Below are positions 1-64,000 of a DNA stretch of 64,000 bases, piece by piece. Source of the DNA: Desulfarculus baarsii DSM 2075. GTDB taxonomy: Bacteria; Desulfobacterota; Desulfarculia; Desulfarculales; Desulfarculaceae. Both the position numbers and the translations under genes were made by a program. Positions within the stretch are counted from its first letter, which is position 1, and every line of letters begins with the position of its first letter. The notes under the pieces were generated by a model. The model saw only the letters and a list, made by a program, of their open reading frames with translations, had not been told where the DNA came from and made no database searches. The stretch lies in assembly GCF_000143965.1 (NCBI RefSeq), contig NC_014365.1, positions 2,507,501 through 2,571,500 of the forward strand. The letters run 5' to 3'.

Positions 1-1806
1 GCGGTGGTGTTGATCGCCGCGCCGCTGGTGATCGTCGGCTGGTTCGCCTTTCAGAAGGCCGGCGACGACATGTGGGAGATGGCCCTGGATGGCGCCAGGG
101 CGTCCAGCAAACACTTGGCGGAGCTGATCGCCCTGTCGCTGGAGTCCAACCTGGTCTCGGTCAACGAGATGGCCAGCCAACAGGCCCTGTCGCGGGCGGC
201 GGGCATCGTGGCCGAGGACGGCGTGGACGTGCCGCGCGCCGAAGTGCATGGATTTTCCAACGAATTCACCACCATCGTCAAGGAGCGCCGCCGCGACCTG
301 GAGCAACTGGTGGCCGTCAACGCCCAGGGCCAGATCTTCGCCGACAGCCGCGAAGGCCAGATCAAGGGCCAGGTTCTGGATAACGCCGCCTTTTTGGAGC
401 GCGTGGCCAAGGGCCCGGCCGTCAGCCAGGTCTTTGCCGACAAAAAAGACGGCCGGCCGCGCATCCTCATCGGCGCGCCAATTTTCGACTGGAAAAAGAA
501 CTACCTGGGCGCGGTGGTCTTCACCATGGCCGTCGAGCGCCTGGCCCGCCACCTGGCCGATGTACACCCGGGCCAGACCGGCTACGCCTTTTTGCTCGAC
601 TCCACCGGCCGCTTGATCACCCACCCCGACAAAGGCCTGGTGCTCAAACTAAACATCGCCGACGAAGCCGGCATGGCCGCCATGGCCGAAGAGATCCTCG
701 CCGGCCGCGCGGGCGTGACGGAGTATCGTTTCCACGGCGAAAACAAGGTGGCCGCCTTCGCGCCGATCAAGGCCGCCGGCTGGAGCGTGGCCGTCACCCA
801 GGACGTGGCCGAGTTGATGGCCACATCGCGCTCGATCCGCAACGGCGTCTTGATCATCGGCCTGTGCGCCATGGCCATGGCCGCCTTGCTGGGCCTGCCC
901 CTGATTCACCGCATCGTCGAACCCGTGCGCCGCGCGGCCGACCGCCTGGGCCAGGCCGCCGGCGAGTTGAAAAACACCTCCCTGCAGGTGGCCAACTCAT
1001 CCCAGGCCCTGGCCGGCAACTCGTGCCAACAGGCGGCCAGCCTGGAGCAGACCTCGGCGGCGGCTCAACAACTGGCCGCCCTGATCAACAGCACCGCCCA
1101 GCACACCTCCGCCGCCGACGAGTTGATGAACACCGTCAGCCAGGCCTCGGACACGGCCAAGCGACAGGTGGCCGAGCTTTTGCAAGCCATGCGCCAGATC
1201 GCCGATGACAGCCGTAAGATCACCGGCGTCGTCACCAGCATCGAGAGCCTGGCCTTCCAGACCAACATGCTATCGTTGAACGCCGCCGTGGAGGCCGCCC
1301 GGGCCGGCGAGAAGGGCAACGGCTTCGCCGTGGTGGCCGACGAGGTGCGCGGCCTGGCCCGGCGCTCGTCCGAGGAGGCGAAAAAGACCCAGGCCCTCAT
1401 CGACGGCGTGCTGGCCGGCATCAACGAAGGCCTCAGGCGCGTCGAGCAGACCAGGGGCAGCTTCGCCGTGGTCGAGCGGACCGTCGGCCAGACCAGCGCC
1501 CTGCTCAACCAGATCAGCGCCGCCGCCGCCGAACAGGCCCAAGGCATGGGCCATATCGACCAAGCCGTGCGCCACATCGACCAGGCCGTGTCGGCCAACA
1601 GCGCCGCCGCCCAGGAAAGCAGCGCCCACTGCGTCCACCTGGAGGAACAATCCCTGGCCCTGGACCAGATCGCCGCCGACCTGGCTCGCATCGTGCTGGG
1701 CCAACGCGGCAATGGCGACGGCCCTGGTCAGCCCGATCGCCCTGCCGAACCCATGCCGCCGGCCCAGATCGCAACGCCGCCCAGGTTGTCGCTGCCCCGC
1801 GAATGA
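1..1806 (+). CDS. Methyl-accepting chemotaxis protein (5' end outside window)
   Basis: Inner-membrane chemoreceptor that signals to the CheA/CheW array. The frame is open from the first base, so the true start and first membrane segment lie upstream. The visible protein begins at the end of the first transmembrane helix. A periplasmic Cache-type sensor region follows to about residue 265, then a second membrane helix (about 279-300), a short HAMP-like linker and a long helical signalling domain. The conserved hairpin tip is present (EAARAGEKGNGFAVVADEVR, near residue 430). The 39-residue tail after the helices is Pro-rich. No terminal CheR/CheB-tethering pentapeptide is seen. The ligand cannot be told. 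Confidence 0.95.
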   Translation, partial: AVVLIAAPLVIVGWFAFQKAGDDMWEMALDGARASSKHLAELIALSLESNLVSVNEMASQQALSRAAGIVAEDGVDVPRAEVHGFSNEFTTIVKERRRDLEQLVAVNAQGQIFADSREGQIKGQVLDNAAFLERVAKGPAVSQVFADKKDGRPRILIGAPIFDWKKNYLGAVVFTMAVERLARHLADVHPGQTGYAFLLDSTGRLITHPDKGLVLKLNIADEAGMAAMAEEILAGRAGVTEYRFHGENKVAAFAPIKAAGWSVAVTQDVAELMATSRSIRNGVLIIGLCAMAMAALLGLPLIHRIVEPVRRAADRLGQAAGELKNTSLQVANSSQALAGNSCQQAASLEQTSAAAQQLAALINSTAQHTSAADELMNTVSQASDTAKRQVAELLQAMRQIADDSRKITGVVTSIESLAFQTNMLSLNAAVEAARAGEKGNGFAVVADEVRGLARRSSEEAKKTQALIDGVLAGINEGLRRVEQTRGSFAVVERTVGQTSALLNQISAAAAEQAQGMGHIDQAVRHIDQAVSANSAAAQESSAHCVHLEEQSLALDQIAADLARIVLGQRGNGDGPGQPDRPAEPMPPAQIATPPRLSLPRE

Positions 1807-1844
1807 AAAAAGCCCTCGCCGCGTCTAGCCGGGCGCGGCGGGGG
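1806..1844 (-). terminator. Rho-independent terminator of the outer-membrane protein gene
   Basis: An 11-bp stem (1813-1823 with 1834-1844, one G-U pair) is followed on the minus strand by six U residues (A-run 1806-1811). It lies just past the stop of the gene ending at 1871 and abuts the chemoreceptor stop. Confidence 0.75.
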
Positions 1845-1870
1845 ACTTTGGGCGAAAGCGCGGCGGGCGA

Positions 1871-2599
1871 TCAGATGTCGAAGCCCACTTCCATGAAAAA
1901 GCCGCCCTGCTTGATGTCCATGTTCAGTTCGTCGTCGTGGCGCGGGCCGTCGGCATTTTGCAGGGTCATGTAGCGATAGCCAGCGCCCATGAACAGGTAG
2001 TCGCCAAAGGGGAAGATCTCGACCTTGACCATGGCGTCGCTGGTCTTGTCGTCATTCCAGGAATAGCCGCGCAGTTCGCCGACCAGGGCGAAATAGCGCA
2101 CCGGCTGGATGCGCGCGCCGGCGTAGAGCATGGGCAAGATCTTGTCGGCGTCGACGCCGCGGGTCTGGCCCTGGTGGGAGAACTTCAACTCGGCGTCGTA
2201 GGAGCGGGCGCCCACGCCAAAGGTGGCGTCAAGCACGTCGGAAGTGGCCGCGCGCAAAAACGGCACATGCCAATAGGCCGTCACGTCCAGAAGCTTCAGG
2301 TCCACCTCGCTGGAGGCGCGCCCGCCGTCGAGCTTGAGCGGGGCATACTCCACCTTCACGTCGGGCAGCAGCGGCACCGGGTGTTCCAGGCGTAGCCACA
2401 AATCCAGGTTGGCCTTGGTCTCCAGGCCCAGGTCGGAGTCGAGGTCGAGAGTTTCGGCCTTGCCGCCGGGCGTGACGAACCAGGCGCCCACCGCGCCCGA
2501 AAAATCGAAACCGGCCGGGCCGGCCCAGGCCGAGCCGGCGGTCAGACAGGCCAGCAAGGCCAGCGCGGCCAAGGCCTGAAGCGTCTTTTTCATCTTCAT
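1871..2599 (-). CDS. Outer-membrane beta-barrel protein, TIGR04219-like
   Basis: 242 residues with a clear Sec signal peptide (MKMKKTLQALAALALLACL, cleavage near AWA/GP). Alternating hydrophobic/polar strands then run to a C-terminal FDI, as in small outer-membrane barrels. Length and overall pattern resemble the TIGR04219 family, whose function is unknown. The start at 2599 has GAGG 12 bases upstream; a second Met two codons later is also possible. The gene stands alone, has its own terminator and converges on the chemoreceptor gene. It could be a porin-like or structural barrel; nothing indicates the substrate. Confidence 0.75.
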   Translation of the reverse strand: MKMKKTLQALAALALLACLTAGSAWAGPAGFDFSGAVGAWFVTPGGKAETLDLDSDLGLETKANLDLWLRLEHPVPLLPDVKVEYAPLKLDGGRASSEVDLKLLDVTAYWHVPFLRAATSDVLDATFGVGARSYDAELKFSHQGQTRGVDADKILPMLYAGARIQPVRYFALVGELRGYSWNDDKTSDAMVKVEIFPFGDYLFMGAGYRYMTLQNADGPRHDDELNMDIKQGGFFMEVGFDI

Positions 2600-2941
2600 G
2601 GATTTTTATCCTCGCACGAGGTTGACTCACTCCGCCCGAAAGCTTCGAGCGCTATCCTCTTGTTAAGTAATCTTGTGTAGCATGCCCGGCGCGGCGATGC
2701 AAGCCCAACCGTGCGTCATCACGGGGCAAACACCACGAATCGGCAATTTATCCTAGCGCCCCAGTCTATAATTGTATAATGATGTCAGCCGGCAACCAAG
2801 CGGGGCGGCGGCGTGGTTCATTGCCCTTGCCTCCAAGTCCGGCGCATATCATAATTCGAAGTGATCACGAATTTACGAACCAGATTTCCGTTATCAACAG
2901 CGAACGGTTCTCCATGGGCCAACACCTCGGAGCCGATCCCA
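2600..2941. other. 342-bp divergent intergenic region
   Basis: Lies between the divergent outer-membrane protein and GGDEF/EAL genes. Two TATAAT -10-like hexamers occur on the plus strand (2767-2772 and 2775-2780), without a convincing -35. They would give a leader of about 160 nt before the GTG at 2942. I compared this leader with the c-di-GMP (GEMM) riboswitch pattern and saw no match. No gene is seen. Confidence 0.5.
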
Positions 2942-5900
2942 GTGAAGCCGCCCCGCGAAAATCCGCCGCGACCGCCCATGACGCCCCTCTGGCTTGGAGC
3001 GGTTCTGACCGTTCTGCTGCTGCTGATTATCGGCGGCAACATTGTTTCGGCCTACGTCAGCACCAACGAATTCGCCGAAACCGAAGTGAAGATTCTGGAG
3101 ATTTCCGGCGAGATAGCCGGCCTGCAAGACATGCTCTCGTGCAGCGCCCAGCTTGCCGTGTCCACCGGAAATCGATCATGGCTGAAATCCTACGCCCGCG
3201 ACCGCGAGAGGTTGAGCGCGGCCATGATCGAGGCCTTGCGCCTGGGCACGCCAGCCTTTGCCCAGGCCCTTTCCGACGTGCGCGCGGCCGAGGAGCAACT
3301 GCGCGGCCTGGAGGACAGGGCCATCGCTTTGGCCAGCGCGGGCCGCCGCCAGGAAGCGGCCGAGTTGCTGGCAAGCGCCGCCTTCTCCCAGGCCAGCCAG
3401 GAGTATGTCGCCGGCCTGCGCCTGGCTCAAAAGGTGCTGCTGCGCGAAGGCGACCAGAAGTTGGCCTACATCCGCCAGACCAACCAGGTCGGGGCCATCC
3501 TGGCCTCGGCGGCCATGGTCGCGCTGTTGGCGCTTTGGGCCTACGCCATCCCCTTCGTGCGGCGACATTTCAACTTCATGGAAAGTTCGCGCCGCGCCCT
3601 GGAGTTGGCCGGCCAGGAATTGGAGCAGAAAGTCCGGGCGCGCACGGCCCAGTTGGAGCAATCCAACGACATGCTGCTCAACGAGATCGAACACCGCAAC
3701 GAGGCCGAGCGGGCCCTGCGCGAATCACGGCAGAATTATCTGTCCATCTTCAATTCGGTCAACGACGCCATCTTTGTTCACGATAGCGAGAGCGGCGTGA
3801 TCCTGGAGGTCAACCAGCGTTGCGAGACGCTTTTCGGTTATGCCAGGGCCCAATTGCTGGCGCTTTCCGTGGCCGACATCAGCGCCGGCGACGCCCACTC
3901 CAACCAACAAGCGGCCTGGGAAAAGATCCAGTCGGCCATCGAGGGCGGCGCCCAGGTTTTCGAATGGCTGGCCAAACATCAGTCCGGCCGATTGTTCTGG
4001 GTCGAAATCAGCCTGCAAAAGACCGTCTACCAGGGCAAAACCCAGTTGCTGGCGGTGGTGCGCGACATCGATCAGCAGAAGCGCGACCAACAAACCCTGC
4101 AAACCCAGCGCCACCTGCTGGAGCTATTCGTCGAGCACGCGCCGGCCTCCATTGTCATGCTCGACAGCGACCTGCGTTTCGTCATGGGCAGCAAGGCCTG
4201 GGTCGACAGCTTCGGCCTGCGCGGCCAGGATCTGACCGGCCGCCAGCTTTACGAAATCCTGCCCAATCTGCCCGAACGCTGGAAAGCCGTCTACAAACGC
4301 TGCCTGGACGGGGCCGTGGAGCACATGGAGGAAGACATCCTCGACCGCCCCGACGGTCAAGTCGACTGGTGCCGTTGGGAGTGCCGGCCGTGGTATTCGG
4401 CCGAGGAAAAAATCGCCGGCCTGATGCTCTACCTGGAGCTGATCACCGACAAGAAAAAGGCCCAGGATCAATTGGACCTGGCCTTCAAGTTCTTTGACAA
4501 CGCCATCGAGGGCGTGATGGTCACCAACGCCGAAGGCGTCATCGAGACCGTCAACCGCGGTTTCACCATCATCACCGGCTACAACCCCGACGAGGCCATC
4601 GGCAAGACGCCGCGCCTGCTGCGCTCCGACCACCACGGGCCCGAATTCTACAAAGCCATGTGGCAGTCCATCCGCCAGCACGGCGAATGGTCCGGTGAGA
4701 TCTGGAACCGCCGCAAAAACGGCGAGGCCTTCCTCGAGTGGCAGACGATCATGGCCCAGCGCGACGCCGAAGGCAACGTCCTGCGCTACGTGTCGATCTT
4801 CCACGACATCACCGACGTGCGCCTCAGCGAGGAAAAAATAGAATATCAGGCCAACTACGACGCCTTGACCGACCTGCCCAACCGCACCCTGTTCATCGAC
4901 CGACTCAATCTGGCCATCGATCAGGCCAGGGCCGCCAAGCAGATGGTCGCCGTCATATCGCTGGACCTGGACAATTTCAAAAACGTAAACGACACCCTGG
5001 GCCTGCCCCTGGGCGACCAGTTGATCAAGCTGGTCGGCCACCGTTTGGCGGCCATGGACGGCCCGAGCGTCAACGTGGGCCGCCAGGGCGGCGACGAATA
5101 CCTGATCATGGCCGAGGGCCTGACCCACCCGCGCCAGGGCGTCAAGGTCGTCCACGACATCAGCGCGCTGTTCGCCGAGCCGTTCCACCTGGCCGGCAAG
5201 GAACTGTTCCTCACCAGCAGCATGGGTCTTTCGTTCTATCCCAACGACGGCGCCGACGCCGCCACCCTGCTAAAAAACGCCGACACCGCCTTGCACCAGG
5301 CCAAGCTGCGCGGCAAAAACACCTATCATCTTTTCGAGCCCAGGCTCAACGCCATGGTCTCCGACCGCCTCAACCTGGAAAACCGCCTACGCAAGGCTCT
5401 GGAACGACAGGAGTTTTTGATTTACTACCAGCCCAAGGTCGACTTGCGCGACGGCCGCATGAAAGGCATGGAGGCCCTGATTCGCTGGCAAAGCCCCGAC
5501 GAAGGGCTCGTGCCGCCCGACATGTTCATCCCCTTGGCCGAGGAGACCGGCCTGATCGTGCCCATCGGTCAGTGGGTGCTCGACGCCGCCTGCCAACAAG
5601 CCAAGTTGTGGCGCGACAAATACGACCCCGAGTTGCGCGTGGCGGTGAACCTCTCGCCGCGCCAGTTCCAAGAGGTCGACATGATGAGCCTGGTCAGCTA
5701 CGCCCTGTCCAACTCGGGCCTGACGCCAGACGGCCTGGAGTTGGAGATCACCGAAAGCCTGGTGCTACCAAACCTCAACGAGGCCTCGAGCATCCTGAAA
5801 AGGCTCGCCGATTGGGGCCTGACCATCACCATGGACGATTTCGGCACCGGCTATTCGTCGCTGTCGCACCTGAAAAATCTGCCGCTGGATTACCTCAAGA

Positions 5901-6139
5901 TCGACAAGTCCTTCATCATGGACATCAAATCCGAGGGCGAAGACGCCACCCTGCCCGGCACCATCATCTCCATGGCCCACTCCATGGGCATCGGCGTCAT
6001 CGCCGAAGGGGTCGAGACCCAGGCCCAGTTGGCCATCTTGCGCCGTCTGAACTGCGATTACATCCAGGGCTATTTCTACAGCCGACCCCTGCCGGAGCGG
6101 CAGTTCGAGGAGCTTTTGGCCAATCCGCGCCGGCTCTGA
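2942..6139 (+). CDS. Membrane PAS-GGDEF-EAL c-di-GMP signalling protein
   Basis: About 1065 residues. Two N-terminal membrane helices flank a periplasmic helical sensor of about 150 residues. A coiled coil, three PAS modules, a GGDEF domain and an EAL domain follow. The GGDEF signature reads GGDEY (residues 716-720), a mild variant. The EAL domain is intact: EALIRW at 844, then ELEITES, DDFGTGYSSL and IAEGVET motifs. The protein is therefore probably an active c-di-GMP phosphodiesterase with a possibly active or regulatory cyclase half. A longer frame opens at GTG 2861, but its first 27 codons are rich in codons rare here (TTA, AGA, CGA, TCA). GTG 2942 has GGAG nine bases upstream, so that start is preferred; ATG 2978 is a third option. 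Confidence 0.9.
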   Translation: MKPPRENPPRPPMTPLWLGAVLTVLLLLIIGGNIVSAYVSTNEFAETEVKILEISGEIAGLQDMLSCSAQLAVSTGNRSWLKSYARDRERLSAAMIEALRLGTPAFAQALSDVRAAEEQLRGLEDRAIALASAGRRQEAAELLASAAFSQASQEYVAGLRLAQKVLLREGDQKLAYIRQTNQVGAILASAAMVALLALWAYAIPFVRRHFNFMESSRRALELAGQELEQKVRARTAQLEQSNDMLLNEIEHRNEAERALRESRQNYLSIFNSVNDAIFVHDSESGVILEVNQRCETLFGYARAQLLALSVADISAGDAHSNQQAAWEKIQSAIEGGAQVFEWLAKHQSGRLFWVEISLQKTVYQGKTQLLAVVRDIDQQKRDQQTLQTQRHLLELFVEHAPASIVMLDSDLRFVMGSKAWVDSFGLRGQDLTGRQLYEILPNLPERWKAVYKRCLDGAVEHMEEDILDRPDGQVDWCRWECRPWYSAEEKIAGLMLYLELITDKKKAQDQLDLAFKFFDNAIEGVMVTNAEGVIETVNRGFTIITGYNPDEAIGKTPRLLRSDHHGPEFYKAMWQSIRQHGEWSGEIWNRRKNGEAFLEWQTIMAQRDAEGNVLRYVSIFHDITDVRLSEEKIEYQANYDALTDLPNRTLFIDRLNLAIDQARAAKQMVAVISLDLDNFKNVNDTLGLPLGDQLIKLVGHRLAAMDGPSVNVGRQGGDEYLIMAEGLTHPRQGVKVVHDISALFAEPFHLAGKELFLTSSMGLSFYPNDGADAATLLKNADTALHQAKLRGKNTYHLFEPRLNAMVSDRLNLENRLRKALERQEFLIYYQPKVDLRDGRMKGMEALIRWQSPDEGLVPPDMFIPLAEETGLIVPIGQWVLDAACQQAKLWRDKYDPELRVAVNLSPRQFQEVDMMSLVSYALSNSGLTPDGLELEITESLVLPNLNEASSILKRLADWGLTITMDDFGTGYSSLSHLKNLPLDYLKIDKSFIMDIKSEGEDATLPGTIISMAHSMGIGVIAEGVETQAQLAILRRLNCDYIQGYFYSRPLPERQFEELLANPRRL

Positions 6140-6146
6140 AACAAGC

Positions 6147-7664
6147 TCAATCCTCCTCGACCAGCCAACCCTTGGCCCGCTCCACGGCGCGCAGCCAGGC
6201 CGCCACGCGGCGCTGACGCTGGGCTTGGCCCATGGTCGGCCGCCAGGTTTTTTCCACGGCCGCCTTGGCGCGCAGGCTCTGCTTGTCGCTCCAATAGCCC
6301 ACGGCCAAGCCGGCGGCAAAGGCCGCGCCCAGCACGGTGGTTTCGGTGTTTTGCGGCTTGATCACCGGCAGATCCAGGATATCGCTCTGGAACTGCATCA
6401 ACAGCTCGTTTTCGACCATGCCGCCATCGACGCGCATCTGCGAAAGGGCCGCCCCGGCGTCGTCGGTCATGGCCCGCACCACCTCCCAGGTCTGCATGGC
6501 CACCGCCTCCAGGGCGGCCCTGGCGATGTGGCCCTTGTTGATATAGTGGGTCAGGCCGATCATCAGGCCACGGGCCTTGGCGTCCCAGTGGGGGGCGAAA
6601 AGACCGGAAAAGGCCGGCACCAGATAAAGCCCGCCGTTGTCGGCCACCGTGCGGGCCAGGGGCTCGATCTCGTGGGCCGACCTGATCAGCCCCAGATTGT
6701 CGCGCAGCCACTGCACCAAGGAACCGGCCACCGCCACCGAGCCTTCCAGGGCGTAACTGACCGCGCCGTCGGCCTCCTGAAAGGCCACGGTGCTCAGCAG
6801 CCCGCCTTGGGAGCGCGCCAGGCGGCTGCCGGTGTTCAACAGCAAAAAGCAGCCCGTGCCGTAGGTGTTCTTGGCCTGGCCGGCGTCGAAGCAGCATTGG
6901 CCGAACAGGGCCGCCTGCTGATCGCCCAGGTTGCCGGCGATGGGCACGGCCGCCTCCAGCGGGCCGTTGGGGTCGGTGTGGCCGTAGACGCCGCAGGATG
7001 GGCGAATTTCCGGTAGCCACTGGCGCTCCACGCCAAAGACGCCCAGCATCTCTTCGTCCCAGGCCACGTTCTGGATGTCCATCAGCAGTGTGCGGCTGGC
7101 GTTGGTGGCGTCGGTGGCGTGAACGCCGCCGTGGCGGCCGCCGGTCAGCCGCCAGATCAGCCAGGCGTCCATGGTGCCCAGCATCAGGCGGCCGTCACGG
7201 GCGGTCCGGGCCACGGCCGGCGAATTTTCCAGCAACCATTTGATTTTAGCCGCCGAAAAATAGGTGGAGACGGGCAGGCCGCAGACACGCCAGAAAAGCT
7301 CGGGGCCGTGTTTTTTTTCCAACGCCCGGCAGATTTCGGCCGTGCGGGCGTCTTGCCAGACGATGGCCCGGCCCAGAGGCGCGGCGGTTTGCCCATCCCA
7401 GGCGACGATGGTCTCGCGTTGGTTGGTCACGCCGATGGCCGCCAGGTCGCCGCTGGTCAGGCCGGCCTTGGTCAGGGCCCGCTGGGTCACTTCGTAGGCG
7501 TTGTGCAGGATCTCGGCGGCGTCGTGCTCGACCCACCCCGGCTGGGGAAAGTATTGCTTGTGTTCGCGCTGGGCCTGGGCGACGACGTTGCAATCGTGAT
7601 CGTAGATGAAAAACCTGGTGCTGGTGGTGCCTTGATCGATGGCGCCGACGTATCTGCGCTTCAT
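6147..7664 (-). CDS. glpK: Glycerol kinase
   Basis: 505 residues, the usual length for the FGGY carbohydrate kinase GlpK, which phosphorylates glycerol to sn-glycerol-3-phosphate in the cytoplasm. The N-terminal phosphate-binding motif GAIDQGTTSTRFFIYD is typical, as are the GWVEHDAAEI and TNQRETIVAWD motifs and the late glycine-rich GLYLVPAFSGLFAPHWD block. GGAGG lies five bases before the ATG. No glycerol facilitator or glycerol-3-phosphate dehydrogenase gene is adjacent. The gene converges on the GGDEF/EAL gene with only 7 bp between stops. Confidence 0.95.
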   Translation of the reverse strand: MKRRYVGAIDQGTTSTRFFIYDHDCNVVAQAQREHKQYFPQPGWVEHDAAEILHNAYEVTQRALTKAGLTSGDLAAIGVTNQRETIVAWDGQTAAPLGRAIVWQDARTAEICRALEKKHGPELFWRVCGLPVSTYFSAAKIKWLLENSPAVARTARDGRLMLGTMDAWLIWRLTGGRHGGVHATDATNASRTLLMDIQNVAWDEEMLGVFGVERQWLPEIRPSCGVYGHTDPNGPLEAAVPIAGNLGDQQAALFGQCCFDAGQAKNTYGTGCFLLLNTGSRLARSQGGLLSTVAFQEADGAVSYALEGSVAVAGSLVQWLRDNLGLIRSAHEIEPLARTVADNGGLYLVPAFSGLFAPHWDAKARGLMIGLTHYINKGHIARAALEAVAMQTWEVVRAMTDDAGAALSQMRVDGGMVENELLMQFQSDILDLPVIKPQNTETTVLGAAFAAGLAVGYWSDKQSLRAKAAVEKTWRPTMGQAQRQRRVAAWLRAVERAKGWLVEED

Positions 7665-7727
7665 GATCGCCTCCGCGCTGCGGGTTGGCCTGGGCCGCCG
7701 GTTGAACGCCTTTCGCCGCGGCGGTGG

Positions 7728-7916
7728 TCAGGATGACGGCCGCTGGGGCTTGGGTTCGAAAAGCATGCACGGCTGACCCGAAGCGTTGAGCACCACCTGC
7801 CAGGGGATCTGGCGCGAACTGAAGCCCATGGCCAGGCAGGCGTAGGGCCGCTCGGGCCGCCAGGTGACCTTGAGGTGGCGGCACTTGAAGCAGTCGGGAT
7901 GGCTGGTCTGGGTCAT
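7728..7916 (-). CDS. Small four-cysteine conserved protein
   Basis: 62 residues with four cysteines: CFKC near the N-terminus, one in PYACLAMGF and one in GQPCMLFE. The pattern suggests one zinc site. The motif order (CFKCRH, a Pro/Tyr-Ala-Cys loop, SRQIPW, SGQPC) matches a small family common in deltaproteobacteria. I recall members often labelled uracil-DNA glycosylase, but the protein is far too small for that fold, so I do not adopt the name. It sits between glpK and a sensor gene on the same strand, with no shared promoter evident. Confidence 0.7.
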   Translation of the reverse strand: MTQTSHPDCFKCRHLKVTWRPERPYACLAMGFSSRQIPWQVVLNASGQPCMLFEPKPQRPSS

Positions 7917-7962
7917 GCCGGAGGCCTTCGACGTGGCCGGCTCGGCGGGCCGCGTCTTGATG

Positions 7963-9342
7963 TCAGGGTTCCCGGCCGCTGGCGGCGGTCGAACGGCGCA
8001 GGTCGAGGATCTTGCTCCCGCCCACGTATTGTTTTGTATGATATTCGGCCAGCCGGTTCAACTCAAAGGTGATCTCGGCCATGCGTTTGGTCGCCGCCAG
8101 CACGGTTTCCACGCCGGGGCGGGCGGCCGCGCCGGGCTCCATGTCTTCCAGCAACAGCTCACTTTGCAGCAGCACCGCCTGCAGGGGCTGGTTGAGTTCG
8201 TGACAGGCCGCGCCGGCGGTCTCGATGGCCGCCTGCAATTTTTCGCGGGCCACCCGCTCGCGCTCGGCGCGGCGGCTTTCCGAGACGTCGTGCAGCACCA
8301 GCACGCGGCCCAGCGCCGCGCCGTCGGGGCCGGGCAGCGGGGCTTGACGCAGTTCCACCTCCAGCATCTGGCCATGGCGGCCTTTTTGCAGCAGGCCGAT
8401 GGTGGCCATGGCCGAGGTGGCGTCGATGGGCGGCGGCGTGAAAGGCGGCCTGGCCCGTCCGCCCTCCACGGGGCATGGGCCAAAGGTCGCCTCGAAGGCC
8501 GGGTTGGCGTAGCTGACAAAACCGTCTTGATCCAGCATGACGATGGGGTCCGGCGAGGCCTCCAGCAACAGGCGGTGGCGTCGTTCACTGGCCTCCAGGG
8601 ACTGCTGGGCCTGGCGTCGTTGTTCGATCTCGCGGCGCAGTTCGTCGTTGGCCCGGCTCAATTGGCGGCCCTGATCCTCCAACTCGGCGCGCAGGGCCTT
8701 GGCCCGCTCCAGGCTGAGCTCCAGGCTTTTGAGCAAAAAGGCCAGGGCCATCACCGCCGTCAGGCAAAGCAGGGTCAGCGTGGCGGTGGCGATATTCCAC
8801 ACAGCCTCGTGGCCGCCCTGGTGATAAAGGGCCTCCCACTCCCGGGCCTTGTCGGGGGCGAGGTACAAAAAGGCCTTCATGGTGGCGAAGTTGATCAAAA
8901 CGGCCAGCAGGCCGAAGCGCAGGCCCAAAAAGGCCGCGCCCAGCAGGGCGAAGGTAAACAGCCAGATGCGCCCGCTGCCGTGCAGGCCGATGACGTTGAC
9001 GGTCAGCGCGCCGACCCAATACAGCAGCGAAAGCCCCAGCGTCGCCCGCAGCCGGTAGGGCAAGCGCCAGGCAAAGGTGACCACGCCGGCCAAGGCGTAG
9101 ATCAGCGTGTAGAGGGCGGCCGCCAGCCACAGTTCGCCTTCGATCACGCCGATCATCGTGGGCACGAATGAAATGGACCCGGCGACGATAAACACCAGAA
9201 AAACGGCGAAAAACACCTGCTCGCGCCAGAACCAGAGGTCGTCGGCCCGGCCGTCTTGCGACGGAGCGCCTCGCGAGCCGGCCAGGCGACTGACGAAATC
9301 CAGGCCGTGGCGCCACAATTGTCCGCTGTCCAACAGAGCCAT
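7963..9342 (-). CDS. Membrane PAS-HisKA protein lacking the ATPase domain
   Basis: 459 residues: about six membrane helices (residues 40-220), a coiled coil, a PAS domain and a histidine phospho-acceptor helix with the H-box CHELNQPLQ (His381). Only 78 residues follow, so there is no HATPase_c domain with N, G1 or G2 boxes. The tail reads AEYHTKQYVGGSKILDL, a tail I recall from similar short HisKA proteins in sulfate reducers. It might be phosphorylated by another kinase or act as a dimer partner. The frame extends to GTG 9420 but the extra codons are atypical, so ATG 9342 is chosen; neither has a strong ribosome site. Confidence 0.8.
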   Translation of the reverse strand: MALLDSGQLWRHGLDFVSRLAGSRGAPSQDGRADDLWFWREQVFFAVFLVFIVAGSISFVPTMIGVIEGELWLAAALYTLIYALAGVVTFAWRLPYRLRATLGLSLLYWVGALTVNVIGLHGSGRIWLFTFALLGAAFLGLRFGLLAVLINFATMKAFLYLAPDKAREWEALYHQGGHEAVWNIATATLTLLCLTAVMALAFLLKSLELSLERAKALRAELEDQGRQLSRANDELRREIEQRRQAQQSLEASERRHRLLLEASPDPIVMLDQDGFVSYANPAFEATFGPCPVEGGRARPPFTPPPIDATSAMATIGLLQKGRHGQMLEVELRQAPLPGPDGAALGRVLVLHDVSESRRAERERVAREKLQAAIETAGAACHELNQPLQAVLLQSELLLEDMEPGAAARPGVETVLAATKRMAEITFELNRLAEYHTKQYVGGSKILDLRRSTAASGREP

Positions 9343-9493
9343 ACGCCGCCATGGGCAGGCAACGGGGAAGCCCGTCAAAAGACGTGATGATATCTGGCCT
9401 TCTGCGCGATTATTTAGCACCGGCCGGCGCGCAAGACAAGCAAAGACTGCCTGATCGGCCCATCAAATATCATCCCCGCCCGAACTGGCCGCC

Positions 9494-9528
9494 AAAACGC
9501 GGGGGCCGAACCCAAAGGCCCGGCCCCC
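9494..9528 (-). terminator. Terminator after the secreted protein gene
   Basis: GC-rich 8-bp stem (9501-9508 with 9521-9528) followed on the minus strand by GCGTTTT. Placed directly after the stop at 9536. Confidence 0.65.
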
Positions 9529-9535
9529 CTCGGCC

Positions 9536-9853
9536 TCAGCGCCCCGCGGGCGGCCGCGTGAACCACAGCGGCACGTTCCACTCATCGGCGTCCACGGGCA
9601 GGCTGTGGGCCCAGCCCCGCGTGGCCGGACGCGGGCCTTCTCCGCTCCACGCCAGCGGCACGTTCCATTGGTCCACGCCAACCGGGGCGTAGCCGCTCAT
9701 GCGCGGCTGGGAGCGCGGCGGCAGATCGGCCGCGCCGATATAGCCCGGCGGCAGGCTGTTGGCCGCGTCCATGCGCCCCACGTCAAAGGCCTGGGCCGGC
9801 ACGGCCATGGTCAGCGTCGCTACGAGGGCGGCGATGGTTGCCAGATGCTTCAT
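9536..9853 (-). CDS. Small secreted protein with WNVPL repeats (paralog A)
   Basis: 105 residues with a Sec signal peptide (MKHLATIAALVATLTMAVPAQA, cleavage before FDV). The mature part begins FDVGRMDAANSLPPGY and carries DQWNVPL and DEWNVPL, about 30 residues apart. It is Pro/Trp-rich with no cysteine, so it is probably periplasmic or exported with little regular fold. Its neighbour ending at 9979 shares the AxNSLP start and a DQWNVP end, so the two are paralogs. I recognise no family. A strong GGAGGG lies upstream of the ATG. It has its own terminator and is also separated by one from the gene before it. Confidence 0.75.
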   Translation of the reverse strand: MKHLATIAALVATLTMAVPAQAFDVGRMDAANSLPPGYIGAADLPPRSQPRMSGYAPVGVDQWNVPLAWSGEGPRPATRGWAHSLPVDADEWNVPLWFTRPPAGR

Positions 9854-9920
9854 GATCGCCCTCCTTTCCGAAAAGCGGCTTATGCGCTTTCTGAACTAAA
9901 GATAACCATTGCCGGCAACG

Positions 9921-9957
9921 AAAAAAAGCCCGGACGCCTGGGAAAACGCGTCCGGGC
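9921..9957 (-). terminator. Strong intrinsic terminator between the secreted paralogs
   Basis: Perfect 10-bp stem (9928-9937 with 9948-9957), 10-nt loop, then at least seven U residues on the minus strand (A-run 9921-9927). It follows the gene ending at 9979, so paralog A downstream needs its own promoter or read-through. Confidence 0.9.
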
Positions 9958-9978
9958 CGATGATTTTTTATAGCTATA

Positions 9979-10272
9979 TCAGTCGCTAAAGTTTTTTGGC
10001 ACGTTCCATTGGTCCGTGCCCGTGGGCCGGTTTGGGGCCTTGGAGCGGTCGTCGGGGCCAACGGTGCGCGGGTCGCTCCACTGGCGTCGCCATTCGTCCT
10101 GGTCCACCACCCGACGGCGCTGCGGCCCCTGATCATAGGGTTTGCCGCCCTGGCCGCTGAAAAACTCGGGCAAGGAATTGGACGCATCGCCCATGCCCGC
10201 GTCGTAGGCCGCCGCCGGCCCGGCCATGGCCGCCAAGCACAGCGCCGCCAGCAACGCCATGATCCGCCGCAT
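9979..10272 (-). CDS. Small secreted protein with DQWNVP motif (paralog B)
   Basis: 97 residues from ATG 10272, which has GGAGGG six bases upstream; ATG 10278 is too close to that site. Signal peptide MRRIMALLAALCLAAMAGPAAA, then YDAGMGDASNSLPEFF, a charged middle containing DEWRRQW, and a C-terminal DQWNVPKNF. It shares the ASNSLP and DQWNVP features with the next gene downstream. Function unknown. It lies 28 bp after the nitronate-monooxygenase-like gene and may be co-transcribed with it. Confidence 0.75.
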   Translation of the reverse strand: MRRIMALLAALCLAAMAGPAAAYDAGMGDASNSLPEFFSGQGGKPYDQGPQRRRVVDQDEWRRQWSDPRTVGPDDRSKAPNRPTGTDQWNVPKNFSD

Positions 10273-10300
10273 CGACATCCCTCCCCTTCCCCGGCCCGGC

Positions 10301-11266
10301 TCAGGCCGGTTTGATGGCCCCGTGCATCCGGGCCGCCTGGTCGATCATGCGCTCGAACAGCTCTGCCACGCTGGGCAGGTCGTGGACCATGCCCACGCCC
10401 TGGCCGCAACTGATAATCCCTTCATCCAGCTTGCCCTGGTTGAACATGGCCTTGGCCCGCGCGCCGGCCACGATGGAAAGCACCTCCTCCAGGCCGCCGC
10501 CGGCCGCCTCGATCTCGGCGCACTTTTTGGCCGCCTCGTTGGCCCAGACACGGTGGGTGGCCCCGATGGAGCGCATGACCAGCATGGTGTCGGTCTCGCC
10601 GGCGGCCAAAAGGGCCTGCTTGAGGTTGTCGTGGATGGGGCATTCCTTTGTGGCCAGCAGCCGCGTGCCGATGATCACGCCCTGGGCCCCCAGGGCCAGC
10701 ATGGCCAGCAGTCCCCGGCCGTCGCTGACGCCGCCGCCGCCGATCACCGGCAGGCCCAGCGCCTCCACCACCCGCGGGACCAAAACCAGCGTGCCGATAT
10801 CCAGCGCGCCCGTGGCCCCGCCGTTTTCGTAGCCCACCACCGTGACGGCGTCAGCGCCCATGGCCTCGACTTTTTTGGCGTAGCGCACGCCCACGCACTT
10901 GTGGATCCAGGTCATGCCGGCCTGTTTGAAGCGGCCGCACAGCTCCACCGGCGCCGAATGGCCCGAGGTCTCGACGATCTTGACGCCCTGCTCGACCAAC
11001 ACGTCGACGTAGTCGTTGTTGTCGATGGGCCGCATGGAGGGGAACAAGTTGATGTTGACGGCGAAGGGCTTGTCGGTCAGGGCCTTGACGCGCTCGATGG
11101 CCGCGGCGAACTCTTCCCGCGTCTGATAGATGGCCGAGGCCAACACGCCCAGGCCGCCGGCGTTGGAGATGGCCGCCACGAAATCGGCGTCGGAGATCCA
11201 CATCATCGTCCCACCGATGATCGGGTGCTTTATGCCAAGCATCTCGGTGATTTTCGTCTTGAACAT
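10301..11266 (-). CDS. Nitronate monooxygenase-like flavin oxidoreductase
   Basis: 321 residues of the NPD/nitronate monooxygenase TIM-barrel family, FMN-dependent and cytoplasmic. Family marks are the N-terminal HPIIGGTMMW, the central VGYENGGATGAL and the phosphate-binding GGGGVSDGRG followed by GAQGVIIGTRLLAT. Members range from true nitronate monooxygenases to enoyl reductases (FabK-like) and uncharacterised NAD(P)H:flavin enzymes. The sequence does not settle which, and an anaerobe argues against an oxygen-dependent reaction. AGGGAG precedes the ATG. The two small secreted-protein genes follow on the same strand. Confidence 0.85.
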   Translation of the reverse strand: MFKTKITEMLGIKHPIIGGTMMWISDADFVAAISNAGGLGVLASAIYQTREEFAAAIERVKALTDKPFAVNINLFPSMRPIDNNDYVDVLVEQGVKIVETSGHSAPVELCGRFKQAGMTWIHKCVGVRYAKKVEAMGADAVTVVGYENGGATGALDIGTLVLVPRVVEALGLPVIGGGGVSDGRGLLAMLALGAQGVIIGTRLLATKECPIHDNLKQALLAAGETDTMLVMRSIGATHRVWANEAAKKCAEIEAAGGGLEEVLSIVAGARAKAMFNQGKLDEGIISCGQGVGMVHDLPSVAELFERMIDQAARMHGAIKPA

Positions 11267-11513
11267 CGACTCGCTCCCTCTCGCGCCACAGCGCCCAGGC
11301 CCACGATCGGCCGGTTCAGGTTCAATGGGTTATGTTTATTTTTAACATGGCAAAGCCCTCGGCGTATACGGACAAGCATCGCCGCGACGAGCCGCGCGCG
11401 GCCCTTGCCCAGGCCGGGGCGATTGTGGCACTATGTCCTCACCCGCGACGCCCCGCGCGGCGAACATTTTCCAAGGCGATCGGTCGGCCACCCCACCACC
11501 AACAGAGGTTTTC

Positions 11514-13217
11514 ATGTCCGCTCCCACAGGCAAAAACCGCTGGCTCATCGCCGCCTCGGCGGTGGGCATTCATCTCTCCATCGGCTCTGTCTACGCCTGG
11601 AGCGTCTTTGCCAAGCCCATCGTCGGCCAATGCGGCTGGAACCTGGGCCAAACCCAGTTCGCCTTCAGCCTGGCCATCTTGTTTCTGGGCTTGTCGGCGG
11701 CGTTTTTCGGCAAATACGTGGAGAAGCACGGCCCACGCAAGGCGGGGCTGGCGGCGGCGACGCTGTTTGGCCTGGGGCTGGCCGGCTCGGGCCTGGCCGT
11801 CGCCTGGCAAAACCTGGCGCTGTTGTATCTATCCTATGGCGTGATGGGAGGCATGGGCCTGGGCGTGGGCTATATCGCGCCGATCTCGACGCTGGTCAAA
11901 TGGTTTCCCGACAGGCGCGGCCTGGCCACGGGCCTGGCGATCATGGGCTTTGGCTTTGCCGCGCTGATCGGCGGTCCATTGATCCAGCGCCTGATCGTCG
12001 ACATCGGCCTGGCCAACGCCTTTTTCGCCCTGGGCGCGGGTTATTTCCTGCTGATGAGTTGCTCGGCGCTCTACCTGGCCCCGCCGGGCCAGGGCGACCT
12101 GACCGAGCGCGCGCGGCGCGGCGCGGCCGGCGGGCCCAGGCCGACCGAGGACCACTGGCGGCTGACAGCCAAACAGGCCCTGCGCACCCGCCGGTTTTAT
12201 CTGTTGTGGCTGATGCTTTTCATCAACATCACCTGCGGCATCGCCATCATCTCGGTGGCCTCGCCCATGGGTCAGGAGCTGGCCGGGCTCAGCGCGGCCC
12301 AGGCTGCGGCCATGGTCGGGCTGATCGGCCTGTTCAACGGCGGCGGACGCCTGGCCTGGGCCAGTTTGTCCGACTACATCGGCCGGGTAAACACCTACAC
12401 GGCCCTTTTCGCCATCCAGATCATCACGTTTTTTTTGCTGCCCAAGACCAGCGACGCCCTGCTTTTCCAGGGCCTGCTGTTTCTGACCATGACCTGCTAC
12501 GGCGGCGGGTTCGCCTGCGTGCCGGCCTATATCGGCGATATTTTCGGCACGCGGCAGTTGGCGGTCGTCCACGGTTACATCCTGACGGCCTGGGCCGCCG
12601 CCGGCCTGGTCGGGCCGATGTTCGCGGCCCATGTCCGCGAGCACAGCGGCGGCTACTCCGGCATGCTGGGGGCGTTCATCGCCCTTTTCGTCGTGGCCCT
12701 GGCCGTTTCGGTGTTGATCCGCTTCGACCTGAAAAAGCCGGCCGCCGCGCCCGAGCCCCAACTGGCCGACTACGCCTCGATGGCCTATCTGGCCATGCCG
12801 GCCACCTTCCAGGCGTTGGAGCCGATCAGGCGACTGCTGGTCGGTCAGGCCAAGGCCCTTGGCCTGGATCAGCTCAAAGTCGGCCGCCTGGAGCTGGCCG
12901 TGGAAGAGGCCGTCTCCAACGTCTGCCAATACGCCTACAACAACGAGGCCGCGGCCAATAGGGCCGGCTACGCCTATCAAGACACAGGCTCCATCACCGT
13001 GCGCGTCAAGGACGAACCAACGCGGGTGGTGGTCGAACTGGAGGACTCGGGCCTGGCCTTCGACCCGCTGAGCGTGCCCACGCCCGATCTGGATTCGTCG
13101 CTGGAGGAGCGCCAGGTCGGCCGCATGGGCGTGCACCTCATCCGCCAGCTAACCGACGCCCACGACTATTTCCGCCGCGGCGAGGCCAACGTGTTGCGCC
13201 TGGCCATGAACAAATAA
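11514..13217 (+). CDS. OFA-type MFS transporter fused to RsbW-like HATPase domain
   Basis: 567 residues from ATG 11514 (AGAGG six bases upstream). Residues 1 to about 415 form a 12-helix major facilitator of the oxalate/formate antiporter type. Marks are WSVFAKPI near the start, KWFPDRRGLATGLAIMGFG in the loop after helix 4 and a second repeat with GRLAWASLSD. From about 435 to the end lies a soluble GHKL ATPase domain like anti-sigma kinases of the RsbW/SpoIIAB type: ELAVEEAVSNVCQYAY (N box), DSGLAFDP (G1 box) and GRMGVHLIRQLTD (G2 region). The domain lacks a histidine phospho-acceptor. Transport substrate is unknown. The fusion suggests that transport and a serine-kinase or nucleotide-sensing output are coupled. 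Reading is continuous, with no frameshift at the junction. Confidence 0.88.
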   Translation: MSAPTGKNRWLIAASAVGIHLSIGSVYAWSVFAKPIVGQCGWNLGQTQFAFSLAILFLGLSAAFFGKYVEKHGPRKAGLAAATLFGLGLAGSGLAVAWQNLALLYLSYGVMGGMGLGVGYIAPISTLVKWFPDRRGLATGLAIMGFGFAALIGGPLIQRLIVDIGLANAFFALGAGYFLLMSCSALYLAPPGQGDLTERARRGAAGGPRPTEDHWRLTAKQALRTRRFYLLWLMLFINITCGIAIISVASPMGQELAGLSAAQAAAMVGLIGLFNGGGRLAWASLSDYIGRVNTYTALFAIQIITFFLLPKTSDALLFQGLLFLTMTCYGGGFACVPAYIGDIFGTRQLAVVHGYILTAWAAAGLVGPMFAAHVREHSGGYSGMLGAFIALFVVALAVSVLIRFDLKKPAAAPEPQLADYASMAYLAMPATFQALEPIRRLLVGQAKALGLDQLKVGRLELAVEEAVSNVCQYAYNNEAAANRAGYAYQDTGSITVRVKDEPTRVVVELEDSGLAFDPLSVPTPDLDSSLEERQVGRMGVHLIRQLTDAHDYFRRGEANVLRLAMNK

Positions 13218-13281
13218 AGCCGCCCGTCGCCGGGGCGCGGGCCCTGGCCACGAGCGGCGCTTGACGCCAGGCCGGGGGCGC

Positions 13282-13515
13282 TCAGCCGCGCAGCCAGGCC
13301 TCCACCTCGGCCTGGCCGGGAACCTTGCCCACGCACTTGACCTGGCCGTCGATAACCACCGCCGGCGTGCCCATCACGCCGTGGGCGGCGATGTCCATCA
13401 TGCCGGTGACCTTTTGCACCGTGGCGTCCACGCCCACGGCGGCCACGGCCTTGTTCACCACCTCATAGGTCTGCTTGCACTTGGGGCAGCCAGGGCCCAA
13501 CACCTTTATTTCCAT
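13282..13515 (-). CDS. Thioredoxin-like redox-active disulfide protein
   Basis: 77 residues from ATG 13515 (GGAG seven bases upstream; the longer frame to 13566 lacks support). A single thioredoxin-fold domain with the active site GPGCPKCKQ near the N-terminus and the cis-Pro loop MGTPAVVIDG, as in the TIGR00412 redox-active disulfide family. It probably reduces or receives disulfides in the cytoplasm. It is the last gene of the minus-strand ArsR-permease unit, 5 bp after another CxxC protein, so it probably serves metal or metalloid chemistry there. Confidence 0.85.
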   Translation of the reverse strand: MEIKVLGPGCPKCKQTYEVVNKAVAAVGVDATVQKVTGMMDIAAHGVMGTPAVVIDGQVKCVGKVPGQAEVEAWLRG

Positions 13516-13520
13516 GACGA

Positions 13521-14033
13521 TCACTCCATCGGCTGGCCGGAGCGCTCGCACCCTTGGGCCAGCCACTGCTTGATTTTTTCATAGGGCGGCACGGAGCCGA
13601 CCCAAACCGCCCGGCCGTTTATGACCAGGGCCGGCGCGCCGATGACGCCAAACTGGCCGATGCGCCGCAAATCATCGACATGCTCCACATCGGCGGCCAA
13701 GCCCAGCTCGGCGGCGGCGCGCATGGCTAGTTGGGTCAGGCGATGGCATTGGGCGCAGCCCAGGCCCAGAATGCGCACCTCCAAACCGGGCGCGCCGCTC
13801 TGGCCGACTTGGCCACCCAGCGCCCGCCGGAAATGCGCCGCCAAGGCCCGCTCATGGGCCTGCCTGGCCCTGGCCGGGATGTAATTGATCGGCGACAGGC
13901 GGCGCAACAGCTCCGCGCCCACTTCGGCGTCGGAGCGCGCGGCCCAGTCGTCGGCCATCTCGCTCACGGCCTGGTCCAGCCCTCGCAGGCCCACTTGGCG
14001 GCCGTCGATGCCTATCAGGCGCACGTCTTCCAT
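13521..14033 (-). CDS. Thioredoxin-like CxxC protein with extra N-terminal domain
   Basis: 170 residues. The C-terminal half is a small thioredoxin fold with active site GLGCAQCHRL (about residues 90-100) and cis-Pro loop IGAPALVINGRAVWVG. The N-terminal 75 residues (RLIGIDGRQVGLRGLDQAV, later SPINYIPARAR) form an additional helical domain that I cannot name. The gene lies 6 bp after the permease gene and 5 bp before a second thioredoxin-like gene, so all are probably one transcript under the ArsR operator. A role as redox partner for arsenic or another thiophilic metal is an inference. Confidence 0.8.
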   Translation of the reverse strand: MEDVRLIGIDGRQVGLRGLDQAVSEMADDWAARSDAEVGAELLRRLSPINYIPARARQAHERALAAHFRRALGGQVGQSGAPGLEVRILGLGCAQCHRLTQLAMRAAAELGLAADVEHVDDLRRIGQFGVIGAPALVINGRAVWVGSVPPYEKIKQWLAQGCERSGQPME

Positions 14034-14039
14034 GTTTTT

Positions 14040-15227
14040 TCAGCCTGCCAACGCGCCGTAAATCAGCCCGGCGATAGTCGACATGACCACGATGATAGAA
14101 CAGAACACGGCCGTCTTCTTCCAGCCCATGATCCCGCCGATGACCAGCATGTTGGGTAGCGACAGCGCCGGGCCGGCCAGCATCAGGGCCAAGGCCGGGC
14201 CCTGGCCCATGCCGTTGCCCAGCAGGCCCTGCAAGATGGGCACCTCGGTGAGGGTGGCGAAGTACATCAGCGCCCCGGCAAAAGAGGCGAAGAAGTTGGC
14301 CCACAGGCTGTTGCCGCCGACCATCGACTGCACCCACTCGGCCGGGATCACCCCCTGATGGCCGGGCCGGCCCAGCAAAAATCCGGCCACCAACACGCCC
14401 ATGGCCAACAGCGGCATGATCTGCTTGCCAAAACCCCAGGTCGACTGCAACCACATCCCCAACTCCCAACGGGCGAACCAGAAACGCAGCATCGCCGCCA
14501 AGCCCAGCAACAACCCACCGGCCAGCCACCACTTTACGCCATAAAGGGCCGCCCACAAGCCGCCCTCGCCAGGGGCCGGCACGGCGATGGTCGCCGAGAC
14601 CAGAATCAACACCAGCGTCAGCAAGAACAGCGCGTCCTGGGCCAGATTGCGGCCGCTGGGCGTCTCCTCTGGCAGGTGGATCTGGCCGGCGTGGCGCTGG
14701 GCCTCGTCCTTGCGGAAAATAAAGGCCATGAGTAGTCCCGTGACAATGGCGAAGACAATGGCCCCCACCGCCCGGGCCAGGCCCAATTGCCAGCCCAGGA
14801 TGCGCGCGGTAAGCACGATGGCCAGCACGTTGATGGCCGGGCCGGAATACAAAAACGCCGTGGCCGGGCCGATGCCCGCCCCGCGCGTGTAGATGCCGGC
14901 GAACAGCGGCAGCACCGTGCACGAACACACCGCCAGCACAGAGCCCGAAACCGAAGCCACCGAATAGCTCAGCAGCTTGCGGGCCTGGGGGCCGAAATAC
15001 TTCAGCACCGCCGCCTGCGAAACGAACACGGCGATGGCCCCGGCGATGAAAAAGGCCGGAACCAGGCACAGCAATACGTGCTCCCTGGCGTACTCCTGAA
15101 GCATCATGAAGGCCTCGATCAGCGCCGCGCCAACCCTTTCGCCGCCCCACGGCACGAAATAGGCCGCCAAAAAGCCAAGGATCAACCACGAAAGCTTCTT
15201 TAGCTCGTCCTTCAGCTCCTGGTCCAT
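14040..15227 (-). CDS. DUF318/ArsP-like permease
   Basis: 395 residues with about ten membrane helices. The conserved signature CSCTVLPLFAGIYTRGAG followed by FLYSGPAINVLAI marks the UPF0718/DUF318 permease family, which includes ArsP exporters of methyl- and aromatic arsenicals. A second related motif (TEVPILQGLL, LAGPALSLPNMLV) marks the internal repeat. ATG 15227 has GGGAG eight bases upstream. It lies 12 bp after an ArsR-family regulator gene and is followed by two thioredoxin-like genes, so it is probably a metal or metalloid exporter. The actual substrate is not determined by sequence. Confidence 0.87.
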   Translation of the reverse strand: MDQELKDELKKLSWLILGFLAAYFVPWGGERVGAALIEAFMMLQEYAREHVLLCLVPAFFIAGAIAVFVSQAAVLKYFGPQARKLLSYSVASVSGSVLAVCSCTVLPLFAGIYTRGAGIGPATAFLYSGPAINVLAIVLTARILGWQLGLARAVGAIVFAIVTGLLMAFIFRKDEAQRHAGQIHLPEETPSGRNLAQDALFLLTLVLILVSATIAVPAPGEGGLWAALYGVKWWLAGGLLLGLAAMLRFWFARWELGMWLQSTWGFGKQIMPLLAMGVLVAGFLLGRPGHQGVIPAEWVQSMVGGNSLWANFFASFAGALMYFATLTEVPILQGLLGNGMGQGPALALMLAGPALSLPNMLVIGGIMGWKKTAVFCSIIVVMSTIAGLIYGALAG

Positions 15228-15239
15228 CACGACCACTCC

Positions 15240-15584
15240 CTAGTTATGCGATTTTTCGCCCACACCGCCGACAATCTCGATGCGCTCCTGGACGCCGGCC
15301 CGCAGCACGTTGTCCACGCAATCGAAAAAGCCCATCACGCACGGCGCTTGCAAACGATAGTAAACCTGCGCGCCCTGGCGGCGGTCGGCCACCACACCGG
15401 CCGCGCGCAGTTGGGACAGATGCTTGCTGACCGTCGACATGTCCGCGCCCACCAGCTCGGTCAATTGCGCCACGCTCATCTCGCCCCCGGCCAGACGCTC
15501 GACCATCAGCAGCCGCGAGGGATGGGCCATGGCCTTGAGCACCCTGGCCCTGGCCTCCAGCTTGAGTCTGGTCTTTTGATCCAT
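15240..15584 (-). CDS. ArsR-family transcriptional repressor (minus-strand unit)
   Basis: 114 residues from ATG 15584 (GGAGG seven bases upstream); the longer frame reaches across the divergent promoter and is not real. A winged helix with recognition helix TELVGADMSTVSKHLSQLRA and wing DRRQGAQVYYRL. Two cysteines in APCVMGFFDCVDN near the C-terminus are six residues apart and could bind metal or sense thiols. No ELCVC motif is present in the alpha-3 helix, unlike the divergent regulator. It probably represses its own operon through the inverted repeat at 15601-15628. Confidence 0.9.
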   Translation of the reverse strand: MDQKTRLKLEARARVLKAMAHPSRLLMVERLAGGEMSVAQLTELVGADMSTVSKHLSQLRAAGVVADRRQGAQVYYRLQAPCVMGFFDCVDNVLRAGVQERIEIVGGVGEKSHN

Positions 15585-15600
15585 GACGCGTCCTCCGTTT

Positions 15601-15628
15601 ATTTGGTTATATGGCCAAATAACCAAAT
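15601..15628. promoter_or_regulatory. Inverted-repeat operator of the minus-strand ArsR unit
   Basis: Perfect 10-bp inverted repeat, ATTTGGTTAT and ATAACCAAAT, with an 8-bp spacer. It lies 16 bp upstream of the ArsR start at 15584. Size and AT-rich symmetry fit ArsR/SmtB-family sites. The sequence differs from the second operator in the same intergenic space, so each repressor probably reads its own site. Confidence 0.75.
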
Positions 15629-15668
15629 TGTCAAGCGGTCGCGCCCTTGACGCGGCGAAATTTATGTT

Positions 15669-15692
15669 GTATATGAATAATTGTTCATATAC
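15669..15692. promoter_or_regulatory. ArsR/SmtB-type operator of the plus-strand unit
   Basis: Perfect 9-bp inverted repeat, GTATATGAA and TTCATATAC, with a 6-bp spacer. This closely resembles the classical SmtB/CadC operator (ATATGAA-n6-TTCATAT). It sits 10 bp before the ATG at 15703 and next to the AGGAG ribosome site, so binding would block transcription or its start. Confidence 0.88.
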
Positions 15693-15702
15693 AGGAGCAA
15701 TC

Positions 15703-16080
15703 ATGACGGCCAAAAAACAACGCCCCGAAGACGAGCCCATCGCCTGCCAGCTCAAGGTGATTCACCTCGACCGCCTGCGCCAAGCCAAAGCCCAAGGCCC
15801 CAGCGACGACGAGTTGGAGCGCCTCAGCCTGATCTTCAAGGCCATGGGCGACCCCAACCGCCTGAAGATCCTGACGGCCCTCATGGGCGGCGAGATGTGC
15901 GTCTGCGACCTGGCCGCCCACGCCGGTCTTAGCGACTCGGCCATCAGCCACGCCCTGCGCCGCCTGCGCGATCTGGCCCTGGTCAAGCCGCGGCGCGACG
16001 GCCAGATCATATATTATTCGTTGGACGACGCCCACGTGGCCGGCCAGTTGCAACTGGGCCTGGACCATCTGCGGCACTGA
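15703..16080 (+). CDS. ArsR/SmtB-family metal-sensing repressor
   Basis: 125 residues from ATG 15703 (AGGAG upstream). It has the winged-helix core with recognition helix AAHAGLSDSAISHALRRLR. The alpha-3 metal-site motif EMCVCDLA corresponds to ELCVCDL of CadC/ArsR sensors that bind thiophilic metals through the two cysteines. An N-terminal extension with IACQLKVIHLD adds a Cys and a His that could complete the site. It is followed 14 bp later by a Cu/Zn-efflux-type permease and preceded by a textbook operator, so it probably derepresses efflux on metal binding. Confidence 0.92.
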   Translation: MTAKKQRPEDEPIACQLKVIHLDRLRQAKAQGPSDDELERLSLIFKAMGDPNRLKILTALMGGEMCVCDLAAHAGLSDSAISHALRRLRDLALVKPRRDGQIIYYSLDDAHVAGQLQLGLDHLRH

Positions 16081-16094
16081 AGGGACCATGCAGC

Positions 16095-17288
16095 ATGGAT
16101 ACGCTCATCGCCATCGGCCGCGAGGCCTGGCATATCTTGGTCGATTCGTCGGTTTACATGATTTTCGGCCTGCTGGTGGGCGGGCTGGTCAAGGTCTTCG
16201 TGCGGCCGGGTTTCGTGGCCCAGCATCTGGGCCGGGGCCGCTTTTTGTCGGTGTTCAAGGCGGCGCTGCTGGGCGTGCCGCTGCCGCTGTGCAGTTGCGG
16301 GGTGATGCCGGCGGCGGCCTCCTTGCGGCGGCAGGGGGCCAACCGGGGCGCGGTGACGTCGTTTCTGATCTCGACGCCGGAATCGGGCGTGGACTCCATC
16401 GCCATCACCTACGCCCTGATGGACCCGCTGATGACAGTGGCCCGGCCGTTGGCGGCGGTGAGCACGGCCTTCGTCGCCGGCGCGCTGGAAAACCTTAGCG
16501 AACGCGAGGGCCAGGCCCCGATCAAGCCCGACCTCAGTTGCCCGGTGGACGGCTGCTGCGACGGCGTGGATTGCCCGCCCGAGGTTCACGCCGCCCACCA
16601 CGGCTTTGGCCAGAAGGTGCTCGCCGGGGCGCGTTACGCCTTTGGCGAGTTGTGGGCCGAGTTGGCCGGGCTGTTTTTGCTGGGCGTGCTGCTGGCCGGG
16701 GTGATCACCGCGCTTTTGCCGGCGGAGCTGCTCTCCAGCTATCTGGGCGGCGGCTTGGCCAGCATGCTGATCATGCTGGCCGTGGGCATCCCGCTCTATA
16801 TCTGCGCCACGTCATCCACGCCCATCGCCGCCGCGCTGATCCTGAAGGGCGTCAGCCCCGGCGCGGCGCTGGTCTTTTTGCTGGCCGGCCCGGCCACCAA
16901 CGTGGCCTCGCTGACGATGATGACCGGCCTTTTGGGTAAAAGGGCCACGGCCATCTACCTGGCCGCCATCGCGGTGATGTCGGTGTTGTTGGGCCTGGCC
17001 CTGGACGCGGTTTACGTTTGGCTGGCCATCAACCCCCAGGCGGTGATGGGCCAGGCCTCGGAGATCATGCCCCAGTGGCTGCGTTTGGCCGGGGTGGCGG
17101 CGTTGCTTGCCCTTTCGGTCAAGCCGCTGTGGTTGAGCCTGCGCTCCAGGCTGAGCGGGGCCGGCGGCCGGACCTGCGCCGACGATTCTTGCGCCTGCCA
17201 CGATCACGGCCACGGCGCGGCCAAGGGCCTGGTGGGCATCGAGGTCCACGACCACGCCGCCGGCGGTCACGGACATAAGCACAACTAG
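16095..17288 (+). CDS. SO_0444-type Cu/Zn efflux permease
   Basis: 397 residues, about ten membrane helices. The signature LPLCSCGVMPAAASL and ISTPESGVDSIAITYALMDP mark the permease subfamily exemplified by SO_0444, described as Cu/Zn efflux. The second repeat has PLYICATSSTPIAAALI and LLAGPATNVASLTMM. A cytoplasmic loop holds CPVDGCCDGVDCPPEVHAAHH, and the C-terminus is CADDSCACHDHGHG followed by further His residues ending GHGHKHN. Both are plausible metal-collecting segments. It shares a transcript with the metal-sensing ArsR upstream and ends at a strong terminator. Confidence 0.9.
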   Translation: MDTLIAIGREAWHILVDSSVYMIFGLLVGGLVKVFVRPGFVAQHLGRGRFLSVFKAALLGVPLPLCSCGVMPAAASLRRQGANRGAVTSFLISTPESGVDSIAITYALMDPLMTVARPLAAVSTAFVAGALENLSEREGQAPIKPDLSCPVDGCCDGVDCPPEVHAAHHGFGQKVLAGARYAFGELWAELAGLFLLGVLLAGVITALLPAELLSSYLGGGLASMLIMLAVGIPLYICATSSTPIAAALILKGVSPGAALVFLLAGPATNVASLTMMTGLLGKRATAIYLAAIAVMSVLLGLALDAVYVWLAINPQAVMGQASEIMPQWLRLAGVAALLALSVKPLWLSLRSRLSGAGGRTCADDSCACHDHGHGAAKGLVGIEVHDHAAGGHGHKHN

Positions 17289-17308
17289 CCTTGCATGACT
17301 AAATAAAA

Positions 17309-17346
17309 GCCGGCCGCGGACAGCGCCTCCGCGGCCGGCGTTTTTT
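17309..17346 (+). terminator. Rho-independent terminator of the arsR-efflux unit
   Basis: Perfect 12-bp GC-rich stem (17309-17320 with 17328-17339), 7-nt loop, then GTTTTTT. It lies 20 bp past the permease stop. Confidence 0.93.
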
Positions 17347-17500
17347 GTCGCCCAGGTCGGCTCAGTGGTCGAAAGGACGTCTCGCCCCCCGCGCGGAGGT
17401 GGGGCTTAAAACGATATTGAGGCCATATCGGCTGTGCTTTTCGAGAAGTAGGCAAGACGGTACAAGAATCACCCCACCAGGGGCGGCAATGTCAGGTAAA

Positions 17501-17530
17501 TACTATATCTGTACATACTATATCTGTGCA
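17501..17530. repeat. Tandem 15-bp repeat in AT-rich islet
   Basis: Two adjacent copies of TACTATATCTGTRCA (17501-17515 and 17516-17530) differing at one base. They lie in the roughly 275-bp noncoding gap (17289-17563), between the efflux terminator and the end of the orphan gene. Nothing else is recognised there. Confidence 0.7.
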
Positions 17531-17563
17531 TTCTGGTTTAATCTGAATCTGGCGCATAATTAT

Positions 17564-18133
17564 TTATTGGTTCGTCCATATCTTGTACGCTGGGACTTCG
17601 CGTCCGAGCTTTCTGTATACATATTTTTCGATAAGCCACATGACTGTTTTCGCGCAACATGCGGCGTCGTTACAGCAGGCTCGCGCATCGGCGGTAGTGA
17701 AGTGCGCAACCGCTTTATTGGCGGAACGCAACATATTCAGGCATGCACGCTCAATATCGTCTGGATTTCCGGTAGGAGGATCCGATTTCAGTTTATCAGT
17801 GGTTACAATTTGTAGCCCAAGATTTGCAATAGTAAAGTCATCTTCTCTCGGATTATACTCGGTAAACTTGCCGTTATTATGATGAATCCCAAGAAAATTC
17901 AATAGAACGCGGCAATAAAGAATGCCAGATTCTGCCAAGGCATTAGTTAATGGCCTTGCATCGGGAAAATTAACCTGAGCGCCAGATAACGACAAAGACA
18001 AGCTGGAATTGCCAAGGCTAGAATCGAGGACTGAACATGCCCAGCACAACCCGTCAAGAAGTTGCAATCTGTATGGCAAGTGCTCGTCAAGCATTTCAAT
18101 TTGCTCTGGACAAAGTGATTTTTTGTCAACCAT
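17564..18133 (-). CDS. Orphan hypothetical protein in AT-rich islet
   Basis: 189 residues from ATG 18133, which has GGAAG seven bases upstream; a longer frame starts at 18151. No family is recognised. It appears helical, with seven cysteines clustered in two zones (LDGLCWACSVL and ARACCNDAACCAK), and ends VYRKLGREVPAYKIWTN. There is no signal peptide or membrane helix. Codon use (TTA, ATA, AAT, AGA common) and base composition are far more AT-rich than any neighbour, a sign of recent transfer. The segment NKAVAHFTTADA recalls helical HEPN/Abi-like proteins only vaguely and is not evidence of that function. Confidence 0.7.
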   Translation of the reverse strand: MVDKKSLCPEQIEMLDEHLPYRLQLLDGLCWACSVLDSSLGNSSLSLSLSGAQVNFPDARPLTNALAESGILYCRVLLNFLGIHHNNGKFTEYNPREDDFTIANLGLQIVTTDKLKSDPPTGNPDDIERACLNMLRSANKAVAHFTTADARACCNDAACCAKTVMWLIEKYVYRKLGREVPAYKIWTNQ

Positions 18134-18164
18134 TGCCAAACTTCCATGCATGAATATTGTTATT

Positions 18165-18177
18165 CTATATCATATAG
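18165..18177. promoter_or_regulatory. Palindrome upstream of the orphan gene
   Basis: Perfect 6-1-6 palindrome CTATATCATATAG, 32 bp before the orphan start, overlapping TATGAT/TAGAAT -10-like hexamers on the minus strand. It shares CTATATC with the tandem repeat at 17501-17530 at the other end of the islet. It may be an operator; this is inference. Confidence 0.35.
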
Positions 18178-18243
18178 TTCCTCGTGCATGATGCGCCGCA
18201 GGCGATGCTCGCAACGGCGGCGTGGCGCGAGTGGCGCCGGTGC

Positions 18244-18627
18244 TCAGTGGTCGTGGTGGTCGTGGTCATCATGGCCGTGGTGGCCGTGGCCGTGACCGCC
18301 TTGCCCGTGGCCGCCGGCGGCCACGTAGCGAGCCTCCAGGGGCCCCGGCGCGCTGGCCCGCCAGGTCTCCTCGCCCACCAGATGCACGGCCTGGCCGGCC
18401 TGCAAAACGAGCTTTTGGCCGTCATGCTCCAGCTCCAGGCTGCCGGCCACCACGCAGATGATCTCCTCGTGGCCCACGCCGGGCTTGAGCAGGCGGGGCG
18501 GCTCGCCGGGTTGGAGCACGCCATAGAGCATGTAGCAGGCGTGGGTGTCCAGATCCTTGAGCCCCAGCACCGTCTCGCCGCCTTCACGGGCCGCCCGGCC
18601 CACCAGGTCGAAAATCGTCTTGACCAT
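18244..18627 (-). CDS. Cupin protein with polyhistidine tail
   Basis: 127 residues from ATG 18627 (GGAGG nine bases upstream). Residues 1-105 form a single cupin barrel: YGVLQPGEPPRLLKPGVGHE, then GSLELEHDGQKLVLQAGQAVHLVG. The first metal motif keeps a His-Glu pair and the second a His. Residues 107-127 are a tail with ten His among 21 residues plus Asp and Gly, a clear metal-binding or metal-storage segment. It is the last gene of the radical-SAM operon, 22 bp after the DsrE gene. It may deliver or buffer a metal for the modified peptide, or bind the product; both are inference. Confidence 0.85.
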   Translation of the reverse strand: MVKTIFDLVGRAAREGGETVLGLKDLDTHACYMLYGVLQPGEPPRLLKPGVGHEEIICVVAGSLELEHDGQKLVLQAGQAVHLVGEETWRASAPGPLEARYVAAGGHGQGGHGHGHHGHDDHDHHDH

Positions 18628-18649
18628 AACTACTCGCCTCCCGCCCGCT

Positions 18650-18991
18650 TCATGGCTTGATATAGGCCCAGCCGTCGTGTTGCAGCTCGACCAGCTCCAC
18701 AATGCCGGCCGGCACGACTTCCACGCCGGCCGGCAGCTTGTCGCGGTCCACGCCAAACTTGACCAGGGCGTTGTTGCACAACGCCACCCGCACGCCCCTG
18801 GCCGCCAACTCGGCAAAGGCCTGGGCCCTGACCCCGCCGCCATCGTGGAAAAAATTGGCCGCCGGGCCGTTGAACAGCAGCACGATGCGCGCCTGGCCGA
18901 CGGCCTTCAGGTAATTGTCGATGTTGGCCAGGGCCACGTCCAGGATTTTGTCCTCGGCCATGTCCACATGAAAAACCGCCTTGTGCTTCAC
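18650..18991 (-). CDS. DsrE-family protein
   Basis: 113 residues from GTG 18991, with GGAGG six bases upstream and a GTGA overlap with the stop of the radical SAM gene, so translation is coupled. The fold marks are VFHVDMAEDKILDVALANIDNYL, RIVLLFNGPA and the RGVRVALCNNAL strand with one conserved cysteine (Cys72). The DsrE family includes sulfur-trafficking and small sulfur- or nucleotide-binding proteins. In this operon it could carry sulfur or bind the peptide product. The protein is soluble, with no signal peptide. Confidence 0.87.
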   Translation of the reverse strand: MKHKAVFHVDMAEDKILDVALANIDNYLKAVGQARIVLLFNGPAANFFHDGGGVRAQAFAELAARGVRVALCNNALVKFGVDRDKLPAGVEVVPAGIVELVELQHDGWAYIKP

Positions 18992-20178
18992 GTCGTTCCT
19001 CCAGGCAAGATCAGCGCCTCGTCGGGCGCGGGCTGGCCCATGGCCGCACACATCACCGGATCGGCGGCCATGGGGTCGCCGGCCCGGAAACGGCAGCCGC
19101 CGCCGCACTCGTCGGCCACGGGGCACTCGCGGCAGCCGGCCACATCGGCCAGGGCCAAGGGCTGGCGTCTGGCCCAGCAGGCCCACAGGCCTTCCTCGGC
19201 CCGGCCCAGGGGCGTGTCGAGATAAAAGCCGCATTGGGCCACCCGGCCGTCGGGGGCCACCGTGCACAGGTGCAGCCCGCAGGCCATGCCCTCGCCGCCG
19301 CCGTGATAGGCCCCGCCATAGGCGTGGGCCATGGCCTGGGCGGCCTGTTGGGGGGTGATGGCCAGTTGGGGGTTGTCGCCCAGGCGGCCAACAAGGCAGG
19401 GCGCGTCCACGCCCCACTCCCTGGCCCCCAACGAGCGCGCCAGTTGGCCCAGGCGCTCGAACTGATCCAGGTTGGCCGCGTGGGCCATGGTGGCCAGCGA
19501 CAGATCCAGGCCGCGCTCCCGCGTCAGGCGCGCCGCCTCCAGGGCCTTGGCGAAGGCGCCCCGGCCGCGCAGGGCCTCGTGGCCTTCTTCCAGGCCGTCG
19601 AGGCTGATCTGCACCTCGTCCACGTTGAGCGCCGCCAGCGCCTCGGAGCTCAGCAGGTGGCCGTTGGACAACAGCACCCGCCGCACGGGCAAGGCGGCCA
19701 GGCAGGCGTTGATCTGGGGCCATTGGGGATGACTGAGCGGCTCGCCGCCGCTGATCAACAGCCGCAGACCGCCCATGTCGGCGAACTCGCGGACCAGGGC
19801 GGCAAAGAGGCCGACGGGCATGTCCACGGACCTGGCCTGGCCCAGGTAGCAATGCCGACAGGCCAGATTGCAGCGCCAGGTGATTTGCAGCTCCAGATAA
19901 CGCAGGCTGGGCGTGGGGCTGGTGGGCGCGGCCAAGGGCCGGGGCCGGGGCTGGTCCAAAAGCTCCAGCAGGCCCTCGGCCAGGCAATATTCCAGAAACT
20001 CGCGCTCCAGGCCCAGTTGCGAAAGCCGGTTGCCGCCGTTACAGCGCAGCAGCGCCTCCAGGGCCTCGTCGCTGAGCTCGTAAAGTTCGTCGGCGCGGCG
20101 GTCGTAGAGGCAGGGGCTTTCCAGGCGGCGCAGGCTGGCGTGATCGGCCAAGCGCGCGAAGGGGTCGGCGATGGTCAT
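18988..20178 (-). CDS. Radical SAM/SPASM peptide-modifying enzyme
   Basis: 396 residues from ATG 20178, in ATGA overlap with the upstream stop. Residues 1-80 look like a PqqD-type peptide-recognition domain (LESPCLYDRRADELYELSDE, EFLEYCLAEGLLEL). The radical SAM core starts at 95, with cluster motif WRCNLACRHCYLG (Cys103, 107, 110) and GGEP at 144-147. The C-terminal third is a SPASM domain with cysteines near 300, 305, 316, 334, 349, 352, 358, 362 and 377 (ECPVADECGGGCRFR), enough for two auxiliary [4Fe-4S] clusters. Such enzymes typically form thioethers or other crosslinks on short peptides. A 20-residue Cys-rich peptide is encoded at the head of the same operon and is the obvious substrate. 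Confidence 0.9.
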   Translation of the reverse strand: MTIADPFARLADHASLRRLESPCLYDRRADELYELSDEALEALLRCNGGNRLSQLGLEREFLEYCLAEGLLELLDQPRPRPLAAPTSPTPSLRYLELQITWRCNLACRHCYLGQARSVDMPVGLFAALVREFADMGGLRLLISGGEPLSHPQWPQINACLAALPVRRVLLSNGHLLSSEALAALNVDEVQISLDGLEEGHEALRGRGAFAKALEAARLTRERGLDLSLATMAHAANLDQFERLGQLARSLGAREWGVDAPCLVGRLGDNPQLAITPQQAAQAMAHAYGGAYHGGGEGMACGLHLCTVAPDGRVAQCGFYLDTPLGRAEEGLWACWARRQPLALADVAGCRECPVADECGGGCRFRAGDPMAADPVMCAAMGQPAPDEALILPGGTT

Positions 20179-20504
20179 GATTGCAGGTCCAATTCGACGC
20201 CGGCGGCCAGCAGCCCGGCCACGGCCCGCAGGCCGCCGCAGGGTTGGCATTGCGCGGCGGGCACGGCCGGGTCGCGGAAATCGCAGCCGTCGATCAAAAA
20301 GGCGCAAGACCGGCACACGGCCCACAACCGGGGGTCGTCGTCGTCCAGGCCGAACAGGTCTGGCGCGCTCTCGGGCCTCAGGCCGTCAACGGCCGCGCCC
20401 AGCCCTGGCCTGGCCGCCAGCCATTCCACGCCGCCGCAGCCGGGGTCTTCTTTTTTGCCGGGCTTGTAGTATCGGCACATGCGCGGGCAGATCGCTTGTC
20501 GCAT
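20175..20504 (-). CDS. Cys-rich partner protein of the radical SAM operon
   Basis: 109 residues from ATG 20504, which has GAGG six bases upstream; a TTG 27 bases earlier is less likely. It has eight cysteines in two groups: Cys6, 10 and 23 near the N-terminus (AICPRMCRYYKPG), and Cys64, 67, 74, 86 and 89 (CRSCAFLIDGCDF, QCQPCGG). They look able to hold Fe-S or zinc sites. No family is recognised, and there is no signal peptide. It overlaps the radical SAM start by four bases (ATGA), so the two proteins are made together, perhaps as an electron carrier or docking partner. Confidence 0.8.
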   Translation of the reverse strand: MRQAICPRMCRYYKPGKKEDPGCGGVEWLAARPGLGAAVDGLRPESAPDLFGLDDDDPRLWAVCRSCAFLIDGCDFRDPAVPAAQCQPCGGLRAVAGLLAAGVELDLQS

Positions 20505-20535
20505 GGGGCAGCCTCGGGTCAACACAGCCAAATAG

Positions 20536-20563
20536 AAAGGGGAGGCATGCCAGCCTCCCCTTT
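20536..20563 (-). terminator. Hairpin attenuator between precursor peptide and enzyme genes
   Basis: Perfect 11-bp stem (20536-20546 with 20553-20563) with a 6-nt loop. On the minus strand the core is followed by an imperfect U-tract (TTTCTATTT). It separates the peptide stop at 20582 from the next start at 20504. Partial read-through here would yield much more precursor than enzyme, as is common in RiPP operons. Confidence 0.75.
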
Positions 20564-20581
20564 TTGCCGCCTTCAGTCAGG

Positions 20582-20644
20582 CTAGCAGGAGCTCTTGCAC
20601 TTGCAGAGCCCGCGCTGGGTGCGCTCGATCTTCTTGATCTTCAT
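20582..20644 (-). CDS. 20-residue Cys-rich peptide, putative radical SAM substrate
   Basis: A tiny gene with GGGAG eight bases before its ATG. Its product has a basic leader MKIKKIERTQRGL and a C-terminal core CKCKSSC (Cys14, 16 and 20; the last residue is Cys). It is the first gene after a good promoter (20694-20722) and before an attenuator hairpin and the radical SAM operon. That is the typical place of a ribosomally made, post-translationally modified peptide precursor. Short Cys-containing radical SAM targets have been described (for example SCIFF, or the very short CbpA class as I recall it). I cannot assign this one to a named family. If real, the core could become thioether-linked or metal-binding. 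Confidence 0.82.
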   Translation of the reverse strand: MKIKKIERTQRGLCKCKSSC

Positions 20645-20693
20645 GCTCGCGTCTCCCGGTTTTGGCCCCTTCGTGGGGCGGTTGATGGTTTAA

Positions 20694-20722
20694 ATTCTGC
20701 GGCCGATTATTTTGTTTGTCAA
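20694..20722 (-). promoter_or_regulatory. Sigma-70-type promoter of the peptide operon
   Basis: On the minus strand: TTGACA (20717-20722), a 17-bp spacer, then CAGAAT (20694-20699). The -35 is perfect and the -10 matches 4 of 6. It gives a leader of about 45 nt before the peptide ATG at 20644. Confidence 0.7.
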
Positions 20723-20740
20723 GGCCAAATCAAGGCAAAG

Positions 20741-20769
20741 TTGGCGTGGGCGCGGGCCTTTGCTATACT
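20741..20769 (+). promoter_or_regulatory. Sigma-70-type promoter of the cation antiporter gene
   Basis: TTGGCG (20741-20746), a 17-bp spacer and TATACT (20764-20769), 23 bp before the ATG at 20793. It is divergent from the peptide operon promoter. Confidence 0.65.
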
Positions 20770-20792
20770 GGCCCGACGCGAAAGGATGCTTC

Positions 20793-21723
20793 ATGTCCGA
20801 AATCCTGCTTTGGTTCGTGGTGTTGGCCGGCGCGCTGGCCGTGTTGATCAAGGGGGCCGACGTTTTTGTCGAGCAAGCCGCCACTCTGGCCCGGGCCCTT
20901 GGCGTCTCCGACGCCATCATCGGCGTGACCCTGGTGGCCCTGGGCACCAGCCTGCCCGAATTGGCCGCCAGCCTGGCCTCGGCCCTGGACGGGGCGGGCG
21001 AGTTCGTGGGCCGGCACGGTGGTGGGCTCCAACGTGGCCAACATCGGCCTGATCATGGGCGCGGCGGCCCTGGCCTTTCGCGGCTTTTCGGTGGGGCCGC
21101 AACTCATGCGCCTGGACATGCCGGTGCTGATCGTCTCGGCCTTGGTTTTGGCCCTGATGCTGCAAGACGGGCGCGTCGAGGCCAGCGAGGGCGTGGTGTT
21201 GCTGCTGCTCTACGCGGTCTACCTCAGCCAATCCCTGCGCCGCCAGGCCGATGACGACGCCCCCCGCCAACGGCCGAGCCTGAAGACGTGGGCCTATCTG
21301 CTGGCCGGCGTGGCGGCCATCTACTTTGGCGCGCGCTACACCGTCGAGGCCGTCAACAAGCTGACCACGCTGTTGGGCCTGGCCGACGTTTCGCTGTTGG
21401 CGCTGACCGTGGTGGCCGTGGGCTCCAGCCTGCCCGAACTGGTGGTCTCGCTGACGGCGGCCAAGAAAAACTACCACGACCTCAGCGTGGGCAACGTGGT
21501 CGGCTCCAACATCTGCAATTCGTTTTTGGTCATGGGCGCGCCGGCGTTGATCCAACCACTGCCGGTCAGCCGAGCGGTGGCCGATGTGGGGCTGCCGTTC
21601 ATGCTGGCCATCAGCCTCGTCTTTTTGGTCATGGCCCACAGCGGTCGGGTCAGCCGGCATTTCGGCTTGATTTTGCTGTTGATGTTCGGGTTGTTCATCG
21701 GCCGGACCATGGGCGCGCTCTAG
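20793..21723 (+). pseudogene. CaCA-family Na+/Ca2+-type antiporter, frameshifted
   Basis: Two overlapping frames together encode a full-length YrbG-like membrane antiporter of about 310 residues. The first alpha-repeat begins in the frame from ATG 20793 (AAGGA upstream): GTSLPELAASLASALDGAGE. It then continues in another frame as GTVVGSNVANIGLIMG from about 21010. The second repeat is intact (GSSLPELVVSLTAAKKNYHD, VGNVVGSNICNSFLVMG). Removing one G from the GGG run at 21008-21010 restores the conserved EFVAGTVVGSN motif. So this is either a recent one-base insertion, a sequencing error, or a slippage site. As written the product is truncated within the first repeat and would not transport. 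Confidence 0.85.
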
Positions 21724-21749
21724 GCCCGACCACCGGCGGGAGAATATCG

Positions 21750-21778
21750 TTTACAGCCCCGCCGCCGGCGGCTATGCT
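21750..21778 (+). promoter_or_regulatory. Sigma-70-type promoter of lepB
   Basis: TTTACA (21750-21755), a 17-bp spacer and TATGCT (21773-21778), about 29 nt before the predicted transcript meets the ATG at 21814. Confidence 0.6.
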
Positions 21779-21813
21779 TGCCCTCGGCGCAATGCACTCT
21801 AGCGGAGAAAACC

Positions 21814-22548
21814 ATGCTTTTCGGCTCTCTGGCCCAGGCGGGCAAAGCGACCCAAGAGGACGGCCAAAACGACAAAAAAGTCAAGTCGACCTCGCGGGAA
21901 TACCTCGAAGCGCTCTTGTGGGCCCTGCTTTTGGCCGTTCTGATCCGCGGCTGGGGCGTGCAGGCGTTCAAGATACCATCCGGTTCGATGATCCCCACGC
22001 TGTTGGTGGGCGATCACTTGCTGGTCAGCAAGTCGTCCTACGACTTCGTGATATTGGACAACGAGTTTCACATTCCCTTTGGCACGGGCGAAGAGTCTTT
22101 CCTCAAGATGCCCTGGCCGGCCGTCTCCATCCAGTTGTCCGACCCCGAGCGCGGTGACATCATCGTCTTCCGCTTTCCCGAGGATCGCTCCACCGACTTC
22201 ATCAAGCGCATCATCGCCCTGCCCGGCGAGACCGTCGAGGTGCGCGGCCGCGACATCTTCATCGACGGCCGCCAGATCCAGGACGACTGGGGCCAACACG
22301 CCGGCGGCCTGCCCGACCCCGGCTGCCCCAAGCAGTATCGTTTCGGTCCGATCAAGGTGCCCGAGGGCCAATACTTCGTCATGGGCGACAACCGCGACAA
22401 CTCTCGCGACGGCCGCTGCTGGTTTGGCGGCCAGGGCGGCTTCGTGCCGCGCAAGGACATCCTGGGCCGGGCCTTCATCATTTATTGGTCGTGGGAAAAC
22501 TACGGCTGGGGCGTGCGCTGGGACCGCATCGGCAAGTTGATTCACTGA
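21814..22548 (+). CDS. lepB: Signal peptidase I
   Basis: 244 residues, an inner-membrane serine protease that removes signal peptides on the outer face. One membrane anchor (about 31-50) is followed by the catalytic PSGSMIPTL with Ser58. Box C is GDIIVFRFP; box D IKRIIALPGE carries the catalytic Lys131, and box E is GDNRDNS at 191-197. A charged 25-residue cytoplasmic N-terminus precedes the single helix. ATG 21814 has GGAG six bases upstream, while an in-frame ATG at 21778 falls in the promoter. It ends before a bidirectional terminator. Confidence 0.95.
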   Translation: MLFGSLAQAGKATQEDGQNDKKVKSTSREYLEALLWALLLAVLIRGWGVQAFKIPSGSMIPTLLVGDHLLVSKSSYDFVILDNEFHIPFGTGEESFLKMPWPAVSIQLSDPERGDIIVFRFPEDRSTDFIKRIIALPGETVEVRGRDIFIDGRQIQDDWGQHAGGLPDPGCPKQYRFGPIKVPEGQYFVMGDNRDNSRDGRCWFGGQGGFVPRKDILGRAFIIYWSWENYGWGVRWDRIGKLIH

Positions 22549-22566
22549 CCAAAGCCGCGTGCGAAA

Positions 22567-22601
22567 CAAAACGGGCCTCCCGCGAGGGGTGGCCCGTTTT
22601 G
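22567..22601. terminator. Bidirectional terminator between convergent genes
   Basis: Perfect 11-bp stem CAAAACGGGCC (22567-22577) with GGCCCGTTTTG (22591-22601). A/T runs on both arms give U-tracts on either strand. It serves lepB (plus) and the LpdD-like gene (minus, ending at 22622). Confidence 0.88.
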
Positions 22602-22621
22602 TATTTTGCCGCGCATATGGC

Positions 22622-23026
22622 TTAGGCTTCTGGAGCCGGCCCGGCCGTTCCGGCGTGGGCGGCCAGGGCGGCCACGATCAGCGCCGGCAGTGCGGCGGCG
22701 TTTTGCATCACCAGCGCCAGGCCGACCTGATCCAGGCCGTCCCAGTGCATGCCCGCGCAGACCACCACCTGGCGATCGAGCGCGGCGGCCAAGGCCTTGG
22801 CCAGTTGGCGGGCCAGGTCGTCTTCCTTGTGGCCGGCGCGGCAAAGCACCGAGACGTCGGCGCTGGTTCCGCCGCCGGGGCGCAGGCTGGGCCGTGGGCT
22901 GGCCATGGCCACGGCGCCCACGTGGGGGCTATCGCCGCCATCGACCACCACCACCAGATCGGGCCCGGCCAGAAGGCACCGGGCCCGCAGGTTGTGGCTT
23001 GGGCCGTTGCTGCAAGCCTCGATCAC
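22622..23026 (-). CDS. LpdD-like (prenylated-flavin chaperone-like) small protein
   Basis: 134 residues from GTG 23026 with AGGG eight bases upstream, 10 bp after the preceding gene. Conserved segments are DLVVVVDGGDSPHVGAVAMA, GGTSADVSVLC, GHKEDDLARQLAKALA and VVCAGMHWDGL. They look like the LpdD-like prenylated-FMN chaperone domain seen beside UbiD-type decarboxylases. No ubiD or ubiX gene is in the window, so its partner is elsewhere or its role differs. It is soluble. Family assignment is by memory of the motif and is moderately sure. Confidence 0.65.
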   Translation of the reverse strand: MIEACSNGPSHNLRARCLLAGPDLVVVVDGGDSPHVGAVAMASPRPSLRPGGGTSADVSVLCRAGHKEDDLARQLAKALAAALDRQVVVCAGMHWDGLDQVGLALVMQNAAALPALIVAALAAHAGTAGPAPEA

Positions 23027-23036
23027 GACCGCGGCC

Positions 23037-23546
23037 CTATTGCTGGGGCAGGCGGTTTTCGAGCTGCTGCATGCGCTGCAAGAGGATGTCGAGCTTGTTT
23101 TCCAGCGACTCCAGGCCGCTTTCGAGCTTTTCCAGGCGCTTTTCGGTGAGGGCGTCCGGCGCGCCGCCGCCCTGCTGGCTACTGATGGGGGCCGAAAGGG
23201 CTGGATGGCTGAGCACCACCGGCGCGTTGCTGGGGGCCTGGCTGGCGGCCTCCTTGCTCTTGGCCAGCTTGACGTTGATGCGCTCGCCGGTCTTGAGGTT
23301 GAGCATGATCTTGTTGCCTTCCAGCAGGCGGACGGGGTGACCGGGCAGCCAGTTGTAGGCCACGTCCCAGTCATCGGGGTTGGGCACTTTCCACTCCGAA
23401 CCGTCGGTGAGGAAGACATTTGTGCCCAGCTCCGTGATTTTCTTGACGATCAGGGTTTGCTGGCTGGCCATGGCCTGGCCCGAAAACACGGCGCAACAGG
23501 CCGCCACCAGAATGGCTATGACAAAAATGCGCTGCCGCAAAAGCAT
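23037..23546 (-). CDS. Periplasmic protein with C-terminal coiled coil, unknown
   Basis: 169 residues with a Sec signal peptide (cleavage near QAMAS) and GGAG six bases before the ATG. The mature N-terminal part (IVKKITELGTNVFLTDGSEW, LPGHPVRLLEGNKIMLNLKT) is a small beta-rich domain. A Ser/Pro linker leads to a C-terminal coiled coil rich in Leu/Glu (EKLESGLESLENKLDILLQR), suggesting trimer or dimer formation. No family is recognised. It precedes the LpdD-like gene by 10 bp, probably on one transcript, although a periplasmic and a cytoplasmic product need not share a function. Confidence 0.75.
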   Translation of the reverse strand: MLLRQRIFVIAILVAACCAVFSGQAMASQQTLIVKKITELGTNVFLTDGSEWKVPNPDDWDVAYNWLPGHPVRLLEGNKIMLNLKTGERINVKLAKSKEAASQAPSNAPVVLSHPALSAPISSQQGGGAPDALTEKRLEKLESGLESLENKLDILLQRMQQLENRLPQQ

Positions 23547-23842
23547 GCTTTGCTCCTCGAGTTGGGGTCAATCAAAACCTGGCCAAATTGAAGCACAGGG
23601 TTTGGGTTTTGTCCAAAAATAAGTTTGCCGGCCGGCCGGCCTAGGCGGCTTGACACCTATAACACCCTATGATAAGGCCATATTGTGACAAAATTAACCT
23701 GGCGCGACCGCCCGGCAAAAAAGTCGCTGAAGCGCCTTCAATGCTGGCCGAACTGACCCAGGCCCGCCATAATCCTTGTTATGCGAGGTCATTTCCGGAG
23801 CGCCCTCACCCAGTGACGTGCCATTTACGAGGAAGTTGACGG
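23547..23842. other. 296-bp divergent intergenic region
   Basis: Lies between the periplasmic coiled-coil gene and the ASKHA gene. It contains TTGACA at 23650-23655 on the plus strand but no acceptable -10 at 16-18 bp, and a CCGGCCGGCCGG run near 23630. No gene, terminator or known riboswitch is seen. Confidence 0.5.
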
Positions 23843-25786
23843 ATGAAAATCAGATTCGAGCCCTTCGAGGTAGAGATCGACGTGGAGCCGGGCACATCCG
23901 TGCTGGAGGCTTCGCTAAACGCCGGCGTGCACATCAACGCCTCCTGCGGCGGGTCGGGCGTGTGCGGCAAATGCCGCGTCAAGGTCTTGTCGGGCCAGTT
24001 CACCGGCGGCGAAAGCGAAAAAATCAGCGCCGAGGACGCCGCCCAGGGCTATCGCCTGGCCTGCACGACCATCCCCACCTCCGATCTGGTGGTCGAGGCC
24101 CCGGTGCACGCCGCCCGCGACACCGCCGCCCTCACGGCTTTGGCCGCCGGCACGGCCCAGACGGCCAAGCTCATCGGCGCCGAGGAACTCAAGGCCGCCG
24201 GCCGCTTCGACCCGGCCCTGGCCAAGGTTCCCGTCACGGTCGATCCGCCCAGCGCCACCGACAACATCAGCGACGTGGGCCGCCTGCTGCGCGGCCTGCG
24301 CAAGCTTGGCGAGAGCCACTTCGCCTTTCGTTTCGAAGCCATCCGCGATCTGCCCGACGCCTGGCGCCAAGGCAACTGGACCGTCACCGCCTCGATCATG
24401 CGCGCGGCCACCCGCACCGGCAAGAACCAGGTCATCCACGTCGACGCCGGCGACGCCAGCCAGCGCAACATCGCCGCGGCCATCGACCTGGGCACCACCA
24501 CCGTCTGGGCCCAGTTCATCGATTTGGCCAGCGGCGAGATCCTGGGGGCCGAGGGCGACTTCAACGCCCAGATCGGCTACGGCGAGGACGTGATCACCCG
24601 CATCATGTACGCCCGCAAGGACGGTGGCCTGCGTCGCCTGCAAGAGGCCGCGGCCAACTCCATCAACGAGGTGCTACGCAAGCTGGCCCGCAAGACCGGC
24701 GTGGACCTGGCCGAGGTCAACCTGGCCACCATCGCCGGCAACACGACGATGACCCAGCTCTTTCTGGGCGTCAATCCCCAGTATATCCGCCTGGACCCCT
24801 ATGTGCCGGCCGCGGCTTATTATCCGCCCGTGCCGGCCCACCAGTTCGGCCTGGCCTTCAACGACCACGTGCCGCTGTTGATCTTCCCGGCGGTGGCCTC
24901 CTACGTGGGCGGCGACGTGGTGGCCGGCGTGATGGGCTCGGGCATGCACGTCGACGAGCGCCTGACGCTGTTCATCGACCTGGGCACCAACGGCGAGGTC
25001 GTGGTGGGCAACAAGGACTGGATGGTCTGCGCGGCGGCCAGCGCCGGCCCGGCCTTCGAGGGCGGCGGCATCAAGTTCGGCATGCGCGCGGCCAAGGGGG
25101 CCATCGAAAACTTCTCGGTGGACCCCTTCACCGGCGAGCCGTCCATCGTCACGGTGGGCCGCGGCCGGGCCAGGGGCATCTGCGGCTCGGGGTTGATCGC
25201 CACCGTGGCCTCCATGCTCATGACCGGCATCATCGACGAACGTGGCAAATTCAACGTCGATCACCCCAGTGATCGCCTGCGCGTGGGCGAGGACGGCCCG
25301 GAGTACGTGCTGGTCTGGCAACAGGACGGCGCGTTGGACCGCGACATCACCCTCACCGAGCCCGACATGGACAACCTCATCCGGGCCAAGGGGGCCATGT
25401 ACGCGGCCTATATCACGCTGTTGGACTCGGTGGGCCTGACCGTCCACGACCTGGACCGGGTGATCCTGGCCGGCGGCTTCGGCCAGAGCATCAACATCGA
25501 GCGGGCCCAGATCATCGGCCTGCTGCCGGAGCTGCCGCCCGAGAAGTTCATCTTCGTGGGCAACGGCTCGCTGCTGGGGGCGCGCCTGGTGTGCATGAGC
25601 AACCGCCTGCGCGAGGAAGTCACCGAGATCGTGGAAAAAATGACCAACTTCGAGCTGTCGGTGGCCCCCAAATACATGGACCATTACATGGCCGCCCAGT
25701 TCCTGCCTCACACCGAGGCCAACGTGCTCTTCCCGGGCGTCCACGCCCAGATCGCCACGGTGCGCGACATGTTGCGCCAAGCCTGA
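23843..25786 (+). CDS. Corrinoid-activating [2Fe-2S]/ASKHA ATPase (AcsV/RACo type)
   Basis: 647 residues. The N-terminal plant-type ferredoxin domain has cluster cysteines 35, 41, 44 and 74 (NASCGGSGVCGKCRVKV, RLACTTIP). A linker region leads to an ASKHA ATPase domain (AAIDLGTTTVWAQFIDL, LTLFIDLGTNGEVVVG, GRARGICGSGLIATV, ILAGGFGQSINIERAQIIGL). This is the layout of RACo/AcsV/RamA-like reductive activators. They use ATP to drive low-potential electrons onto Co(II) corrinoid proteins and return them to Co(I). In sulfate reducers such genes belong with CODH/acetyl-CoA synthase or methyltransferase systems, none of which is in this window. AGGA lies nine bases before the ATG. A terminator follows. 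Confidence 0.93.
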   Translation: MKIRFEPFEVEIDVEPGTSVLEASLNAGVHINASCGGSGVCGKCRVKVLSGQFTGGESEKISAEDAAQGYRLACTTIPTSDLVVEAPVHAARDTAALTALAAGTAQTAKLIGAEELKAAGRFDPALAKVPVTVDPPSATDNISDVGRLLRGLRKLGESHFAFRFEAIRDLPDAWRQGNWTVTASIMRAATRTGKNQVIHVDAGDASQRNIAAAIDLGTTTVWAQFIDLASGEILGAEGDFNAQIGYGEDVITRIMYARKDGGLRRLQEAAANSINEVLRKLARKTGVDLAEVNLATIAGNTTMTQLFLGVNPQYIRLDPYVPAAAYYPPVPAHQFGLAFNDHVPLLIFPAVASYVGGDVVAGVMGSGMHVDERLTLFIDLGTNGEVVVGNKDWMVCAAASAGPAFEGGGIKFGMRAAKGAIENFSVDPFTGEPSIVTVGRGRARGICGSGLIATVASMLMTGIIDERGKFNVDHPSDRLRVGEDGPEYVLVWQQDGALDRDITLTEPDMDNLIRAKGAMYAAYITLLDSVGLTVHDLDRVILAGGFGQSINIERAQIIGLLPELPPEKFIFVGNGSLLGARLVCMSNRLREEVTEIVEKMTNFELSVAPKYMDHYMAAQFLPHTEANVLFPGVHAQIATVRDMLRQA

Positions 25787-25793
25787 CGCCGAC

Positions 25794-25831
25794 GGGCGTC
25801 CGGCCATGCAGGCCGGGCGCCCGCCTTTTTT
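25794..25831 (+). terminator. Rho-independent terminator of the ASKHA gene
   Basis: 12-bp stem with one G-U pair (25794-25805 with 25811-25822), 5-nt loop, then GCC and six U residues. It lies 8 bp past the stop. Confidence 0.9.
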
Positions 25832-25850
25832 GGGCCAGCCGACTGCCCCG

Positions 25851-25879
25851 TTGCGGGGCCACGACCGCTGTGCTAAGCT
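25851..25879 (+). promoter_or_regulatory. Promoter giving a near-leaderless transcript
   Basis: TTGCGG (25851-25856), a 17-bp spacer and TAAGCT (25874-25879). The ATG at 25887 begins 8 bp later, so transcription would start at or beside the start codon. The candidate ribosome site GAGG is only two bases from the ATG and would not be fully transcribed. Confidence 0.5.
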
Positions 25880-25886
25880 TGAGGTC

Positions 25887-26294
25887 ATGAAAAAGGGAAT
25901 AATTTTTCGCTGGATAGTCAACGCCCTGGGCCTGCTGCTGGTCAGCTGGATGTTCGACGGCATCTGGGTCAAGAACATCGGCTGGGCCTTTGTGGCGGCC
26001 ATTTTCCTGGGCGTGTTCAACGCCGTTATCCGCCCCTTGATCATCCTGCTCACCCTTCCGCTGACTTTCCTGACCATGGGCCTGTTCATATTCCTGATAA
26101 ACGCCCTGATGCTGTGGTTGACCGGCTGGCTGTTGGCCGGTTTCGAGGTCAACGGTTTTTGGGCGGCGGTGGGCGGCTCGCTGGTGCTCAGCGCCATCAG
26201 CATGGCCGCCAACAGCCTGGTGGGCGACCGCGGCGGCATCGAGGTCATCGAGCTGCGTCGCGGGTCGGGCGGTCGCTGGGAAACGAGGGGTTAA
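25887..26294 (+). CDS. Phage-holin-IV-superfamily small membrane protein
   Basis: 135 residues with four membrane helices (about 9-25, 31-52, 57-80 and 88-110). The signature NAVIRPLIILLTLPLTFLTM is typical of the PF04020 family (mycobacterial-type phage holin superfamily IV, YvlD-like). Members are common chromosomal membrane proteins and need not be lytic; no phage genes surround it. The function of chromosomal members is uncertain. The next gene starts immediately at its stop codon. Confidence 0.85.
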   Translation: MKKGIIFRWIVNALGLLLVSWMFDGIWVKNIGWAFVAAIFLGVFNAVIRPLIILLTLPLTFLTMGLFIFLINALMLWLTGWLLAGFEVNGFWAAVGGSLVLSAISMAANSLVGDRGGIEVIELRRGSGGRWETRG

Positions 26295-26570
26295 TTGGCC
26301 GAAGACAGAAGCTGCGTGCAGATCAGGGTCGATTCGTGCCTGGGCGTGATCCGCGACGTGTGCCAACGACTGATGGCCGAAAACGTCAGCCCGCGCATCA
26401 TCGAGCAGCTCCAGCACCTCAACGAGATGCTATCGCTGATCGACCACCACGAGGTCAGCGAAAGCGAACTGACGCGTATCGAAGGCTGCACCAACCAGCT
26501 CATGGGCGAACTGGGGTTGTTGTTCAGCCACCAGGGCATCACCGCCCTCTACGACCGCACGGTGCATTAG
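26295..26570 (+). CDS. Small helical hypothetical protein
   Basis: 91 residues starting at TTG 26295, directly after the stop of the holin-like gene, with GAGGGG four bases upstream. It is predicted all-helical (VIRDVCQRLMAENVSPRIIEQL, HLNEMLSLIDHHEVSESELT) with three scattered cysteines and no signal peptide or membrane segment. No family is recognised. Its close coupling to the membrane protein and the shared terminator suggest a joint role. The non-AUG start makes the exact N-terminus uncertain. Confidence 0.65.
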   Translation: MAEDRSCVQIRVDSCLGVIRDVCQRLMAENVSPRIIEQLQHLNEMLSLIDHHEVSESELTRIEGCTNQLMGELGLLFSHQGITALYDRTVH

Positions 26571-26602
26571 GGGGCTTCGCCGTCGCCACGGAGGCGCGAT
26601 CG

Positions 26603-26641
26603 GCGGGAGACGGCCGCGAGGGGCCATGCTCCCGCTTTTTT
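26603..26641 (+). terminator. Rho-independent terminator
   Basis: Stem GCGGGAG (26603-26609) with CTCCCGC (26629-26635), then six U residues. It follows the small helical protein gene by about 30 bp. Confidence 0.8.
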
Positions 26642-26663
26642 GTTTGCGCGCGGCGTTGAAAAT

Positions 26664-26912
26664 CTAGCGGGTGTGGCCGGGCAGGGTAATGGAGGCGCAC
26701 GAGCCGCGTTCGCCGCAGGAGCGGCTCTGCACGCCGCCGGCCGGGCCGGCTGGCCCGCCGCCGCCGACGACCACCGACCCGGCGCTGATCAGGCGAGAGA
26801 TCTCGGGGCTTTTACAAACGGGACACTGGGCGTTGAGGGCGTCGTCGCTTTTCATGCTCAGCAACTCGAACTCGTGGCCGCAGCCCTCGCAACGAAACTC
26901 GTAGATCGGCAT
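26664..26912 (-). CDS. FmdB-family zinc-ribbon protein
   Basis: 82 residues from ATG 26912, which has GGGAGG six bases upstream. The N-terminal FmdB zinc ribbon (MPIYEFRCEGCGHEFELL) has paired CxxC knuckles, the second in NAQCPVCKSPEI. A glycine-rich linker leads to a short tail with two more cysteines (SRSCGERGSCASITL). FmdB proteins are small putative regulators or metal-binding proteins; their role is not established. It is divergent from the exonuclease gene. Confidence 0.9.
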   Translation of the reverse strand: MPIYEFRCEGCGHEFELLSMKSDDALNAQCPVCKSPEISRLISAGSVVVGGGGPAGPAGGVQSRSCGERGSCASITLPGHTR

Positions 26913-26990
26913 TTGCATCCTCCCGCATGGTTGGGCCAAGTGTAGCGCCCGGCGCGGCCCCTGGCAAGCCGGGGCGGAAAGGCTCCCGAC

Positions 26991-27770
26991 ATGGACTGGA
27001 CCATCGCCTCCTTCAACGTCAACGGCCTGCGGGCCCGGCTGGGCATCCTCGGCGACTGGCTGGCCCACAACCAGCCCGACGCCGTCTGCCTGCAAGAAAC
27101 CAAGGTCCAGGACCAGGACTTTCCGCGCCAGGCCGTGGAGGAGTTGGGCTATCACGTGGCCTTTCACGGCCAGAAGAGCTACAACGGCGTCGCCATCCTC
27201 AGCAAACGGCCGGCCGACGAGCACGGTCACGGCTTTGGTGAGCTGTGGGACGACGATCAGGCCCGGCTGCTCTGGGCCAAGCTCGACGGCCTATGGGTGA
27301 TAAACGTCTACGCGCCCCAGGGCCGCGACCCCTCCGACCCGGCCTTTGCCTACAAGCTGGAGTTTTTCCGTCGCCTGCGGGCCTGGCTGGAGGCCCGTTT
27401 CAGCCCTGGCGAGGCCCTGGTCTGCTGCGGCGACTTCAACGTCGCGCCCCAGGACATCGACCTCCACGACCCGGTCAAGCTGGCTGGGCAGGTGGGGTGC
27501 CACCCCGACGAACGAGCGGCCTACGCCAATGTGCTGGATTGGGGCCTGGAAGACGTCTTCCGGCGGCTGCATCCGGCGCAAAAGCAGTTCACGTTCTGGG
27601 ATTATCGCCTGCGTGGGGCGCTCAGCCGCGACCTCGGCTGGCGCATCGACCACATCCTGGCCAGCGCCGGCCTGGCCCCGGCGTGCGGCCAGTGCCTGGT
27701 GGACATGGCCCCGCGCCGGCTGGAAAAGCCATCGGACCACACGCCGATCTTGGCCCGCTTCAGTCGATAG
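26991..27770 (+). CDS. xth: Exodeoxyribonuclease III
   Basis: 259 residues of the EEP nuclease superfamily, an AP endonuclease and 3'-5' exonuclease in base excision repair. Motifs in order: ASFNVNGLRAR (metal-binding Asn), CLQETKVQD (catalytic Glu), VINVYAPQG, CCGDFNVAPQDIDLHDP (Asp and Asn), RRIDHILAS-type block and the terminal SDHTPILARF with the catalytic His. Length fits ExoIII. AAGG lies nine bases before the ATG. The last 11 bases overlap the end of the convergent GGDEF gene. Confidence 0.95.
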   Translation: MDWTIASFNVNGLRARLGILGDWLAHNQPDAVCLQETKVQDQDFPRQAVEELGYHVAFHGQKSYNGVAILSKRPADEHGHGFGELWDDDQARLLWAKLDGLWVINVYAPQGRDPSDPAFAYKLEFFRRLRAWLEARFSPGEALVCCGDFNVAPQDIDLHDPVKLAGQVGCHPDERAAYANVLDWGLEDVFRRLHPAQKQFTFWDYRLRGALSRDLGWRIDHILASAGLAPACGQCLVDMAPRRLEKPSDHTPILARFSR

Positions 27771-28845
27771 GCGCGGCGCGGACCTTGTTGCGGCCACGTT
27801 CCTTGGCCTGGTAGAGCGCCTTGTCGGCGGCGTCGAGCAACTGGCTGGCTTCCTGGCCCGGCCGCCATTGGGCCACGCCCAGGCTCACGGTGAAGCCGCC
27901 GATGGCCTCGAAAGGCGGAGCTTGCGAATTGGCCTGGGTGGTCCGCCTGATTTTTTCGGCCACCAAGAGCGCCTGATCCAACGGGCAATCCAACAACACG
28001 ACCACGAACTCCTCGCCGCCCAGGCGGCCAAGCAGGTCGGTGTTGCGCACGCACTCCCGCAGCCAGCCGGAGAACAGGCGAAGGGCCTCGTCACCGGCCA
28101 GGTGGCCCAGGCGATCGTTGAGGCGTTTGAAGTGATCCAGGTCGGCCATGATGATCGAAAGCGGTGTTTCCGAACGCTGGCAGCGGCGGATTTCCTCCTC
28201 CAGGCGCTGGTGGGTGTAGCGATGGTTGAACAACGAGGTCAGGCCATCGGTGATGGAAAGCTCGGTGAGGCGATGGTTGGCGTCACGCAGGCGCTTGTTC
28301 AGGTCGTCGAGGTCGTTGCTGCGGGCCTCGGCCAGGGATTTTAGCTCCATGATGCGGCTGAGGTTGTCGATCATCTCGGCCACCAGGCCATAGTGCTCGA
28401 TGGCCACGGCCAGGATCGTGCCCATGGAGCGCAAAAAGGTCAAGCGGTCAGGGTCGTCGCCCGGCGCGGCGTCGGCCGGCCACAGCACGCTCAATACGCC
28501 GATTTTGACATCGTAGCCATCCAGCGGCAGACAGGCCAGGCCGGCCAAGTGCAGCGCCGTCAATTCGGCGCGGCCCTGCTCGACCGCTTCGCCCCGGCGC
28601 ATGGCCATGGCTTGAGCGGTGGAGCCCTCGGCCGACAGCTTGGCCCAGGAATGAATACGCACAGGGTCCAGGCCATGGCTGGCCACCAGGTTCAAGGCCT
28701 GATCGTCGCCATCGACCAGATGCAGGCAGGCCATGACGCCTGGCAAGGCGATGCAAATCTCGGCCAAGGCCTGATCGAAAATGGTGCTTACATCCAGTTC
28801 GGAATGCTTGGCCATTGCCGCGACAGTGCGGCCCACAGCCTCCAT
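27760..28845 (-). CDS. GAF-GGDEF diguanylate cyclase
   Basis: 361 residues from ATG 28845, which has GAGGG five bases upstream. A longer frame from GTG 28929 adds 28 residues with atypical codons. A GAF domain (about 15-165) senses an unknown ligand, a coiled coil follows, and the GGDEF domain has the full active signature RLGGEEFVV plus IIMADLDHFKRLND. It should make c-di-GMP. No RxxD inhibitory site is obvious five residues before the signature. It is soluble, with no membrane segment. It converges with, and overlaps by 11 bases, the exonuclease gene. Confidence 0.9.
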   Translation of the reverse strand: MEAVGRTVAAMAKHSELDVSTIFDQALAEICIALPGVMACLHLVDGDDQALNLVASHGLDPVRIHSWAKLSAEGSTAQAMAMRRGEAVEQGRAELTALHLAGLACLPLDGYDVKIGVLSVLWPADAAPGDDPDRLTFLRSMGTILAVAIEHYGLVAEMIDNLSRIMELKSLAEARSNDLDDLNKRLRDANHRLTELSITDGLTSLFNHRYTHQRLEEEIRRCQRSETPLSIIMADLDHFKRLNDRLGHLAGDEALRLFSGWLRECVRNTDLLGRLGGEEFVVVLLDCPLDQALLVAEKIRRTTQANSQAPPFEAIGGFTVSLGVAQWRPGQEASQLLDAADKALYQAKERGRNKVRAAPID

Positions 28846-29507
28846 TTTGGCCCTCAGGCCAGCCAATAATGATGTTTCGTTAGCCTGATTCAACGCGCGG
28901 TGTCTTTCAGCCCGAGGTTGCGTGGCCACCTCATTATTAAGCCGCGGCGGCCGTTGTGATGGTTGAGGCGTGGCTCATTGCTAAAATTATAATATTATGC
29001 GCCTCGGCGCGCACATCTTTCTGGCGTCGCGCCGCGCCGCATCGTGGGCATGGTTGCATGCTAAAGCACATCGGCCTTGGCGCGTCAATGGCCAAAGCAT
29101 GAAAACGATCTCGACATGCCGCTAGTAAAATATGTAGGTCAAAAACCGGGCAATCCGCCGTGCGGGTGAGGGCAAATCGTTTTTTGCGCGACATGATTGC
29201 TTCGCCACGACATTCTCGCCTGGGCCGTGAACCGGCGGCTACACACTGCGTTCGACGAACAATTCCGCCATCGCCAACGGCCAACGTCAACTAATGACTT
29301 CCAATATGGCCCGATGAGCCGTGCGGTCCACTACGCGAAAAATATACGTCCCGCTGTTTTGACGCGCCGCGCAACGGCCATTCGCCGTTTTTTGGCTTCA
29401 TGAAGCCGGCGAGTGCTTTGACATTTTTGCACTTGCAAATGTTTCCAACAGCAGGTAGTTTTTTTAATAAGATGTATCGACAACAAAATTACTTTGGAGA
29501 ATGGGTC
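28846..29507. other. 660-bp gene-poor stretch
   Basis: No supported gene. AT-richer than its surroundings, with an AT-rich patch near 28985-29000 and a small terminator-like hairpin on the plus strand (AACGGC 29373-29378 with GCCGTT 29384-29389, then TTTT). A perfect palindrome GGCTTCATGAAGCC lies at 29394-29407. A 68-codon open frame (29197-29403) has no ribosome site or coding-type codon use. The 3' end holds the regulatory region of the next gene. Confidence 0.5.
29418..29439. promoter_or_regulatory. TTGACA plus palindromic operator candidate
   Basis: TTGACA (29418-29423) is followed at once by the perfect palindrome TTTGCA-CT-TGCAAA (29426-29439). A palindrome in the promoter spacer suggests repression of the downstream small gene. 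No good -10 is found at 17 bp, so this stays tentative. Confidence 0.35.
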
Positions 29508-29858
29508 ATGGCCCGCAAATCAAAGTGGAACGAAGAAGATCGCAAATCCTTGCTCAAAATGGTTCAAGACGGCGTCGCCGAGCAAGAAATTCGCGAAACG
29601 CTAGCATATAACGGAAAGCCCATGACCGCCGTTGAGTTTGCCCAGCAACTCAAGATGGCCATGGTCGATTCCGGGCAGATCAAACAAGCGGCGAAGACCA
29701 AAACCGCCGTTCAAGCCAAAGTCTACGAAGTGACGGCCAAGGGTCGCCTGTCCATCACCGATTTCGAAGAAGTCACCGGGTTTGGCGTCGGCGCCAAGTT
29801 CGCTCTGGAAAAGCCGCGCGGCAAGTCTAAGTCCTGGCGGCTCGTGCCCGTTGACTGA
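29508..29858 (+). CDS. Small basic hypothetical protein, possible DNA-binding
   Basis: 116 residues from ATG 29508, with GGAGA seven bases upstream; the longer frame includes noncoding-type sequence. The N-terminal ARKSKWNEEDRKSLLKMVQD and IRETLAYNGKPMTAVEFAQQL look like a helix-turn-helix or SANT-like fold. The C-terminal half (VYEVTAKGRLSITDFEEVTG, ALEKPRGKSKSWRLVPVD) is a small basic domain. No family is recognised. Codon use is less GC-biased than that of its neighbours. It stands alone between two long noncoding stretches and is followed by an unusually long perfect hairpin. Confidence 0.72.
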   Translation: MARKSKWNEEDRKSLLKMVQDGVAEQEIRETLAYNGKPMTAVEFAQQLKMAMVDSGQIKQAAKTKTAVQAKVYEVTAKGRLSITDFEEVTGFGVGAKFALEKPRGKSKSWRLVPVD

Positions 29859-29880
29859 GCGTTATCGCCTCGCCGCTGGC

Positions 29881-29924
29881 AATACAATGCTTCGCGTCGA
29901 TAAAACGCGAAGCATTGTATTTTA
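29881..29924 (+). terminator. 17-bp perfect hairpin terminator
   Basis: Perfect 17-bp stem (29881-29897 with 29905-29921), 7-nt loop cgataaa, ending in UUUU. It lies 22 bp after the small protein stop. The stem is AT-rich at its base, so it might terminate on either strand. The length is unusual for a plain terminator. Confidence 0.8.
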
Positions 29925-30147
29925 CGTCACGGCGCGACGCCATGCTCGCGCATTTTCGGCACAGTTTTTTCACATCGCGGGCTGATTTGACTTGGCGAAT
30001 AGTCACCCGCCGCATGCTTATATTTATGGTTCAGCCAGCGCCATCGGTTACAAAAAACGTCGCCGGCCAGGGTGTAATTTTGATTTTCTTTCACGTCACG
30101 CACGACGCGGCGGAGCAAGCCGTGCGGGCCAAATCGCCTCAATAGGC
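29925..30147. other. Noncoding stretch before the rhamnose operon
   Basis: About 220 bp of mixed composition between the long hairpin and the rfb promoter. I see no gene, repeat or known RNA in it. Confidence 0.5.
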
Positions 30148-30176
30148 TTGAATCGCTTATGATCATGGCCCATAAT
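30148..30176 (+). promoter_or_regulatory. Sigma-70-type promoter of rfbBDAC
   Basis: TTGAAT (30148-30153), a 17-bp spacer and CATAAT (30171-30176). It gives a leader of about 55 nt before the rfbB start at 30239. Confidence 0.65.
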
Positions 30177-30238
30177 CAGCCCTGTCCCCGATCCGCCAGC
30201 CGCCGCGCAACCCGCGGCCACGCAACATGGAGCCGCGC

Positions 30239-31291
30239 ATGAGCATCATCGTCACGGGAGGAGCGGGCTTTATCGGCTCGGCCCTGGTCAGTCTGCTGGT
30301 CGACCAGGGCGAGGAAAAAGTCGTCTGCCTGGACAAACTGACCTACGCCGCCAACCCGGCCTCCCTGGATCAGGTGGCCGACAAGCCCAACTTCGTCTTC
30401 GAACGGGCCGACATCTGCGCGGCCGACGAAGTGGCGCGCATTTTCACCCAACACAAGCCAACGGCCATCATGCACCTGGCGGCCGAATCCCACGTGGACC
30501 GATCCATCGACGCGCCAGGTCAGTTCATCCAGACCAACATCGTCGGCACCTACACCCTGCTGACCCAAGCCCTGGCCTACTTCGAAACGCTGCCCGCCGC
30601 CGAGCGGGAGCGCTTTCGCTTCTTGCACGTCTCCACCGACGAGGTCTATGGTTCGCTGGGCGAAAGCGGCCTGTTCACCGAGGACATGGCCTACCGACCA
30701 AACTCGCCCTACGCCGCCAGCAAGGCCTCGTCCGACCTGCTGGCGCGGGCCTGGCGCGAGACCTTCGGCCTGCCCACGCTGATCACCAACTGCTCCAACA
30801 ACTACGGCCCACGCCAGTTCCCCGAAAAGCTTATCCCCTTGATGATCATCAAGGGCCTGGCCGGCCAGCCCATGCCCGTTTACGGCAGCGGCCAAAACGT
30901 GCGTGACTGGCTGCACGTCGAAGACCACGCCGAGGCCCTGGCCCTGGTGCTGCGAAACGGCCGCCCGGGCCAGACCTACAACATCGGCGGCGATTCCGAG
31001 CGCGCCAACATTGAGGTCGTCCGGGCCATCTGCGCCGAGTTGGACAGGGCCCTGCCCGATTCGCCGCATCGGCCCCACGCGTCACTGATCCAATCGGTGG
31101 CCGACCGCCCCGGCCACGATCTGCGCTACGCCATGGATTTCAGCAAGCTCAACCGTGAACTGGGCTGGCGGCCCAGGCGCACCTTCGAGCAGGGCCTGGC
31201 CCAGACCGTGCGTTGGTACCTGGACAATAGCCAATGGTGGCGGCCGATCCTCGACGGCGCCTACGGCGGCCAGCGCCTGGGCCTGCGTTGA
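30239..31291 (+). CDS. rfbB: dTDP-glucose 4,6-dehydratase
   Basis: 350 residues, an NAD-dependent extended SDR that converts dTDP-glucose to dTDP-4-keto-6-deoxyglucose, the second step of dTDP-L-rhamnose synthesis. The Rossmann motif is [12 protein letters not shown]. The catalytic set includes [11 protein letters not shown] and the YAASKAS Tyr/Lys pair, followed by [20 protein letters not shown] 30239 has GGAG six bases upstream, while the in-frame ATG at 30227 has none. The stop overlaps the rfbD start (TGATG). First gene of a four-gene operon for surface polysaccharide sugar. Confidence 0.95.
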
Positions 31292-32238
31292 TGAGCCGTT
31301 CGGGGCCGGAGACGCCGTTGGCGCAAAAGCGCATCTATATTCTGGGCGCCGGCGGCCAACTGGGCCGCGAGATGTTGCGCGCCACGCCGCCGGCGGGGCT
31401 GGGCCTACGCGGCTTCAGCCGCCAGGAGTTGGACGTCACCGATCCCACCGCGCTGATGGCGGCCATCGGCGCGGCCGATTGCGCGCTGGTGGTCAACTGC
31501 GCCGCCTACACCGCCGTGGACAAGGCCGAAAGCGACGTTCAGGCCTCTTTCGCCGTCAATGTCGGCGGCGTGGCGGCCATGGCCAGGGCCTGCGACGAGG
31601 CGGCCGTGCCGCTGGTGCATGTCTCCACCGAATACATCTTCGACGGCCGCAAAAACGGCCCCTATGTCGAAGCCGACCAGCCCTCGCCGCTCAACGCCTA
31701 TGGCCAAGGCAAGGCCGAGGCCGAACGCCACGTGCGCCTGCTGGCCAAGCGTCACGTCATCCTGCGCACGTCGTGGCTGTTTTCGGCCCACGGCCACAAC
31801 TTCGTCAAGACCATCCTGCGCCTGGCCCAAAGCCACGAACGCCTGCGCGTGGTCGTCGACCAGATCGGCTGCCCCACTCCGGCCAGGGACATGGCCGAGG
31901 CGATAATGCACATCGCCGGGCAGTTGCTCGCCGGCAAGCAAGACGGCTTCGGCACGTTCCATTATTGCGGGGCGGGCCCGGTCAGTCGCCTGGAGTTCGC
32001 CCGGGCCATTGTCGAACAGGCCCGGCCCCACCTTGGCGAAACGCCGGAGATCGCCCCTACCAGCCAGTCCGCCTTCCCCACTCCGGCCGCCCGGCCGGCC
32101 AACTGCGTGCTGGATTGCGCCAAGATAGTCAAGGCCTATGGTTTGGCGCAAAAATCCTGGGAGCCCGGCCTGGCCGATGTTATAACGGAGCTATACGCCA
32201 AAACGGCTGGCGAGGGCTCGGCGGCCGCCAAAAAATGA
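31291..32238 (+). CDS. rfbD: dTDP-4-dehydrorhamnose reductase
   Basis: 315 residues, an NAD(P)H-dependent SDR performing the last step to dTDP-L-rhamnose. Motifs: ILGAGGQLGREML, VNCAAYTAVDKAE, VSTEYIFDG, NAYGQGKAEAE (Tyr-x3-Lys) and RTSWLFSAHGHNFVKTI. ATG 31291 overlaps the rfbB stop by one base, so translation is coupled. It is somewhat longer than the usual 290-300 residues because of N-terminal and C-terminal extensions. Confidence 0.93.
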   Translation: MSRSGPETPLAQKRIYILGAGGQLGREMLRATPPAGLGLRGFSRQELDVTDPTALMAAIGAADCALVVNCAAYTAVDKAESDVQASFAVNVGGVAAMARACDEAAVPLVHVSTEYIFDGRKNGPYVEADQPSPLNAYGQGKAEAERHVRLLAKRHVILRTSWLFSAHGHNFVKTILRLAQSHERLRVVVDQIGCPTPARDMAEAIMHIAGQLLAGKQDGFGTFHYCGAGPVSRLEFARAIVEQARPHLGETPEIAPTSQSAFPTPAARPANCVLDCAKIVKAYGLAQKSWEPGLADVITELYAKTAGEGSAAAKK

Positions 32239-32248
32239 AAGGTGACAT

Positions 32249-33118
32249 ATGAAAGGCATCGTCCTGGCCGGCGGCTCGGGCACCAGGCTCTTTCCCATGA
32301 CCCAGGCGGTCAGCAAGCAGCTTTTGCCGGTCTACGACAAACCCATGATCTACTATCCGCTTTCCGTGTTGATGCTCAGCGACATCCGCGACATCCTGAT
32401 CATCAGCACGCCCCAGGATCTGCCGCGCTTCCGCCTGCTGCTGGGCGACGGTTCGCAATGGGGCGTCAACCTCTCCTACGTCGAGCAGCCCAGCCCGGAC
32501 GGCCTGGCCCAGGCCTTCATCCTGGGCCGCGACTTTGTCGGCGGCGACAAAGTCTGCCTGATTCTGGGCGACAACATCTTTTTCGGCCAGGGCCTGCGCT
32601 CCTCCATGCGCGAGGCCATGGCGCGGCCCCAGGGGGCCACGGTCTTCGCCTATCTGGTGCGCGACCCCCAGCGCTACGGCATCGTCAACTTCGACCACGA
32701 AGGCAAGGCCCTGTGCATCGAGGAAAAACCGGCCCAGCCCAAGTCCAACTGGGCCGTGACCGGGCTGTATTACTACGATAATCAGGTTTTGGACATCGCC
32801 GCCGGGCTGAAGCCCTCGGCCAGGGGCGAGTTGGAAATAACCGACGTCAACAACGCTTATCTTCAGCAAAGCCAACTGTTTGTCCAGCGCATGGGCCGGG
32901 GCATGGCCTGGCTCGACACCGGCACGCCCGATTCGCTTTTGAAGGCGGCCAACTTCATCGAGGCCCTGGAATCGCGCCAAAGCCTCAAGGTGGCCTGCCC
33001 CGAGGAAGTGGCCTTCAACATGGGCTTCATCGACGCGGCGCAATTGGAGCGCCTGGCCGACGAGTTGGGCAAGAGCGCCTACGCCGGATATCTGCGGCTG
33101 CTGCTGCGCCAAGACTGA
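32249..33118 (+). CDS. rfbA: Glucose-1-phosphate thymidylyltransferase
   Basis: 289 residues, the exact usual length of RmlA/RfbA, which makes dTDP-glucose from dTTP and glucose-1-phosphate. Signature [17 protein letters not shown], then [50 protein letters not shown] and [16 protein letters not shown] precedes the ATG, 10 bp after rfbD. Confidence 0.97.
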
Positions 33119-33150
33119 AAACGCGCCCACGCGCCCGAGGGAGAGACGAC

Positions 33151-33612
33151 ATGCAATTGATCAGCGGCGTTCACACAAAGCAACTCAAGGTCATTCCCGA
33201 CGAGCGTGGGCGGCTGATGGAAATCCTGCGCCGCGACGATGAGATCTTCGACGGCTTCGGCCAAGTCTACATGACCACCACCCTGCCCGGCGTGGTCAAG
33301 GCCTGGCATCTGCACAAAAAACAGACCGACAACGTCTGCTGCGTCTTCGGCATGATCCGCCTGGGGCTTTTCGACGATCGCGAGGATTCGCCGACCCGCG
33401 GCGTGGTCAACGAGTTTTTCATGGGCATGCATCGGCCGCTGCTGGTGCAGATTCCGCCGCTGGTCTATCACGGCTGGAAGTGCGTAAGCCTCGAGGAGGC
33501 GTTGATCGTCAACACCGTCACCGAGCCCTACGACTACAAAGACCCCGACGAGTTTCGCCGCGACGCCCACGACCCGGCCATCCCCCTGGACTGGGCCCGC
33601 AAGGACGGCTAG
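33151..33612 (+). CDS. rfbC: dTDP-4-dehydrorhamnose 3,5-epimerase family protein
   Basis: 153 residues, a cupin-fold epimerase for the third step of dTDP-rhamnose synthesis. It is shorter than classical RmlC (about 180). Marks include DERGRLMEILRRDDEIFDGF, the active-site stretch VVKAWHLHKKQTDNVCCVFG (in place of the usual FRGLHxQ) and PPLVYHGWKCVS. GGGAG precedes the ATG. It completes the set with rfbB, rfbD and rfbA, so epimerase function is expected. The short form could instead act on another dTDP-keto sugar. Confidence 0.85.
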   Translation: MQLISGVHTKQLKVIPDERGRLMEILRRDDEIFDGFGQVYMTTTLPGVVKAWHLHKKQTDNVCCVFGMIRLGLFDDREDSPTRGVVNEFFMGMHRPLLVQIPPLVYHGWKCVSLEEALIVNTVTEPYDYKDPDEFRRDAHDPAIPLDWARKDG

Positions 33613-33659
33613 GCGCTAGACGCCCCACGTCAAGCCGAAACGCACGAGCCGGCCTCTTT

Positions 33660-34874
33660 TCAGAGGTTCGGCTCGGCGTCTTCCTGGGCCTGGGTGGCGA
33701 TCCAGGCCTTGACCGACTCCAGGTTGCGCGCGGCCTCCCTGGCGGCCTTGGAGCCTGGCGCGGCGTTCCGCAAGGCTTTGGCAAAGGCCTGCCGGGCCAA
33801 TTCGGGCTTTTCCATCTGCCAAGCGGCGTAGCCGGCCATCAGACTGTTGCGGCCGTCCTTGTCGTCGATCTTGGCCGCGCGGCCAAAGGCCTCGTGAGCC
33901 TTGACATAGCTTTTTTGCATCATGCAGATACGGCCCACGGTCTCCCAGCGCTTGGCCGTGGGCCCTTTGTTGGCGGCCTTTTCGGCGGCCTCCAGGGCCT
34001 GGGGCAAGCGGTTGGCCGACAGATAAGTCTGGGCCAGCAGATCCCAACCAGCCGCGTCGGGCGTTGGGCCCAAGGCCTTTTTATAGCGCTCCACCGCGGC
34101 CAGGGGCGCGCCGGCGGCCCGGTAGAGGTCGCCCAGTTGACGCCACTCGGTCTGGCCCTTGGGCGGCTCCAGTTGATAGGCCACCTCCATGGCGGCCACG
34201 GCGGCCTTGTAATCCTTGCGCTCGGCCTCGATGGCCGCCAACAGCCGCCACAGGTCGACGCGCCCCGGCTCCTGGTTCATCAGCCGGCGCAATACGGATG
34301 CGGCCGCGTCATGGCGTTTGAGGCTCATCAGGCACTGCACCAGGGCGGTCAGCCAGTGCGCCTTGGGCTTGTCCTTGGCGCAGAGCCGCTCCAGATAGGG
34401 CAATCCCTTGGCCGGCTGCCCGCCAGCCACGTAAAACGCCGCCGCCGAATAAAGCAGCTCGTCATCGGGCTTGGTCGAAAGCTCGTAGGCCTTGAGCATC
34501 ATCTCGGCGGCGGCCAGAGGTTTTTTTTGCTCGAAATAGACCAGGGCCAGGTTCTGGGCCGCCGGCGCGAAGCACGGGTAAAGCTCCAGCGCGCGCTGAA
34601 AATGGCTTTGGGCCTCGGCCATGCGCTTGACCTGATAGGCCAGTACGCCCCGCATCAGCGACAGACGATGGTCGGCCGCCTCGGGGTGCTCCTTGGACCA
34701 AGTCGCCAGGCTGGCCGCGGCCTTGGCCGGCTGGTTCTGGTCCAGGAGCTTTTGCGCGGCGAACAGCGCGCTCTGCACCGAGGCGGTCAGTTCGGGCTCG
34801 GGCGGACAGTCGGCGGCCGCGGCTGGCCAGGCCAGGCACAGCAGCCAGCAGATCAACAGGATGCGAAATCTCAT
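33660..34874 (-). CDS. Periplasmic TPR protein of the TonB system
   Basis: 404 residues from ATG 34874, in ATGA overlap with the tonB-like stop. A signal peptide (MRFRILLICWLLCLAWPAAA) precedes about ten tetratricopeptide-like helical repeats (AQSHFQRALELYPCFAPAAQ, AVERYKKALGPTPDAAGW, and others). It is the last gene of the six-gene TonB cluster, the place held by TPR proteins in TonB2-type operons of Vibrio. It probably assists the TonB complex in the periplasm. No catalytic motif is seen. Confidence 0.88.
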   Translation of the reverse strand: MRFRILLICWLLCLAWPAAAADCPPEPELTASVQSALFAAQKLLDQNQPAKAAASLATWSKEHPEAADHRLSLMRGVLAYQVKRMAEAQSHFQRALELYPCFAPAAQNLALVYFEQKKPLAAAEMMLKAYELSTKPDDELLYSAAAFYVAGGQPAKGLPYLERLCAKDKPKAHWLTALVQCLMSLKRHDAAASVLRRLMNQEPGRVDLWRLLAAIEAERKDYKAAVAAMEVAYQLEPPKGQTEWRQLGDLYRAAGAPLAAVERYKKALGPTPDAAGWDLLAQTYLSANRLPQALEAAEKAANKGPTAKRWETVGRICMMQKSYVKAHEAFGRAAKIDDKDGRNSLMAGYAAWQMEKPELARQAFAKALRNAAPGSKAAREAARNLESVKAWIATQAQEDAEPNL

Positions 34875-35509
34875 TTGCCGTCCAGAGTAAAGCGCACGGC
34901 GGTTTCCACCCAAGTCTCCACCGGCGCGCCGTCCTTGACGCCCGGTTTGAAGCGCCAGCGTTGCACCGTGCGCAACACCGACTCCTCAAACACGCCCTTG
35001 GGGTCGGCCGCAAGCACTTGCAGGTGCATCACCCGGCCCTGGGTGTCGACCAGGAAACGAATCTTGACCGCGCCCTCGATGCCCCTGCGCCGGGCCAAAT
35101 AGGGGTATTCCGGCGGCACGCGGCCATAGGCCATGGGTAGTTGATCGACCTGGCCCATGTCGAAGCGCCCAGGCCCGGGCGGGGCCACGGCCGGGCCCAC
35201 GGCCAGCTTGGGGTTGACCTCGAAGGTCAGCTCGGGCTTGACCAGGGTGACGTCGGTGGCGCTGACGTCCAAACGCACCACTTTGGTCTCCAACTTGGGC
35301 GGCGGCGGAGGCGGCGTGGGTTCGGGCTCCTCCTCGGCCGGCGGCTTGATGGGCATGAACGTGGTCAGCTCGTAGGTCGGCATTTCCGCGGCGGCGTGTT
35401 GTGGTTGCTGCAGAAGCGGCGCCGCGCAAAACACCAAAACGTTGACGAGCGCGGCGCCCCCCAAGGCCAGGCTGGCGCCCACCCAACGCCCACCGCGTCT
35501 CTTTGTCAT
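34871..35509 (-). CDS. tonB: TonB-family energy transducer
   Basis: 212 residues from ATG 35509. An N-terminal membrane anchor (LALGGAALVNVLVFCAAPLL) is followed by the proline-rich spacer EEEPEPTPPPPPPK. The C-terminal TonB domain is RRRGIEGAVKIRFLVDTQGR, then VLRTVQRWRFKPG. It couples the ExbB/ExbD motor to outer-membrane receptors. A TTG at 35521 with closer GGAG is an alternative start. The Pro/Glu spacer is short, as in TonB2-type proteins. Confidence 0.92.
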   Translation of the reverse strand: MTKRRGGRWVGASLALGGAALVNVLVFCAAPLLQQPQHAAAEMPTYELTTFMPIKPPAEEEPEPTPPPPPPKLETKVVRLDVSATDVTLVKPELTFEVNPKLAVGPAVAPPGPGRFDMGQVDQLPMAYGRVPPEYPYLARRRGIEGAVKIRFLVDTQGRVMHLQVLAADPKGVFEESVLRTVQRWRFKPGVKDGAPVETWVETAVRFTLDGK

Positions 35510-35517
35510 TGTCGCGC

Positions 35518-35949
35518 TCAATCGCTCCTCCTGTTGGCGGCCACCGAGACGTTCTTGGCCCCGGCCAGGCGGCATTGGTCCAACACCTCGATGACCCCGC
35601 CGGTGTTGCTGTCCCGATCGGCGATGATCACCACGCCGCCGCCGGGATCCTCGGCCAGGTAGCGCTCGACCAGACCACGCACGCTGCGCACGTCCACCTG
35701 GCGGCGGTCGATGAAGATCCGCCCCTGTTTGTCCACGGCCACCATCATCGCCGCTTTTTCGCGGGTGGTGGCCGTGCTGGCCGTTGGCCGCTGCACGTCC
35801 ACGCCGGCCTCGCGCACGAAGCTGGTGGTCACCAAGAAAAATATGAGCAAAATGAACACCATGTCGATCAGGGGGGCCATATCGATCTGGGCCTCCTCGT
35901 TGATCGACTCCGATCCGAAGCGGCCCAGCCGGCCGCGCAGACTGATCAT
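35518..35949 (-). CDS. exbD: ExbD/TolR-family biopolymer transport protein
   Basis: 143 residues. One membrane helix with the proton-conducting Asp in IDMAPLIDMVFILLIFFLVT, then a periplasmic domain (AVDKQGRIFIDRRQVDV, VVIIADRDSNTGGVIEVLDQ). It forms the ion-driven motor with ExbB that energises TonB. It sits 3 bp after the exbB stop. Confidence 0.95.
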   Translation of the reverse strand: MISLRGRLGRFGSESINEEAQIDMAPLIDMVFILLIFFLVTTSFVREAGVDVQRPTASTATTREKAAMMVAVDKQGRIFIDRRQVDVRSVRGLVERYLAEDPGGGVVIIADRDSNTGGVIEVLDQCRLAGAKNVSVAANRRSD

Positions 35950-35952
35950 CGC

Positions 35953-36561
35953 CTAGGCCTCCTTGGATTCAAGCCAGCTGCCCACGGCCTTCTGGAAAGC
36001 CAGCAGCTCGTTCATGCGCCGACCAGCGGCCCGGCGCAGGGCCCAACCGGCCAACATGCCGGGCACGGCCACCATCAGGCCGGTCTGGGTGGTGATCAGG
36101 GCCTCGCTGATGCCGCTGGCCATGGATTGGGCGTTGCCGGTGCCGAAGATGCAGATCACCTGAAACGTCTCGATCATGCCCGTGACCGTGCCCAACAGCC
36201 CCAGCAACGGCGCCACCGCGACCAAAACCAGGATGGTGTCCAGGTAACGCCGCAGGCGCGGCCGCTGGTGGCGCACCGCCACATCCCACAGGATGGCGTC
36301 GCCGGGGCCGCCGTGGCTGGGCAAGTCGAGGTACATGGCCAGCGCGTCATAGAGCAATCCCCGCTTGGCCGGCGGCGGCGCGGCGTGACCCAACAGGCAC
36401 TCCACGGCCAGATCCAGGTCGACCCTTTCCCGGCCCACGCGCCACAGCCACAGGGCCTTGGCCAAGATCAGCGTCCACAGCCACACCGACACCGCCAGCA
36501 ACGGCCACATCACCGGCCCGCCGGCCAGGATGAAACCCCAGGCGCGGTCGAAAAACTCCAC
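35953..36561 (-). CDS. exbB: ExbB/TolQ-family proton channel protein
   Basis: 202 residues with three membrane helices. The conserved core is LVAVAPLLGLLGTVTGMIET and SEALITTQTGLMVAVPGM. It is the small ExbB partner of ExbD. It lies 3 bp after the larger TtpC-like protein, which carries a second MotA/TolQ/ExbB domain, so the complex may contain both. Confidence 0.94.
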   Translation of the reverse strand: MEFFDRAWGFILAGGPVMWPLLAVSVWLWTLILAKALWLWRVGRERVDLDLAVECLLGHAAPPPAKRGLLYDALAMYLDLPSHGGPGDAILWDVAVRHQRPRLRRYLDTILVLVAVAPLLGLLGTVTGMIETFQVICIFGTGNAQSMASGISEALITTQTGLMVAVPGMLAGWALRRAAGRRMNELLAFQKAVGSWLESKEA

Positions 36562-36564
36562 GCC

Positions 36565-37953
36565 CTACTTCTCCATCTTCATCAAGGCCGCGGCCAGGGC
36601 CAGGGCTTTTTCTTCCATGTCGCCGGCCAGGCGTTGGGCCTTTTGGCTCAAAAGCGAGGCCGCGATCAAAATCGGGATGGCCACGATCAGGCCGAACTCG
36701 GTGGTCAACAACGCCTCGCTGATGCCGCCGGCCATCAGGCGCGGGTCGCCCGTGCCATGGACGGTGATGACGTTGAAGGTGTTGATCATGCCGGTGACCG
36801 TGCCCAACAGGCCCAGCAAGGGCGATACGCCGGCCAAGACCTTGAGCACCTGCAAAAAGCGCTCGAGCCTGGGCGTCTCGCGCAAAATCGCCTCGGCCAG
36901 GCCGCTCTCGATGACCTCCTGCGGCTGGCCGACCAGGGCCAGGCCGGCCTTGATCACATTGCTGGTGGGCCGCCCCTTTTGCTCCTCGGCCACGCTGAAG
37001 GCGCCGGCCATGTCGCCCTGGCTCACCAGCATGGCCACTTCGCTCATCATCTCGTCGGTGTTGGCCCGCACCCGCCGCAAAAACACGATGCGTTCGCCAA
37101 CCAAAACCAAGGCCAACAAGCCCACGAACAATATTGGCCACATCAACGGACCGCCGGCGACGAACGTCTCGCCCAACGTCGATGATTTAGCCATCTGCCG
37201 TAACGACGCCCCACCGCTGATGTCCATGTAGACGGCGGCGGTCTGGTCGTCGAAGTAGTCGTCCAACGAGCTCAGCACGTTCCAGGCGGGGTCGCCGCCG
37301 ACGGCCAGAAGCTGGCCGCTGGCCTGGCCCAGGGTCAGGAAGCCGGTCTGGCCATTGCGGTAGATGGAGCAGAACCCGCCCAGGCGGATGATGTCGGCCT
37401 TGATCTGGTTGCCGTCGCGGTCGACGATTTCGCCCTCGCGCCGCACGATCTGGCCGGTGGCGGTCATCTCGCCGAAAAACAGGTCGACCAGGCGGCGGAT
37501 GTCATCCAGGCCGGGAAAACGGCTCTTGCCGATGTAGGCGCGCAAGGCCTCCAGGCGCTCGGGATACTCGGCCGTCACCGGCGAGCGCTCGGCGATGGCC
37601 AAAAGCTCCCTGGCCTGGGCGCGCACCGTGCCGGTGAGCTCCTTCAGGTCGCCCTGCTTTTCGGCCACTTCCTGGCTCAGCTCGGCCTTGCGCTGGCTGA
37701 CCGCGGTCAGTTGGGCGCGGATATCGGCCAGCCGGCGCTGTTTGGCCTCCAACTGGGCGCGCATGGCCGCCACGCGCCGCGCAAGCTCGGCCCGCTCCTG
37801 GGCGATTTCCTGGCCGGTCTGGGCGCGCTCGGCCTGGGCCTGGTGCAATTGCTGACGCACCGCCGAGGCCGCCGCGGGCAAGTTGGCCGCCCAAGCCACT
37901 TGGCACAGGGCCACGGCGGCCGCCGCACACAGCACGATCACGCGCTTTTTCAT
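36565..37953 (-). CDS. TtpC-like protein: coiled coil fused to ExbB/TolQ domain
   Basis: 462 residues from ATG 37953, in ATGA overlap with the DUF3450 gene. A signal sequence (MKKRVIVLCAAAAVALCQVA) is followed by a long periplasmic coiled coil (about 25-110) and a periplasmic middle domain. The MotA/TolQ/ExbB membrane domain runs from about 265 (LMWPILFVGLLALVLVGERI, LAGVSPLLGLLGTVTGMINT, EALLTTEFGLIVAIPILIA). This matches the layout of TtpC in TonB2-type systems, where it is needed for TonB-dependent import together with ExbB2 and ExbD2. Confidence 0.88.
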   Translation of the reverse strand: MKKRVIVLCAAAAVALCQVAWAANLPAAASAVRQQLHQAQAERAQTGQEIAQERAELARRVAAMRAQLEAKQRRLADIRAQLTAVSQRKAELSQEVAEKQGDLKELTGTVRAQARELLAIAERSPVTAEYPERLEALRAYIGKSRFPGLDDIRRLVDLFFGEMTATGQIVRREGEIVDRDGNQIKADIIRLGGFCSIYRNGQTGFLTLGQASGQLLAVGGDPAWNVLSSLDDYFDDQTAAVYMDISGGASLRQMAKSSTLGETFVAGGPLMWPILFVGLLALVLVGERIVFLRRVRANTDEMMSEVAMLVSQGDMAGAFSVAEEQKGRPTSNVIKAGLALVGQPQEVIESGLAEAILRETPRLERFLQVLKVLAGVSPLLGLLGTVTGMINTFNVITVHGTGDPRLMAGGISEALLTTEFGLIVAIPILIAASLLSQKAQRLAGDMEEKALALAAALMKMEK

Positions 37954-38726
37954 GGCCGGGCCTCCTTGGCCGGGGCCGGGCCCACGGGCAGCTCCACCAG
38001 GCTGATGACCCTGGTGCGGGCGGCCATGTCGGCGGCCTGGCCCAGTTCGCGGGCAAAATCGTCCTCGCGGACCCATCGGCCGCTGGGGCGGTCGAAGCGC
38101 CACGCCGTGCGGCCATCCAGGCCCAGGGCGTAGAGCCCCAGCCGGCCCAGGCGCAGCACCCGCACGCCCTTGGCCGAGCCTTCCAGGGTCATTTCCTCCT
38201 CCTTGACCTCCACCGTGCCGCCGTATTGGGCCTCGATGTAGAGGGCCTCCAACACGCGGCTGGCCTTCAAGGCCAACGAGGCGTCATAGTCGTCGAGCTT
38301 GGCCTTCAAGGACGCCAACCGGTCGTGGCGCTCCTTGGCCAAAAACGGCATGTCGGCGGCCACGAACTTGTCCAGCCGCTCCATGGTTTCATCCAGATAA
38401 GGCTCCAACTCGGCCCGGATGCGTTCGATCTCCCGCAGGCGGCCTTCCAGATCGGCCACCTTGGCCTTTTGCCCGGCCAGATAGGCCTCGCTCTTTTTGC
38501 ACTGGCGCTCGGCCAACTCCAACTCGCGTTGCAGCGTCTCGGCGTCGTCGCGCAGTTTGGCCCTCTCGTCGGCCCACGAGTCGTAAGCCTTTTGCGTGCC
38601 CACGCGGGTATCCACGGCGGTCTTGGCGTCCTGGCCCACCTGCTGGGCCGTCGGGCCGCTCTGGGCCCAGGCCGCCCCGGCCGCGACCAGGCAGGCAATG
38701 GCGATAATTATCAGTGTTTTATGCAT
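37950..38726 (-). CDS. DUF3450 periplasmic coiled-coil protein
   Basis: 258 residues with a signal peptide (HKTLIIIAIACLVAAGAAWA) and a long coiled coil of about 100 residues (KLRDDAETLQRELELAERQ, LEGRLREIERIRAELEPYLD). A compact C-terminal domain carries RLGRLGLYALGLDGRTAWRF. DUF3450 genes precede ttpC in TonB2-type operons. The start is uncertain: ATG 38726 is used, and GTG 38738 is also possible. It is the first gene behind the cobalamin riboswitch and its terminator. Confidence 0.87.
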   Translation of the reverse strand: MHKTLIIIAIACLVAAGAAWAQSGPTAQQVGQDAKTAVDTRVGTQKAYDSWADERAKLRDDAETLQRELELAERQCKKSEAYLAGQKAKVADLEGRLREIERIRAELEPYLDETMERLDKFVAADMPFLAKERHDRLASLKAKLDDYDASLALKASRVLEALYIEAQYGGTVEVKEEEMTLEGSAKGVRVLRLGRLGLYALGLDGRTAWRFDRPSGRWVREDDFARELGQAADMAARTRVISLVELPVGPAPAKEARP

Positions 38727-38751
38727 CTTCCGCGTCACACTCCCCGATAAT

Positions 38752-38785
38752 AAAAAACCCCCAGTCCATAGCTATGGACTGGGGG
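38752..38785 (-). terminator. Riboswitch-controlled terminator before the TonB system
   Basis: Perfect palindrome at 38758-38785 (CCCCCAGTCCATAG and its complement) followed by six U residues on the minus strand. It lies about 100 nt after the cobalamin riboswitch and 26 nt before the first start codon. This is the expected expression platform: termination when cobalamin is bound. Confidence 0.92.
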
Positions 38786-38884
38786 ACTGCACCCTGTTCT
38801 TGATCCCACCAGAATAATTCGCACCGGGCTAGAAGGTTCTTCCGTGAGCCCTTACCGATTCCTCGCGGTCAATGCGAATAATGT

Positions 38885-39085
38885 CAACTGGCAGGTCTTC
38901 TGGCTTCCGGGTCTCGCTAAAAAGCATCCAAGGCGCCGCGCCTTCCCGCTATCACAACCAACTGCAGTGGCCACCGGCTCTTCGTGAACCTTCGTGCGGC
39001 GTCTTGTCCCCGGTCACAGCGGCGGGACCGCGGTGGATTCGCACCACCTTCCCTATTAAGCCCTTTCGGGCGCCAGCATTGGTTG
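38885..39085 (-). promoter_or_regulatory. Cobalamin (AdoCbl) riboswitch
   Basis: Read on the minus strand, the order of conserved blocks is that of the cobalamin riboswitch: GCCCGAAAGGGCUUAAUAGG, GGUGCGAAUCCACCGCGGUC, CCGCUGUGACCGGGGA, GCCACUG, GGGAAGGCGCGG, and the B12 box AGCCAGAAGACCUGCC (38889-38905). The RNA lies directly upstream of the DUF3450-ttpC-exbB-exbD-tonB-TPR genes. Intracellular cobalamin should therefore shut this transport system off, marking it as a corrinoid uptake energiser. Confidence 0.95.
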
Positions 39086-39086
39086 T

Positions 39087-39115
39087 GTTATTTACCCTAA
39101 ACCCGCGTTTGTCAA
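39087..39115 (-). promoter_or_regulatory. Promoter of the riboswitch-TonB operon
   Basis: TTGACA at 39110-39115 (minus strand) with AATAAC at 17 bp (39087-39092) or TAAATA at 15 bp (39089-39094). The TGA stop of rsmE (39112-39114) lies within the -35 hexamer. Confidence 0.6.
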
Positions 39116-39867
39116 GAGTGCATTTTAGCCGCATCGAAATTTTGCGCGCCAAAGCGGGCCACCGCCGCCACGGCCAGGCAGGCCGTCTCGGCCCGCAGAA
39201 TCACCCCGCCAAGACCGCACGGCGTGAAGCCGACCGCCGCCGCACGGTCGACCTCGGCGGCCGTGAAGCCGCCTTCCGGGCCGATCAGCGCCCAGACTTC
39301 AGCCGGCCCCTCGGCCTCTGCCAAAACCTGGGCCATGGCCCGCCCGTCCTCGCCCTCGTACAAGATCAGCCGCGCCGCCCGCGCCGGGGCCAGGGCCAAC
39401 AGCGCCTCCAAATCCAACGGCGCGAAAAACTCTGGCAACAGCGGCGCGCCGCACTGTTTGAGCGCCTGGCCGGCCAGACGCCGCCAACGCTCCAATCGCT
39501 GATCCTCGTCGCGCAGCCTCACCTCGCCGCGCGCCGCCAAAAAAGGCCGCACTTCATCGACGGCCAGCTCGGTCAGCCGCGCGGCCAGAAAATCCATGGC
39601 CGGGCCCTTGGCCAGGCCGGGGCAGATCACCAAACGCGGCCGCAAAGGCGTCAGGCGCTCCACGGCCTCGATCCGGCACGACGCCCCGCCCTTGCCCAGG
39701 CTGGTCAGGCGCGCCTTGGCCCGCCGACCATGGCCGTCCACCAGCCAGACCTCGTCACCCACGTTCAGGCGCAAGACCTTGCGGGCGTGGGCCGCCTCGG
39801 ACGCGTCCAGACGCGCCTCCGGGCCGTCCAGGGCGGCGGGCTCCACCAAAAAACGCCGCCGGCTCAT
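39112..39867 (-). CDS. rsmE: 16S rRNA (uracil1498-N3)-methyltransferase
   Basis: 251 residues from ATG 39867, in ATGA overlap with the prmA stop. A SPOUT methyltransferase with the SAM-binding knot motif LIGPEGGFTAAEV and the following LGGVILRAETACLAV. The N-terminal RNA-binding part contains HARKVLRLNVGDEVWLVDG. Length is as usual. Pairing with prmA is common. It modifies the small ribosomal subunit RNA. Confidence 0.95.
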   Translation of the reverse strand: MSRRRFLVEPAALDGPEARLDASEAAHARKVLRLNVGDEVWLVDGHGRRAKARLTSLGKGGASCRIEAVERLTPLRPRLVICPGLAKGPAMDFLAARLTELAVDEVRPFLAARGEVRLRDEDQRLERWRRLAGQALKQCGAPLLPEFFAPLDLEALLALAPARAARLILYEGEDGRAMAQVLAEAEGPAEVWALIGPEGGFTAAEVDRAAAVGFTPCGLGGVILRAETACLAVAAVARFGAQNFDAAKMHS

Positions 39868-40754
39868 ACCAAAACCAGCGCCCCCCAGCCGGCCAAGGCG
39901 TTTTGTTCGATCAGGCTCAGGCCCAGGCCCTCGAAGACCTGGCGCACCTGGTCGAGCTGGGTGGTGAGCATGCCCGAGCAGATCAGATAGCCGCCCAGCT
40001 CCATTTTGGCCCGCAACGGCTCGGCCAGTTCGATCAAGTCCTTGGCCGTCAGGTTGGCCATGACCAGGGCGAAGCGGCCGCGCACTTGCTCCAGGGACGT
40101 GTCCGAGACCTCTATCTGCGCGGCCAGGCCGTTGTGCATGGCGTTTTCGGCGGTGCAACGCACGGCCTCGGGGTCGATGTCGATGGCCACGACCTTGGGC
40201 ACGCCCAGCTTGGCCGCGGCCAAGGCCAAAATACCCGAACCGCAGCCGACATCCAGGACGGGGCTGCCCAGGCGGCCTTTGTCGTCAAGACTTTCCAGGC
40301 GTTGCAGGCACAGGGCCGTGCTTTCGTGCTGGCCGGTGCCAAAAGCCTGGCCGGGGTCGATGACGATGAGCTTCTGGTCCTCGCCCAGACGCACGGACCG
40401 TTCCCAAGGCGGGGCCACCACGAAGGTCTGGCTGACGGCCCGGGGCTTGAAGTTCTGTTTCCAGTTTTCGCCCCAGTCCTGGCCGGCCAGATCCTTGAAG
40501 CACAGGCTCAGCGCGCCGGCCTGGCATTGTTCGGCCAGATCGTGGGCAAAGGCCTCGATGGCCGCCCGTTGGGCCGCCGTGTCGCCCGAACCCGAGAGAT
40601 AGCCGATGACCCGCACCGCGCCGGCGGGCGCGTCCAGTTCGACGGTCTCCACGCCCGCGCCGGTTAGTTGAGCCAAAAAGTCGGCCGCGGCGTCGGCCTG
40701 GGCGGCCGGCGCTTGAATGGTTATCTGAATCCACGAGGAAATGAAGTCGCCCAT
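39864..40754 (-). CDS. prmA: Ribosomal protein L11 methyltransferase
   Basis: 296 residues from ATG 40754; the frame runs further but without support. A Rossmann methyltransferase with motif I VLDVGCGSGILALAAAKLG, preceded by the PrmA signature DPGQAFGTGQHESTALCL and followed by AIDIDPEAVRCTAENA and VMANLTAKDLIEL. The N-terminal substrate domain (IQITIQAPAAQADAAADFLA) is present. It trimethylates L11. It is divergent from larB across about 100 bp. Confidence 0.93.
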   Translation of the reverse strand: MGDFISSWIQITIQAPAAQADAAADFLAQLTGAGVETVELDAPAGAVRVIGYLSGSGDTAAQRAAIEAFAHDLAEQCQAGALSLCFKDLAGQDWGENWKQNFKPRAVSQTFVVAPPWERSVRLGEDQKLIVIDPGQAFGTGQHESTALCLQRLESLDDKGRLGSPVLDVGCGSGILALAAAKLGVPKVVAIDIDPEAVRCTAENAMHNGLAAQIEVSDTSLEQVRGRFALVMANLTAKDLIELAEPLRAKMELGGYLICSGMLTTQLDQVRQVFEGLGLSLIEQNALAGWGALVLV

Positions 40755-40857
40755 GGCTGGCAGCTTGCGCCCTTTCCGTTGCAACTGGCTGATTAACAGT
40801 ATAAAATGCCTCGACAACATCATATGTCATCCCACTGCAAAGGACAAGGCCGGCGGT

Positions 40858-41610
<753 letters not shown>

Positions 41611-41617
41611 GGGGCTC

Positions 41618-42067
41618 ATGCGGGCGGTGGCGCAGAGGGTCGGCCAGGCCAGCGTGACGGTGGACGGCCGCGAGGTCGGCCGCATCGGCGCGGGGCTTGT
41701 GGTGCTCTTGGGCGTGGGCCAGGCCGACGAGCCGCCCCAGGCCCTGTGGCTGGCCGACAAGATCGCCGGCCTGCGGGTCTTTGCCGACGAGGCCGGCAAA
41801 TTGAACCTCTCGGTGGGCGAGATCGGCGGCCAGGTGCTGGTGGTCAGCCAGTTCACCCTGTGGGGCGACTGCGCCAAGGGCCGGCGGCCCTCCTTTGGCC
41901 GGGCGGCCGAGCCGGGCAAGGCGTTGGCGCTCTACGAACTTTTCGTGGCGCGCCTGCGCGAGCTGGGCCTGGGCGTGGCCACGGGCCAGTTCGGGGCGAT
42001 GATGGACGTCAGCCTGGTCAACCAGGGGCCGGTGACCCTGTTGCTCGACAGCGAAAAGACATTCTAG
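41618..42067 (+). CDS. dtd: D-aminoacyl-tRNA deacylase
   Basis: 149 residues, the standard length. It removes D-amino acids (and glycine) mischarged on tRNA. Both active-site signatures are present, [10 protein letters not shown] and the Gly-cisPro motif [12 protein letters not shown], as is the N-terminal [21 protein letters not shown] lies 7 bp after the larB stop, so the two are probably co-transcribed. Confidence 0.97.
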
Positions 42068-42110
42068 CGGGCCAGCCAAACGCGTCCCGCCATGATGCGA
42101 GGAGCCAGCG

Positions 42111-42593
42111 ATGAGCGAGGAAACAAAACCCGATCTCAGCGCCTTCATGCCCGAGGGCTGGGAAGGCAAACTGCCGCCGTGCATGATCCAGGTCGACGTC
42201 GAGGGCCGCATGTCCCACGACGGCGCGCCCATGGTCCACCCCGGCATCATCGAGCTGATCTACGAGTCGGTCTACTACGAGGACGGGCTCTATTTCCTGA
42301 AAGTGGGCCAGCAGCGCTGTCAGTTGGAGGTGGCCGACACCTTTCATGTGATCCAGCGGGCCTGGTTCGATGACGATGGCGTGATGATTCACGTCAGTGA
42401 CGGCAGCCAGGAGCGCCTGGACCCGGCGACGTTACGCCTGGGCGACGAGGGCGTGCTCTACTGCGCGATCAAAAATGGCGCGTTCCCGGCCCGCTTCTTG
42501 CGCCAGGCCTATTATCAGCTCACCGAACGCCTGGTGGAGGACGGCGACGGCTACGCCATCGAGATAGCCGGACGCCGCTGGCGCCTGGCCTGA
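42111..42593 (+). CDS. DUF1285-like protein
   Basis: 160 residues with AGGAG six bases before the ATG. The core MIQVDVEGRMSHDGAPMVHP, then YYEDGLYFLKVGQQRCQLEV and FHVIQRAWFDD resembles DUF1285, a small beta-rich cytoplasmic family without assigned function. A C-terminal helical part (ARFLRQAYYQLTERLVED) ends in a basic tail. No signal peptide or membrane segment. It lies 43 bp after dtd and converges on the HAMP gene with 9 bp between. Confidence 0.7.
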   Translation: MSEETKPDLSAFMPEGWEGKLPPCMIQVDVEGRMSHDGAPMVHPGIIELIYESVYYEDGLYFLKVGQQRCQLEVADTFHVIQRAWFDDDGVMIHVSDGSQERLDPATLRLGDEGVLYCAIKNGAFPARFLRQAYYQLTERLVEDGDGYAIEIAGRRWRLA

Positions 42594-42602
42594 GACTGGC
42601 CG

Positions 42603-43643
42603 TCAGCTCTGCTTTTTGTCGGGGTTCTCGGGCGCGCAGTTGAACTCGTCGGCCCCGCCCAGGTCGAAGTTCATGCTCACGGCGTGGAGGATCTCGATGC
42701 CCTGGAGCATCTTGTTGAAGCTATCGGCCAAATAGCCCAGTTCGTCGTTGCTGGTCACGGGCACCATGGGCACGTCCTCGCTGCTGTCGCGGACCTTGCC
42801 CATGGCCCGGTGGATGCCCTCCAACGGCTCGGAGACGCTGCGCTCGATCATGAAAATGAGAAAGACGATCAGCGCCAGCGCGATCACCACCGCGAAGATC
42901 TGCATGTTGAAGACCGTCTCGGGGATGGCCCAGGGGTTGGTCTGCACCAGTTGGCTGGTTTTGCGGTGGACCATCACCACCAGCGAAAGCAACGGAAACA
43001 CGCCGCCGGTGAGGAAGGCCACCACCAGCCTGGTGCGCACGCTCAGGTGAAAGACATTCTGGACGTGGAGGATCTCGCCGCCCCGGAAAAAATAACTCCG
43101 GATCGGCCGGAACAGGTGGTCGGCGTAAAAGAACACCACGCACGAGGCCACCACCCCGGCGGCCAACACGCCGGCCAGCACGTAGCCGGCCTCGCCCAAC
43201 TGGCCCGAGTCGCCCTTGATCGGCACGTAGTCGACATAGCGCACCGCCGCCAAGACCAGGGAGTTGACCGTCCAGTTGACCAGGGTCAGCAGCGAAAGGG
43301 TCAGCGGCGCGTTGATGATCTTGCGCTGGGCCGAGGCCAAGAGCTTGGGATCGGGCTTTTGGCAGGCCTCCATGGCCCGCCAGCAGATCATGATCTTACG
43401 GCCCCAGGGCCAAGTCAGCAGCAGGCCGATGGTGATGAGGATCACGGCCAAGGTCAGGGTGGCGCGGGGGTAATTCTGCATGCCCTGATAAAAGGCCGGG
43501 GTGTCCATGACCATGAAGTAGAACATGCAAAGCGCCGCGCCACAGGCGTTGATGGCGATGATGGCCAGGGCGACTTTTTGATAAAATTGGGTGGCCGTGT
43601 ATTTTTGCTGGCCCTTGTTTTGCGCTTGTTCGGGATTGGGCAT
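42603..43643 (-). CDS. Orphan HAMP-domain membrane protein
   Basis: 346 residues with about six membrane helices. The last one is followed by a HAMP domain (ERSVSEPLEGIHRAMGKVRD, VTSNDELGYLADSFNKMLQG) and a short 40-residue tail. No kinase, cyclase, MCP or GGDEF output is present. The layout resembles the N-terminal half of class III adenylate cyclases with six helices plus HAMP. GAGGG lies five bases before the ATG. It could regulate a separate output protein or be a remnant of a larger sensor, but the frame ends cleanly with no further coding sequence. Confidence 0.8.
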   Translation of the reverse strand: MPNPEQAQNKGQQKYTATQFYQKVALAIIAINACGAALCMFYFMVMDTPAFYQGMQNYPRATLTLAVILITIGLLLTWPWGRKIMICWRAMEACQKPDPKLLASAQRKIINAPLTLSLLTLVNWTVNSLVLAAVRYVDYVPIKGDSGQLGEAGYVLAGVLAAGVVASCVVFFYADHLFRPIRSYFFRGGEILHVQNVFHLSVRTRLVVAFLTGGVFPLLSLVVMVHRKTSQLVQTNPWAIPETVFNMQIFAVVIALALIVFLIFMIERSVSEPLEGIHRAMGKVRDSSEDVPMVPVTSNDELGYLADSFNKMLQGIEILHAVSMNFDLGGADEFNCAPENPDKKQS

Positions 43644-43707
43644 GCTTTCCCTCGTCGCCGCGGCGGCTTTTGCGGTTGATCACAAACCAGACGCGCTAGC
43701 ATTGCAC

Positions 43708-43751
43708 AAAACAGCGGCCGCCGACAACCATTTGCTTGCCCGGCGGCCGCT
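43708..43751 (-). terminator. Terminator after the Na/Pi cotransporter gene
   Basis: Perfect 11-bp stem (43713-43723 with 43741-43751) with a 17-nt loop, followed on the minus strand by GTTTTG. It lies 23 bp past the stop at 43775 and upstream of the HAMP gene. Confidence 0.75.
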
Positions 43752-43774
43752 TTTGACCAATTATTCTGACTAGT

Positions 43775-45442
43775 TCATCGCTTGCCGGCCACGGCCTGGG
43801 CAATGTTGTAGGAGTAGTCGCCGATCTTTTCGAAGTTGGTGAGCATATCGATGAAGATCAGGCCCGGATCGACGGTGCAGACGCCCGAACGCAGGCGGCC
43901 CAGATAATCGTCGCGCATGCGTTCGCGCATGAGGTCGATTTCGTCCTCCATGGCCTGGGCCTGCTCCATGATCTCGCGGTCGCGCTCGGCCATGCCGCGC
44001 ACGACCAGCTCCAGGAAGTTGGCCACCTTGTTGCGAATCTCGCGGTAGTCTCGCTGGCCCTGCTCGGCCAGGTGCAGGTTGTTTTCGATCATCTCCTCGA
44101 CCAATTCGGCCACGTTCTCCACCGCGTCGCCCACCCGTTCGACGTTGTTGACCATGCGCAGCAGCGAGGCGATCTCGCGGCTTTCGGCCTCGGTGATGTT
44201 GCCCTGGCTGACCTTGACCAGAAACTCGGTGATCTCGCGTTGCAGGCGGTCCAGGGCCTCTTCGCGCTGCCGCCAGCGCGAGAGCAGGTCCAACTTGCGA
44301 TTGAACATGACGTTGGTCACGTCGCGGTACATCTCTTGGGCGATGTTGCCCATGCGCACGGCCTCGTCGCGGGCCTGGGTCAGGGCCACAGAGGGGTTGT
44401 CGACGTAGCGCGAATCGAGATAGCAGGCGCGGCCCAACTCCTCGACGGAACAGTCGTTTTTGCCGCCGCGGGTCAGGCGCATGGCGGCCTTGACCAAAAG
44501 CGGCAGGGCGAAGAGGAAAAACGTGGCGTTGAGCACGTTGAACATGGTGTGGCTGTTGGCGATGTAGCGGCCGACGTTGGCCCCACTGACCGGCGCGCTG
44601 GCCATGACCTCCATGGTGAACCACTCGACCAAGCCGACGAACGGTCGAAACACCGTCAGCACGATGCACACGCCGATGACGTTGAACATGGTGTGGGCCC
44701 GAGCCGCCTGGCGGGCGGTGAGCGTGCCGCCGATGGAGGCCAGTTCGGCGGTGATGGTGGTGCCGATGTTTTCGCCCAGGATCAGGGCCACCGCGCCGGG
44801 GAAGGTCAGCAAGCCCTGGCTGGCCAGGGCCATGGTGATGCCCACCGTGGCCGAACTGGACTGCAAAAGCATCGTCAGCGCCGCGCCGCTGACGACGCAC
44901 AGGATCACCCCGAGCATGTCCTTGGCGTCGAACATCAAGAAAAAGCTGTTGAAATCGGGGTGATCACGCAACGGCTTGAAGCCGTCCTTCATCATCTCCA
45001 TGCCGAAAAACAGCATGCCAAAGCCCAGGATCACCTCGCCGATGTCGCGCCAGCGCCGGCGCTTGGCGAAAAACCTGATGCCCACGCCGATGAAGATGGC
45101 CACCGGCGCGAAGGCGGTCAGATCGAAGGCGATAATCTGGGCGGTCATGGTCGTGCCCACGTTGGCCCCGAGAATCACGCCCATGGCCTGGGTCAGGGTC
45201 AGCAGGCCGGCGTTGACAAAGCCCACCACCGTCACCGTGGTCAGCGACGACGACTGCACCACCGCCGTGACCAGCGTGCCCGTCAACGCGCCGACCACCC
45301 GATTGGTCGAGACCATCTCCAGAAACGAGCGCAAACGATCGCCGGCCACCCGCTGCAGGCCCTCGGACATCAGCTTCATGCCGAACAAAAACAGGCCCAG
45401 GCCGCCCATGGCCTGGAAGGCCACCGTATATACCAGGTCCAA
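43775..45442 (-). CDS. Na/Pi cotransporter family protein with PhoU-like tail
   Basis: 555 residues from TTG 45442 (GGAG seven bases upstream). The membrane part (1 to about 320) carries two Na/Pi-II repeats with the QSSSLTTVTVVGFVNAG and LQSSSATVGITMALAS motifs, and GANVGTT / GENIGTT loops. The cytoplasmic C-terminal 200 residues form a PhoU-like helical bundle (LLRMVNNVERVGDAVENVAE, FIDMLTNFEKIGDYSYNIAQ). It probably moves phosphate with sodium, with the PhoU part regulating. No phosphate regulator genes are adjacent. Confidence 0.92.
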   Translation of the reverse strand: MDLVYTVAFQAMGGLGLFLFGMKLMSEGLQRVAGDRLRSFLEMVSTNRVVGALTGTLVTAVVQSSSLTTVTVVGFVNAGLLTLTQAMGVILGANVGTTMTAQIIAFDLTAFAPVAIFIGVGIRFFAKRRRWRDIGEVILGFGMLFFGMEMMKDGFKPLRDHPDFNSFFLMFDAKDMLGVILCVVSGAALTMLLQSSSATVGITMALASQGLLTFPGAVALILGENIGTTITAELASIGGTLTARQAARAHTMFNVIGVCIVLTVFRPFVGLVEWFTMEVMASAPVSGANVGRYIANSHTMFNVLNATFFLFALPLLVKAAMRLTRGGKNDCSVEELGRACYLDSRYVDNPSVALTQARDEAVRMGNIAQEMYRDVTNVMFNRKLDLLSRWRQREEALDRLQREITEFLVKVSQGNITEAESREIASLLRMVNNVERVGDAVENVAELVEEMIENNLHLAEQGQRDYREIRNKVANFLELVVRGMAERDREIMEQAQAMEDEIDLMRERMRDDYLGRLRSGVCTVDPGLIFIDMLTNFEKIGDYSYNIAQAVAGKR

Positions 45443-45534
45443 CCTCGTGCTCCAATTAGCGTTTTGCTGGCGACGCCCTTTCCCGCCGGCAAAGGCCGCT
45501 TCGACATGGCCAACGAAAGTCTGACGTCGGGCCT

Positions 45535-45590
45535 GTGTTATCGCGCCGTGCTCACTCCGTCAACCCAATTCGTAACCCTAATGTAACAAA
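45535..45590 (-). promoter_or_regulatory. Promoter and possible Pho-box-like repeat of the Na/Pi gene
   Basis: Minus strand: TTGACG (45558-45563), a 17-bp spacer and TAACAC (45535-45540). Just upstream, GTTAC occurs twice 11 bp apart (within 45571-45590), the spacing of PhoB direct repeats, though the sequence is not a close match. This lies in the 384-bp gap 45443-45826, which otherwise holds only the fliK sigma-54 promoter. Confidence 0.45.
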
Positions 45591-45754
45591 CCACCATGCT
45601 TTGGTCGGAAAGTCTCGCTCCGACGGGGCGCGGCAAAATATGCATCGCGGCAACTGGGCAGAAAGGGCCGGCGACGGCGGCTTTTGCCCGGCGCACGCAA
45701 CCTTACCTGGCGTCATCATATTGATAATAATCGTTTTTTTTCAAAAATCCCCGA

Positions 45755-45770
45755 TGGCACCCACTTTGCA
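45755..45770 (+). promoter_or_regulatory. Sigma-54 promoter of fliK-flgD-flgE
   Basis: TGGCACCCACTTTGCA matches the -24/-12 consensus (TGGCAC-n5-TTGCA) exactly. It is 56 bp before the fliK start. A long T-run and AT-rich stretch lie just upstream. Confidence 0.9.
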
Positions 45771-45826
45771 GAGTCTTCGGATAGTCGAGGCGTCCCCAAG
45801 CGACGCCACAGCAACTGGAGGCCAGA

Positions 45827-47653
45827 GTGAACGCACTGGAAATGAGCATCGACAAGACCGCCGGCTCGGCGGCCCTCTGGGCCCTGGGCGCCAAGGGCCA
45901 GGCGGGCGGCGGTTTCGACGCCCTGTTGGCCGCGCTTTCCACCAAGATCCAGGCCAAGGAACAGGCCACGCTTCAGACCGACACGACCACCACCACCAAG
46001 GCGGCGCTCGCCCAGACTTCTTCCACCACCGACGAGACGGCGCTGGTCTCGCCGCCCAACACCCCCGTGGCCAAGTTGGAGCGGTCCCTGCGCGATTCGG
46101 GCCAGTCCCTGGACGAAATGACCCTGCCGGCCCAGTCGCGCGAGCAAGTCAAAGAGGTGCTCGTCGCCAGCGGCTACACCGAGGACCAGGCCGACGAAAT
46201 CGTCCGTCGGGCCACCGACGACAACGGCGACATCAACGTCGGCGCGCTGTTCCAGGTTTTGCCCCAATACACCCCCACCGTGGGCACGAATCTTTTCATC
46301 GCCGAAAACGACAAGCCCCTGCTGATCCAGGCCTTGCAAGACCTGGGCGTGCCGGCCGAGGACATCCGCCAGTTCTTCGAGGCCGCCTCCCGCGATGGCG
46401 AGATGATCAACCTCACGGGCATCCAGGATCTGTTGGCCAAGGCCGACCCCACGGTCAAGAGCGTCGATCTTTCGGTGATGCGCGACCTCATGGGCAAGCT
46501 GGGCCTGGACGAGCAGGAGATAACGACGCTGTTGGCCCGGGCCGGCGACGGCAAGGGCGGCGTCTCGCCCCAGGGCATGCTGGAGATCCTGCAGGCCGCG
46601 GCCGAAAAGGGCAATACCAAGACCGGCCAACTGATTTTGCAGCTCACCAGCCAGGCCAAGGTGAAAAACAGCGACGGCCAGGACTTGGCCCAACAGCTGC
46701 GCCAGCAGGTGAACCAACGCCTGGAAAGCCCGCCAAGCCAGGCCCAGGCCAACCAAACCACGGCCGACTCGGGCCAGGCCGCCACGGAGCAAACCGGTCA
46801 GGCGACCCAGGCCAACCCCAACGCCCAAACGCCGGGCCAGCAGGCCAACGCCGCCCAGACCAATCCCAACGCCCAAGCCGCCCAGGCGACCCAAGCCGAC
46901 GGCGAGCAGGCCCAGGGGCAAACCCAGGGCCAGACCGGCGTCGGCTCGACGGCGGCGGAGGCAGCCGCCCTGGCCAAGGCCACCGGCAACAGCTTCAGCG
47001 GCGGCGGCAGCAACGGCGGCCAGGCCGGCCAGCAACAGGCCGGCGCGCAGGCCCAGCAGGCCGCGGCCCAGGCCCGCGCGGCCGTCGCCGGCGCCTCCGA
47101 CAAGGCCGAGACCGGCGCGCGCACGACCGAAAACGCCCTGGCTGGCGCGGCGTCCGCGGCCGGCAAGGGTTCAGCCGTCCAGATCGGCGACGCGGTCAGC
47201 AAGGCCCTGCCGGCCTACGTGGTGCGCCAGGTGGCCCAGCAGATGGCCTCCATGGTCCGGGCCAACCAGACCCAGCTGACCCTCAACCTCAAGCCCGAGC
47301 ACCTGGGCGCGCTGGAGATGGAGATCTCGGTCAAGGACGGCGCGGTCACGGCCACGCTGACCGCCGAGACGCCCTCGGCCAAGCTGGCCTTGGAATCGGG
47401 CCTGGGCGAGTTGCAGGACCGGCTGGCCCAGCAAGGCATCCGCGTGGAAAAAATCGAGGTGGCCCTGGGCTCCAACGCCAGCCAGGATCGCCAAACCGCC
47501 GGGGCCGACGCCTCGGGCGGCCAGAACGGCTCCAACCGTCACGGCGACGGCCAAGGCCAGGGCGATGGCGCCAGCGGCTCGGCCGAGGAAGAGCCGGACC
47601 AGATAATGCCGGCCACCTTCATCGGCGTCAGCCGGATCAACCTCTTCGCCTGA
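45827..47653 (+). CDS. fliK: Flagellar hook-length control protein
   Basis: 608 residues from GTG 45827 (GGAGG five bases upstream). FliK is exported during hook growth and switches export specificity at FlhB. The C-terminal Flg_hook domain is clear: QTQLTLNLKPEHLGALEMEI, VTATLTAETPSAKLALESGL, LQDRLAQQGIRVEKIEVALG. The middle (about 300-430) is a low-complexity Gln/Ala/Asn/Gly region, as expected for the flexible ruler. It heads a sigma-54 unit with flgD and flgE. Confidence 0.93.
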   Translation: MNALEMSIDKTAGSAALWALGAKGQAGGGFDALLAALSTKIQAKEQATLQTDTTTTTKAALAQTSSTTDETALVSPPNTPVAKLERSLRDSGQSLDEMTLPAQSREQVKEVLVASGYTEDQADEIVRRATDDNGDINVGALFQVLPQYTPTVGTNLFIAENDKPLLIQALQDLGVPAEDIRQFFEAASRDGEMINLTGIQDLLAKADPTVKSVDLSVMRDLMGKLGLDEQEITTLLARAGDGKGGVSPQGMLEILQAAAEKGNTKTGQLILQLTSQAKVKNSDGQDLAQQLRQQVNQRLESPPSQAQANQTTADSGQAATEQTGQATQANPNAQTPGQQANAAQTNPNAQAAQATQADGEQAQGQTQGQTGVGSTAAEAAALAKATGNSFSGGGSNGGQAGQQQAGAQAQQAAAQARAAVAGASDKAETGARTTENALAGAASAAGKGSAVQIGDAVSKALPAYVVRQVAQQMASMVRANQTQLTLNLKPEHLGALEMEISVKDGAVTATLTAETPSAKLALESGLGELQDRLAQQGIRVEKIEVALGSNASQDRQTAGADASGGQNGSNRHGDGQGQGDGASGSAEEEPDQIMPATFIGVSRINLFA

Positions 47654-47670
47654 GGACGGGAGGGATATAA

Positions 47671-48519
47671 ATGATACCTTCGACTTACACCGGCGAGATT
47701 TACGGTTCCACCTCGACGACGGACACCAGCAGCTCCAGCATCGACGATTCGCTGGGCCAGGACGCCTTCCTGACCATGTTCATGGCCCAGGTGACCAACC
47801 AGAACCCCCTGGACCCCATGGACAACACCGAGTTCACCGCCCAACTGGCCACCTTCAGCCAGTTGGAAAAGCTGACCCAGATCGCCGAAAGCATGGAAGG
47901 CATAAGCGACCTGCAGACCTCCATGGACAAGAGCGTGGCCCTGGGCTACCTGGGCAAGGAGGTCACCGTCAGTGGAAACGTCATGCCGGTGATCGACGGC
48001 GAGGCCGGCGAGATGGGCTTCTATCTGGATTACGCCGCCGAGGCCCAGGCCATCATCACCGACGAAAACGGCGTGACCGTGGCCACGGTGGACCTGGGCA
48101 CGGTCGCGGCCGGGCAGAACTACTTCACCTGGGACGCCACCGATGACGCGGGCCAGGCGGTCGAGGACGGGGCCTACACCATCACCATCGAGGCGACTTC
48201 GTCGGTGGGCGAGACGGTGGATGTCTACGGCCAGACCATCACCGCCAAGGTTACCGGCTACATGGACGACGGCTCGGGCAACGTTTATCTGCTGCTTGGT
48301 GACACGGCCATCGCCATAGACGGCGTCTTGGCCGTCAACGCCCCATCCGATGGCGAAACCACCGAGGAAGACGAGACGGAACAAGAAGAGGCCGAGGAAA
48401 GCCTGTCCGAGTTGGAAGCTTTGGCGGCCAAGGCCGAGGAAGACGAAAGCAGCATCAGCACCAGCGACGTGGTCAAGGCCCTTGGCTCCATCGGCGCGCT
48501 GACCGCCCTGCTGCTCTAG
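47671..48519 (+). CDS. flgD: Flagellar hook assembly (cap) protein
   Basis: 282 residues. The N-terminal FlgD motif FLTMFMAQVTNQNPLDPMDN and TEFTAQLATFSQLEKL are intact. A FlgD Tudor/FlgD-Ig region follows (GYLGKEVTVSGNVMPV, FTWDATDDAGQAVEDGAYTI). The C-terminal 55 residues form an unusual acidic Glu-rich extension (TTEEDETEQEEAEESLSE). FlgD caps the growing hook. GGGAGG lies upstream of the ATG. Confidence 0.94.
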   Translation: MIPSTYTGEIYGSTSTTDTSSSSIDDSLGQDAFLTMFMAQVTNQNPLDPMDNTEFTAQLATFSQLEKLTQIAESMEGISDLQTSMDKSVALGYLGKEVTVSGNVMPVIDGEAGEMGFYLDYAAEAQAIITDENGVTVATVDLGTVAAGQNYFTWDATDDAGQAVEDGAYTITIEATSSVGETVDVYGQTITAKVTGYMDDGSGNVYLLLGDTAIAIDGVLAVNAPSDGETTEEDETEQEEAEESLSELEALAAKAEEDESSISTSDVVKALGSIGALTALLL

Positions 48520-48587
48520 AACAAAACACCCGTTTGCCGTCCGCGGGGCCAACCGCCGGGGGACACGAACGAAAGGAGCCGTGACAT

Positions 48588-50948
48588 ATGGGCATGTTAA
48601 CCGCGATGTGGGCGGGAGTCGCCGGCCTCAACGTCCACGGGCAGGCGCTCAGCGCCGTGGCCGACAACGTGGCCAACGTCAACACCCATGGCTACAAGGC
48701 CTCCAGGGTCAACTTCGGCGACGTGATGATCCACTCGTTGACCGTCGGCGGCACGGTGGTCAACCAGGTGGGCACCGGCGCCAAGGTGCTCAGCGTGCAG
48801 AACCTGCTGACCCAGGGCTCGTTCGAGACCACCGACGTGCCCACCGACATGGCCATCAACGGCGGCGGGTTCTTCCAGGTCAACAACACCTCCGCGGGCC
48901 AGACCGCCAAGTATTACACCCGGGCCGGCCAGTTCCTGCTGGACACCGAAGGCTACATGGTCAACCCCCAGGGTTATCGCCTGCAGGGCTACAACGTCGA
49001 CGCCAACGGCGACATCCTGGCCGTGCCGGCGGACCTGCGCATAACCACGGTCCAGACCGACGCCATCGCCACCAGCGCCATCGACATCTCGATGAACCTC
49101 AACTCCGAGGACACCAAGAAGCTGCATCCGTCCCAACTCATCGATCCCTCGGACCAAAGCACCTGGAACTACGTCAACACCACCCGCACCTACGACAGCC
49201 TGGGCGTGGGTCACAACCTGTCGATGTTCTACCAGCGCCTGACCACCTACAACGGCACCAAGGCCAATGGGGCCACTTCCTTCTGGAAGGTCACCGCCTT
49301 CGAGAGCGTCGACGGCGTTTATCATCCCAACGAGGACGATTACGCCACCACCGCCGAGTACCTCGATGCGGTCAACGCCAAGACCTACTATATGCAGTTC
49401 GACACCAGCGGCCACCTGGTGGGCGTCTCCACCGGCGATTCCGGCTACGGCGACACCTATGTCTATGGCGGCAAGGTCTCCTCCAGCACCAGCGACATCG
49501 CCACCGCCCTGGGCGGCCAGCTCACCTTCGACGGCGCGGGGGCCAGCGACCAGGTCATCCGCACCTCCGGCACGGTCACCTTCGCCGGTACGGGAACCAC
49601 CTCCTCGACCTCGGTCACCGTGGGCGCCGACGCGGCCTACACCCTCACCGACGGCCTGACTCCGGCCCAGGCCGCGGCCGAACTGTGCGACCAGATCAAC
49701 GGGGCCAGCCCGGCGGTCAACTACTACGCGGTCAACGAAGGCTCGGGCGTGGTGACCATCCACGCCAAGAACGCCAACGGGCCCTTTGACCTGAGCGTCA
49801 GCCACGACAGCTCCACCGAGCCCGACTTCAGCGTGACCGGCGACGACACGACCACCCTGAGCGAACTGGCCAACATGATCAACGCCGGCAACACGGCCAC
49901 CGGCACCCTGCAGATCGACACTACCGGCATGGCCGACGACGCCACCATCACCGTGGGCGGCGTCACCTTCTCCTATGACGGCGGCGGCACGGCCACCGGG
50001 GCCAATCCCTGGGCCACCCTGGCCGACTTGGCCACGGCCATCACGGCCAACGTGCCCAACGTCACCGCCACCTACACCGCCGGCGGCACTATCAGCCTGG
50101 CCTACGACAGCGTCGGCGTGGCTGGCAACGCGGTGACCCTGGCCATGGACCTGAACGGCGGCGGCGGCTCCATCGACCTCAGCGGCTCGACCCTGACCAA
50201 CGGCTGGGACGGCACCACCACCGGCGGCGCCCACGAAGTCACCGCCAGCGCCCTGGAAAACGCCGACGGCACCTATTCCCTGCAATTGACCCGCAACGTG
50301 GCTGGCGCCGGCTCGACCTACACCATCGACGTCGATGAGTTCCTCAGCACCAACACCCTGGGCAGCGAGGCCGGCGTGGGCTTCACCACCGCCACCCAGA
50401 CCACCGTCGCCCGCGATGAAACCAACGGCGTGCTGGACCTCAACGGCCAGGTCGAACTCGACTACTACTTCGAGGACGCCGTCCAGCCCCAGACCATCAC
50501 CATCGATTACTCGCCCACCGCCAGCGCCGCCTCCACCCAGTCGGCCGGCTCCAACGAGACGTTCTACCTTTATCAGGACGGCTCCACCCGCGGCACCCTG
50601 CAAAGCCTGGACATCGGCACCGACGGCGTGATCACCGGCACCTTCTCCAACGGCCAGCTCAAGACCCTGGGCCAGGTCATGCTGGTGGACTTCGCCAACC
50701 CCGAGGGCCTGGCCCGCGAGGGCGACAACCTCTGGAGTCAGACCACCAAGTCGGGCGAGCCCATCGAAAACACCCCTGGCCAGGGCGGCACCGGCAGCAT
50801 CGAATCCGGCGCGCTGGAGCAGTCCAACGTGGACCTGGCCACCGAGATGGTCAAGATGATCCTCTACCAGCGGGCCTATCAGGCCAACAGCAAGAGCATC
50901 AGCACCACCGACCAGATGCTCCAGGAGCTGATCAACCTCAAGCGTTAA
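48588..50948 (+). CDS. flgE: Flagellar hook protein, enlarged
   Basis: 786 residues, well above the 400-450 of enteric FlgE. The N-terminal rod/hook signature (AVADNVANVNTHGYKASRVN) and the C-terminal one (DLATEMVKMILYQRAYQANS) are both intact. The exposed middle (about 290-640) is expanded by at least two units resembling hook-IN motifs (VGADAAYTLTDGLTPAQAAA, and TITVGGVTFSYDGGGTATGA followed by ATLADLATAITANV). It is Thr/Gly/Asp-rich and almost without Cys. AGGAG lies nine bases before the ATG. It ends the fliK unit, with two hairpins downstream. Confidence 0.95.
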   Translation: MGMLTAMWAGVAGLNVHGQALSAVADNVANVNTHGYKASRVNFGDVMIHSLTVGGTVVNQVGTGAKVLSVQNLLTQGSFETTDVPTDMAINGGGFFQVNNTSAGQTAKYYTRAGQFLLDTEGYMVNPQGYRLQGYNVDANGDILAVPADLRITTVQTDAIATSAIDISMNLNSEDTKKLHPSQLIDPSDQSTWNYVNTTRTYDSLGVGHNLSMFYQRLTTYNGTKANGATSFWKVTAFESVDGVYHPNEDDYATTAEYLDAVNAKTYYMQFDTSGHLVGVSTGDSGYGDTYVYGGKVSSSTSDIATALGGQLTFDGAGASDQVIRTSGTVTFAGTGTTSSTSVTVGADAAYTLTDGLTPAQAAAELCDQINGASPAVNYYAVNEGSGVVTIHAKNANGPFDLSVSHDSSTEPDFSVTGDDTTTLSELANMINAGNTATGTLQIDTTGMADDATITVGGVTFSYDGGGTATGANPWATLADLATAITANVPNVTATYTAGGTISLAYDSVGVAGNAVTLAMDLNGGGGSIDLSGSTLTNGWDGTTTGGAHEVTASALENADGTYSLQLTRNVAGAGSTYTIDVDEFLSTNTLGSEAGVGFTTATQTTVARDETNGVLDLNGQVELDYYFEDAVQPQTITIDYSPTASAASTQSAGSNETFYLYQDGSTRGTLQSLDIGTDGVITGTFSNGQLKTLGQVMLVDFANPEGLAREGDNLWSQTTKSGEPIENTPGQGGTGSIESGALEQSNVDLATEMVKMILYQRAYQANSKSISTTDQMLQELINLKR

Positions 50949-51035
50949 CCGCCGCCCACTCGATCCTTCAGGCATCGTTTCGCCCCCGGTCCGCGCGGCC
51001 GGGGGCGTCATATTGTTGACTGAGCGTTCTTTTTG

Positions 51036-51079
51036 ACGCCCCAGCGGCCGGCCGTTGCCGGCCGGCGGGGCGTTTTTTT
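51036..51079 (+). terminator. Rho-independent terminator after flgE
   Basis: Outer 7-bp stem (51036-51042 with 51067-51073) enclosing a GGCCGGC/GCCGGCC inner stem, then seven U residues. A second GC hairpin with a poor U-tract lies just upstream (50981-51007). Confidence 0.9.
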
Positions 51080-51145
51080 GTATAACTTGTTGCCTAACCT
51101 AACGATTTTTTGGTAAAAACAACTCTGTTGACATCGTGGGCCAGA

Positions 51146-51161
51146 TGGCATCCAATTTGCT
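51146..51161 (+). promoter_or_regulatory. Sigma-54 promoter of the motA-fliA block
   Basis: TGGCATCCAATTTGCT fits the -24/-12 consensus (TGGCAY-n5-TTGCT). It is 36 bp before the motA start. It is the only clear promoter seen ahead of the 13-kb run of closely packed genes. Confidence 0.85.
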
Positions 51162-51197
51162 TAGTAATCAACGAGGCCATCCGCCAAGGAGTGATCG

Positions 51198-51962
51198 ATG
51201 GACCTGGCAACCATAATCGGCATAGTCAGCGCCTTCGCCCTGGTGCTCGCCGCCATGCTTTACGGCGGCAGCCTGACGATGTTCATCGACCCGGCCAGTA
51301 TCCTCATCGTCATCGGCGGCACCATCGGCGTGACGCTGATCAACTACCCGATGCGGGATATCGTCAAGCTCTTCAGCATAATGAAGCATTTGTTCTTTTA
51401 CAAGATCGTGCCGGTGGGCAAAATAATCTCCCAGTTCGTCGAGTTCGCCACCAGGGCCCGGCGCGAGGGCATCCTGGCCCTGGAGTCGTCGATGAAGGAA
51501 GTCGACGACCCCTTCCTGGCCAAGGGCCTGCAACTGACCATCGACGGCCTGGAGCCGGCCTCCATCAAGGAAATCCTGGAGACCGAGATAGACTATGTCG
51601 GCGAGCGCCACCGCCTGGGCGCGGAGATATTCATGACCATGGGCACCTTCGCCCCGGCCATGGGCATGATCGGCACGCTCATCGGCCTGGTGCAGATGCT
51701 CCAGAACATGAGCGACCCTTCGTCCATCGGCCCGGCCATGGCCGTGGCCATCCTCACCACCTTCTATGGCTCGGTGATGGCCAACATGATCTTTCTGCCC
51801 ATGAGCGGCAAGCTGAAAAACCGCTCGTCCGAGGAGGTCATGACCAAGGAAATCATGCTCAACGGCATCCTCAGCATCGCCCGGGGCGACAACCCCCGGG
51901 TGATCGAACAGAAGCTGCACAGCTTCATTCCGCCCAACCTGCGCCAATCGGTGTTCAAGTAG
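51198..51962 (+). CDS. motA: Flagellar motor stator protein MotA
   Basis: 254 residues with four membrane helices and the large cytoplasmic loop of MotA. Conserved segments: ILIVIGGTIGVTLINYPMRD, LQLTIDGLEPASIKEILETE, MGTFAPAMGMIGTLIGLVQML (helix 3) and VAILTTFYGSVMANMIFLPM (helix 4). It forms the pentamer of the ion-driven stator. AGGAG lies six bases before the ATG. Two MotB-type genes follow. Confidence 0.95.
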   Translation: MDLATIIGIVSAFALVLAAMLYGGSLTMFIDPASILIVIGGTIGVTLINYPMRDIVKLFSIMKHLFFYKIVPVGKIISQFVEFATRARREGILALESSMKEVDDPFLAKGLQLTIDGLEPASIKEILETEIDYVGERHRLGAEIFMTMGTFAPAMGMIGTLIGLVQMLQNMSDPSSIGPAMAVAILTTFYGSVMANMIFLPMSGKLKNRSSEEVMTKEIMLNGILSIARGDNPRVIEQKLHSFIPPNLRQSVFK

Positions 51963-51984
51963 GCTGGCGAAAAGAGGCGCGCTA

Positions 51985-52767
51985 GTGGCCCGCAAAAAGC
52001 AAGAAGAACAGGCCTCACCGGGCATCGTGGTGCTCTACACCGCGTTGATGATCCTGCTGTTGGCCTTTTTCATCCTGCTCAACTCGATGGGGGCCACCGA
52101 GGAGTCAAAAGTCAGGCAAGCCTACAAGTCGCTGATGGATTCGTTCGGCTTTCAGGAAGGCGGCGTCAAGCCCTTCACCACCCAGACCATGCAAAGCTCC
52201 AGCGCCGTGGTGGCGGCCATGAATCCCATCGACGAGGACTACGTGGTGCTGCGGGGCATGGTGTTCGAAAACCGCCTGGACGACCAGGTGCGTCTACTGC
52301 GCTCCCAGGGCATGCGCACGGTGGTCATCAACGCCGACATGCTCTTCGCGCCCGGTTCGGCCAAGCTCAGCCCCAACATCCTGCCGTTTTTGGACGAAGT
52401 GGCCGCGGTGATCAAGGACCGGGCCTATCCGCTGAGCGTCTACGGCCACACCGACGACGAGCCCTGGCGCGGCAAGGGCGGCCAGGACAACTGGACGCTC
52501 AGCGCCCAACGGGCCCTGAGCGTGGTGGCCCATCTGGTTTCGCGGGGGGTGAGCGCCTCCAGGTTGGCGGCCTTTGGCCTGGCCGGAACCCAACCCATCG
52601 CCAGCAACACGACCGCCGAGGGCCGCCGCCAGAACAACCGCGTGGCCCTGGTCTTCAACGCCGACGACGCCAGCCAGTACATGATCCCCGAAAACGACCC
52701 GAAGCCCAAGCTGGACTTCCGCGGCTTCCAGTTCGACCTGATGGAACAGCCAAACCCCGAGGAATGA
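51985..52767 (+). CDS. MotB-like protein lacking the ion-binding Asp
   Basis: 260 residues from GTG 51985 (GAGG seven bases upstream). One N-terminal membrane helix and a C-terminal OmpA/MotB peptidoglycan-binding domain (LSVYGHTDDEPW, LSAQRALSVVAHLVSRG, NRVALVF). The helix reads VLYTALMILLLAFFILL. The position of the universally needed MotB aspartate is Ala20, aligned with Asp22 of the next gene product. Alone it should not conduct ions; it may pair with the second MotB in a mixed dimer. ATGA overlap region with the next gene. Confidence 0.9.
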   Translation: MARKKQEEQASPGIVVLYTALMILLLAFFILLNSMGATEESKVRQAYKSLMDSFGFQEGGVKPFTTQTMQSSSAVVAAMNPIDEDYVVLRGMVFENRLDDQVRLLRSQGMRTVVINADMLFAPGSAKLSPNILPFLDEVAAVIKDRAYPLSVYGHTDDEPWRGKGGQDNWTLSAQRALSVVAHLVSRGVSASRLAAFGLAGTQPIASNTTAEGRRQNNRVALVFNADDASQYMIPENDPKPKLDFRGFQFDLMEQPNPEE

Positions 52768-52772
52768 CGAGC

Positions 52773-53510
52773 ATGGCGGGCAAGAAAAAACAGGAAGTCG
52801 GCTTCGACCCCTTGGGCTGGATGTTCACCTTCAGCGACCTGGTGACGCTGCTGTTGACTTTTTTCGTCATGCTCTTGGCCATGAAGCAGCCAGAGGTGCT
52901 AAAGTTCAAGGCCGCCTTCGGCGTTTTTTCCGGCGGCGGCGGAGCCGGCGTGATGGCCCTGACCGACCAGCCTGGCGTGCAGGCCCACCGGCGGATCATG
53001 GAGCAACTGGAGACCGCCACCCCCGCCGACCTGGATCTGGCCAAGCAGGAGCTGGCCGAGATGATGGAGTTGCCCAGCGGCCAGACCGACCTGGCCGGCA
53101 GCCTGCAACAGGGCCTCCAGGTGCGCCAGGAGCCCAGGGGCACGGTGATCACCCTGGCCAACGACCTGCTGTTCGCCCCTGGCAAGGCCGAGCTTTCGCC
53201 TCAGGCGGTGGAGTCGATCAAAAAGATCGCCTCGGTGCTGGCCCACGGCTCGGCCAACATCTCGGTGGAGGGCCACACCGACGCCAGCGCGCCCGGGGCC
53301 GGCTCGGGCTTTGGCGATAACTGGTCGTTGTCGTTGGCCCGGGCCCACGCCGTGCTGCTCAGGCTGATCGACCCCGGCGGCCTCAAGCCCGACCGCCTGC
53401 GCCTGGCGGCCCTGGGCGATTCGCGCCCTCTGGTCCCCAATGACACGCCCCAGCGCCGGGCCATGAACAGGCGCACCGAAATTGTCGTGCTGGCTCAACC
53501 CAAACCCTGA
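52773..53510 (+). CDS. motB: Flagellar motor stator protein MotB
   Basis: 245 residues from ATG 52773 (GAGG about ten bases upstream; ATG 52764 is too close). The membrane helix FTFSDLVTLLLTFFVMLL keeps the essential ion-binding Asp22. The OmpA-type domain has ISVEGHTDASAPG, LSLARAHAVLLRLID and NRRTEIVVL. It anchors the stator to peptidoglycan. The second of two tandem MotB genes after motA. Confidence 0.94.
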   Translation: MAGKKKQEVGFDPLGWMFTFSDLVTLLLTFFVMLLAMKQPEVLKFKAAFGVFSGGGGAGVMALTDQPGVQAHRRIMEQLETATPADLDLAKQELAEMMELPSGQTDLAGSLQQGLQVRQEPRGTVITLANDLLFAPGKAELSPQAVESIKKIASVLAHGSANISVEGHTDASAPGAGSGFGDNWSLSLARAHAVLLRLIDPGGLKPDRLRLAALGDSRPLVPNDTPQRRAMNRRTEIVVLAQPKP

Positions 53511-53521
53511 AGGAGGCCGCC

Positions 53522-54091
53522 ATGGCTGATGAAGATCTGGAACTGGAAGGCGCGGGAGAGGAAGGCGCCGGCGAGGGCGGCAAGAAAAAAGGCGGCATGA
53601 AGCTGATCATCATCGTGGCGGTGGGCCTGATCGTTTTGTTCGGGGCCGGCTTTGGCGCATGGTGGTTTTTGCTGGCCGGCGACGACGCCCCGCCGCCGGA
53701 GGCGGCCCCGGCCGCCCAGCAAGGCCAGGCCCCGGCCGAGGGCGCGGCCCCGGCCCAAGGCCAGGAAGGGGCGGCCCAGGAAAAACCCGGCACCATCGTG
53801 CAGTTGGAGCCCTTTGTCGTCAACCTGGCCGACCCCGGCGGCAAGCGCTACCTCAAATTGACCATGGCCGTCGACGCCGGCGACGAAAAACTCAAGGCCG
53901 AGATCGACGCGCGCCTGCCCCAGATCCGCGATTCGATCCTGCTGCTGCTGACCAGCAAGGCCTATCAGGACATCGCCGAGGTGGCTGGCAAGATCCGCCT
54001 GCGCACCGAGGTGTTGGCCATTTTCAATCGCTATCTGGCGGGCGCGGGCAGCGTCCACGCCGTATACTTTTCCGAGTTCGTGATCCAATAA
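53522..54091 (+). CDS. fliL: Flagellar basal body-associated protein FliL
   Basis: 189 residues. An acidic N-terminus, one membrane helix (about 27-50), a long Ala/Pro/Gln linker and the FliL domain (IVQLEPFVVNLADPGGKRYL, LPQIRDSILLLLTSKAYQDI, VYFSEFVIQ). It associates with the stator and motor. GGAGG precedes the ATG. It lies 11 bp after motB. Confidence 0.95.
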   Translation: MADEDLELEGAGEEGAGEGGKKKGGMKLIIIVAVGLIVLFGAGFGAWWFLLAGDDAPPPEAAPAAQQGQAPAEGAAPAQGQEGAAQEKPGTIVQLEPFVVNLADPGGKRYLKLTMAVDAGDEKLKAEIDARLPQIRDSILLLLTSKAYQDIAEVAGKIRLRTEVLAIFNRYLAGAGSVHAVYFSEFVIQ

Positions 54092-54100
54092 GGCAGGCTC

Positions 54101-55087
54101 ATGAGCAAGATTTTAACCCAGGACGAGGTCGACGCCCTATTAAAGGGCATGAGCGGCGGCGAGATCGAAGTCGAGACCGACGCCGGTCCCGAGGCCGACG
54201 GCGTCATCGTCTACGATCTGACCAACCAGGACCGCATCATTCGCGGCCGCATGCCCACCCTGGAGATCATCAACGACCGTTTCGCCAGGCTGTTCCGCAC
54301 CACCCTCAGCAGCGCCCTGCGCAAGATCGTCGACATGACCACCACCAGCGTGGACATGGTCAAGTTCGGCGAATTCATGCGCTCGCTGCCGGTGCCCACC
54401 AGCCTGCACATCTTCAAGATGGACCCCTTGCGCGGCCACGCCATCTTCGTCCTGGAGTCCAAGCTGGTCTTCAACCTGGTCGAGACGTTTTTCGGCGGGG
54501 CCGGCGGCGGCAACGTCAAGATCGAGGGCCGCGACTTCACGGCCATCGAGCAGCAACTCACGCGCAAGGTGGTGATGCTGGCCCTCAAGGACATGGAAAG
54601 CGCCTGGAAGCCGGTCCACGAAGTGACCATGGTCTACAGCCGCACCGAGATCAACCCCCAGTTCGCCTCCATCGTCCCGCCCACCGACGTGGTCATCGTG
54701 GTCAAGTTCGAGTTGGAGATGGAGCACACCGCCGGCACGGTCACCGTGTGCATCCCCTACTCCACCATCGAGCCCATCCGCACCAAGCTCTACGCCGGCT
54801 TCCAGAGCGACCAGCTCGAGGTCGACCACGAATGGATGCGGCGCTTCCGCAAGCAACTGCGCGAGGCCGAGGTCGAATTCACCGTCGAGCTGGGCCGCAC
54901 CGAGCTGACCAGCGGCGACCTGCTCCAGCTCAAGGTCGGCGACGTGTTGCAGTTGGATTCCGACATCAACGGCCACCTGGTGGCCATGGTCGAGGGCGTG
55001 CCCAAGTTCCTGGGCCGTCCCGGCCAGATGCGTGGCAACAAGGCCTTCCGGGTGGAGGGCTTCAAGGATTACGGCGCGGAGATCTGA
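54101..55087 (+). CDS. fliM: Flagellar motor switch protein FliM
   Basis: 328 residues. The N-terminal CheY-binding motif appears as [14 protein letters not shown]. The middle CheC-like domain has [20 protein letters not shown] and [20 protein letters not shown]. The C-terminal SpoA domain reads [20 protein letters not shown]. It forms the C-ring and controls rotation sense. It lies 9 bp after fliL. Confidence 0.97.
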
Positions 55088-55127
55088 GGCGCTGGCCTCC
55101 CGCGCACGGGGCAAGGAAGGACAAATC

Positions 55128-55481
55128 ATGGCTGACGAGTGGGACAGCCCCTCCGGCGACAACGCCTCGCTGGAATCTTTCGACGGCCAGGCCGACGGCG
55201 ACGGCGCCCTGCAACGGCCGGCTCAGAACATCGACTTCATCCTCGACATCCCCCTGGAGGTGACCGTCGAACTGGGCCGCACGTCGATGCTGATCAACGA
55301 CCTGTTGCAACTGGGCCAGGGCTCGGTGGTCGAGTTGAACAAGCTGGCCGGCGAGCCGCTGGAGATCCTGGTCAACCGCAAGCTGATCGCCCGCGGCGAA
55401 GTGGTGGTGGTCAACGAAAAGTTCGGCGTGCGCCTGACCGACATCGTCTCGCCCATCGAACGCGTCAAGTCGTTGGGTTAG
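55128..55481 (+). CDS. fliN: Flagellar motor switch protein FliN
   Basis: 117 residues from ATG 55128 (GGAAGG seven bases upstream). The SpoA domain is typical: [60 protein letters not shown]. The first 35 residues are acidic and variable. C-ring base component that docks the export apparatus. Confidence 0.96.
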
Positions 55482-55489
55482 CCGAGCCG

Positions 55490-55927
55490 ATGGCGCGTTT
55501 TTTTGGCATGAGCGCGGCCCTGGCCGGGGCGCTGCTGCTGGCCTGGCCGGCCCTGGCCCAGGAGCCGGCCGCCCCGCCGCCCGAGCTTGACCTGGGCTGG
55601 GCCCTGGCCAAGACGGCCGGTGGGCTGGGGGTGGTTTTGGCCCTGATGTGGGGCCTGCTGTGGCTCATGCGTCGTTTCGCGCCCAACGCCGGGGGCGGCG
55701 GCGCGGGCTTCCGGCTGGTGGGCCGGCTGTCGTTGGGCCCGCGCAAGTGGCTGGGCCTGGTGGAGTTGGGCGGCCGCCTGCTGGTGCTGGGCGTCAGCGA
55801 CCAGGGCGTGAGCCTGCTGGAAACCATCGACGACCCCGAGGAAGTGGCCCGCCTGACGCAAAACCGCCAATCTTTCGCCGCCGCGCTGCAAAAAGCCCGT
55901 GGCGGCCGGGCCGAGGACAAATCATGA
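55490..55927 (+). CDS. fliO: Flagellar biosynthesis protein FliO
   Basis: 145 residues. An N-terminal hydrophobic segment and a main membrane helix (about 41-61, GGLGVVLALMWGLLWLMRRF) are followed by the small cytoplasmic domain (FRLVGRLSLGPRKWLGLVEL, LVLGVSDQGVSLLETID). FliO helps assemble the FliP ring. It lies 8 bp after fliN and overlaps fliP by four bases (ATGA). Confidence 0.9.
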   Translation: MARFFGMSAALAGALLLAWPALAQEPAAPPPELDLGWALAKTAGGLGVVLALMWGLLWLMRRFAPNAGGGGAGFRLVGRLSLGPRKWLGLVELGGRLLVLGVSDQGVSLLETIDDPEEVARLTQNRQSFAAALQKARGGRAEDKS

Positions 55928-56700
55928 TCACCAGCCCGCCGCGACCTTCGGCCCTGGCCGCGCTGACCCTGGCCGTGGCCCTGGCTGGCGCGTCAACGGC
56001 CCTGGCCCAGGAGGGCGCGCCGCTGAACCTGCCCTCGATCACCCTGGGCGCGCAAAACGCCGCCTCGCCCGAACAGGTCTCCACGGCTCTGCAAATCGTC
56101 ATTTTGCTGACGGTGCTGACCCTGGCCCCGGCCATCCTGGTGATGACCACCAGCTTCGTGCGCATCGCGGTGTCATTTTCCCTTTTGCGCAACGCCCTGG
56201 GCGCGCCCCAGGTGCCGCCGACCCAGATCATCGTCGGCTTGTCGCTGTTTTTGACGTTTTTCATCATGGCCCCGGTCTTTGATCAGGTCCACGACAAGGC
56301 CCTCAAGCCCTACCTCGACGGAGCCATCAGCCAGAGCGCTTTTTTCGAGGAAGCGGCCAAGCCCATGCGCGAGTTCATGCTCAAGCAGACGCGCAAGAAA
56401 GACCTGGGCCTGTTCATGAAGATCGCCGGCGAGGACCGCCCGCGCAACGAGCAAGACGTGACCATGAGCGCCCTGGTCCCGGCCTTTGTCATCAGTGAAC
56501 TGCGCACGGCCTTCGAGATCGGTTTTTTACTTTACGTGCCGTTTCTGGTCATCGACATGGTGGTGGCCTCGGTGTTGTTGTCGATGGGCATGATGATGCT
56601 GCCGCCGGTGATGATCTCGCTGCCGTTCAAGCTGATGCTTTTCGTGCTGGTGGACGGCTGGTACCTGCTGGTGGGCTCGCTTGTGCGGTCCTTCGGCTGA
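55924..56700 (+). CDS. fliP: Flagellar export gate protein FliP
   Basis: 258 residues, with a signal-like N-terminus and four membrane helices. Family motifs: LAPAILVMTTSFVRIAVSFS, ALGAPQVPPTQIIVGLSLFL, LVPAFVISELRTAFEIGFLL and VLLSMGMMMLPPVMISLPFK. It forms the core of the type III export gate with FliQ and FliR. Translation is coupled to fliO. Confidence 0.97.
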   Translation: MITSPPRPSALAALTLAVALAGASTALAQEGAPLNLPSITLGAQNAASPEQVSTALQIVILLTVLTLAPAILVMTTSFVRIAVSFSLLRNALGAPQVPPTQIIVGLSLFLTFFIMAPVFDQVHDKALKPYLDGAISQSAFFEEAAKPMREFMLKQTRKKDLGLFMKIAGEDRPRNEQDVTMSALVPAFVISELRTAFEIGFLLYVPFLVIDMVVASVLLSMGMMMLPPVMISLPFKLMLFVLVDGWYLLVGSLVRSFG

Positions 56701-56710
56701 AGGAGTGGCC

Positions 56711-56980
56711 ATGAACGTCGATTTCATCATCGGTTTCGCCCGCCAGGGCATGGAGATAACCCTGCTGATGGCCGCGCCGGTGCTGGGCGTGGGCATGGTG
56801 GTGGGGCTGTTGGTCAGCATCTTTCAGTCAGTGACCCAAATCCAGGAGATGACCCTGACCTTCGTGCCCAAGATCCTGGCCGTGATGGTGGCGCTGTTGT
56901 TTTTCGGGCCGTGGATGTTGGCCAAAATGATGAACTACACCGAGTCGATCATCCAGAACATCCCCACCTACATCAAGTGA
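56711..56980 (+). CDS. fliQ: Flagellar export gate protein FliQ
   Basis: 89 residues from ATG 56711 (AGGAG five bases upstream). Two membrane helices with LVSIFQSVTQIQEMTLTFVP between them, the FliQ hallmark. Export gate subunit. Confidence 0.97.
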   Translation: MNVDFIIGFARQGMEITLLMAAPVLGVGMVVGLLVSIFQSVTQIQEMTLTFVPKILAVMVALLFFGPWMLAKMMNYTESIIQNIPTYIK

Positions 56981-56995
56981 GGGTGAGGGGCGGCC

Positions 56996-57772
56996 GTGTT
57001 TTTTTCCGACGCCACCTATCAGCAATGGATGCATTTTCTGCTGATATTGACGCGATGCTCGGCGTTGGTGGCGCTGTTGCCGTTTTTTGGTTCGGCCAAC
57101 ATCCCCGACACGGTCAAGGCCGGCCTGTCGATGGCCTTGGCCGTGTTTTTGCATCCCATCGTCAAGATAGACCCGGCGCTTTTTCCCACGGGCCTGGATT
57201 CGTTTTTGATCCTGGCCTTTGGCGAGCTGATGATCGGGGCCATTTTGGGTTTCGCGGTGCGGCTTTTGTTTTCGGCGGTGCAGATCATGGGACACCTGGC
57301 CGGCTTTCAGATGGGCTTTTCGGTGGCCAACGTCTTGGACCCCATGGGCGGCGAGCAGGTCTCGGTGATCGGACAATTTTGCTATGTTATCGCGATATTG
57401 GTATTTTTCGCGGTGGGCGGCCACCACTGGTTTTTCAGCGCGGCGGCCGAAAGCTTCGCCATCGTCCCGCCGGGCCAGTTCGCCTTCAGCCGCATTTTGT
57501 TCGACCAGCTCACGACCATGACCGCCGACATGTTCGAGCTGGCCCTCAAACTTGGCGCGCCGGTCATCGGCGTGCTGCTGGCCGCCGACGTGGCCATGGG
57601 CGTGCTGGCCAAGACGGTGCCCCAGATGAACATCCTTATCGTGGGCATGCCGCTCAAGATAGGCGTGGGCCTGTTTTTTCTGGCCCTGACCATGGGCTTC
57701 ATGATCGTGACCATGGGCGCTTCGTTCAGGGACTTGGGCCCGGTGCTGGGCTCGTTCCTGAAGGCGATGTGA
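56996..57772 (+). CDS. fliR: Flagellar export gate protein FliR
   Basis: 258 residues from GTG 56996. About six membrane helices with SALVALLPFFGSANIPDTVK, FGELMIGAILGFAVRLLFSA, MGHLAGFQMGFSVANVLDPM and NILIVGMPLKIGVGLFFLAL. It completes the FliPQR channel. GAGGGG lies upstream. The next gene begins 4 bp after its stop. Confidence 0.95.
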   Translation: MFFSDATYQQWMHFLLILTRCSALVALLPFFGSANIPDTVKAGLSMALAVFLHPIVKIDPALFPTGLDSFLILAFGELMIGAILGFAVRLLFSAVQIMGHLAGFQMGFSVANVLDPMGGEQVSVIGQFCYVIAILVFFAVGGHHWFFSAAAESFAIVPPGQFAFSRILFDQLTTMTADMFELALKLGAPVIGVLLAADVAMGVLAKTVPQMNILIVGMPLKIGVGLFFLALTMGFMIVTMGASFRDLGPVLGSFLKAM

Positions 57773-57776
57773 ACTG

Positions 57777-58871
57777 ATGGCCGACAATACCGCGCAGGAA
57801 AAAACCGAAAAACCGACTCCACGACGGAGGTCCAAGGCCCGCGAAAAGGGCCAGGTGGCCAAAAGCCAGGAGTTGGGCAGCATCGGCGTGTTGTTCGCCG
57901 GGCTGATGTGCCTCTACGCCTTTGGCGGCTTTGTCTACGACCAAAGCGCCACGATGATGACGCATATCCTGAGCCGGGCCGCCGAGACGCCCGTCAGCCT
58001 GGCCCAGGTGCATAATTTGTCCATCGACCTGATGGGCCATTTTTTGCGAACGCTGGCCCCGTTCATGCTGGCGGTGGTGTTGGCCGGCGTGGCGGTGAAC
58101 GTGGCCCAGACGGGCTTCATGCTGGCCACCTCGCGCCTGCGGCCCGACCTGAAAAAGATCAATCCCCTCGAAGGCCTGAAGAAATTCGTCTCCATGCGCA
58201 TGCTGGTCGAGGCCATCAAGAACACGGGAAAGATCTGCGTGGTGGGCCTGGTGGCCTATCTGGTCCTGGCCGACGAACTGCCCAACTTCCCCAACATCGG
58301 CAAGCTGGGCGGCCTGACGGCCATGCTCATCTACATCGCCGACGTCTGCCTGCGCATCTTCCTGTGGTCGCTGGCGGCCATGTTCATCCTGGCCATCCTG
58401 GATTACGCCTACCAGAAATACCAGTTTGAAAAAGGCCTGAAGATGTCCAAGCAGGAGATCAAGGACGAATTCAAGCAGACCGAGGGCGATCCCCACGTCA
58501 AGAGCCGCATCCGTCAGTTGCAGCGCGAGCGGGCCATGAAGCGCATGATGGCCGCCGTGCCCCAAGCCGACGTGGTCATCACCAACCCCACCCACCTGGC
58601 CGTGGCCATCTTCTATCAGGCCGGCCAGATGGATGCCCCCGAGGTGGTGGCCAAGGGCCAGAACAAGATCGCCGAACGCATCAAGGCCCTGGCCCAGGAA
58701 AACAACGTGCCCATCATCGAGGACAAGCCCCTGGCCCAGGCCCTCTACAAATCGGTGGAGGTGGGCCAGCGCATACCTTTCGAGCTTTTCGGGGCGGTGG
58801 CGGCCATCCTGGCCCACGTCTATCGCGAGAAACAGACGCATCAACAGGTGCTCGACGCCATCAAGCAATAA
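57777..58871 (+). CDS. flhB: Flagellar export switch protein FlhB
   Basis: 364 residues. The N-terminal EKTEKPTPRRRSKAREKGQV is characteristic. Four membrane helices are followed by the cytoplasmic domain with the autocleavage motif NPTH (270-273, in VVITNPTHLAVAIFY). It sets substrate specificity of the export system together with FliK, encoded 12 kb upstream. Confidence 0.97.
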   Translation: MADNTAQEKTEKPTPRRRSKAREKGQVAKSQELGSIGVLFAGLMCLYAFGGFVYDQSATMMTHILSRAAETPVSLAQVHNLSIDLMGHFLRTLAPFMLAVVLAGVAVNVAQTGFMLATSRLRPDLKKINPLEGLKKFVSMRMLVEAIKNTGKICVVGLVAYLVLADELPNFPNIGKLGGLTAMLIYIADVCLRIFLWSLAAMFILAILDYAYQKYQFEKGLKMSKQEIKDEFKQTEGDPHVKSRIRQLQRERAMKRMMAAVPQADVVITNPTHLAVAIFYQAGQMDAPEVVAKGQNKIAERIKALAQENNVPIIEDKPLAQALYKSVEVGQRIPFELFGAVAAILAHVYREKQTHQQVLDAIKQ

Positions 58872-58895
58872 CCGGGCAAAGGCCCAGGAAGCGGC

Positions 58896-61025
58896 GTGGA
58901 CATGGCCGAAACGGCCAAACAACCAGAGCGCAGATTCCCCTGGCTGCCGGCCATCGACGCCGATAACATCTCCGAAATCGGCCTGGCCATCGGCGTTGTC
59001 GGCATTTTGGTGGTGATGCTGCTGCCGCTGCCCACGTTTTTGCTCGACATCATGCTCAGCTTCAATATCACCTTCGGCCTGGTCATCCTGCTCACGGCCC
59101 TCTACACCAGGCGCCCGCTGGATTTCTCGGCCTTTCCCTCGGTGCTGCTGATCACCACCCTACTGCGCCTTTCGCTCAACGTCGCCTCCACCCGCCTGAT
59201 CCTGCTGCACGGCGACGAGGGCTTCGACGCCGCCGGCAAGGTCATCGAGGCCTTTGGCCAGTTCGTCATCGGCGGCAACTACGTCGTGGGCCTGGTGGTG
59301 TTTCTGATCCTGGTCATCATCAACTTCATGGTCATCACCAAGGGCTCCGAGCGCATCGCCGAAGTGGCCGCCCGCTTCACCCTCGACGCCATGCCCGGCA
59401 AGCAGATGGCCATCGACGCCGACCTGAACGCCGGGCTCATCGACGAATCCGAGGCCAAGAATCGCCGCTCCGAGATCCGCCGCGAGGCCGACTTCTATGG
59501 CTCGATGGACGGCGCGGCCAAGTTCGTCAAGGGCGACGCCATCGCCGGCATCATCATCACCATGATCAACATCCTCGGCGGCCTGCTCATCGGCACGCTC
59601 CAGCAGGACATGCCTTTTGCCGAAGCCGCGGCCACCTACACCGTGCTCACCGTCGGCGACGGTCTGGTCAGCCAGATTCCGGCCCTGATCATCTCCACCA
59701 GCGCCGGCATCATCGTCAGCCGCGCCGCCGGCGACATGACCCTGGGCAAGGAGTTCACGCGCCAGTTCAGCATGCAGCCCCAGGCCCTGGCCATCGCCGG
59801 CGGATTGATCTTCGCCTTCGGCCTGGTGCCGGGCCTGCCGCATTTTTCGTTCATGGTGCTGGGCCTTAGCGTGGGCGGTCTGGCCTTCGTGCTGATGCGC
59901 GCCCAGAAACAAGCCGCCCTGGCCGCCAGCGAAAAGGCGCGTCACGCCGCCCAAAAGGCCGCCGCGCCGCCACCGCCCGGGCCCGAGCAGGTCGAGGCCC
60001 TGCTGCCGCTGGACCTGATGGAGCTGGAAGTGGGCTATGGCCTGATCCCCTTGGTCGACGAGGCCCAGGACGGCGACCTGCTGGAGCGCATCCGCAGCAT
60101 CCGCCAGCAACTGGCCCTGGAAATGGGCATCGTCGTGCCGCCGCTGCACGTGCGCGACAACCTGCAACTCAAGCCCGGCGGCTACGCCATCCTGCTCAAG
60201 GGCAACGAGGTGGCCTCGGCCGAGCTGATGATCGACTACCTCCTGGCCATGGACCCCGGCGACGCCAAGCGCCAGATCGACGGCATCCCCACCCGTGAGC
60301 CGGCCTTCAACCTGCCGGCCCTGTGGATTCCCAGCCAGCGCCGCGAGGAGGCCCAGTTCGCCGGCTATCAGGTGGTCGACCCGGCCACGGTCATCGCCAC
60401 CCACCTCACCGAGGTCATCCGCAACCACTCGGGCGAGTTGCTGGGCCGCCAGGAAGTGGCCCGCCTGCTGGAAAACCTGGCCAAAAGCGCGCCAACGGTG
60501 GTCGAGGAACTGCGCAAGGTGATGAACCTGGGCCAGATGCAAAAGGTGCTGCAGTACCTGCTGCGCGAACGGGTCAGCGTGCGCGACCTGCTGACCATCG
60601 CCGAAACCCTGGCCGACTACGGCGCGTTGACCAAGGACGCCGAGGTGCTCACCGAGTATTGCCGTCAGCGCCTGGCCCGGGGCATCCTCAAGTCCATCAC
60701 CGGGGCCGGCTCGGGCGAGTTGCACGTGCTGACCCTGGACCCGTCGGTGGAAGACGTCATCACCGGCGCCCTGCAGCAGACCGACCACGGGGCCTATCTC
60801 TCGCTGGACCCCGGCTCGGTGCAAAAGATCATCGCGGTCACGCAAAAGGAGTTGGACAAGTTCGGCGCTTTGACCCAGCCGCCGGTGGTGCTATGCTCTC
60901 CCGTCGTGCGGCGGCACTTCCGGCGGGTGGTCGAGCGCTTCGTGCCGACCCTGGCCGTGCTCAGCCACAGCGAATTGGTCAGCGACCTGACCGTGCGCAC
61001 GGTGGGCAATATCGCCATCAAATGA
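58896..61025 (+). CDS. flhA: Flagellar export protein FlhA
   Basis: 709 residues from GTG 58896; ATG two codons later is also possible. Eight membrane helices occupy the first 330 residues, including FHIPEC-type loop sequence (FTLDAMPGKQMAIDADLNAG, ESEAKNRRSEIRREADFYGS). The large cytoplasmic domain docks chaperones and substrates (DLMELEVGYGLIPLVDEAQD, VIATHLTEVIRNHSGELLGR). AGGAAG precedes the start. Length is as usual. Confidence 0.97.
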   Translation: MDMAETAKQPERRFPWLPAIDADNISEIGLAIGVVGILVVMLLPLPTFLLDIMLSFNITFGLVILLTALYTRRPLDFSAFPSVLLITTLLRLSLNVASTRLILLHGDEGFDAAGKVIEAFGQFVIGGNYVVGLVVFLILVIINFMVITKGSERIAEVAARFTLDAMPGKQMAIDADLNAGLIDESEAKNRRSEIRREADFYGSMDGAAKFVKGDAIAGIIITMINILGGLLIGTLQQDMPFAEAAATYTVLTVGDGLVSQIPALIISTSAGIIVSRAAGDMTLGKEFTRQFSMQPQALAIAGGLIFAFGLVPGLPHFSFMVLGLSVGGLAFVLMRAQKQAALAASEKARHAAQKAAAPPPPGPEQVEALLPLDLMELEVGYGLIPLVDEAQDGDLLERIRSIRQQLALEMGIVVPPLHVRDNLQLKPGGYAILLKGNEVASAELMIDYLLAMDPGDAKRQIDGIPTREPAFNLPALWIPSQRREEAQFAGYQVVDPATVIATHLTEVIRNHSGELLGRQEVARLLENLAKSAPTVVEELRKVMNLGQMQKVLQYLLRERVSVRDLLTIAETLADYGALTKDAEVLTEYCRQRLARGILKSITGAGSGELHVLTLDPSVEDVITGALQQTDHGAYLSLDPGSVQKIIAVTQKELDKFGALTQPPVVLCSPVVRRHFRRVVERFVPTLAVLSHSELVSDLTVRTVGNIAIK

Positions 61026-61054
61026 CGCGACATAACGAGTCAAGAGGGTTTTTC

Positions 61055-61090
61055 ATGATCGGACAACGGGAGCGCGCAGCTTGCGCATAA
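61055..61090 (+). CDS. Possible 11-residue leader peptide before flhF
   Basis: A short open frame MIGQRERAACA with GAGGG six bases before its ATG. Its stop (61088-61090) lies inside the beginning of flhF, whose TTG is at 61081. Ribosomes ending here could re-initiate at the weak TTG start. Nothing beyond position and ribosome site supports it. Confidence 0.35.
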   Translation: MIGQRERAACA

Positions 61091-62181
61091 GGCATTTCAC
61101 GGCCCCCGACATGGCCCAGGCCATGCGCCTGGTGCGCCAGGAGTTGGGCCCCGAAGCGGTGATCCTTTCCACCGGCAAGGTCAGCGGCGGGGTGGAGATC
61201 GCCGCGGCGGTGGAGACCGACCCCATCCGGCCGGCCGAGCCCACGCCGGCGCCCCGCGCGACGGCCGCCCCCGATGACGCCACGGCCGGCGGCGACGCGC
61301 TGGAGGAACTGGCCCGCCAGGTGGAAGGCCTGCGCCGCCAGCTTTCACGGCATATGCTGGCCAGCGACCTGGGCGCGGAGAACGCCGCCCGGCCCGAGTT
61401 GGCCGCCATCTATCGCCACCTGCGCGGCCAAGAGCTGGACCCGCTGATCATCGAGGCCCTGCTGGAGGGCCTCGGCGCGCCCCAGGGCGCGGGTTTGCTG
61501 CCGATGTTGGCCATCCGCCTGAAAAAAATGCTGCGCGTGGCCCCCGAACCACGCTTCGGCGGCGGTCAGGCCAAGGTCTGGGCCCTGGTCGGTCCCACCG
61601 GCGTGGGCAAGACCACCACCGTGGCCAAGCTGGCGGCGTCTTTCGCCATGAAGGCCGGCCTGCGCGTGGGCCTGGTGACCCTGGACACCTTCCGCATCGC
61701 CGCCGCCGAGCAGCTCAAGGTCTATGGCCGGATCATGGACTTACCCACGGTGGTGGTGGGCGGGGCCAAGGAATATCAACGCGCCGTGGAGGAGCTATCC
61801 GGGCTGGATTTGATCTTGGTCGACACCGTGGGCCGCGCGCCCGGCGACGCCGACAATCTGGCCGAGTTGCGCTCAATCCTCTCGGCCCACCCGCAGACGG
61901 AGCGCCACCTGGTCCTGGCCTGCCCCACCCGCGACGCCGATCAGAAGCGCATCATTGAAGGCTTCGCCCTGTTCGAACCCAAGAGCCTGGTCTTCACCAA
62001 ATTGGACGAGACATCGGTCTACGGGCCGATTCTCAACCAGGTGGCGCGGGCCAAACTGCCGGTGAGCTACCTCACCACCGGCCAACGCGTGCCCGACGAC
62101 ATGGAGCAGGCCACGCTGGACGGCCTGGCTCGGCGGCTTTTACCGCCCCGCCGCGAGCAAACATGGCCGGCGGTGTGTTAA
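61081..62181 (+). CDS. flhF: Flagellar placement GTPase FlhF
   Basis: 366 residues from TTG 61081 (GGGAG eight bases upstream). An SRP-type GTPase with an N-terminal region (RIRHFTAPDMAQAMRLVRQE), helical N-domain and G-domain: P-loop GPTGVGKTTTVAKLAA at 171, TLDTFRIAAAEQLKVYGRIM, ILVDTVGRAPGD and VFTKLDETSVYGP. It places polar flagella. It precedes flhG and fliA as usual. Confidence 0.95.
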   Translation: MRIRHFTAPDMAQAMRLVRQELGPEAVILSTGKVSGGVEIAAAVETDPIRPAEPTPAPRATAAPDDATAGGDALEELARQVEGLRRQLSRHMLASDLGAENAARPELAAIYRHLRGQELDPLIIEALLEGLGAPQGAGLLPMLAIRLKKMLRVAPEPRFGGGQAKVWALVGPTGVGKTTTVAKLAASFAMKAGLRVGLVTLDTFRIAAAEQLKVYGRIMDLPTVVVGGAKEYQRAVEELSGLDLILVDTVGRAPGDADNLAELRSILSAHPQTERHLVLACPTRDADQKRIIEGFALFEPKSLVFTKLDETSVYGPILNQVARAKLPVSYLTTGQRVPDDMEQATLDGLARRLLPPRREQTWPAVC

Positions 62182-62298
62182 TGAGCCTGCCCGCGAAACG
62201 AAAAACAGCTACAATTGGTCGACCTGGATCGGCCATTGGCCCATTCGCGAATCGGACCGGCCCAGGATGGCGCCGTCCGCAACCCGCTAGGAGCATCG

Positions 62299-63165
62299 AT
62301 GGATCAAGCCACTTCTCTTAGACGCATGGCCGAAAGGCCGCGCCAAGGAGCGTCCTCCGCGCCGCCGCTGCGCACCATGGCCATCACCAGCGGCAAGGGC
62401 GGGGTCGGCAAGACCAACATCACCGTCAACCTGGCCCTGTGCCTGGCCCGCCTGGGGCGCAAGGTGCTGATCATCGACGCCGACCTGGGCCTGGCCAACG
62501 TGGATATCGTCCTGGGGCTCAACCCCCAATACACCATCCGCGACGTCATCCACGGCGACAAGACCCTCGACGAGGTGATCCTCGAAGGGCCTGGCGGCGT
62601 GCAGATCCTGCCGGCCACCAGCGGCGTGGCCGAGATGACCAGCCTGACCAAGGACGAGAAGATGATGCTGTTGCAGGTCTTCGACTCCTATCAGTTGCGC
62701 GCCGACACCGTGATCATCGACACCGCCGCCGGCATCAACGACACGGTGCTCTATTTCAACTCGGCGGCCCAGGAGCGCATCGTCGTGGCCACCGGCGAGC
62801 CGACAAGCCTCACCGACGCCTACGCGCTGATCAAGGTCATGTACACGACGTATCAGGAAAAACGCTTTCGGCTGCTGGTCAACAACGTCAAGGACGCCGC
62901 CGAGGCCAAACAGGTTTACCGCAAGCTGGCCGCCGCCGCCGATCACTTCCTCGACGGCCTGGCCATCGATTACGTGGGGCACCTGCCCACCGACCTGGCC
63001 GTGCACAAGGCCGTGATGCAGCAGAGGCCCGTGGTCGAGGCCTTCCCCACGGCCGAGATCTCGCGGGCCTTCGCCGGCCTGGCCAAGGAGATGCTCGAGC
63101 GGCCCTCCCAGGAGACCGACGGCAACATCAAGTTCTTCTGGCGCAGACTGGTGGCCATGTCGTAG
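62299..63165 (+). CDS. flhG: Flagellar number regulator FlhG (MinD/ParA ATPase)
   Basis: 288 residues from ATG 62299 (AGGAG five bases upstream). Deviant Walker A KGGVGKT at 33-39, then LLIIDADLGLANVDIVLG-type switch sequence (visible as KVLIIDADLGLANVDIVLGL), VIIDTAAGINDTVLYFNSAA and VNNVKDAAEAKQVYRKL. It limits flagellar number and acts with FlhF. It lies about 115 bp after flhF. Confidence 0.94.
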   Translation: MDQATSLRRMAERPRQGASSAPPLRTMAITSGKGGVGKTNITVNLALCLARLGRKVLIIDADLGLANVDIVLGLNPQYTIRDVIHGDKTLDEVILEGPGGVQILPATSGVAEMTSLTKDEKMMLLQVFDSYQLRADTVIIDTAAGINDTVLYFNSAAQERIVVATGEPTSLTDAYALIKVMYTTYQEKRFRLLVNNVKDAAEAKQVYRKLAAAADHFLDGLAIDYVGHLPTDLAVHKAVMQQRPVVEAFPTAEISRAFAGLAKEMLERPSQETDGNIKFFWRRLVAMS

Positions 63166-63212
63166 ACTTTCTAGCAAACTACGTAACCAAACGGGAGAAA
63201 GACGCTTTTTCG

Positions 63213-63995
63213 ATGACCTACGGCAAGGCGGATTATCTTGGCGAAGGCGCGGCCCGGCAGAACAAGGCCGGTTTCAGCGCCGCCGAGCGGGAGCGGCTCA
63301 TCCTGGAGTACGCGCCGATGATCCGCTACGTGGCTGGCCGCATCGCCATGCGCCTGCCCGCCCACGTGTCCATGGAGGATCTGATCGGGGCCGGCGTGCT
63401 GGGGCTCATCGACGCCGTAGACAAGTTCGACCCCGAAAAGAACGTCAAATTCAAGACCTACGCCGAGTTTCGCGTGCGCGGGGCCATCCTCGACGAGCTG
63501 CGGGCCATGGATTGGGTGCCGCGCAGCGTGCGCAAGAAAAGCTCCGACCTCGAAGACGCCATCGGCCGGCTGCAAAATCGCCTGGGCCGGCCGGCCGAGG
63601 ACGAGGAGATCGCCCAAGAGCTGGGCATTGGTCTTGACGATTTACACCGCCTGCTCGACGAAGTAAGTGGCGTGAATCTGCTCAGCCTGGACGACGCCGA
63701 CTCGCCGCTGGGCAACCTGGACTCTGAACAGGTCATGGAGGCCATGGGCCGCGAGGGGTTGGAAGACCCTCTGGTCATGCTTGGCCTGGTGGAGCTGCGC
63801 AGGGTCATCGCCTCGGCCATCGAAGGCCTGCCCGAAAAAGAAAAACTGGTGGTATCATTGTATTACTACGATGAATTAACCATGAGGGAAATCGGCGAGG
63901 TCTTGGGCTACACCGAATCCCGCATCAGCCAGATGCACACCAAGGCCATCCTGCGGTTGCGCGCCCGGCTGCGGGATTTCGGCGGATCCAGATGA
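63213..63995 (+). CDS. fliA: RNA polymerase sigma factor for flagellar operons (sigma-28)
   Basis: 260 residues. Region 2 is YAPMIRYVAGRIAMRLPAHV followed by MEDLIGAGVLGLIDAVDKFD and RGAILDELRAMDWVPRSVR, the FliA/WhiG signature. Region 3 (LGRPAEDEEIAQELGIGL) and region 4 (LPEKEKLVVSLYYYDELTMR, EVLGYTESRISQMHTKAI) follow. GGGAG is 15 bases before the ATG, slightly far. It drives late flagellar genes. It ends 5 bases before the window edge. Confidence 0.95.
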   Translation: MTYGKADYLGEGAARQNKAGFSAAERERLILEYAPMIRYVAGRIAMRLPAHVSMEDLIGAGVLGLIDAVDKFDPEKNVKFKTYAEFRVRGAILDELRAMDWVPRSVRKKSSDLEDAIGRLQNRLGRPAEDEEIAQELGIGLDDLHRLLDEVSGVNLLSLDDADSPLGNLDSEQVMEAMGREGLEDPLVMLGLVELRRVIASAIEGLPEKEKLVVSLYYYDELTMREIGEVLGYTESRISQMHTKAILRLRARLRDFGGSR

Positions 63996-64000
63996 CGCCA

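Follow-up and report, generated by a model that had tools for sequence, protein, structure and literature searches.

Does a short cysteine-ended peptide encoded beside a radical SAM/SPASM enzyme serve as the substrate of that enzyme? The question is raised by a minus-strand locus in a 64-kb stretch of DNA (the window), which is part of the 3.66-Mb genome of Desulfarculus baarsii. The peptide gene, at 63 bases, falls below the usual annotation size and is overlooked by current gene annotation.

Results

The 20-residue peptide is a genuine gene

The peptide, MKIKKIERTQRGLCKCKSSC, is encoded at 20582..20644 on the minus strand, with its ATG at 20644 and its stop codon ending at 20582. A Shine-Dalgarno-like GGGAG (20653..20657, minus strand) is located 9-13 nt upstream of the ATG, in agreement with the original prediction of a 20-residue peptide with a strong ribosome site and a CxCx3C end. 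In the whole window, it is the sole ORF of 14-45 aa that ends in CxCx3C. In the host phylum the peptide is found as 40 distinct sequences, each exactly 20 residues long; I3, K5, C14, K15, C16 and C20 are unchanged throughout and Tyr is absent from all of them. Strong SD sites precede the peptide genes phylum-wide, and among the Desulfarculaceae the changes in codons 11-20 are solely synonymous. Conservation of this extent, together with the SD sites and the synonymous-only codons, is beyond chance. The peptide variants track the enzyme clades, and one gene copy is the rule, with duplicated peptide genes in single genomes.

No specific family for the peptide was found in NCBIfam or Pfam. Literature searches with the CKCKSSC string and related topics gave no paper describing it, and a text search gave none relevant to a link with CbpA/CbpB. 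A survey of SPASM RiPPs highlights other peptides, and the motif is absent from its main text (PMC9062424).

Peptide and enzyme occur together

Co-occurrence was surveyed in 395 sampled genomes of one phylum, that of the host. The radical-SAM/SPASM enzyme is present in 38 of these. A strict DNA pattern for the 20-mer matched 29 genomes, every one within the enzyme-bearing set, and neighbourhood reading together with a loosened pattern raised the count from 29 to 38/38. No peptide without the enzyme was found in the sampled phylum genomes, nor was any peptide seen in the 12 enzyme-lacking genomes that were checked. A first-pass match in another genome (G287, GFCKCFWRC) had neither the enzyme nor the leader motif and was taken as chance.

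The peptide gene is not always upstream of the enzyme gene. In several lineages it follows the enzyme gene within about 1 kb or is found at another genomic site, and in a few genomes it is on a different contig or many kb away. Enzyme homologues devoid of an upstream peptide, which the original prediction had named as evidence against the pairing, thus do occur in a few genomes; yet in these the peptide is encoded downstream or elsewhere. A RiPP system is marked by a precursor that is made on the ribosome and is either encoded together with its maturase or bound to it by obligate coupling; the co-occurrence in all 38 genomes conforms to this. At E 1e-30 the enzyme has no relative on plasmids, and IMG/VR yielded distant radical SAM fragments only, so nothing suggests that the enzyme is of mobile or phage origin.

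The enzyme resembles RiPP maturases

The radical SAM/SPASM enzyme (396 aa; 18988..20178, minus strand) matches Pfam Radical_SAM with 59 bits, and this model also matches all 16 diverse members that were compared (16/16). The AdoMet-cluster motif CxxxCxxC (C103, C107, C110) and GGEP are invariant in these members. The 7-Cys SPASM motif CX9-15GX4C-CX2CX5CX3C-C is present as C300-x10-G-x4-C316, C349xxC352x5C358x3C362 and C377; all seven Cys are invariant in the 16 members, despite which the Pfam SPASM model matches just one of them.

When the whole enzyme model was compared with solved structures, the best matches were SkfB (Z 19.9) and SuiB (Z 18.7), aligned from residues 12 and 6 respectively. 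By sequence, the nearest solved relatives are SkfB (83 bits) and PqqE (72 bits), the SkfB match of the whole enzyme being limited to the core, profile positions 97-252. Since the Pfam PqqD/RRE models match none of the enzyme members, the N-terminal leader-binding (RRE-like) domain is a prediction supported by models: residues 1-76 are predicted confidently in a model built from just 10 closely related sequences.

No NCBIfam cut-off was reached by the enzyme, and generic radical SAM matches fell far below theirs. The scores were 69 bits against a cut-off of 381 for the PqqE equivalog, 61-89 against 265 for the MftC equivalog (mycofact_rSAM) and 60-92 against 400 for the GeoRSP rSAM equivalog. 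Assignment as a prokaryotic viperin, a defence protein that lacks SPASM and RRE, was rejected (viperin_w_prok, 41 bits against 180). PADLOC places none of the peptide, partner and enzyme in a specific family, its pVip match covering the radical SAM core only. That the short Cys peptide is the dedicated substrate of this enzyme, as originally proposed, is strongly supported by the 38/38 co-occurrence, the invariant SPASM Cys and the SkfB and SuiB model matches.

A Cys-rich partner completes the core system

The Cys-rich partner (109 aa; 20175..20504, minus strand) has two Cys modules with eight Cys in all and shares an ATGA overlap with the enzyme gene. Wherever it could be read, it is before the radical SAM gene or fused to it; it is fused in three families and otherwise always adjoins the enzyme gene. 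It belongs to no Pfam or NCBIfam family, and its predicted structure, of low confidence (pLDDT 66), gave no structural match. The core system is peptide, Cys-rich partner and radical-SAM enzyme.

The cupin with a His-rich tail (127 aa; 18244..18627, minus strand) has 10 His among its 21 C-terminal residues and scores 23.6 bits with Cupin_2, below the cut-off. In 10 of 15 families it is adjacent and has the same orientation, and its C-terminal A-G-G/T-H...H pattern is conserved. Both the eight-Cys partner and the His-tailed cupin of the original prediction are conserved parts of the system. This does not hold for the third protein that it had included, a DsrE/DsrF-like protein of 113 aa (18650..18991, minus strand; Pfam DsrE, 40 bits). 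Its gene has a GTGA overlap with the radical SAM gene and is a species-specific addition, absent from every other locus examined, and a case for sulfur chemistry that relies on it is therefore weak. Some copies of the system are also beside tailoring-type genes for ATP-grasp proteins and methyltransferases.

The peptide gene is mostly its own cistron

A sigma-70-like promoter, TTGACA-17-CAGAAT, is seen at 20694..20722 (minus strand) ahead of the peptide gene, and TTGAC-type elements are also found upstream of the peptide genes of many relatives. It is followed by a 5'-leader hairpin, GCCCC-ACGAA-GGGGC, with an ANGAA pentaloop (20665..20679, minus strand). This hairpin recurs in the peptide leaders of relatives: a stem of at least 4 bp with an ANGAA-class loop is present in 31 of 50 distinct leaders (shuffled mean 1.0, maximum 5), and the stems covary. 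The copy at 20665..20679 is the sole perfect one among the pattern matches in the D. baarsii genome, and comparison with Rfam gave no match.

Between peptide and partner, at 20536..20565 (minus strand), lies a terminator-like hairpin, AAAGGGGAGGC-TGGCAT-GCCTCCCCTTT, with an 11-bp GC-rich stem followed by Ts (-21.5 kcal/mol). It was missed by a consensus terminator scan, which requires 5 T in 8. A similar hairpin is present 3' of most peptide gene copies, which for the most part form a separate cistron ended by it. The locus had been described as five minus-strand genes following one promoter. The genes, the promoter-like site and the ATGA and GTGA overlaps are all there, but the hairpin argues against the five being simply read evenly from that promoter.

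Discussion

These results probably represent a minimal ribosomal-peptide maturation system in which the 20-residue peptide is the precursor. The N-terminal half, M-x-I-x-K-[VI]-x-[KR], would be the leader held by the winged-helix-like N-terminal domain of the enzyme, and the C-terminal C-K-C-x-x-S-C the core that the enzyme modifies. The bond is most likely a thioether between a Cys sulfur and a nearby residue, for which K15 and S19 are the candidates. The Cys-rich partner probably holds a metal or Fe-S centre and acts in one complex with the enzyme. The His-tailed cupin, common rather than universal, could provide a later step or donate metal.

The same conservation admits another reading. 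Conservation of the peptide far exceeds that of antimicrobial RiPP cores and no protease recurs nearby, so the peptide could remain unmodified, as a small metal-binding or Fe-S-carrying subunit or a regulator of the enzyme-partner complex, the enzyme having some other substrate. The three invariant Cys of CxCx3C could serve as ligands for a metal or cluster, beside a Cys-rich partner and His-tailed cupins. However, the N-terminus of the peptide is fixed and leader-like, the closest structural relatives of the enzyme are RiPP maturases with leader-binding domains, and a separate cistron, sometimes duplicated or unlinked, is typical of an abundant substrate and not of a stoichiometric subunit. 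We consider an unmodified peptide unlikely.

A secreted sactipeptide-like antimicrobial or signal would fit the closest solved relative, SkfB, which is a sactisynthase. Such a product is very unlikely, as the core is almost invariant over many families, the gene is single copy as a rule, and the neighbourhoods of the 15 families share no protease, exporter or immunity gene. The lack of a recurrent protease or exporter suggests instead that the product is probably intracellular. DsrE proteins are sulfur carriers, and the translational coupling of DsrE here could suggest a sulfur relay made up of all five genes, in which it gives sulfur to the peptide; its restriction to this species means that it is not needed for a general mechanism, and we give this little credence. 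Operon attenuation through the Cys or Lys codons of a leader ORF, with no peptide product, would suit the hairpin between ORF and partner in the window, but it is rejected since downstream and unlinked copies keep all residues, including I3, K5 and C20, and sense changes are avoided in the peptide codons.

The proposed modified-peptide system shares features with several known ones. With SkfB and other sactipeptide maturases, whose products contain a thioether from Cys S to C-alpha, it has in common the radical SAM fold, the layout of a SPASM enzyme with an N-terminal RRE, which is predicted here, and a Cys-containing peptide; it differs in the near-invariant 20-aa substrate, the dedicated Cys-rich partner, the cupin and the lack of an exporter. 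SuiB, which crosslinks lysine to tryptophan in streptide, has an RRE, radical SAM and SPASM architecture like that predicted here, and the peptide core has an invariant Lys, but the 20-mer has no Trp and is Cys-rich in its core instead. PqqA/PqqD/PqqE is alike in that a conserved precursor of very small size and a small partner with a gene of its own accompany a radical SAM/SPASM enzyme, and in its intracellular cofactor logic, whereas here the peptide lacks a Glu/Tyr pair and the partner, rich in Cys, does not resemble PqqD according to Pfam. Mycofactocin MftA/MftC likewise combines a short precursor, conserved at its C-terminus, with a single radical SAM maturase, though its C-terminal motif differs from that of the 20-mer. 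SCIFF and ranthipeptide systems and other Cys-rich radical SAM peptides (CteB, 5wgg) also pair such a peptide with a SPASM enzyme; SCIFF precursors have six Cys in ~45 residues, against three in 20 here.

We infer that the locus most likely encodes a minimal radical-SAM RiPP system that has not been described before and whose product is intracellular and cofactor- or metal-like, probably a cofactor or a peptide that handles metals or thiols. More tentatively, the mature CKCxxSC peptide might be a novel cofactor that anaerobes make on the ribosome, akin to PQQ and mycofactocin: a 20-mer crosslinked by the radical-SAM enzyme, either loaded with metal or acting in thiol redox transfer, and controlled by the ANGAA-loop hairpin in its own RNA. 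This fuller proposal is possible but rather doubtful.

The peptide gene is conserved almost letter for letter through the phylum and, wherever it was found in the sampled genomes, is tied to a radical-SAM enzyme. As judged from sequence, this pairing, which spans a broad set of anaerobic bacteria, points to a small modified peptide or cofactor that has gone undescribed. Short precursors of fixed, near-invariant form typically belong to cofactors, not antibiotics, and the system could thus bring to light a cofactor or a metal-handling peptide so far unrecognised in sulfate reducers and their kin.

Conservation of the 20-residue peptide gene

Enzyme orthologues were gathered at family, order and phylum level and the surrounding DNA was read for short ORFs. 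The 20-residue ORF of the window (20644-20582, minus strand) recurs repeatedly around them, in 40 distinct versions so far, each exactly 20 residues long and starting with ATG; a good ribosome site precedes nearly every one. M1, I3, K5, C14, K15, C16 and C20 are invariant among the 40, although some of these positions were already part of the DNA search patterns; position 6 is V or I, position 8 is K or R, and position 19 is S in 38. A neighbourhood scan requiring only C.C...C near the end recovered the same conserved residues. The codons of 13 Desulfarculaceae variants differ synonymously 236 times and non-synonymously 161 times; the non-synonymous differences are confined to positions 4, 6, 7, 9 and 10, with none in codons 11-20. 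The ORF is a real gene, as originally described. Two peptide genes are present in genomes G014, G364 (identical proteins) and G311; in a locus of G364 (L131, 230-1738) two genes encoding the same protein lie on either side of a class I methyltransferase and a cupin.

Co-occurrence of peptide and enzyme was assessed in 395 genomes spread evenly over the Desulfobacterota, the one phylum sampled deeply. At E below 1e-60 the enzyme is present in 38 genomes of 23 genera. A strict DNA pattern for the 20-mer, blind to V6 coded GTG and to some other codons, matched in 29 genomes, all within these 38, and its reversed control gave no match. When neighbourhood reading and a relaxed pattern were included, the peptide was found in 38/38, a count inflated, like the others, by relatedness of the genomes. 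The relaxed pattern found no peptide in the 12 enzyme-free genomes checked, several of which share genus or family with positives. The enzyme tree nevertheless covers 15 families, and peptide variants track enzyme clades. Enzyme genes without an adjacent peptide, which the original prediction had counted against itself, do occur (G069, G350, G269, G120 (contig-limited), and G020 outside the sample), but in each of these genomes the peptide lies elsewhere.

Organization of the locus

The host genome is a single contig of 3,655,731 bases. The claimed gene order was recovered on the minus strand: the peptide comes first, then the Cys-rich partner (20504-20175), the gene for the radical SAM enzyme (20178-18988), the DsrE-like gene (18991-18650) and the cupin (18627-18244). 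Partner and radical SAM gene overlap at ATGA, radical SAM and DsrE-like gene at GTGA. Even transcription of all five from one promoter was not supported. The peptide ATG is preceded, at a distance of 49 bases, by a promoter-like TTGACA-17-CAGAAT, but a hairpin of 11 bp with a T-run behind it (20565-20536, -21.5 kcal/mol) separates the peptide from the partner. This hairpin was not listed by the consensus terminator scan because its T-run is short. As a comparable hairpin accompanies most peptide genes in other genomes, the peptide gene is best regarded as a small separate cistron, from which the enzyme genes would be reached by read-through.

A second, short hairpin with an ANGAA pentaloop occupies 20665-20679 in the 5' leader of the peptide, and recurs upstream of the peptide in loci L013-L167. 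It was found in 31 of 50 distinct leaders, near or overlapping the ribosome site; shuffled leaders gave a mean of 1.0 (maximum 5), and the next loop class reached 5. Changes on both sides were seen at all five stem pairs; because the aligned rows had been selected on their pairing, the paired percentage is not independent evidence, whereas loop conservation is. In family f13, with the peptide usually encoded after the enzyme, most copies have an ANGAA-loop hairpin 3' of the peptide instead. Among pattern matches in the host genome, the perfect form occurs only at the peptide leader. Rfam holds no family for it. Some genomes carry two tandem leader hairpins, the second covering the ribosome site. 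Upstream of one peptide gene (L160, 1299-1344) a sub-threshold match to Acido-Lenti-1 RNA was seen (32.2 bits, gathering 37, E 0.001).

The enzyme and its Cys-rich partner

The enzyme has an invariant CxxxCxxC, GGEP, the full 7-Cys SPASM pattern and a further invariant Cys, C65, in its N-terminal domain. Its closest solved relatives by sequence are SkfB and PqqE. For the structure predicted for the enzyme (pLDDT 75 on average, 82-94 in the N-terminal domain and <50 in parts of the cluster-binding regions), the best matches are SkfB (Z 19.9, over residues 12-372) and SuiB (Z 18.7, over residues 6-387), each of which has an N-terminal leader-binding, PqqD-like domain (RRE). The PqqD-like N-terminus claimed earlier is therefore supported by the model but not proven, since the Pfam PqqD model does not match.

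The partner gene lies directly upstream of the enzyme gene wherever the contig permits, apart from families f12, f56 and f61, where it is fused to the enzyme N-terminus (about 500-536 aa). Its long form comprises two related modules, C-x3-C-x-Y-Y-K-P..E..C-G-G and C-x2-C-x-F..G-C-D-F..P-C-G-G-L, whereas in f13/f27 a shorter version (54-65 aa) has only one. No Pfam or NCBIfam family covers the partner, and its structure model was too poor for placement. The motifs suggest a metal or Fe-S protein, and the fusions imply that it may belong to the same complex as the enzyme.

Accessory genes and neighbours

In 10/15 families the cupin is a same-strand neighbour of the enzyme, and it keeps a C-terminal A-G-G/T-H followed by a His cluster. 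Its predicted place in the gene set thus holds, and the His tail is a conserved feature, only longer in the window. DsrE, also assigned to the system, was limited to this species among the loci examined. In f13, a family without the cupin, an ATP-grasp protein (PF02655, 23.7 bits; L062 4893-5804, also L061 and L115) adjoins the peptide gene and is possibly an alternative tailoring enzyme.

Downstream of the cupin in the window is an orphan AT-richer ORF (17564-18151, 195 aa), for which neither Pfam nor NCBIfam gave a family above cut-off. The stretch 13521-17288 looks like a metal efflux group: it encodes two large permeases, regulators of ArsR type and a protein resembling CxxC redox proteins; one permease (16095-17288) carries a His-rich tail, and a similar permease and ArsR pair is convergent to the cupin in loci L007 and L009. 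Several Desulfarculaceae have metal-chelate/B12-type ABC importer genes, recognised by inspecting the translations, just upstream of the peptide (L007 and L009, at about 2.5-5 kb), and L064 has a putative heavy-metal chelation protein (DUF364/DUF4213, 5614-6393) upstream of it. NifU/NifS-like genes, identified by inspection, lie near the system in L061, L062 and L115, disulfide-oxidoreductase-type flavoproteins in L066 and L072, and rubrerythrin in L116 and L127. None of these redox- or sulfur-related neighbours recurs enough to settle the role of the product.

Identity and proposed product

Enzyme members scanned against NCBIfam reached no cut-off (best score 105 bits vs 515). The system differs from PQQ, mycofactocin, SCIFF, GeoRSP and viperin in score or motif, and these identities were rejected. 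No mention of it was found in the openly accessible literature searched. It is filed, from sequence, as a probable radical-SAM peptide maturation system whose precursor, partner and accessory genes are undescribed.

Known RRE/SPASM enzymes take up the leader as an extra strand of the RRE; a core residue loses a hydrogen to the 5'-deoxyadenosyl radical, and auxiliary clusters accept the electron or the Cys thiolate. The M-x-I-x-K-V-x-K stretch of the peptide would be bound by the enzyme N-terminal domain, and C14, C16 and/or C20 would be joined to nearby residues such as K15 or S19, with the partner acting within the enzyme complex. Because no protease or exporter recurs near the loci read, the best guess for the product is an internal, cofactor-like or metal/thiol-handling peptide.
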